Positions 1 to 8,330 of a stretch of DNA of 8,330 nucleotides are shown one piece after another; the first letter of the stretch is position 1; every line of letters begins with the position of its first letter. The translations under genes were made by a program, and so were the position numbers. The stretch spans positions 1-8,330 of the forward strand of contig DAHWFZ010000031.1 in the NCBI GenBank assembly GCA_027336345.1, given 5' to 3'. The notes beneath the pieces are model-generated. The model saw only the letters and a program-made list of their open reading frames with translations. It was not told the origin of the DNA and did no database searches. Source of the stretch: Candidatus Wolfebacteria bacterium. GTDB taxonomy: Bacteria > Patescibacteriota > Minisyncoccia > UBA6257 > UBA9933.

Positions 1-20
1 TTCGTTGGGCTCAGGATGAC
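1..20. repeat. CTCAGGATGA-type short repeat, copy 1
   Basis: The bases TTCGTTGGGCTCAGGATGAC match the copy at 7983-8001 at 16 of 19 positions. They also resemble a short repeat that I recall as widespread in CPR and some other genomes (TTCGACAAGCTCAGGATGA). The copy is cut by the window edge, so any longer flanking palindrome cannot be seen. Confidence 0.5.
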
Positions 21-27
21 TCAATAA
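1..27 (+). CDS. Possible 3' end of an upstream gene (last 8 codons)
   Basis: In frame 1 the window opens with codons for FVGLRMTQ followed by a TAA stop, five bases before the permease ATG. ABC-2 permeases are usually preceded by their ATP-binding subunit, so this could be the C-terminus of that ATPase, but no ATPase motif is visible here and the identity is inference. The codons coincide with a CTCAGGATGA-type repeat, read in the frame that gives the xxLRMT peptide I recall from CPR proteins. The alternative is that the permease itself begins upstream, because its own frame also has no stop back to the window edge. Confidence 0.35.
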   Translation, partial: FVGLRMTQ

Positions 28-32
28 ATTCA

Positions 33-779
33 ATGTCTACTATTTATATATTATGGCTAAGGCAGATTAAAAGATATTACAGGTCAAAATCGCGACTTGT
101 CGGTTCTCTCGGACAGCCGGTATTATTTTTGGTCGCATTGGGATTCGGATTCGGCCCGATTTTTCAGAAAGCAGGCGGAGGAAATTACATACAATTTTTA
201 GCTCCGGGCGTCATTGCCATGGGAATTTTATTTATGGCAATGTTTTCAGGCATTGAGGTTATTTGGGACAGGCAATTCGGGTTTTTGAAGGAAACAATGG
301 TTGCCCCGGTTTCCAGAATTAACATTATGATAGGAAGGACTTTGGGAGGGGCGACTGTCGCGGTTATGCAGGGAGTCATAATATTTTTAATTACTTTACT
401 TGTGGGATTTAAGCCGGTTTACGGAATGAATCTTTTATTGGCGGCCGTATTTATGGCTTTGATCGCTATTTTGTTCACGGCGCTTGGCACTGCGATTGCT
501 TCCGTACTGGAAGATTTTCACGGTTTTCAGCTTATTATGAACTTATTGGTACAGCCTTTGTTTTTCCTTTCCGGAGCGCTTTTTCCGATTTCCGGATTGC
601 CCGAGGTAATAACGGTGATTGTTAAAGCTAATCCTTTGGCATATGGCGTTGACGGAATAAGAGCCACGCTTGTCAATACCGCCCATCTTGGGATTTCAAT
701 GGATCTTATGGTCTTAAGCGCAGTTACGATTGTTTTTGTCGCAATCGGAAGCTACCTTTTTTCTAAAATTGAGATTTGA
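33..779 (+). CDS. ABC-2 type transporter permease
   Basis: This is the membrane subunit of an ABC exporter of the DrrB/NodJ-like ABC-2 family; the substrate cannot be told from sequence. It is 248 aa, a normal length, with about six hydrophobic segments (roughly residues 26-45, 55-75, 105-127, 133-158, 165-188 and 223-243). Family hallmarks are the segment around residues 76-101 (EVIWDRQFGFLKETMVAPVS), FLSGALFPISGLP at 178-190 before the last loop, and NPLAYGVDGIR at 200-210. The partner ATPase is not in the window and is expected just upstream. There is no good SD before the ATG at 33, and a possible upstream stop lies 5 bases away, so translational coupling is likely. The frame is open to the window edge, so an earlier start is not excluded. 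The next gene is 85 bases downstream and looks unrelated. Confidence 0.9.
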   Translation: MSTIYILWLRQIKRYYRSKSRLVGSLGQPVLFLVALGFGFGPIFQKAGGGNYIQFLAPGVIAMGILFMAMFSGIEVIWDRQFGFLKETMVAPVSRINIMIGRTLGGATVAVMQGVIIFLITLLVGFKPVYGMNLLLAAVFMALIAILFTALGTAIASVLEDFHGFQLIMNLLVQPLFFLSGALFPISGLPEVITVIVKANPLAYGVDGIRATLVNTAHLGISMDLMVLSAVTIVFVAIGSYLFSKIEI

Positions 780-864
780 TTGACTTGCTTAAGTTTTTGT
801 GGCAATATTTATTCAGTATTATTCAAAAATATAAGACTAATAAACCGGATAAAAGGAGGTCTAT

Positions 865-1242
865 ATGTATGGTGCAGCTCTGACAGAGGTTTTGCGGCTG
901 GCGATGAATAATCTTGTTTCCCGCTGGCTTGTGCTTTACGTGATTGTTGAAAAGCAGTTTATTAGCATTTCGAATCTTGAACTTGAGCTGGATATTTTGG
1001 AAAACCGGATTAAAAAAATTGACCCTCAGTTTCAGTTACGGTATGGCAATTGTGGCAATTTTGGCCATGACTTAAGGCCAAAATTACTCATTGAAGTACT
1101 GAGTGAGTTTGAGGGGAGTAATTTAATAATAATAAGCGACCAGTATCTTTATCCGGCGGAAGAAAGTTGGAAGTTTTTGAATAAATTTTGGGGATGTGTT
1201 CAATCAACCGTAAAGGATTCGGTTGAATTCAAACCAATCTAG
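865..1242 (+). CDS. Orphan hypothetical protein, 125 aa
   Basis: I do not recognise this protein. The start is well fixed by a near-perfect SD, AAAGGAGG at 852-859, five bases before the ATG. The N-terminal 55 residues look helical (LTEVLRLAMNNLVSRWLVLYVIVEK, then a charged stretch LELELDILENRIKKI). A glycine-rich turn encodes three near-tandem tripeptides, GNC-GNF-GHD, at residues 61-69. The C-terminal half alternates beta-like and helical segments and has no signal peptide or obvious catalytic motif. A strong intrinsic terminator begins just after the TAG stop, so the gene appears to be its own transcription unit between the ABC permease and rplU. The coding sequence holds a perfect 10-bp inverted repeat at 1057-1085. 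The SD and terminator make it likely to be a real expressed gene. Confidence 0.75.
   Translation: MYGAALTEVLRLAMNNLVSRWLVLYVIVEKQFISISNLELELDILENRIKKIDPQFQLRYGNCGNFGHDLRPKLLIEVLSEFEGSNLIIISDQYLYPAEESWKFLNKFWGCVQSTVKDSVEFKPI
1057..1085. repeat. Perfect 10-bp inverted repeat inside the 125-aa gene
   Basis: Arms AATTTTGGCC (1057-1066) and GGCCAAAATT (1076-1085) flank a 9-base loop. A second, weaker stem, ACTCA (1086-1090) with TGAGT (1100-1104), follows at once. Upstream, the 9-base unit TGGCAATTG/TGGCAATTT repeats at 1044-1061. Function is unknown; an mRNA structure or a chance result of the repeat are both possible. Confidence 0.6.
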
Positions 1243-1243
1243 G

Positions 1244-1267
1244 AGGGGCTGTAATGCCCCTTTTTTT
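1244..1267 (+). terminator. Intrinsic terminator after the 125-aa gene
   Basis: The stem AGGGGC (1244-1249) pairs with GCCCCT (1256-1261) around the loop TGTAAT, and the run of T continues to 1267. It begins two bases after the stop codon, so it ends the orphan transcript and separates it from rplU. Confidence 0.88.
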
Positions 1268-1314
1268 ATTGGCAGGACTTGCTTTTTTGTATTAAATTTA
1301 ATATCTTTATATTT

Positions 1315-1626
1315 ATGAGTAAATTCGCAGTAATTGAAACCGGAGGCAAACAGTATAAGGTTATTGTCGGCCAAAAGTTAAAAATTGAAAAGTTGGAAAT
1401 TGAAAAAGGAGGCAATGTCTCTTTTGATAAGGTTTTTTTGGTCGCCGAAGGCGACAATGTTGAAATTGGCACCCCGACTGTAAAAGGAGCCAAAGTTGAA
1501 GGAACTGTCATAAGGCAATCAAGGGATAAGAAAAAGATTGTTTTCAAATATCACGCGAAAGCAAGATATAGGAAGAAAAAAGGGCATAGGCAGCCTTACA
1601 CTGAAATTGAAATTTCAAAGATATAA
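1315..1626 (+). CDS. rplU: 50S ribosomal protein L21
   Basis: L21 is a large-subunit protein that binds 23S rRNA and contacts L20. The product is 103 aa, the usual bacterial length. It opens with the hallmark FAVIETGGKQYKV (residues 4-16) and closes with KYHAKARYRKKKGHRQPYTEI, including the conserved GHRQPYT near residues 91-97. The frame stays open upstream to 1279, but the conserved N-terminus sets the start at the ATG at 1315. There is no SD before it. An A/T-rich stretch with -10-like TATCTT at 1302-1307 and TTGCTT at 1279-1284 (17-base spacing) would place the transcript start almost on the ATG, so this may be a leaderless mRNA; that is inference. rpmA (L27), which usually follows rplU, is absent here. 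Confidence 0.96.
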   Translation: MSKFAVIETGGKQYKVIVGQKLKIEKLEIEKGGNVSFDKVFLVAEGDNVEIGTPTVKGAKVEGTVIRQSRDKKKIVFKYHAKARYRKKKGHRQPYTEIEISKI

Positions 1627-1650
1627 TATTTGTATAAAGGAGAAAGTAAA

Positions 1651-1731
1651 ATGGATAAAGGAATTATGATTAAATTATTAAATAACAATTTGCATCACAA
1701 TCAAAAACCTAATTTCAGGTCTGGTTTTTGA
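1651..1731 (+). CDS. Possible 26-aa mini-ORF after rplU
   Basis: The ATG at 1651 has a good SD (AAAGGAG at 1636-1642, eight bases away) and opens a 26-codon frame, MDKGIMIKLLNNNLHHNQKP then NFRSGF, that stops at TGA. The last third of the frame coincides with an A-tract/T-tract hairpin at 1703-1729. It could be a translated small protein, a leader peptide whose translation affects the hairpin, or a decayed gene start that kept its SD. It lies 24 bases after rplU, where rpmA would often be. I know no homologue. Support rests on the SD and its spacing only. Confidence 0.4.
   Translation: MDKGIMIKLLNNNLHHNQKPNFRSGF
1703..1729 (+). terminator. A-tract/T-tract hairpin, possible terminator of rplU
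   Basis: AAAAACC (1703-1709) pairs with GGTTTTT (1723-1729) around a 13-base loop. A competing small stem, ACCT (1707-1710) with AGGT (1717-1720), shares bases with it, so the two folds exclude each other. The T-run makes it a plausible, weak terminator in either direction. Confidence 0.45.
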
Positions 1732-1760
1732 TGTTTTGATTTTAAATACTTTACATTTTA

Positions 1761-1788
1761 AACGAGCCCTGAAATGGGCTCGTTTTTT
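1761..1788 (+). terminator. Strong intrinsic terminator
   Basis: A perfect 9-bp stem, AACGAGCCC (1761-1769) with GGGCTCGTT (1776-1784), surrounds the loop TGAAAT and runs into TTTT. It ends transcription from rplU and the mini-ORF. It lies only 37 bases ahead of the next start codon, so the 66-aa gene needs read-through or a promoter not obvious to me. Confidence 0.88.
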
Positions 1789-1824
1789 GTCCTTGGCGGG
1801 CAAAAAATAAAACGAGGAGGGATT

Positions 1825-2025
1825 ATGCGCAATCCGAGAAAAGATTTGGTTTTTGTCACAAGAGACGGAATTAATCTTGTAAAAGAAAAAGATGGAAATA
1901 CCGGCTGGCGCCAAAAGGAAGGGCAGTCTATCAGGGAGTTTGTTATCTTTAGCACCGGAGAAGGCTGGCTTTCCAGAGACGAGAGATTTGAATTGAGGCA
2001 AAAAAAACCTCGTACGGCACTTTAA
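1825..2025 (+). CDS. Orphan hypothetical protein, 66 aa
   Basis: I do not recognise this protein. The frame is open upstream to 1774, but that part crosses a terminator hairpin. The ATG at 1825 follows AGGAGG (1815-1820) by four bases and is the credible start. The product is basic and soluble, with no membrane segment. It begins MRNPRKDLVFVTRDGINLV and ends in a basic tail, RQKKPRTAL, with beta-strand-like patches at residues 8-11 and 39-42. It sits between a strong terminator upstream and a 15-bp palindrome downstream, as an isolated unit between rplU and dinB. The strong SD supports it being expressed; function is unknown. Confidence 0.65.
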   Translation: MRNPRKDLVFVTRDGINLVKEKDGNTGWRQKEGQSIREFVIFSTGEGWLSRDERFELRQKKPRTAL

Positions 2026-2039
2026 CAATTTAGTTGTAT

Positions 2040-2075
2040 TTCCTGACTGATATACTTAAATATATCAGTCAGGAA
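2040..2075. repeat. 15-bp perfect palindrome, copy 1 of a shared pair
   Basis: Arms TTCCTGACTGATATA (2040-2054) and TATATCAGTCAGGAA (2061-2075) flank the loop CTTAAA. The inner 24 bases (2046-2069) match 7315-7338 at 22 positions. The outer arms differ between the two copies but still pair here. TGTTATTTTTT follows, so it could also terminate the 66-aa gene's transcript. Its position upstream of dinB also allows an operator role. Confidence 0.75.
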
Positions 2076-2087
2076 TGTTATTTTTTA

Positions 2088-2096
2088 TGTTAAAAT
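2088..2096 (+). promoter_or_regulatory. Possible extended -10 element upstream of dinB
   Basis: TGTTAAAAT has the TGn extension and a TAAAAT hexamer; a start near 2103 would give a long leader of about 145 bases for dinB. No clear -35 is present; that position overlaps the right arm of the 2040-2075 palindrome. An alternative is TTGTAG (2164-2169) with TATTAA (2188-2193). Confidence 0.3.
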
Positions 2097-2103
2097 AAGC
2101 GGA

Positions 2104-2132
2104 TGACCCAGTAACATTACTTTAATGGGTCA
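2104..2132. promoter_or_regulatory. Imperfect dyad, possible operator or 5' hairpin of dinB
   Basis: TGACCCA (2104-2110) and TGGGTCA (2126-2132) are exact inverted repeats, and inner positions TAA/TTA also match, giving 11 symmetric positions out of 14 per arm. It starts next to the transcript start predicted from the -10 at 2091-2096. The rest of the gap to dinB (2133-2246) is A/T-rich and holds a direct repeat, TACATTATTrAA, at 2183 and 2216. Confidence 0.4.
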
Positions 2133-2246
2133 GTGATTAAGTTTTGATAAATAGATAGAAAAATTGTAGTGAAGGTAAATAATACATTATTAAAATAAAC
2201 AATAATTTAATTCATTACATTATTGAATCAAAGTCATGTCACTGGG

Positions 2247-3365
2247 ATGAGAATTATCGGACATTTGGATATGGATGCTTTTTTTGCGGCTGTGGAGGAA
2301 AGGGATAAGCCCAGAATCAAAGGATTGCCCATTGTAGTGGGCTCTGACCCCGCGGAAGGCCGCGGGAGGGGGGTTGTATCAACTGCCAATTATAAGGCCC
2401 GGGAATACGGCATCCATTCGACTCTGCCTATTTCAACAGCCTGGAAGCTATCGGAAAAGGCTAAAAAAGAAGGGAAACCGGAGGCGGTGTTTTTGCCGGT
2501 TGATTTTGAAAAATACGGGGAAGTGTCGGAACGCATAATTGAGATAATTAAAAAATATTCTCCGGCTGTGGAGCAGGCGAGCATTGATGAAGCGTATCTT
2601 GATTTGTCGGATTTGCCCGCTTTTAAAAAAGTGGAAGGTGGATTTTATGACTATGCAAAAGAAATCGCCCAAAAAATAAAAGATGAAATTTATAAAAAAG
2701 AAAAACTGACTTGTTCAGTCGGCATAGGGCCGAACAAACTGATTGCAAAAATTGCGTCCGGATTTAAAAAGCCAAATGGGATGACTGTTGTTGGTTCAGA
2801 TAATGAAACAGCTTGCGCTGAACTTGTTGAGGCATTTTTGGAGCCGCTTAAAATTCGCGATATTCCGGGCATCGGGCCGAAAAGCGAAATTATTTTAAAT
2901 AAATTTAAAATTAAAACAATTAAAGATTTAAAAAACCTGACAAAAAAACAGCTGGAGGAAATGTTCGGCAAATGGGGCGGTGAAATTTATGATAAAGCCA
3001 GGGGCAAAGATGATTCTCCGCTGGTTTTGGAATGGGAAGCAAAATCAATCGGCGAGCAGGAAACTTTTTTGGAAGATTCATTGGATGCCAATAAAGTGAC
3101 CAAAAAAATAAAACAATTATGCCAACAGGTATTTAGCCGTTTTAGGGAGAGTGATTTTGAAAATTTTAGAAATATTACGGTTACGGTAAGATTTTCTGAT
3201 TTTACAACCAAGAGCAGGAGCCATACGTTAAAAGAAGCAACGGGTGATTTAAAAGTATTGGAATTTGAGGTATTAAAATTATTATTCCCGTTTTTGGATA
3301 AGCGTGAAAACCCAAAGCATAAAGCGATACGGCTTTTGGGGGTGAGGATAGAAAAATTTTCGTGA
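2247..3365 (+). CDS. dinB: DNA polymerase IV (Y-family translesion polymerase)
   Basis: This enzyme copies past damaged bases. From the ATG at 2247 the product is 372 aa and opens MRIIGHLDMDAFFAAVEERD, giving metal ligand D8 and steric-gate F13 at the same numbers as E. coli Pol IV. A TTG at 2223 in the same frame would add eight residues, but the ATG fits the family better. Other motifs are the nucleotide-contact segment GVVSTANYKAREYGI (42-56), catalytic SIDEAYLDL with D114 and E115, CSVGIGPNKLIAKIAS (156-171), and a helix-hairpin-helix at DIPGIGPKS (205-213). The little-finger domain fills about 260-372. The protein stops right after LLGVRIEKFS, without the C-terminal clamp-binding tail of E. 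coli Pol IV. Residues 189-196 (ACAELVEA) appear to be encoded by a repeat. No SD is visible. Confidence 0.95.
   Translation: MRIIGHLDMDAFFAAVEERDKPRIKGLPIVVGSDPAEGRGRGVVSTANYKAREYGIHSTLPISTAWKLSEKAKKEGKPEAVFLPVDFEKYGEVSERIIEIIKKYSPAVEQASIDEAYLDLSDLPAFKKVEGGFYDYAKEIAQKIKDEIYKKEKLTCSVGIGPNKLIAKIASGFKKPNGMTVVGSDNETACAELVEAFLEPLKIRDIPGIGPKSEIILNKFKIKTIKDLKNLTKKQLEEMFGKWGGEIYDKARGKDDSPLVLEWEAKSIGEQETFLEDSLDANKVTKKIKQLCQQVFSRFRESDFENFRNITVTVRFSDFTTKSRSHTLKEATGDLKVLEFEVLKLLFPFLDKRENPKHKAIRLLGVRIEKFS
2811..2833. repeat. Possible in-frame repeat copy inside dinB
   Basis: The reverse complement, GCCTCAACAAGTTCAGCGCAAGC less its ends, resembles the CPR repeat form that I recall as TCGACAAGCTCAGCGCAAGC. 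It encodes ACAELVEA, in a region where DinB proteins usually run more directly from the TVV strand to the AFLxPLxI segment. The in-window resemblance to the other copies is modest. Confidence 0.4.
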
Positions 3366-3380
3366 TTATTTTTGGAAAAA

Positions 3381-3389
3381 TGCTAAAAT
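3381..3389 (+). promoter_or_regulatory. Extended -10 element for the P-type ATPase
   Basis: TGCTAAAAT has TG one base before a TAAAAT hexamer. The hexamer ends seven bases before the ATG at 3397, so transcription would start at about the A of the start codon. No SD lies between them. No convincing -35 is seen. Confidence 0.45.
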
Positions 3390-3396
3390 TAGTTAA

Positions 3397-5277
3397 ATGG
3401 CTCAAATAAGAAAAGTCCAAATACCCAATCTTCCTTTTGTTATTTCTTTGAATGTATCTTTGGCGGTTGTCTTGGCAATCGCGCTGGTTATTGATGTTTT
3501 TAAAATATTGCCGGTGCCGCAGATGGTTCTTATTATACTTTCAATAATCGGATTGATACCGGTTTTAATAAGCGCGCTCAAGGCGCTCAAAACCGGAGAA
3601 ATGACAATCGACTTATTGGCCAGCATAGCGCTTATATTTTCATTTTTAGCCAGACAGTGGTATTCGGCGGTATTTATAAATTTAATGCTGGCTTCGGCGC
3701 GTATTTTTGATTTATGGACGGCAATGAGGGCAAAAAATATAATCCAGCACCTGATGAAATTCCGCCCCACTAAAATAAAAATAAAAGAAGGCGATAAGAT
3801 TATTGAGAAGGAAGTTGAGCGTGTTAAGGCGGGCGATCAGGTTGTGGTTGAGGCGGGGGAGCGCATTCCGGTTGACGGAGAAGTTATTTCCGGGCAAGCA
3901 AGCGTTAATGAGGCTACGCTCACGGGGGAAAGCGTCCCGGTTGTGAAAAAAACCGGCGATAACGTTTTAACTTCCACTTTAAACGAGTCGGGATCTTTGC
4001 TTGTTAAAGCGGTCAGGATCGGAAAGGACAGCACGCTGGAAAAGCTGATAGCCTTGGTTGAAGAAGCAAGCCGCAAGAAAGCCAAGACGGAAAGGATAGC
4101 CGCCAAATTTACGCAGTGGTACATTTTAATTACTCTTGCCGCCGCCATAATAATTTATTATTTTTCGCGTGATTTGCTTTTGGTTTTGTCGGTGCTTTTG
4201 GTTGTCTGCGCGGATGATATCGCCGTTGCCGTGCCTTTGGCGTTTACGGCTGCAATTGCCAGAGCCGCGCAGCTTGGAATTGTGATTAAAGGTTCTGACG
4301 TCTTGGAGACTTTACCCAAAATTAAGGTATTTATGACTGACAAAACCGGGACTTTGACTTATGGAAAACCGAAAATAAAAGAAATCAGAATTATCCAAAA
4401 AATGGATGAAACTGAATTTTTAAAATTATTCGGCATGGCGGAAGTTGCGGCCGGCCATCCGGTTGGAAAAGCCATAATGAGATATTTGAAAGAAAAAAAT
4501 ATTCCCGTTGCGTCTCCCGATGAAGTCAATGAAGTGCCGGGAGAAGGAGTTTCGGTCGTAAAAAACGGCAAGAAATATTTTGCGGGCAAAATAGATTTTC
4601 TAAAGGATAACGGGATAACCACGGGCAATGAGGAATTAAAGCAAATTGAAGAAATTGAAAATAACGGGTTCAGTATCGTCAGTTTGGGAACTGATAAAAA
4701 ACTTATCGGTTTTGTGATTATAGAAGATGAAGTAAGGCCGTTTGCCAAGATGCTGTCAAGATCATTGAAAAAATTAGGCATTAAAAGAATTGTTATGCTT
4801 ACCGGGGACAACAGCCGCGTTGCGGCTCGCGTTGCAAAAGAGCTTGGGATTGACCAATATGAAGCCAATCTGCATCCCGAGGAAAAGCTGAAATTTATTG
4901 AAGGAACAAACAAAAAAACCAGAGAAACCATTGCAATGGTCGGAGATGGCGTTAACGACGCCGCTGCCTTGGCTTTGGCCGATGTAAGCATTGCCATGGG
5001 CGCTATCGGCTCAGACACTGCCATTGAGGCCGCTGACGTGGCTTTGATGAAAGACGATCTAAGGCGCGTGCCGGATATGATTTTCTTGGCTAAAAAAACC
5101 CGCAGCATTATTATCCAAAATTTTGCGATCTGGGCAATTACCAACGCGATTGGGTTGGTATTGGTAGGCGTTGGAGTTTTGGGTCCCATAGGGGCTTCAA
5201 CATATAATTTTTTGACTGACTTTTTGCCGATATCCAACGCGCTGAGAATAAGTTTTTTTCACCCGAAAGAATTTTAA
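3397..5277 (+). CDS. P1B-like P-type ATPase with an atypical ion motif
   Basis: This is an ATP-driven cation pump of the inner membrane, 626 aa. Four N-terminal helices (about 12-35, 41-64, 69-86, 88-107) and the overall order match P1B heavy-metal ATPases, but the usual N-terminal metal-binding HMA domain is missing. Catalytic parts are intact: TGES (176-179) in the actuator domain, DKTGT (315-319) with the phosphorylated D315, GHP (353-355) as the P1B nucleotide-site HP pair, TGD (469-471) and MVGDGVNDAAAL (514-525). The helix at 260-285 normally carries CPC, CPH, SPC or TPC; here it reads VVCADDIAVAVP, with C271, D273 and D274. The last helix has YNFLTDFLPISNALR, adding D608. The ion cannot be assigned; P1B is the closest fit. 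The gene starts 31 bases after dinB, without an SD, from what looks like its own promoter. Confidence 0.92.
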   Translation: MAQIRKVQIPNLPFVISLNVSLAVVLAIALVIDVFKILPVPQMVLIILSIIGLIPVLISALKALKTGEMTIDLLASIALIFSFLARQWYSAVFINLMLASARIFDLWTAMRAKNIIQHLMKFRPTKIKIKEGDKIIEKEVERVKAGDQVVVEAGERIPVDGEVISGQASVNEATLTGESVPVVKKTGDNVLTSTLNESGSLLVKAVRIGKDSTLEKLIALVEEASRKKAKTERIAAKFTQWYILITLAAAIIIYYFSRDLLLVLSVLLVVCADDIAVAVPLAFTAAIARAAQLGIVIKGSDVLETLPKIKVFMTDKTGTLTYGKPKIKEIRIIQKMDETEFLKLFGMAEVAAGHPVGKAIMRYLKEKNIPVASPDEVNEVPGEGVSVVKNGKKYFAGKIDFLKDNGITTGNEELKQIEEIENNGFSIVSLGTDKKLIGFVIIEDEVRPFAKMLSRSLKKLGIKRIVMLTGDNSRVAARVAKELGIDQYEANLHPEEKLKFIEGTNKKTRETIAMVGDGVNDAAALALADVSIAMGAIGSDTAIEAADVALMKDDLRRVPDMIFLAKKTRSIIIQNFAIWAITNAIGLVLVGVGVLGPIGASTYNFLTDFLPISNALRISFFHPKEF

Positions 5278-5350
5278 ATAACGCTTGTTATTTTAGTTTT
5301 TTGAAAATTGTTTTAAAATTTAAAATTAGAAATTAAAAATTATTTAGAAT

Positions 5351-6100
5351 ATGGCTTATTATAAAAAATGGGTAAAAAAGAATTTTGATCCTGAAAGCAG
5401 CGATCCGTTCAAGCTGAGCAGATCTAAGATTGATATGTTTTTGAATTGTCCGAGGTGCTTTTATCTGGACAGAAGATTGGGAGTTTCGCAGCCGCCAATG
5501 GCGCCGTTTACTTTAAACATCGCCGTGGATTATTTGCTAAAAAAAGAATTTGATATCCACAGGGCAAAAGGGTCAAGGCATCCGCTGATGGCAAAATACG
5601 GCGTTGACGCGATTCCGTTTGCAAATGAAAATATGGACCAGTGGAGGGAAAATTTTGTCGGAGTGCAATATCTGCATGAGCCGACAAATTTGCTGATATT
5701 TGGGGCTGTTGACGATATCTGGCAAAGTCCCGGCGGGAAATTGCACGTGGTTGATTATAAGGCTACAAGCAAGGCCGGGGAGGTGGAGCTTGAGGACACA
5801 AAATGGCATAACCAATACCGGAGGCAGATGGAAGTTTACCAGTGGCTGTTGAGGCATAACGGTTTTGATGTTTCAAATTTGGGGTATTTTGTTTATGTGA
5901 ACGGCAGGAAAGACAAAGAAGCTTTTGACGCTAAACTTGAATTTGACGTTAAAATTATCCCTTATGAAGGCGGTGATGCTTGGGTTGAAAAAGCGATTAT
6001 TGACGCGCATAAGTGCCTAATGTCCGATGAATTGCCAAAATCCGGCTGGGATTGCGAACTCTGTAAATACAGGAAAGCCGCCGCGGAGGTTGAAAAATAA
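5351..6100 (+). CDS. PD-(D/E)XK nuclease, RecB/Cas4-like, with two CxxC pairs
   Basis: This is a 249-aa stand-alone nuclease of the RecB/Cas4-like PD-(D/E)XK group. An N-terminal LSRSKIDMFLNCPRCFYLDRR (22-42) corresponds to the SxSxIxxFxxCPxxxxY entry motif. The catalytic core is GAVDDIW (118-124) with D121/D122, then VVDYKATS (133-140) with D135 and K137, followed by the QxxxY motif Q159-Y163. Cysteines C33 and C36 before the core and C235 and C238 after it (WDCELC) could hold an iron-sulphur cluster or zinc, as in Cas4 and AddB, though here they come as two CxxC pairs. No cas gene or CRISPR array is near, so a general repair or DNA-processing role is more likely; that is inference. No SD precedes the ATG; the 73-base gap upstream is very A/T-rich. 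Confidence 0.87.
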   Translation: MAYYKKWVKKNFDPESSDPFKLSRSKIDMFLNCPRCFYLDRRLGVSQPPMAPFTLNIAVDYLLKKEFDIHRAKGSRHPLMAKYGVDAIPFANENMDQWRENFVGVQYLHEPTNLLIFGAVDDIWQSPGGKLHVVDYKATSKAGEVELEDTKWHNQYRRQMEVYQWLLRHNGFDVSNLGYFVYVNGRKDKEAFDAKLEFDVKIIPYEGGDAWVEKAIIDAHKCLMSDELPKSGWDCELCKYRKAAAEVEK

Positions 6101-6158
6101 TTATATTTGTAACATACTGTTTTCAGAATAATTTAAAACGAAATAGGAGGTGATTACT

Positions 6159-6476
6159 ATGGATGGCAGAGTGAATGAAGAGTCAGGATTTTTTGAGGTT
6201 TTCTATGGGAACAAGTGGGTTATATTGGATGAAGATAACTGGAATTTTGTAAGAAAAGAAGTCTCTATGAATTTTTTGTGGCATCTTTTTTGCAGGTCTG
6301 ATTTTAATGAGCGGGCGATTGGTGAAATTCGGCGGCGGATTAAATATGAATTTGATTTAAAGTCATTGTGGATTTTTTTTATAGAAGGTAACCGATTTAT
6401 TGGAGATTTGGCGTTGAATGAAATATATGAGAGAAGTGAAAATCGATATGCGCTTCCGAAGGATCGGAATAGGTGA
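6159..6476 (+). CDS. Orphan hypothetical protein, 105 aa
   Basis: I do not recognise this protein. The ATG at 6159 sits six bases after a perfect SD, AGGAGGTG (6145-6152); an in-frame GTG at 6150 lies inside that SD and is not the start. The product is rich in aromatic residues, with W/F/Y in GFFEVFYGNKWVILDEDNWNF (residues 10-30) and NFLWHLF (42-48), then a helical arginine-rich part (ERAIGEIRRRIKYEF) and KSLWIFFIEGNRFIGDL. There is no signal peptide or clear membrane helix. A strong terminator begins five bases after the TGA stop. The arrangement, with perfect SD, small orphan and terminator, is the same as for the gene at 865-1242. Confidence 0.72.
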   Translation: MDGRVNEESGFFEVFYGNKWVILDEDNWNFVRKEVSMNFLWHLFCRSDFNERAIGEIRRRIKYEFDLKSLWIFFIEGNRFIGDLALNEIYERSENRYALPKDRNR

Positions 6477-6480
6477 GGGG

Positions 6481-6512
6481 CGGTTCCATAAATGTGTGGA
6501 ACCGTTTTTTTT
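6481..6512 (+). terminator. Intrinsic terminator after the 105-aa gene
   Basis: CGGTTCCATA (6481-6490) pairs with TGTGGAACCG (6495-6504), ten pairs with one G-T, around the four-base loop AATG, followed by eight T. It separates the orphan gene from the promoter of the next gene. Confidence 0.92.
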
Positions 6513-6539
6513 CCTTGTCTTTTTGATTTGGAAATTCTT

Positions 6540-6548
6540 TGTTATAAT
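6540..6548 (+). promoter_or_regulatory. Extended -10 promoter for the DUF5652-like gene
   Basis: TGTTATAAT is a consensus extended -10 (TGn plus TATAAT at 6543-6548). T-rich sequence lies where a -35 would be, with TTGATT at 6523-6528 only 14 bases away. The start would be near 6555, giving a short leader with an SD. Confidence 0.6.
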
Positions 6549-6571
6549 TAACAAAAAGAAAGGTCGCAGAA

Positions 6572-6811
6572 TTGATAAAAATTATTTTAAAGAATATGGG
6601 ACAATATTTTGTGGGCAGCTGGTATTTCTTCCCGGTTTTAATCTGGGCATTGGCATGGAAAGGAATAGCTTTATGGAAAGCAGCCCGTTTGGGAGAAAAG
6701 TGGTGGTTTGTCGCGCTTCTTGTGATTAACACCGTCGGTATATTGGAAATCATATATATCTTTGGTTTTGCCAAAAAGAAAGGGGTAAAAAATTTAATGG
6801 AGCACCACTAA
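6572..6811 (+). CDS. Small two-helix membrane protein, DUF5652-like
   Basis: The product is 79 aa with two membrane helices: about 18-36 (YFFPVLIWALAWKGIALWK) and 44-66 (WWFVALLVINTVGILEIIYIF). The signature is WKGIALWKAA, a short charged turn with LGEKWWF, then LLVINTVGILEIIYIFGFAKKK. This matches my memory of the DUF5652 family, which is frequent in CPR genomes and has no known function. The start is TTG at 6572, eight bases after AAGG within GAAAGG, and downstream of a consensus -10 at 6543-6548; ATG at 6599 is a shorter alternative that would remove nine residues ahead of the first helix. The lysine-rich C-terminus (FAKKKGVKN) suggests a cytoplasmic tail. Confidence 0.8.
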   Translation: MIKIILKNMGQYFVGSWYFFPVLIWALAWKGIALWKAARLGEKWWFVALLVINTVGILEIIYIFGFAKKKGVKNLMEHH

Positions 6812-6820
6812 ATTTTTTCA

Positions 6821-6990
6821 GCGGCATCCCGAATTTATTGCGGTTGAACGAGGAGCAAAACGCAATACGAAGTTTTGCGCTTTGTCCGAGTAATGCCGCA
6901 ATGCAGGTCGGATACCGCCTGGCTTGTCATGTAATTGTGCGGGCGAAGCGAGTTCATGTGGTACCCCGCCGGCTTGCCGAGGGGAGACCT
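6821..6990. other. GC-rich structured intergenic island (candidate ncRNA or repeat element)
   Basis: By my count about 56% of these 170 bases are G or C, in clear contrast with A/T-rich flanks. It holds nested dyads: GCGGCAT (6821-6827) with ATGCCGC (6893-6899), the overlapping alternative ATTGCGG (6837-6843) with CCGCAAT (6896-6902), and an inner GCAAAAC (6855-6861) with GTTTTGC (6872-6878). Further hairpins are CAGG-T-CGG/CCG-CCTG at 6904-6921 and CCCC...GGGG at 6964-6984 with an inner CGG/CCG. It does not fit a tRNA, tmRNA, SRP RNA or RNase P RNA that I can recognise. The minus strand is open for 58 codons (6994 to 6818), but without an SD. Confidence 0.4.
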
Positions 6991-7003
6991 TCATTTAGGG
7001 ATC

Positions 7004-7049
7004 TATAATAATAAAGCTTCTGGATTTTTCCGGAAGCTTTGTTATTATA
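7004..7049. terminator. 20-bp hairpin before the 74-aa gene, possible terminator
   Basis: Bases 7004-7023 pair with 7030-7049 around the six-base loop ATTTTT, with two G-T pairs. The core is AAAGCTTC/GAAGCTTT, extended by A/T pairs outside and GG/CC inside. The 3' side is T-rich but not a clean T-run, so it may end transcripts from the DUF5652-like gene on the left. The right arm contains the -10-like element of the next gene. Confidence 0.6.
7040..7048 (+). promoter_or_regulatory. Possible extended -10 for the 74-aa gene
   Basis: TGTTATTAT (hexamer TATTAT at 7043-7048) ends six bases before the ATG at 7055, which would give a leaderless mRNA like that proposed for the ATPase. It lies in the right arm of a 20-bp hairpin. 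Confidence 0.35.
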
Positions 7050-7054
7050 TAAAC

Positions 7055-7279
7055 ATGTTTAAAAACTTTTTTATTAAAAAAATGCTGGAAAGCCAGCTCA
7101 AAAATGTTCCGGCTGAACAAAAAGAAAAAATAATGAAAGCGATTTCCGAGAATCCGGAATTTTTTACCAAATTGGCGGAAGATGTAAAAAAAGAAATGGA
7201 TTCCGGCAAAGATCAAATGGCCGCAGTAATGGCGGTTTTGCCGAGATATCAGGATGAACTCCGGAAGATGATGGGATAG
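7055..7279 (+). CDS. Small helical hypothetical protein, 74 aa
   Basis: The product starts MFKNFFIKKMLESQLKNVPA and looks fully helical and charged: a basic N-terminus, helix 9-31 (KMLESQLKNVPAEQKEKIMKAI), helix 33-49 (NPEFFTKLAEDVKKEMD) and helix 50-73 (GKDQMAAVMAVLPRYQDELRKMM). I have a weak recollection of similar proteins in CPR genomes, with no function known. The frame is open upstream to a GTG at 6935, but that part runs through the GC-rich island and a 20-bp hairpin, so the ATG at 7055 is preferred. No SD is present. There is no signal peptide. The downstream gap to tgt holds a 24-base palindrome. Confidence 0.68.
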   Translation: MFKNFFIKKMLESQLKNVPAEQKEKIMKAISENPEFFTKLAEDVKKEMDSGKDQMAAVMAVLPRYQDELRKMMG

Positions 7280-7313
7280 CGAGAGTTATAAGGTGGATAA
7301 AGAAAATAATGTT

Positions 7314-7339
7314 CACTGATATACTCAAGTATATCAGTG
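7314..7339. repeat. 12-bp palindrome upstream of tgt, copy 2 of a shared pair
   Basis: Arms CACTGATATACT (7314-7325) and AGTATATCAGTG (7328-7339) are separated by CA. The inner 24 bases match 2046-2069 at 22 positions. It lies 31 bases ahead of the tgt ATG and has no T-run after it, so an operator or repeat role fits better than a terminator. Confidence 0.75.
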
Positions 7340-7370
7340 TGTTAGTACAGTATCACAGCAGTAATTTAGT

Positions 7371-8330
7371 ATGTTTAAATTTGACATTGTAAAAAAATCC
7401 AAAAAAAGCAATGCCAGGATCGGGCGGCTAAAAACCAGCCATGGCGTTGTTGAAACCCCGACTTTGGTCCCGGTTGCCACTCAAGGCGTTGTTAAGACTT
7501 TGACCAGTGAGGAAATTAAATCGACCAAATCGCAGATTTTGATTTCCAATACCTTCCATTTGCATTTAAAGCCCGGAGAAAAAATTGTGGCAAAACACGG
7601 CGGGCTGCATAAGTTCGCCAATATTAACGTGCCCTTAATGACCGATTCGGGCGGGTTTCAGGTATTCAGCCTTGGTTTTGGAAGGGATTTCGGGACGGGG
7701 AAGCTTATCAACCCTTTGATAAGCTCAGGGAATAATAAAAAAATTGAAGTCGGGCAGCAGCCGAAAAATACGATTATAACCGACAGAGGCGTTTGGTTCA
7801 GATCTCCGGTTGACGGGAGGAAGATTTTTTTGGGCCCCAAGGAATCAATGAAAATTCAGAAAGATCTGGGAGCGGATATAATTTTTGTTTTTGACGAATG
7901 CACTTCGCCATTGGCGGATTATGAATACACTAAAAAATCATTACTAAAAACCCACAAGTGGGCGAAAATTTGTCTGAAATCTTTCGATGAACTCAGGATG
8001 AAGAAAAATCAATCTCTGTATGGAATTGTGCAGGGAGGGAAGTTTAAAGATTTGCGGATTGAAAGCGCCAAATTTTTGGCCGGGCTGCCATTTGATGGTT
8101 TTGGAATCGGAGGGGAATTCGGCAACAGCAAAAAGGAAATGGTAAATATGCTTAAATGGACTTTTAAGGAGCTCCCGGAAAACAAGCCGAGGCATCTTTT
8201 GGGTATTGGGCATCTGGAAGATATTCCGGAAATTATAAAAAGCGGAGTGGATACCTTCGATTGCGTGACGCCGACTCATTACGCGCGCCACGGTTATGCG
8301 TTTACTTCAGCAGGCAAGCTTGATATGTCA
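7371..8330 (+). CDS. tgt: tRNA-guanine transglycosylase (partial, 3' end outside window)
   Basis: The enzyme swaps guanine 34 of certain tRNAs for queuine or its precursor preQ1. The first 320 codons are present. Hallmarks are RIGRLKTSHGVVETP (16-30), NTFHLHLKPG (60-69), DSGGFQVFSLG (92-102) with acid/base D92, FVFDECTSP (172-180) with D175, YGIVQGG (217-223), FDGFGIGGEFG (241-251), LLGIGH (276-281) and DTFDCVTPT (294-302), where D297 is the nucleophile. The zinc-binding CxCxxC part lies beyond the window. About 30 extra residues (near 102-137) follow SLG compared with E. coli Tgt; ten of them, KLINPLISSG, come from a palindromic repeat, and FDELRM (204-209) from another likely copy. The usual PTRNARNG reads PTHYARHG. 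No SD is present; the start fits the family N-terminus. Confidence 0.95.
   Translation, partial: MFKFDIVKKSKKSNARIGRLKTSHGVVETPTLVPVATQGVVKTLTSEEIKSTKSQILISNTFHLHLKPGEKIVAKHGGLHKFANINVPLMTDSGGFQVFSLGFGRDFGTGKLINPLISSGNNKKIEVGQQPKNTIITDRGVWFRSPVDGRKIFLGPKESMKIQKDLGADIIFVFDECTSPLADYEYTKKSLLKTHKWAKICLKSFDELRMKKNQSLYGIVQGGKFKDLRIESAKFLAGLPFDGFGIGGEFGNSKKEMVNMLKWTFKELPENKPRHLLGIGHLEDIPEIIKSGVDTFDCVTPTHYARHGYAFTSAGKLDMS
7702..7730. repeat. Palindromic CTCAGG-type repeat inside tgt
   Basis: Arms AGCTTATCAA (7702-7711) and TTGATAAGCT (7716-7725) form a perfect 10-bp stem around CCCT. CCCT (7712-7715) can instead pair with AGGG (7727-7730). The part at 7715-7729 resembles the copies at 1-20 and 7983-8001. 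It encodes KLINPLISSG in a loop of Tgt that is longer than in E. coli. Confidence 0.6.
7983..8001. repeat. CTCAGGATGA-type repeat inside tgt
   Basis: TTCGATGAACTCAGGATGA matches the copy at position 1 at 16 of 19 positions and encodes FDELRM plus part of the next codon. The segment aligns with the RFDSLGNKN region of E. coli Tgt and is about two residues longer, so chance similarity is not fully excluded. Confidence 0.45.

Follow-up and report, generated by a model that had tools for sequence, protein, structure and literature searches.

Which ion does a P-type ATPase of the P1B lineage transport when the hallmark of its lineage has been replaced? Within the P-type superfamily, the P1B ATPases are the soft-metal branch, with the CPx motif as their hallmark. 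The window analyzed here (the whole 8,330-nucleotide stretch of a contig from a Candidatus Wolfebacteria bacterium) encodes such an ATPase of 626 residues on the forward strand (positions 3397-5277, an open frame from ATG to TAA), with Cys-Ala-Asp-Asp (CADD) at the place of that motif. A clade of pumps that has lost CPx, and whose replacement residues match those of calcium and magnesium pumps, makes it possible to test clearly how ion choice is determined; if the reading developed below is true, a few residues on an eight-helix scaffold would suffice to rebuild the ion class of a P-type ATPase. The question also bears on the annotation of proteins from Patescibacteria, organisms with few transporters, that are now called Cd2+/Zn2+ or Cu+ exporters.

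The original prediction held that the phosphorylation cycle is intact, and the translation agrees, all motifs being on the forward strand: TGES (residues 176-179, the dephosphorylation motif of the actuator domain; 3922-3933), DKTGT (315-319, D315 being the phosphorylated aspartate; 4339-4353), GHP (353-355, the HP motif of the P1B nucleotide domain; 4453-4461), TGD (469-471; 4801-4809), and GDGVND (516-521; 4942-4959). Only two Pfam domains, PF00122 (actuator) and PF00702 (hydrolase), were found, in line with the predicted lack of an N-terminal HMA domain. Among NCBIfam models, the protein passed the cut-off of TIGR01525 for heavy-metal P1B pumps (507.2 versus 346.25 bits) and the curated cut-off of the cadmium-family model TIGR01512 (406.8 versus 313.5 bits), did not reach that of the copper model TIGR01511 (356 versus 397 bits), and fell far short of the required score for each Ca2+, Mg2+, H+ or K+ model that it touched, e.g. 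69 versus 703 bits for the P2A model TIGR01116. All 22 members of set A1 likewise matched TIGR01525 at E ≤ 0.001. On these scores and on the second tree described below, we rejected a fused or misannotated calcium pump.

The M4 helix reads VVC271-A272-D273-D274-IAVAVP, with CADD at 4207-4218. The program phmmer aligned CADD with the CPC of CopA and ZntA and with the SPC of sCoaT, so that M4 has C-A-D-D where CPC, CPH, SPC or TPC would mark a P1B pump, and a normal CPx motif is therefore absent elsewhere in the protein. The missing proline, which had been pointed out beforehand, is called essential in the accessible part of PMC9387928. The last helix (M6) carries the expected YNFLTDFLP, that is, Y-N604-F-L-T607-D608-F-L-P611, whose spacing N604-x-x-T607-D608-x-x-P611 (5206-5229) is that of the P2A motif NLxTDGLP. 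M5 contributes W579 (5131-5133) and N583 (5143-5145). The earlier residue set (C271, D273, D274, and D608) was thus incomplete, having overlooked N604 and N583, which complete the calcium-pump pattern.

An AlphaFold2 model (pLDDT 88.7, pTM 0.85) shows helices at residues 12-34, 42-66, 71-84, 88-120, 230-257, 260-292 (broken at 270-272), 557-592, and 597-620. By our own assignment, these are predicted to be the eight P1B helices MA, MB, and M1-M6; the modeled chain ends after M6, short of the ten helices of a P2A pump. At position 53, the second glycine of the Gly-Gly kink in MB, Gly occurs in none of 40 CADD rows versus 59 of 74 other P1B rows; the kink is described for P1B-1, P1B-2, and P1B-4 in the accessible text of PMC8880997.

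To place the protein within the superfamily, two trees were built, both without the motif columns of M4 and M6. The first comprised 85 rows; another 22 of the 107 available, being closely related or redundant, had been taken out by hand. In it, the 32 CADD rows formed one clade (100/99) inside P1B, and the nearest clade (86/98, with a bootstrap of 86) consisted of nine rows with TPCP in M4 and QExxD in the last helix. The second used 95 of 119 rows, with eight of the 11 rows lacking the DKTG letters and three P2A rows added; the 24 omitted rows include L124_1 and L103, whose sequence stops short of M6. No readable ORF was obtained from L168. It kept both groupings (SH-aLRT 99 for CADD and 98 for CADD plus TPCP), and the P2A rows fell outside the P1B clade. 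In both trees, rooted on other P-type ATPases, the CADD clade thus lies inside P1B; in both, many rows drew warnings of odd composition, and in the second, the outgroup branches were flagged as long. We take TPCP in M4 together with QExxD in the last helix to be the mark of P1B-5. The CADD ATPase has CADD and NFxTD at these places and belongs to a separate, neighboring clade. The loss of Gly at position 53 is common to the two, with Gly in one of nine TPCP rows and 0/40 CADD rows. In Table 4 of PMC7558416, as far as this source was accessible, P1B-5 is listed with Ni(II)/Fe(II) and the substrate of P1B-7 is given as unknown.

The conservation of the motif was assessed in 295 aligned proteins, i.e. 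the window's ATPase and 294 proteins from three homologue searches (the best 120 of each). Positions 271-274 read CADD in 293 of them, AADD in one (P0060), and CAVD in one, so the motif does not vary freely among homologues. N604, N583, W579, G586, A272, D274, F609, and P611 are invariant in 295/295, while C271, D273, and D608 each have a single exception (294/295); at position 607, 287 proteins carry Thr and eight carry Ser. The second Cys of CPC is absent from all 295 proteins, and none has a CxxC in its first 60 residues. The joint conservation of the M4 motif and the last-helix aspartate, which the original prediction had proposed to look for, is therefore borne out within the family.

Because the homologue lists were picked by similarity, the limit of the motif was sought separately in genome samples. 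When 286 genomes of the phylum were searched, CADD with NFx[TS]DFxP was present in all of the top ten matches (at least 543 bits); the next match, at 453 bits, has TPCP with QExxD, and CADD was found in none of the 39 further matches readable in M4 (from the next 20 loci and 20 stretches). In Chloroflexota, the next match scored 507 bits, and none of the 25 matches read there (of 33 listed from 251 genomes) has CADD. Ten genomes of other groups, including one without any match, yielded 12 loci that were read, again with no CADD. A degenerate DNA pattern for CADD is present in 15 of 379 phylum genomes, including the window's own: 12 of the hits are P-type ATPases, all with NFx[TS]DFxP, and three are unrelated frames, and the reversed control pattern hit 0/379. 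Among the 118 pattern matches listed for GTDB contigs, at least 19 encode a CADD ATPase; the names of eight of these records point to Patescibacteria, and those of the other 11 give no phylum. An initial protein-level scan of genome contigs had found no relative. A chance motif was rejected on the basis of the 293 CADD sequences among 295, the M6 motif in every true pattern ATPase, and the empty control.

The names given to relatives (Pacebacteria, Woesebacteria, Zambryskibacteria, Paceibacterota, and others) indicate Patescibacteria. The single exception among members shown with an organism or group name is P0217, labeled Undibacterium sp. MAG, perhaps because of a binning error. Some members are named Cd2+/Zn2+-exporting ATPase or Cu+ transporter in databases, probably by homology. 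We found no description of the CADD motif in the full-text literature on P-type ATPases of Patescibacteria or the Candidate Phyla Radiation, on P1B subgroups, and on uncharacterized P-types, insofar as these texts were accessible, subscription papers lying mostly outside.

In order to see which part of the pump differs from other P1B pumps, we called a position family-specific when one residue occurs in at least 95% of the CADD rows and at most 15% of 74 other P1B rows. Fourteen positions qualify, all in predicted membrane helices and nine of them in M4 and M6: 79 in M1; 90, 93, and 102 in M2; 268, 272, 273, 274, and 277 in M4; 579 in M5; and 604, 605, 609, and 611 in M6. R102 fails in the wider set (215/295); at position 579, the invariant Trp stands where other P1B rows mostly have Ala, Thr, Ser or Gly. 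The pair N604 and D608 is confined to the CADD rows, with 0/74 among the others. D608, which the original prediction had listed, does not by itself mark the family, for Asp is found there in 28 of these other rows (9/9 TPCP/QExxD, 18/18 CSC/CAC, and L205). Asp at 273 occurs in five, all CPDAL. The rebuilt part is thus the transport site, the remaining machine being that of a P1B pump. Judged from sequence, the CADD pumps are a new variant within P1B that arose once according to these trees and has a near-invariant signature and a ligand set like that of calcium pumps; the earlier suggestion of a new subtype is upheld to that extent.

The resemblance to calcium pumps was examined with hhalign, using 90 CADD proteins against 16 P2A pumps of the same phylum (probability 100, 532 columns). 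D273 falls on the glutamate of the P2A motif PE(A/G)LP, the position of SERCA E309, with a two-residue gap directly before it; N604, T607, D608, and P611 fall on N, T, D, and P of NLxTDGLP. In M5, N583 is matched to the Asn of the P2A pumps and G586 to their site I Glu. The CADD ATPase thus combines two P2A traits, NxxTDxxP in M6 and an M4 acid at the E309 position. From this acid to the phosphorylated Asp, the distance is 42 residues in both types (D273 to D315 here; E290 to D332 in the P2A pump listed first). This P2A profile could also be aligned with LMCA1 position for position, and its table matches include SERCA. According to the accessible part of PMC11977196, LMCA1 binds one Ca2+ at a site equivalent to SERCA site II, with M6 Asn716, residue 720, and M4 carbonyls, and its gating Glu292 corresponds to SERCA Glu309; residue 720 is Asn as printed in that source and Asp in the PDB sequence. 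The Mg2+ path proposed for MgtA runs through E331, N706, N734, and D738 (PMC10925321, accessible part), and by our reading these may occupy the same four helix positions as the CADD site.

The match to calcium pumps is incomplete. D273 is Asp and not Glu, D274 has no calcium-pump counterpart, the M5 Glu of site I is G586, and the helices past M6 are absent. With respect to P1B pumps, N604 aligns with the M6 Asp of ZntA, presumably residue 714, and with sCoaT His657; D608 aligns with Thr in both. Position 583 is Lys in ten ZntA-type P1B rows; the M5 Lys of P1B-2 is described as a built-in counter-ion in the accessible text of PMC10654040.

The CADD ATPase is the only P-type ATPase found in the source assembly (554 kb, 84.5% complete), and its gene lies 31 bases downstream of a DinB-like polymerase gene (IMS domains) on the same strand. 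We surveyed neighbors and RNA families at 29 CADD loci (the window, 19 genome loci, and nine further loci), some of which end near the gene, with a masked stretch in L014, so that neighbors may be missed. At gathering scores, only rRNA and tRNA were found as RNA families, and no general partner gene emerged across the 29 loci, neither a conserved metal-resistance neighbor nor a partner subunit. The commonest neighbor group comprises ABC transporter parts (labeled by eye; seven loci); in four loci (the window, at 33-779, L024, L103, and L128), a gene for an ABC-2 type permease is found no more than five genes from that of the CADD ATPase. An NDH-2-like protein (by eye) is a neighbor in three of the 29 loci. 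One group of four loci joins the P-type ATPases of L070, L101, and L124 with the HMA-like protein of L121: the second ATPase is of CPC type in L070 (opposite strand), of PVTLP type in L101 (three ORFs on), and of PEALP type in L124, adjoining or near the CADD gene. In L121 (G033 contig 5), the CADD gene adjoins a protein with an HMA-like start and a SafE-like membrane part (by eye), and a CPC pump lies about 2.8 kb from it. A ZIP-like protein, again labeled by eye, lies near the CADD gene in L104. RNA elements and neighbors do not settle the ion; the metal-type neighbors of L070, G033, and L104 lean towards transition metals.

From these observations, we consider it probable that the CADD ATPase has a shared ion site formed by M4 to M6. 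With its carboxylate and amide groups, this site favors a divalent cation that is harder than Cu+ or Zn2+. The original prediction had suggested such a harder ion; this would remain plausible and is strengthened by the calcium-pump alignment and the MgtA residues, but the near-invariant C271 (294/295) and the passing of the TIGR01512 cut-off argue against a purely hard ion. Our leading prediction, held tentatively and at somewhat less than even confidence, is that the pump exports a single divalent cation of hard or borderline character, with Mn2+ or Fe2+ as the likeliest candidates, via a site like calcium-pump site II. Mn2+ and Fe2+ are preferred over Ca2+ because C271 is kept and because the sister group resembles P1B-5. 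The Nramp recipe for Mn2+ and Fe2+ is likewise an Asp, an Asn, and a sulfur ligand. That a heavy-metal P1B pump was converted in Patescibacteria to transport a hard cation, giving rise once to a subtype (a P1B-8) convergent on the M4-acid/M5-Asn/M6-NxxTD site of calcium and magnesium pumps, seems to us an evenly balanced proposition.

A possible mechanism would run as follows. M4 is predicted by the model to unwind at 270-272 despite the missing proline. In E1, the cation would enter from the cytoplasm and be bound by D273, N604, D608, and backbone carbonyls where M4 is unwound; D274 and the thiol of C271 would be close by. Phosphorylation of D315 by ATP would then turn the site outward and release the ion. 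A carboxylate (D273 or D274) might be protonated in exchange, given that the M5 Lys counter-ion of ZntA-type pumps is absent and N583 stands in its place; proton counter-transport, as proposed for LMCA1, would be more likely.

The same residues could also serve a Ca2+ or Mg2+ exporter whose site works as site II of LMCA1 and SERCA or the inner site of MgtA, C271 giving its backbone carbonyl only. Calcium pumps and the residues named for MgtA agree with the acid in M4, the Asn in M5, and NxxTDxxP in M6, and the lone AADD member P0060 suggests that the Cys can be lost; yet it is kept in 294 of 295 proteins, and we regard this reading as unlikely. P2A-type pumps (E ≤ 1e-100) occur in 6/29 CADD genomes versus 56/145 phylum genomes, which is the direction expected if one pump replaces the other. 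However, the association is not significant (Fisher p 0.06-0.09) and both pumps stand together in those six genomes; replacement of P2A pumps by the CADD ATPase was therefore rejected as not significant.

Less likely still is an ordinary exporter of heavy metals (Zn2+, Cd2+, Co2+ or Ni2+) in which the ligands were swapped to Cys and Asp and the ion class stayed unchanged. Its P1B ancestry, its score above the TIGR01512 cut-off, the retained Cys271, the use in ZntA of Cys along with an Asp located in M6 where N604 stands here, the CPC pumps of L070 and G033, the ZIP-like gene of L104, and the database names, which are probably homology labels, would all be accounted for. It has to be set against these that the second Cys is missing in 295/295 proteins, that the membrane carboxylates are near-invariant, and that no metal-resistance neighbor is conserved. 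Transport of protons or of a monovalent cation is very improbable, as is an altered role without a divalent substrate, comparable to that of KdpB, whose main substrate bypasses the canonical site: three carboxylates could take up protons, and Na,K-ATPase and KdpB also match the fold, but no partner subunit is conserved beside the gene and the residue pattern fits divalent-cation pumps.

Other unusual P1B pumps occur in the same phylum. In several ZntA-like P1B ATPases, the near-universal DKTGT reads DKTRT or DKTKT (Gly to Arg or Lys) with GDGVND kept (L134, L136, L137, L140, L144, L146, L149, L150, L151, L159, and L164), and the eight of these placed in the second tree formed one clade (SH-aLRT 99). 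CPD in M4 (CPDAL, with Asp for the second Cys and the proline kept) was found in L142, L154, L161, L134, and L137. A further variant with carboxylates is the P1B-like pump of L133 (G170 contig 38), in which M4 has EPAVL and the last helix HEGGE.

Compared with known systems, the CADD pump shares with P2A pumps (SERCA, LMCA1, SPCA) the M4 acid at D273, the M5 Asn at N583, and NxxTDxxP in M6, whereas P2A pumps are longer, with extra C-terminal helices, PE(A/G)LP in M4, and a M5 Glu at G586, and lie outside the P1B clade. MgtA would share the same inner constellation, but is a Mg2+ importer with extra site residues in M7 and M8 that are absent from the CADD pump. ZntA (P1B-2) and sCoaT (P1B-4) resemble it in overall fold and cycle motifs; in contrast, they keep CPC or SPC and have Asp (ZntA) or His657 (sCoaT) at the N604 position. 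A broad substrate range, extending even to Ca2+ and Fe2+, is reported for P1B-4 pumps in the accessible parts of PMC8880997 and PMC10654040, and a harder ion would therefore have a precedent in P1B.

Two further groups come close in M4 and M6. Chloroflexota pumps with CSC or CAC and QSLPD (loci L206-L208, L210-L221, L224, L228, and L229, the last with HSLPD) have likewise lost the CPC proline and have Asp at 608, N583, and G586; unlike the CADD pumps, they keep the second Cys, have Gln (17/18) or His (one) at 604 and Gly53 in 18/18, and are not the sister group in our trees. We assume that they are perhaps P1B-7. Some P1B-5 pumps have a hemerythrin tail (PMC9388753, accessible part), which the CADD pump lacks. 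The P1B-5 (Nia) type, with TPC(P) and QExxD, is the nearest clade, with Asp at 608 in both and a residue other than Gly at position 53 in 8/9 TPCP rows and all 40 CADD rows; the CADD pumps differ from it by the changes of TPCP to CADD, Q604 to N604, and S583 to N583.
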